A stretch of DNA of 6,844 nt, from contig JAHFAK010000034.1 in the NCBI GenBank assembly GCA_023250585.1, positions 1 to 6,844 of the forward strand, written 5' to 3'. Below the pieces are notes generated by a model. The model did not search any database, was not told where the DNA came from, and saw only the letters and a program-made list of their open reading frames with translations. The stretch's first letter is position 1. Each line of letters begins with the position of its first letter. Source of the stretch: Deltaproteobacteria bacterium. GTDB lineage: Bacteria; Bdellovibrionota_F; JAHFAK01. A program made the translations under genes and the position numbers. Below, one piece after another: positions 1 through 6,844 of the stretch.

Positions 1-32
1 ATAAGCGGCCTCACGAAGCGTTAAGTCAAATG

Positions 33-563
33 TCACCTAATGACTTTGCGCATAAATGGGGCTATACAATTGTCTCTTATGTACCCCTGTTTTAGTGTTC
101 GAAAAATCGGGTACTTGACATCTCTTAATAAAAGATTTGTCCCTGTATCTATTAGCTTTTTTACGAGAGGATGCTCTGTAAAATCATGAAGCACTTCTGT
201 ACTTTTATTTTCTGTTTCTTTTTCAAAAAATTGTAATAATTGATCACCTCCACGATAAGGAGAATTTTCTTCAAAAAAACTACTCCACAGCATCCTTGCT
301 TCTTTTGTCTTAAATTCTTTTTTTGGATCTAAAAGTTCAACAGGATCTTTCGGAAGTTTTGTTTTGGCAAATCTATAAACCTTTGCAGGTGTTAATTCTC
401 CTGTTTTTTCAGAAGATCCTGGGCTGTCTTGAAATACTAAACCACATTCAGATGATTTTCTTGTAGCAGCAATCTGAGAAGCAAAAGATAGAGTACACAG
501 AGAATAGACAAAAATTGAGAGAAGGATAACGATCCATAATACTAGCTTCTGAGATTTAACCAT
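33..563 (-). CDS. Exported protein of unknown function
   Basis: I do not recognise this 176-residue protein. From the chosen start it opens with a Sec-type signal sequence: basic residues (MVKSQK), a hydrophobic core at residues 7-25, and a plausible signal peptidase site after SFA (residue 28). The mature part is hydrophilic and rich in Lys, Glu, Phe and Leu, probably mostly helical, with no repeats or catalytic motif I can name. It ends in a basic stretch (RKVIR). The frame stays open upstream to ATGs at 584 and 626. I prefer 563 because it gives a normal signal peptide, whereas the longer versions add a second hydrophobic stretch, and because a good promoter (575-602) lies inside the longer versions. 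None of the three starts has a well-spaced Shine-Dalgarno; the one at 626 has AAGGA directly abutting the ATG. The gene is transcribed divergently from the protease operon. It is probably periplasmic, or membrane-tethered if the signal is not cleaved. Confidence 0.7.
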   Translation of the reverse strand: MVKSQKLVLWIVILLSIFVYSLCTLSFASQIAATRKSSECGLVFQDSPGSSEKTGELTPAKVYRFAKTKLPKDPVELLDPKKEFKTKEARMLWSSFFEENSPYRGGDQLLQFFEKETENKSTEVLHDFTEHPLVKKLIDTGTNLLLRDVKYPIFRTLKQGYIRDNCIAPFMRKVIR

Positions 564-574
564 AAATTTAATGC

Positions 575-602
575 AATATATCATAAATAAAGATAAAGTC
601 AA
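575..602 (-). promoter_or_regulatory. Predicted sigma70-type promoter of the leftmost gene
   Basis: On the minus strand TTGACT (602-597, five of six matches to the -35 consensus) is followed after 16 bases by TATATT (580-575, five of six matches to the -10 consensus). Transcription would begin near 568, only about five bases before the ATG at 563, so the mRNA would be almost leaderless. This agrees with the missing Shine-Dalgarno there. It is a prediction from hexamer match only. Confidence 0.45.
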
Positions 603-661
603 GGGTGACAGACGGTTGAGAAACATTCCTTTTTTATAGCTTTGGCATACAAATTGCAGAC

Positions 662-690
662 TTGAATAGAGAGAGGCCTAGACATACAAT
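662..690 (+). promoter_or_regulatory. Predicted sigma70-type promoter of the protease operon
   Basis: TTGAAT (662-667) and TACAAT (685-690) are separated by 17 bases, the preferred spacing. The -10 box matches the consensus at five of six positions and the -35 box at four of six. Transcription would start near 697 and give a leader of about 40 bases before the ATG at 737. The promoter overlaps a possible TTG start at 662, which argues against that longer reading frame. Confidence 0.5.
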
Positions 691-717
691 AACCTTTGGT
701 TTTATAAAGCAATTTGA

Positions 718-733
718 TATGTGGGGACACATA
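718..733 (+). promoter_or_regulatory. Small hairpin presenting the ribosome binding site of the operon
   Basis: The 6-base arms TATGTG (718-723) and CACATA (728-733) flank GGGA (724-727), which fits the GNRA tetraloop pattern. The only Shine-Dalgarno-like sequence for the ATG at 737 is GGGGA (723-727), so it lies in the loop and the closing base of the stem, nine bases before the start. The symmetry is visible directly. Whether it modulates translation, serves as a DNA operator or is accidental cannot be told from sequence. Confidence 0.35.
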
Positions 734-736
734 CCT

Positions 737-1306
737 ATGAAAAAAAGTATAACATTTTTTGTGCTTCTAACCATGAGTTCATTTCTCTGTGCGCATTCCC
801 TTGAGAAAAAAATCCAACGTCCGATTAGGTTAGATGAGTTAGTTGCCCAGTCAAAGGTTATTGGCGTAGCAAAATATATCGGCGCAACCGAAGGGAAAAG
901 AAATTTTCGTGGTACGTACGATCTTAGGTATACGATTCGTGAATTTAGAATTATTGAATCACTTGTGGGAAATATGAAACAAGGTGAGCGATGTGTCCTT
1001 GCAGAAGCAAAAGACATCAAAAAAACATCGGTGTATCCCTCATACAGAATTAATTTTAAAAAAGGTCATACCTATATTATTTTTTCAGATGCACCAAAAG
1101 ATTTTAGCTACAAAAATACTAATGAAGAAATGGTGACGAACAAACGCATAAATCTTCTTGATAGTCGTGCGACTATCCACGTCCAAGATTCACCTGAAGG
1201 GGTACAAGAAATTGAACGGAGCAACAAACTTTTTAATCTCTCGGTTACTTCATTTAAAGAACTAAAAGAAATAATAAAAGTTTTGATTTCTCAGAAAGTA
1301 AGATGA
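737..1306 (+). CDS. Small secreted protein, first gene of the protease operon
   Basis: This encodes 189 residues of a protein I cannot assign to a named family. It has a clear signal peptide (MKKSITFFVLLTMSSFLCAHS) with likely cleavage around residue 20. The mature part begins with a segment of the form LDELVAQSKVIGVAKYI, continues with alternating beta-strand-like stretches (YDLRYTIREFRIIESLVGN), and has a later strand-like GHTYIIFSD. This layout resembles small secreted beta-barrel-like proteins in which a 'site of variable function' segment precedes an F-x-V-x-x-x-L-K-G-like strand, but that is an impression rather than a match. The ATG at 737 is chosen over an in-frame TTG at 662 because it gives the signal peptide, has GGGGA nine bases upstream and lies downstream of a good promoter. 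Its stop overlaps the start of the metalloprotease gene (ATGA), so the two are almost certainly co-transcribed and translationally coupled. A role as chaperone, inhibitor or partner of the protease is inference from position only. Confidence 0.8.
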   Translation: MKKSITFFVLLTMSSFLCAHSLEKKIQRPIRLDELVAQSKVIGVAKYIGATEGKRNFRGTYDLRYTIREFRIIESLVGNMKQGERCVLAEAKDIKKTSVYPSYRINFKKGHTYIIFSDAPKDFSYKNTNEEMVTNKRINLLDSRATIHVQDSPEGVQEIERSNKLFNLSVTSFKELKEIIKVLISQKVR

Positions 1307-3120
1307 TGAAAATATTTTGGACTTCCATTCTGATGTTCTTTTGTATGCAGCATTTGAGCTATGGTTTTACGCCACTGGACAGTCGCCAAGATTCGATTAT
1401 TCAAGGAGCTTACTGGCCTCGTACATCTTTTGATTTTTATCTCGATAAAGATAATGAATTGCCATTGGTAAATAACGAAGAGACAGTTATTCGTAATGCC
1501 CTCAATGAATGGACTGATTTAGAAACGTCATATATTGTGCTCAACGTTGTAGGCACAGCAACACGAACTCAAGCTGAAACAGAAGGAAGTGGCGTAGATT
1601 TTTTTATCTACTTTGATGAAGATGGATCAATGACTGAAGAGCTGACGGGCACCCCCAACAGTATTCTTGGGCTTGCATATTCTACTGCAAACACTAAGGG
1701 CGAATACGTGAAATCCCTTGTTATTTTGAATGGGCTGACCATTGATAGCGAAGAAGTTCTTCGCACAACGGTTATTCATGAAATTGGACATTTCTTAGGC
1801 CTCGATCATTCGACATTTTATTATGAAAATAGTGCAATATCATTTATGTATCCTCAAGATAACGACAATATCGTTGACCTTGTACAAGACGATATCTCAG
1901 GGATGAGCAGCATTTATCCGGAAGAAAGTTTTAGTTCGCAGTTTGGCGCGATTACCGGAAACATAAGCTTTGTCGATGGAGCGCCTTTATTTGGAGCTGA
2001 TATTGTAGCTATCGATGCAGTAACACTGAAGCCTGTCATGTCGGCAAGCGTTGGTTTTCCCTCATGTTTTGGCAATAGTTATACGCAGGCGCCGGGTGAT
2101 TTCATATTGCCCGGTTTACCCGCAGGTAATTACTATCTCAAAGTCGAAAGCTATCCTATTTTTGGCGGACTATCTTCGGGTGGCGTTTTTCTCATTGAAG
2201 ATGAAGCAATTTCTGATAATGGCTCGGGAGTCGGTATTTATGATTTTTTTAATTTTATAGAGGGAATCCCAACACGATATTATCCAGAGTCGCCAACTAT
2301 TAATAATGGAAAAATGATCTCAGTAGAAGCAGGAAAAGTAGCAAACGCTGCGATGAATATTGCATTTCAATATAATCCTGGTGCGCTGATTTCGTTGTAT
2401 CATACGCGGCCTGCAGATCTTGATATATCCATTGCGATTGGCGCAAGCACCAGTGGGCCATATGATTATTCTAAGAAAGTAGAACTCAGCGATCCCGATG
2501 GAGATGGATTTGTAAATGCAGAAGTTGATATGAAAGAAGCTGAAGCTTTTCTTCCTCCTTCAAGTAATAAAAAAATATTTTTACTCTATCGCGATACGGT
2601 TGCAAATGGGCTTGATGGCGCACTCCTTGGTTTTTCTGTGTATTTTAATAAAACCGTATATTTTAAACAAATTACCAGTACTGATGCATATATAAGTTTT
2701 TCACGATCAGCATCTACAATGAGTATTGATGGAAGCAATTCCTATTCCACAGAAAAATTTTCCCGTGATATTGGTTTTGATGCTCGTTGCAACAGTCCGC
2801 AAGGAACAACTAATGTAGGAGGAGTTTATTATCCACTGCATGGAGAAACATCTCAGGATGATGATCTCCCTCCAAATGAAAATACCCCGAAGGATCCAGC
2901 TTCAGCAGGATCTTCTCCTTCCTCAAATACCTCGTCGGGTGAATCATCGGACACAACTACCGTAGTTAATCCTGAGATTAGCGGTAATGAAACTTCAGGT
3001 GGCTGTATGTTGGTTACTCAGAGGGCATCTGATAATGAAATAGTGATACTTATACTTTTGTGTATGTTTGTTTTAACAAGAATACGTAACAGCTCATTTA
3101 ATGGGGGAGTAAGGGAGTAG
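1303..3120 (+). CDS. Secreted matrixin-type zinc metalloprotease with C-terminal anchor
   Basis: This 605-residue protein has a signal peptide (residues 1 to about 21) and a matrixin-like (peptidase M10A) domain at about 35-205. The zinc motif HEIGHFLGLDH covers residues 159-169, with H159, H163 and H169 as ligands and E160 as catalytic base, and the Met-turn is M182 in SFMYP. A carboxypeptidase-regulatory-like beta-sandwich follows (about 215-286, GAITGNISF to GNYYLKVES). Next come a region with an Asp-rich, possibly calcium-binding DPDGDGFVNAEVD (397-409) and a low-complexity Ser/Thr/Pro/Asn linker (about 520-563). The end is Gly-Gly-Cys (C568), a hydrophobic helix (about 580-592) and basic RIR, the order of cysteine-type CTERM sorting signals. 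No pro-domain cysteine switch is evident. The start is ATGATG at 1303, overlapping the upstream stop, with no strong Shine-Dalgarno of its own. The last six or seven residues (FNGGVRE) and the TAG stop lie in the palindromic element downstream. The catalytic assignment is firm; substrate and anchoring mechanism are unknown. Confidence 0.9.
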   Translation: MMKIFWTSILMFFCMQHLSYGFTPLDSRQDSIIQGAYWPRTSFDFYLDKDNELPLVNNEETVIRNALNEWTDLETSYIVLNVVGTATRTQAETEGSGVDFFIYFDEDGSMTEELTGTPNSILGLAYSTANTKGEYVKSLVILNGLTIDSEEVLRTTVIHEIGHFLGLDHSTFYYENSAISFMYPQDNDNIVDLVQDDISGMSSIYPEESFSSQFGAITGNISFVDGAPLFGADIVAIDAVTLKPVMSASVGFPSCFGNSYTQAPGDFILPGLPAGNYYLKVESYPIFGGLSSGGVFLIEDEAISDNGSGVGIYDFFNFIEGIPTRYYPESPTINNGKMISVEAGKVANAAMNIAFQYNPGALISLYHTRPADLDISIAIGASTSGPYDYSKKVELSDPDGDGFVNAEVDMKEAEAFLPPSSNKKIFLLYRDTVANGLDGALLGFSVYFNKTVYFKQITSTDAYISFSRSASTMSIDGSNSYSTEKFSRDIGFDARCNSPQGTTNVGGVYYPLHGETSQDDDLPPNENTPKDPASAGSSPSSNTSSGESSDTTTVVNPEISGNETSGGCMLVTQRASDNEIVILILLCMFVLTRIRNSSFNGGVRE

Positions 3121-3237
3121 GAATGTTCCCAAAAAGAATTTCTATCGACGTCGCTTACCCCATTCTTAATAGTACTATGGAAGCGACGTCGATAGAAATT
3201 CTTTTTGGGAACATTCCTACTCCCTAATAACTGGAGG
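3098..3237. repeat. Long palindromic element, copy 1 (45 bp perfect arms)
   Basis: The left arm 3112-3156 and right arm 3181-3225 are perfect 45-base reverse complements around a 24-base spacer (3157-3180, beginning ACCCCATTCTTAATAG). The spacer contains a 10-base palindrome, ATAGTACTAT (3169-3178), and each arm ends in AatII-type symmetry GACGTC near the spacer. Homology to copy 2 extends beyond the arms: 13 identical bases on the left (3098-3110, TTAATGGGGGAGT) and a weaker CTGGAGG tail on the right (to about 3237). The element sits between converging genes and contains the protease stop codon. As RNA it would form a very stable hairpin from either strand, likely to protect 3' ends or attract RNase III. 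There is no U-run after either arm, so it is not a standard intrinsic terminator. It has no coding capacity and resembles a MITE or REP-like element; no transposase or clear target duplication is seen. Confidence 0.9.
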
Positions 3238-3256
3238 ATTACAAGAATACTGTGTG

Positions 3257-3667
3257 TTAGGAAGTTGTAGCGGGCTTCATCGAGATAGTAATGCTGACGA
3301 CCTCTCCATCAAAAATTCCAAATGAATTGTCAGTTTGGGAATAACGACTTAATGGATCCACGGCACTGAGTGAACCCTCCATAATTTTACAATCAGCGGT
3401 AGCGGCTTCACAAGAAAAGACCTGTATTTCAGGAAAAAGTCCCCATTGAGTGGGAAGATCACTTGTTTTAAATTTTTGTTCTCCACTTTTGTCAAAGAAT
3501 TGGGAGTAAAGCTCGTTACCAGCAGAATCAAAGATAATAAATGCATAGCGTTTACCGCTGTCATACTGAGCTTGTAATGTAGAATCTACTGAAATAAAAA
3601 CTTCAAGTTGATGGGTGGGCCCACACGATACAAAGAGTAGGATGAAAGCTATCGCAAAAATTCTCAT
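3257..3667 (-). CDS. Putative lipoprotein of unknown function
   Basis: This encodes 136 residues that I do not recognise. The N-terminus MRIFAIAFILLFVSCGP is a short lipoprotein-like signal with Cys15 as the predicted lipidation site. The lipobox (F-V-S-C) is slightly atypical because Phe sits at -3. The mature part alternates hydrophobic and polar residues as in beta-sandwich proteins (LEVFISVDS, YAFIIFDSAGNELYSQFF, EVVSITISM). It contains two cysteines close together (SCEAATADC) that could form a disulphide in the periplasm. The ATG at 3667 is chosen because it starts the signal directly; the frame extends to a TTG at 3703, but that TTGACA looks like a -35 box. No Shine-Dalgarno is visible. 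The gene is flanked on both sides by copies of the palindromic element, converges on the protease gene and lies downstream of, and in the same direction as, the penicillin-binding protein gene. A role in envelope maintenance would be a guess from context. Confidence 0.72.
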   Translation of the reverse strand: MRIFAIAFILLFVSCGPTHQLEVFISVDSTLQAQYDSGKRYAFIIFDSAGNELYSQFFDKSGEQKFKTSDLPTQWGLFPEIQVFSCEAATADCKIMEGSLSAVDPLSRYSQTDNSFGIFDGEVVSITISMKPATTS

Positions 3668-3674
3668 AAACAAA

Positions 3675-3703
3675 AGCGTAAATAATGCAGTGTTATTTGT
3701 CAA
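3675..3703 (-). promoter_or_regulatory. Possible promoter of the lipoprotein gene
   Basis: A perfect -35 hexamer TTGACA (3703-3698) is followed 17 bases later by TACGCT (3680-3675), a poor -10 match (three of six). If used, transcription would begin almost at the ATG at 3667, giving a leaderless message like that predicted for the leftmost gene. The upstream palindromic element would isolate this promoter from the penicillin-binding protein transcript, so a dedicated promoter is expected here. Confidence 0.25.
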
Positions 3704-3734
3704 TCAATGATCAGAAATGAAAGTAATGACTTAG

Positions 3735-3876
3735 TTAATGGGGGAGTTAGGGGAGTAAGAATGTTGCAAAAAAGTATTCCTATCGACGTCGCTTCCATAA
3801 TACTATTAAGAACGGGGTAAGCGCGCTCGATAGGAATACTTTTTTGCAACATTCTTACTCCCCTAGTACCTGAGGC
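3735..3876. repeat. Long palindromic element, copy 2 (47 bp arms, spacer inverted)
   Basis: The left arm 3748-3794 pairs with the right arm 3819-3865 except for three consecutive mismatches (3787-3789 against 3824-3826, where ACG of copy 1 has become CGC on the right). The 24-base spacer 3795-3818 (starting CCATAATACTATTAAG) matches the reverse complement of the copy 1 spacer at 22 of 24 positions. The outer left flank (3735-3747) is identical to copy 1 in the same orientation, and the right flank (CCTGAGG, to about 3876) is similar. Relative to copy 1 the arms carry five changed base pairs and one extra G:C pair, each matched on the opposite arm. The element fills the gap between the penicillin-binding protein stop codon and the lipoprotein promoter and would fold into a strong hairpin in that transcript. 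No coding content is credible. Confidence 0.9.
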
Positions 3877-3877
3877 A

Positions 3878-6844
3878 TCAGAAATGAAATGGTAAGAATA
3901 GTCGTTTTGGTTCACAATTTTCAGTATCAGCAGCGAGAATTCGAATAAAGAGGGTATCTTCATCTCGTTCACTGGGAATATTCTCATAGCAGATATGCTC
4001 TTTCATGAGGCCAGTATTCTTATCAATTGGCGCGTAGAGGAGAAAATTTGGTTTGTATAATGGGAGATAACGAGATGATTGAAATACGAGATCAGCAAAA
4101 TCAATCCATTGCCCTAAATTTTCATGTATAACGATTTTTTTTGCGATATCTCGCCAAATGGGTAATGCACCTGTTGCTCCTGCAATACGTAGGACTTCAT
4201 TTTTCATCTCACGATTATCATCATAGCCAACATAGGTTGACATAACATATGCATGTCCAATATCGAGCCCTCGATTTTCTTCATATGCAGGAAGAAAGCC
4301 AATAAACGATGAATTTGTATAGTCATTTGTTGTTCCTGTTTTTCCAAAGGCAGGAATTTTAATTCGATAATTTTGTTCTCCATGTGCACCAGCATCTAGG
4401 TAAAGAGTATTATCAATGAGTCGGCCAGTCCCGTATTTAATAACATTATTGAGAATACTTGAAACAAGGTATGATATCTCTTCTGGTGTGATTTTCTTTT
4501 CTTCTGTTACCATTTCATAAATAATTTTGCCTTTATTGTCGGTAATTTTTTTTATGATATTTTGATTCGTGCCTGCTCCATGCTCATTGACGGGATTAAG
4601 AAAGAGATTCCCTGAAGCTATCGTTTGAAATACGGTAGCGAGCTCTAAACATGATACGGAATTTGATCCGAGAGGAAATGAGAGAACTTCATCGAGATTC
4701 GTGCGTATACCAAGAAGATGCGCAAGGCGGGTGATATACTTAAGGCTCACGAGTGTCCTAAAATCCTGTTGATAGAAAAGGGTAGGTAAATCAACACTAA
4801 TGATTGGTTTCAATGCAAGATAGCGTTCGTCGAGTTTTTTGCGTAACGCTTTTACGGTAGCGATACTTATTTTTCCATCAATGAGTACTTTATCCTCAAG
4901 CTCTTCTTTATTATCGGTGGTAAGCAAGCGCTGCGCGAGATATTTATCCAGCATGACATATTCAAAATCACGTTCTTCATCATCTTTTGCCTTATGTGCT
5001 TTTACTTCATACTCCTTAAAATATACTAACCGATCATCAGGAATAAAGAGTATCGTTTTGGTTCCATTGGTATATAATTTAAGATAGAAATTTTTGAGGG
5101 TATCATTGGTAAAAGCTTCACCACTGACTAAGGCTTCTATTTTTTTTCCTAAAATACCGGCGAATGCTTCAATTCGTAAAAAATTATTGTCAGCGATGCG
5201 AATTTTATTTTTTGTCTCATCAATACTTATTCTGACTTTATTGACATTGGTGTCTTTCTCAGGTGTGCGGAGTAATCGCTCAAGCTCTTTTAATTCATCT
5301 TCCAATCGTTCGATTTCAGCTGCAAATCCATATCCATAATTCATTTGCTTAAGATTCTTTGCTTGGATGTTTTTTCCATCAAAGGTAAGATCGGTAATAA
5401 TGTCATGTTTTAAAACTGAAAATGGATAGATCAATAATTTGTCTTTTGAAAGTGAAATACCGTATTTTCCTTGAATGAGGTTTACGAATTCTGTTTTGCC
5501 AAGCGAAGAAGGTGAAAGATTGACGAGTTTACATATGGTTTCAAACTGGCTGAAATTAAGCTGATCCAGCAAGTGATAGAGAAGATATATACTCGCAAGG
5601 TTTTCTGATTGAGCTCCTGCCCACGTTAATGAAACAGTCTCCGGCGCATCGGTATGATCGGGGCGGGGAAAATAATATGTTTCAAAATAGGGATATACAT
5701 TTCGTATATTATCAAGAGCATCAACATTATGCCAGCCAAGGCTCAAGGCAGCGGTATAAAGAATTACTTTAAAGATACTTCCCGGTTGGCGTTTTGCCTG
5801 TATGGCACGGTTGTAGTCTTTATTAGTAAAGCCACCAACAACGGCTCTCATGAGTCCATCTTTTAAAATAATAGCCCCGCCATTGATTTCGGGAAATTGT
5901 TCAATATCTACGAGCGGTGTTTCTTTTTCAAATCCTTTAATACTTATCAAAAAATGATCATCTTTTTTAAGTGAAGTCAGAAATTTGTATATATCCTGAT
6001 CACTACTGGTAGCATAATAACCATTTCTGTTTTTGAGTGAGGTATCAACAAATTGTTTAAGTGCTTCGTATGATATCTTTCCTTCTTGGCCGTAAATATC
6101 AACAACAATATTCGTCATTTTAGGATTTAATTGTTTTGAATTTTTTTCAAAATTGATCTTTTTAATTTGAGCAAGATAGAATTCATATTTTTGTAATGGT
6201 GTGGTCGGAGGAAAATAGGTTTCATATATATCGGGTTTTTTAATTTTTTTAAAACCATTCAAAATAATATCAAGTTGCGAGAGATTTTTTCTCATGTGAT
6301 AAAGACTTTGTTCCTCAAGGTCTTTATTGATAGTCGTATAGATCCTCAACCCCGATGTCGTAATGTTTTGTATTACCTCTTCTCCCACAATATCTTTGAG
6401 TTGTTTTTTCAATTCATTTTTTGTCATATCAACAATGACATTGCTTTTAAAAGAGAAGGTGCCGATATTAAATGGAATTTTTTCTTTAACTGCTCTATCA
6501 AATTGCTCCCCCGTGATAAAACCAAGCTTAAGCATATTTTCAAGAACATATGCTTTTCGTGTCATCGCTCTTTCGTATGCTTTTTCTTGCAGCTTTTTAT
6601 CGCGATAAAAATAGGGATTATAGCGATTAGGACCTTTGAGCGTTCCAGCAATAAAGGCACATTCATTTAAGCTGAGCTCATACGGCTCTTTATTGAAAAA
6701 ATATTTCGAAGCAATTCCAATACCTCGACCGTTGCTATTTACATAAAATTGATTGATGTAGAATTCAAGAATCTCCTCTTTGGTGTAATAGTGTTCAAGT
6801 CGAAATGTATCAATGAGTTCAATAAATTTTGCTCGAAAGGTTCT
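3878..6844 (-). CDS. Class A penicillin-binding protein (transglycosylase/transpeptidase), 5' end missing
   Basis: This bifunctional peptidoglycan synthase polymerises glycan strands (GT51 domain) and cross-links stem peptides (transpeptidase domain) at the outer face of the inner membrane. The frame runs without a stop off the right edge, so 988 codons are visible and the start, membrane anchor and catalytic EDxxF motif are missing. An internal ATG at 6565 is not the start, because 93 codons upstream encode GT51 sequence: the K-x-x-E motif in RAKFIE, TKEEILEFYIN, GIGIASKYFFNK, and LNECAFIAGTLKGPNRYNP. In codons counted from the window edge, the linker includes GLRIYTTINKDLEEQ, then come the active-site serine SIFK (codon 356, bases 5779-5777), SEN (codon 413) and KTGTT (codon 835, from 4342). 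The KTGTT region continues as in PBP1A proteins (TYVGYDDNREM, GATGALPIWRDI). The gap from SxN to KTG is about 422 residues against roughly 190 in E. coli PBP1A; the extra part includes a coiled coil (EIERLEDELKELERLL). The stop lies against palindromic element copy 2. Confidence 0.95.
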   Translation of the reverse strand, partial: RTFRAKFIELIDTFRLEHYYTKEEILEFYINQFYVNSNGRGIGIASKYFFNKEPYELSLNECAFIAGTLKGPNRYNPYFYRDKKLQEKAYERAMTRKAYVLENMLKLGFITGEQFDRAVKEKIPFNIGTFSFKSNVIVDMTKNELKKQLKDIVGEEVIQNITTSGLRIYTTINKDLEEQSLYHMRKNLSQLDIILNGFKKIKKPDIYETYFPPTTPLQKYEFYLAQIKKINFEKNSKQLNPKMTNIVVDIYGQEGKISYEALKQFVDTSLKNRNGYYATSSDQDIYKFLTSLKKDDHFLISIKGFEKETPLVDIEQFPEINGGAIILKDGLMRAVVGGFTNKDYNRAIQAKRQPGSIFKVILYTAALSLGWHNVDALDNIRNVYPYFETYYFPRPDHTDAPETVSLTWAGAQSENLASIYLLYHLLDQLNFSQFETICKLVNLSPSSLGKTEFVNLIQGKYGISLSKDKLLIYPFSVLKHDIITDLTFDGKNIQAKNLKQMNYGYGFAAEIERLEDELKELERLLRTPEKDTNVNKVRISIDETKNKIRIADNNFLRIEAFAGILGKKIEALVSGEAFTNDTLKNFYLKLYTNGTKTILFIPDDRLVYFKEYEVKAHKAKDDEERDFEYVMLDKYLAQRLLTTDNKEELEDKVLIDGKISIATVKALRKKLDERYLALKPIISVDLPTLFYQQDFRTLVSLKYITRLAHLLGIRTNLDEVLSFPLGSNSVSCLELATVFQTIASGNLFLNPVNEHGAGTNQNIIKKITDNKGKIIYEMVTEEKKITPEEISYLVSSILNNVIKYGTGRLIDNTLYLDAGAHGEQNYRIKIPAFGKTGTTNDYTNSSFIGFLPAYEENRGLDIGHAYVMSTYVGYDDNREMKNEVLRIAGATGALPIWRDIAKKIVIHENLGQWIDFADLVFQSSRYLPLYKPNFLLYAPIDKNTGLMKEHICYENIPSERDEDTLFIRILAADTENCEPKRLFLPFHF

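Follow-up and report, generated by a model that had tools for sequence, protein, structure and literature searches.

The window analysed here, the whole stretch of 6,844 nucleotides, is contig C87 of a 2.24-Mb draft genome in 164 contigs. It contains a Peptidase_M10-like ORF (1303-3120) and, on the minus strand, a penicillin-binding-protein ORF (3878-6844), along with two long palindromes that lie exactly where the original prediction had placed them. The first pairs perfectly, i.e. its 45-bp left arm (3112-3156) is complementary to its right arm (3181-3225) at 45/45 positions (100%), both on the plus strand. The second, with 47-bp arms at 3748-3794 and 3819-3865 (plus strand), had been described as fully compensated, but is 94% complementary: the CGT at 3787-3789 is unpaired with 3824-3826, near the loop.

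Five base-pair differences between the copies, each compensated on the opposite arm, proved exact on re-reading (5/5). Compensation is nevertheless not complete, since 3787:3826, 3788:3825 and 3789:3824 are non-Watson-Crick pairs in copy 2 and perfect in copy 1. A feature absent from the earlier description is an inversion of the 24-nt loop: that of copy 2 (3795-3818, plus strand; CCATAATACTATTAAGAACGGGGT) is the reverse complement of that of copy 1 (3157-3180, annotated on the minus strand) at 22/24 positions. With RNA fold z-scores of -14.6 and -13.6 against shuffled sequences and a like pattern in 40 genomic copies, the two palindromes are far from what chance would produce.

Only their centres had been seen before, the palindromes being part of elements of 157 and 159 bp. 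Copy 1 (3086-3242, plus strand, 157 bp) is complete, with 15-bp terminal inverted repeats consisting of an a-type end (3086-3100, plus strand; GTAACAGCTCATTTA) and a b-type end (3228-3242, minus strand), and is framed by the identical 8-mer AAGAATAC at 3078-3085 and 3243-3250 as an 8/8 target-site duplication. Copy 2 (3723-3881, plus strand, 159 bp) is likewise complete, its a-type end at 3723-3737 (plus strand), its b-type end at 3867-3881 (minus strand) and its 8/8 duplication, AAATGAAA, at 3715-3722 and 3882-3889. The a end carries approximately nine extra nucleotides, a spacer of about AATGGGGGAGT that follows the terminal repeat and is missing from the b end. Because AAGAATAC and AAATGAAA differ, the two copies are separate insertions. 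The stop codon of the Peptidase_M10-like ORF (3118-3120) falls inside copy 1 and that of the penicillin-binding-protein ORF (3878-3880) inside copy 2; the C-termini of both ORFs were probably altered by element insertion.

A MITE family in the host genome

The original prediction had proposed a search for further genomic copies and had named their absence, together with a local duplication, as the outcome that would speak against it. Instead, copy 2 gave 63 matches in the host genome, which resolve into 40 copies, a lower bound (at least 40, on dozens of contigs). Alignment of the flanks delimits complete elements of ~157 bp. Most copies carry GTAAYNNCTCAGTTA as 15-bp terminal inverted repeats at their two ends, and the 8-bp target duplications match, at the exact junction, at 8/8 positions in 17/40 copies and at 7/8 in 11/40. 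Each palindrome is thus the core of a miniature inverted-repeat transposable element (MITE), a small non-autonomous transposon: 157 bp long, non-coding, present in 40 copies and equipped with terminal inverted repeats and a fixed-length target duplication. An element which could not previously be placed is thereby assigned.

All 20 loci examined have intergenic insertions, in mixed gene context (10 codirectional, 6 divergent and 4 convergent). Scans for promoters and terminators at the elements remained at chance level, revealing no terminator- or RNA-like context, and Rfam gave no family match. The family was not found in 40 relatives, among which only one other genome is of the host's class. 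A scan of 84,980 species genomes, from which near relatives of the host are perhaps missing, for a 19-mer of the core returned nothing except two chance matches in unrelated sequence without a palindrome, and the 19-mer is absent from IMG/VR viral contigs.

A second MITE family shares the terminal repeats and likewise has duplications of 8 bp, but it differs in its core, which consists of two GC-rich hairpins (GTCATCCCGYGGCTTGACCRCGGGATCC); its members are found at L066:1501-1661, L068:415-570, L098:93-250 and 1686-1843, L078:1501-1658, L099:229-386 and L100:220-375. The GTCATCCCGYGGCTTGACCRCGGGATCC hairpin has 58 exact matches in the host genome (both strands counted) and none in 191 other genomes. 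It also forms pairs, oppositely ordered and spaced by ~230 bp (G000:C35:90-346 and G000:C42:24450-24706), which suggests another element type. Shorter elements of 71-106 bp have the same terminal repeats and 8-10 bp duplications (L096:213-283, L078:2617-2698 and L081:1501-1606), and at the end of contig C34 (L119) a solitary terminal repeat adjoins, by eye, an apparent start of the clpB gene.

A candidate source of transposase

An intact element with the MITE ends was not found in the host genome. Contig C20, however, holds a decayed relative with the same a end (GTAACAGCTCAGTTAATGGGAGAGTTAGG), followed by a short, apparently broken IS4-like ORF. An IS4-family transposase would carry DDE and YREK motifs; only 72 N-terminal residues of this partner ORF are left, with a weak match to the IS4 transposase model NF033592 (E=0.0065). 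They share 60% identity with a portion of an ORF from one other genome and 43% with an ORF from a second, and the latter ORF matches the IS4 transposase model at E=2.4e-13; Pfam and plasmid searches with the C20 ORF returned nothing. An IS4-like transposase that has since decayed was probably responsible for moving the MITE.

Other candidates were set aside: two further DDE_Tnp_1 genes are without paired matching ends, and the homologous IS4-like ORFs in the two other genomes are without matching terminal repeats. Elements of the IS66 family have GTAA ends and generate an 8-bp duplication, features that suggested such an origin here, yet the PF03050 transposase is absent from the genome in a search whose control works. 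The IS4 family resembles the present case in that the N-terminus of the partner ORF weakly fits its transposase model and that its subgroup ISPepr1 makes duplications of 7-8 bp; the published ISPepr1 end motif, YT-AA-YTT, is by contrast not clearly matched by GTAAYNNCTCAGTTA (PMC2266710).

Arms matched within copies, cores in either orientation

For a comparison across the family, each copy was split at its loop and the left arms were aligned with the reverse complements of the right ones. Over the 39 columns compared, the arms of the 40 copies differ on average by 3.5% within copies versus 19.2% between copies. There are 38 distinct left arms, and for 34/40 copies the own partner arm is at least as near as that of any other copy. 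Arms without any mismatch were found in 27/40 copies and unpaired changes in 13. In alignment A1, two-sided changes fill 154 cells over 27/45 pairs, compared to a mean of 36.9 in shuffles, while no slid control has more than 19; covariation is higher than in any slid control or any of the 500 shuffles. The tally of two- against one-sided differences that had been put forward as a check therefore came out clearly two-sided, with only 12 one-sided cells, of G-U type, in which pairing is retained; unpaired cells are few outside three columns, as judged by the pair count over copies.

Many of the mismatches reside in L030 and L043, neither of which has a target duplication, and in the degraded L045. 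L030 and L043 also have related flanks and strongly mismatched arms, and they look like recombinants between copies. The arm polymorphisms are mosaic (91/219 four-gamete violations), implying that copies also exchange sequence or mutate recurrently. Between copies, the loop differs by 5.2%, the arms by 17% and the terminal repeats by 18-21%, and the TATCGA inner repeats and the inner stem are nearly invariant.

Core orientation was defined by the loop relative to the a and b ends, five of the 40 copies being assigned by end type. In the single draft assembly from which it was read, this orientation is random relative to the ends and unlinked to core relatedness: 24 copies face one way and 16 the other, nearest core relatives agree in 18/40 cases versus 20.3 for shuffled labels, and L011 and L016 combine identical cores with opposite orientations. 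The inner asymmetry invariably turns together with the loop. The inversion crossover has to fall within the matched arms, outside the inner mismatch and inside the ends. The 3-nt mismatch beside the loop persists in 36-37/40 copies and has been made symmetric in both directions, to the left type in window copy 1 and L034 and to the right type in L039.

The youngest subfamily (L010, L011, L014, L016 and L017) illustrates how single changes arise. Over the whole 113-nt core, columns 26 and 92, which form one pair, are the sole difference between L010 and L011. L010 is likewise separated from L014 by a single pair, columns 11 and 107, in this case through a transversion; the chance of a difference confined to one compensated pair is ~0.003 per comparison. 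Among singletons, ten are paired, including two compensated one-base indels, versus three unpaired.

Arm matching after insertion

The target duplications provide a clock that starts with each insertion. A duplication is recognisable in 34 copies, in four of which it was assigned manually as shifted or of 9 bp; across these 34, the duplicates differ at 16/272 positions (5.9%) and the arms at 17/1257 (1.35%; Fisher P=4e-5). By this clock, arm matching was held after insertion. A simulation of uncorrected mutation at the duplication rate predicts ~73 unpaired arm sites versus the 17 seen, and ~35 if a broader loop rate is used, for which ~12 events were counted by eye. The slowest clock, based on loop singletons alone, leaves no deficit, with 14.8 expected and 17 seen. 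The deficit hence depends on the clock, the target-duplication clock being the most direct. Unpaired sites are commonest in the loop-proximal third of the arms (10/442 versus 5/442 and 2/442), although these numbers are small.

Template switching as the favoured explanation

On its own, the excess of two-sided cells fits hairpin selection and arm-to-arm correction alike. The original prediction had offered both explanations and called the latter simpler, and it is the latter that the evidence now favours: the arms are probably kept matched mainly by template-switch correction from one arm to the other within the MITE core rather than by a selected hairpin function. During its replication, the core would fold into a hairpin or cruciform, and the nascent strand would switch template between the arms, with the sequence of one overwriting that of its partner. 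A single step could thereby yield compensated substitutions and indels, and intermolecular switches would invert the loop. Fold-back after copying of the inner stem would rewrite positions outside the primer while often sparing the inner mismatch, with which the loop-proximal excess of unpaired sites agrees.

Template switching is known to homogenise the arms of inverted repeats and, if intermolecular, to invert their spacer (PMC8604942), and it can create and maintain hairpins (PMC8794818). In the present family, arms are homogenised within each locus and the spacer occurs in both orientations, and it is this combination of arm matching with core inversion, the published signature of template switching, that favours arm-to-arm correction over hairpin selection. 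Further support comes from the random orientation, the two-way symmetrisation of the 3-nt mismatch, the compensated indels and transversions and the near-identical copies that differ by one pair. It seems an even bet that the core has been arm-copied and inverted so often that its orientation is fully randomised and its arms diversify as matched pairs, the compensated changes being due to mutation alone.

Several points stand against template switching. The 3-nt mismatch lies inside the palindrome, where frequent and unbiased correction should have removed it from more of the copies, barring a switch that mostly starts beyond it. Conservation is higher in the loop than in the arms or the terminal repeats, and the loop may have a constrained function. 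The slowest clock gives no shortage of unpaired arm mismatches, and the paired changes could be earlier than insertion.

The strongest rival, though an unlikely one in our estimation, is selection for a functional hairpin, be it an RNA or a piece of DNA that some protein recognises, under which one-sided mutations are harmful and give way to compensated pairs. Recognition would then fall on the loop and the internal mismatch, both of them conserved, and their position beside variable paired stems does resemble a structured RNA; hairpin compensations in REPINs have been read in this way (PMC3116915). Yet selection does not predict a random core orientation, and it would have to act at more than 30 unrelated loci that have no common gene context, no terminator and no Rfam family. 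Moreover, 7/10 paired singletons (five transversions and two indels) cannot be reached via one G-U intermediate, and G-U cells are not enriched among the mismatches.

Far less credible is that the conserved inner repeats (TATCGA...) are the target of a site-specific recombinase which inverts the loop, with arm matching caused separately. The near invariance of TATCGA and the inner stem would suit such an enzyme, as would the joint movement of inner asymmetry and loop, but the matching of the arms is left unexplained and the inverted segment (~35-50 bp) is very short by the standards of known DNA invertases. We give equally little credence to an assembly artefact in which a short-read assembler merged the arms and picked loop orientation arbitrarily. 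Palindromes are indeed hard to assemble and the genome is a draft of 164 contigs; overlaps at contig ends did not reveal the assembler's k-mer. However, merging 38-bp arm variants by bubble removal would by argument need a k of ~18 or less, a k-mer longer than the arm would fix the orientation of the loop, and the 3-nt inner mismatch, the unpaired changes in 13 copies and perfect target duplications have all survived. Simple duplication within the window, of little meaning and suggested by a distance of just 638 bp between its copies, is refuted by their separate target duplications and by the dispersal of at least 40 copies.

Implications and relation to known systems

Compensated changes in stems are standard evidence for a functional RNA structure. 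Since the MITE family offers ~40 independent copies, a built-in clock in its target duplications and an orientation marker in its core relative to the ends, selection and template switching become separable. If template switching holds true, RNA discovery in bacterial repeats can be misled where it relies on covariation alone, and the compensatory changes reported in REP- or ERIC-like elements deserve re-examination. The family would then constitute a natural mutation-accumulation set in which compensated stem changes arise at a high rate through a mutational process alone.

In common with bacterial MITEs, the elements are short and gene-free, with terminal inverted repeats, a fixed-length target duplication and many intergenic copies. 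Unlike in those, nearly the entire element is one palindrome, its arms covary within copies and its core faces either way with respect to the ends. REPINs and REP/BIME elements are also dispersed extragenic palindromes with compensatory hairpin changes, which have been reported as common in REPINs (PMC3116915). REPINs, however, are tied to RAYT transposases, whereas the present family has an IS4-like partner, ends in terminal inverted repeats and is flanked by an 8-bp target duplication. Template-switch (quasipalindrome) correction shares with it the homogenisation of arms, the inversion of the spacer and the maintenance of hairpins (PMC8604942, PMC8794818). Whereas those cases were described at unique yeast loci and in RNA genes, here the process is proposed for a dispersed family, with ~40 independent replicates.
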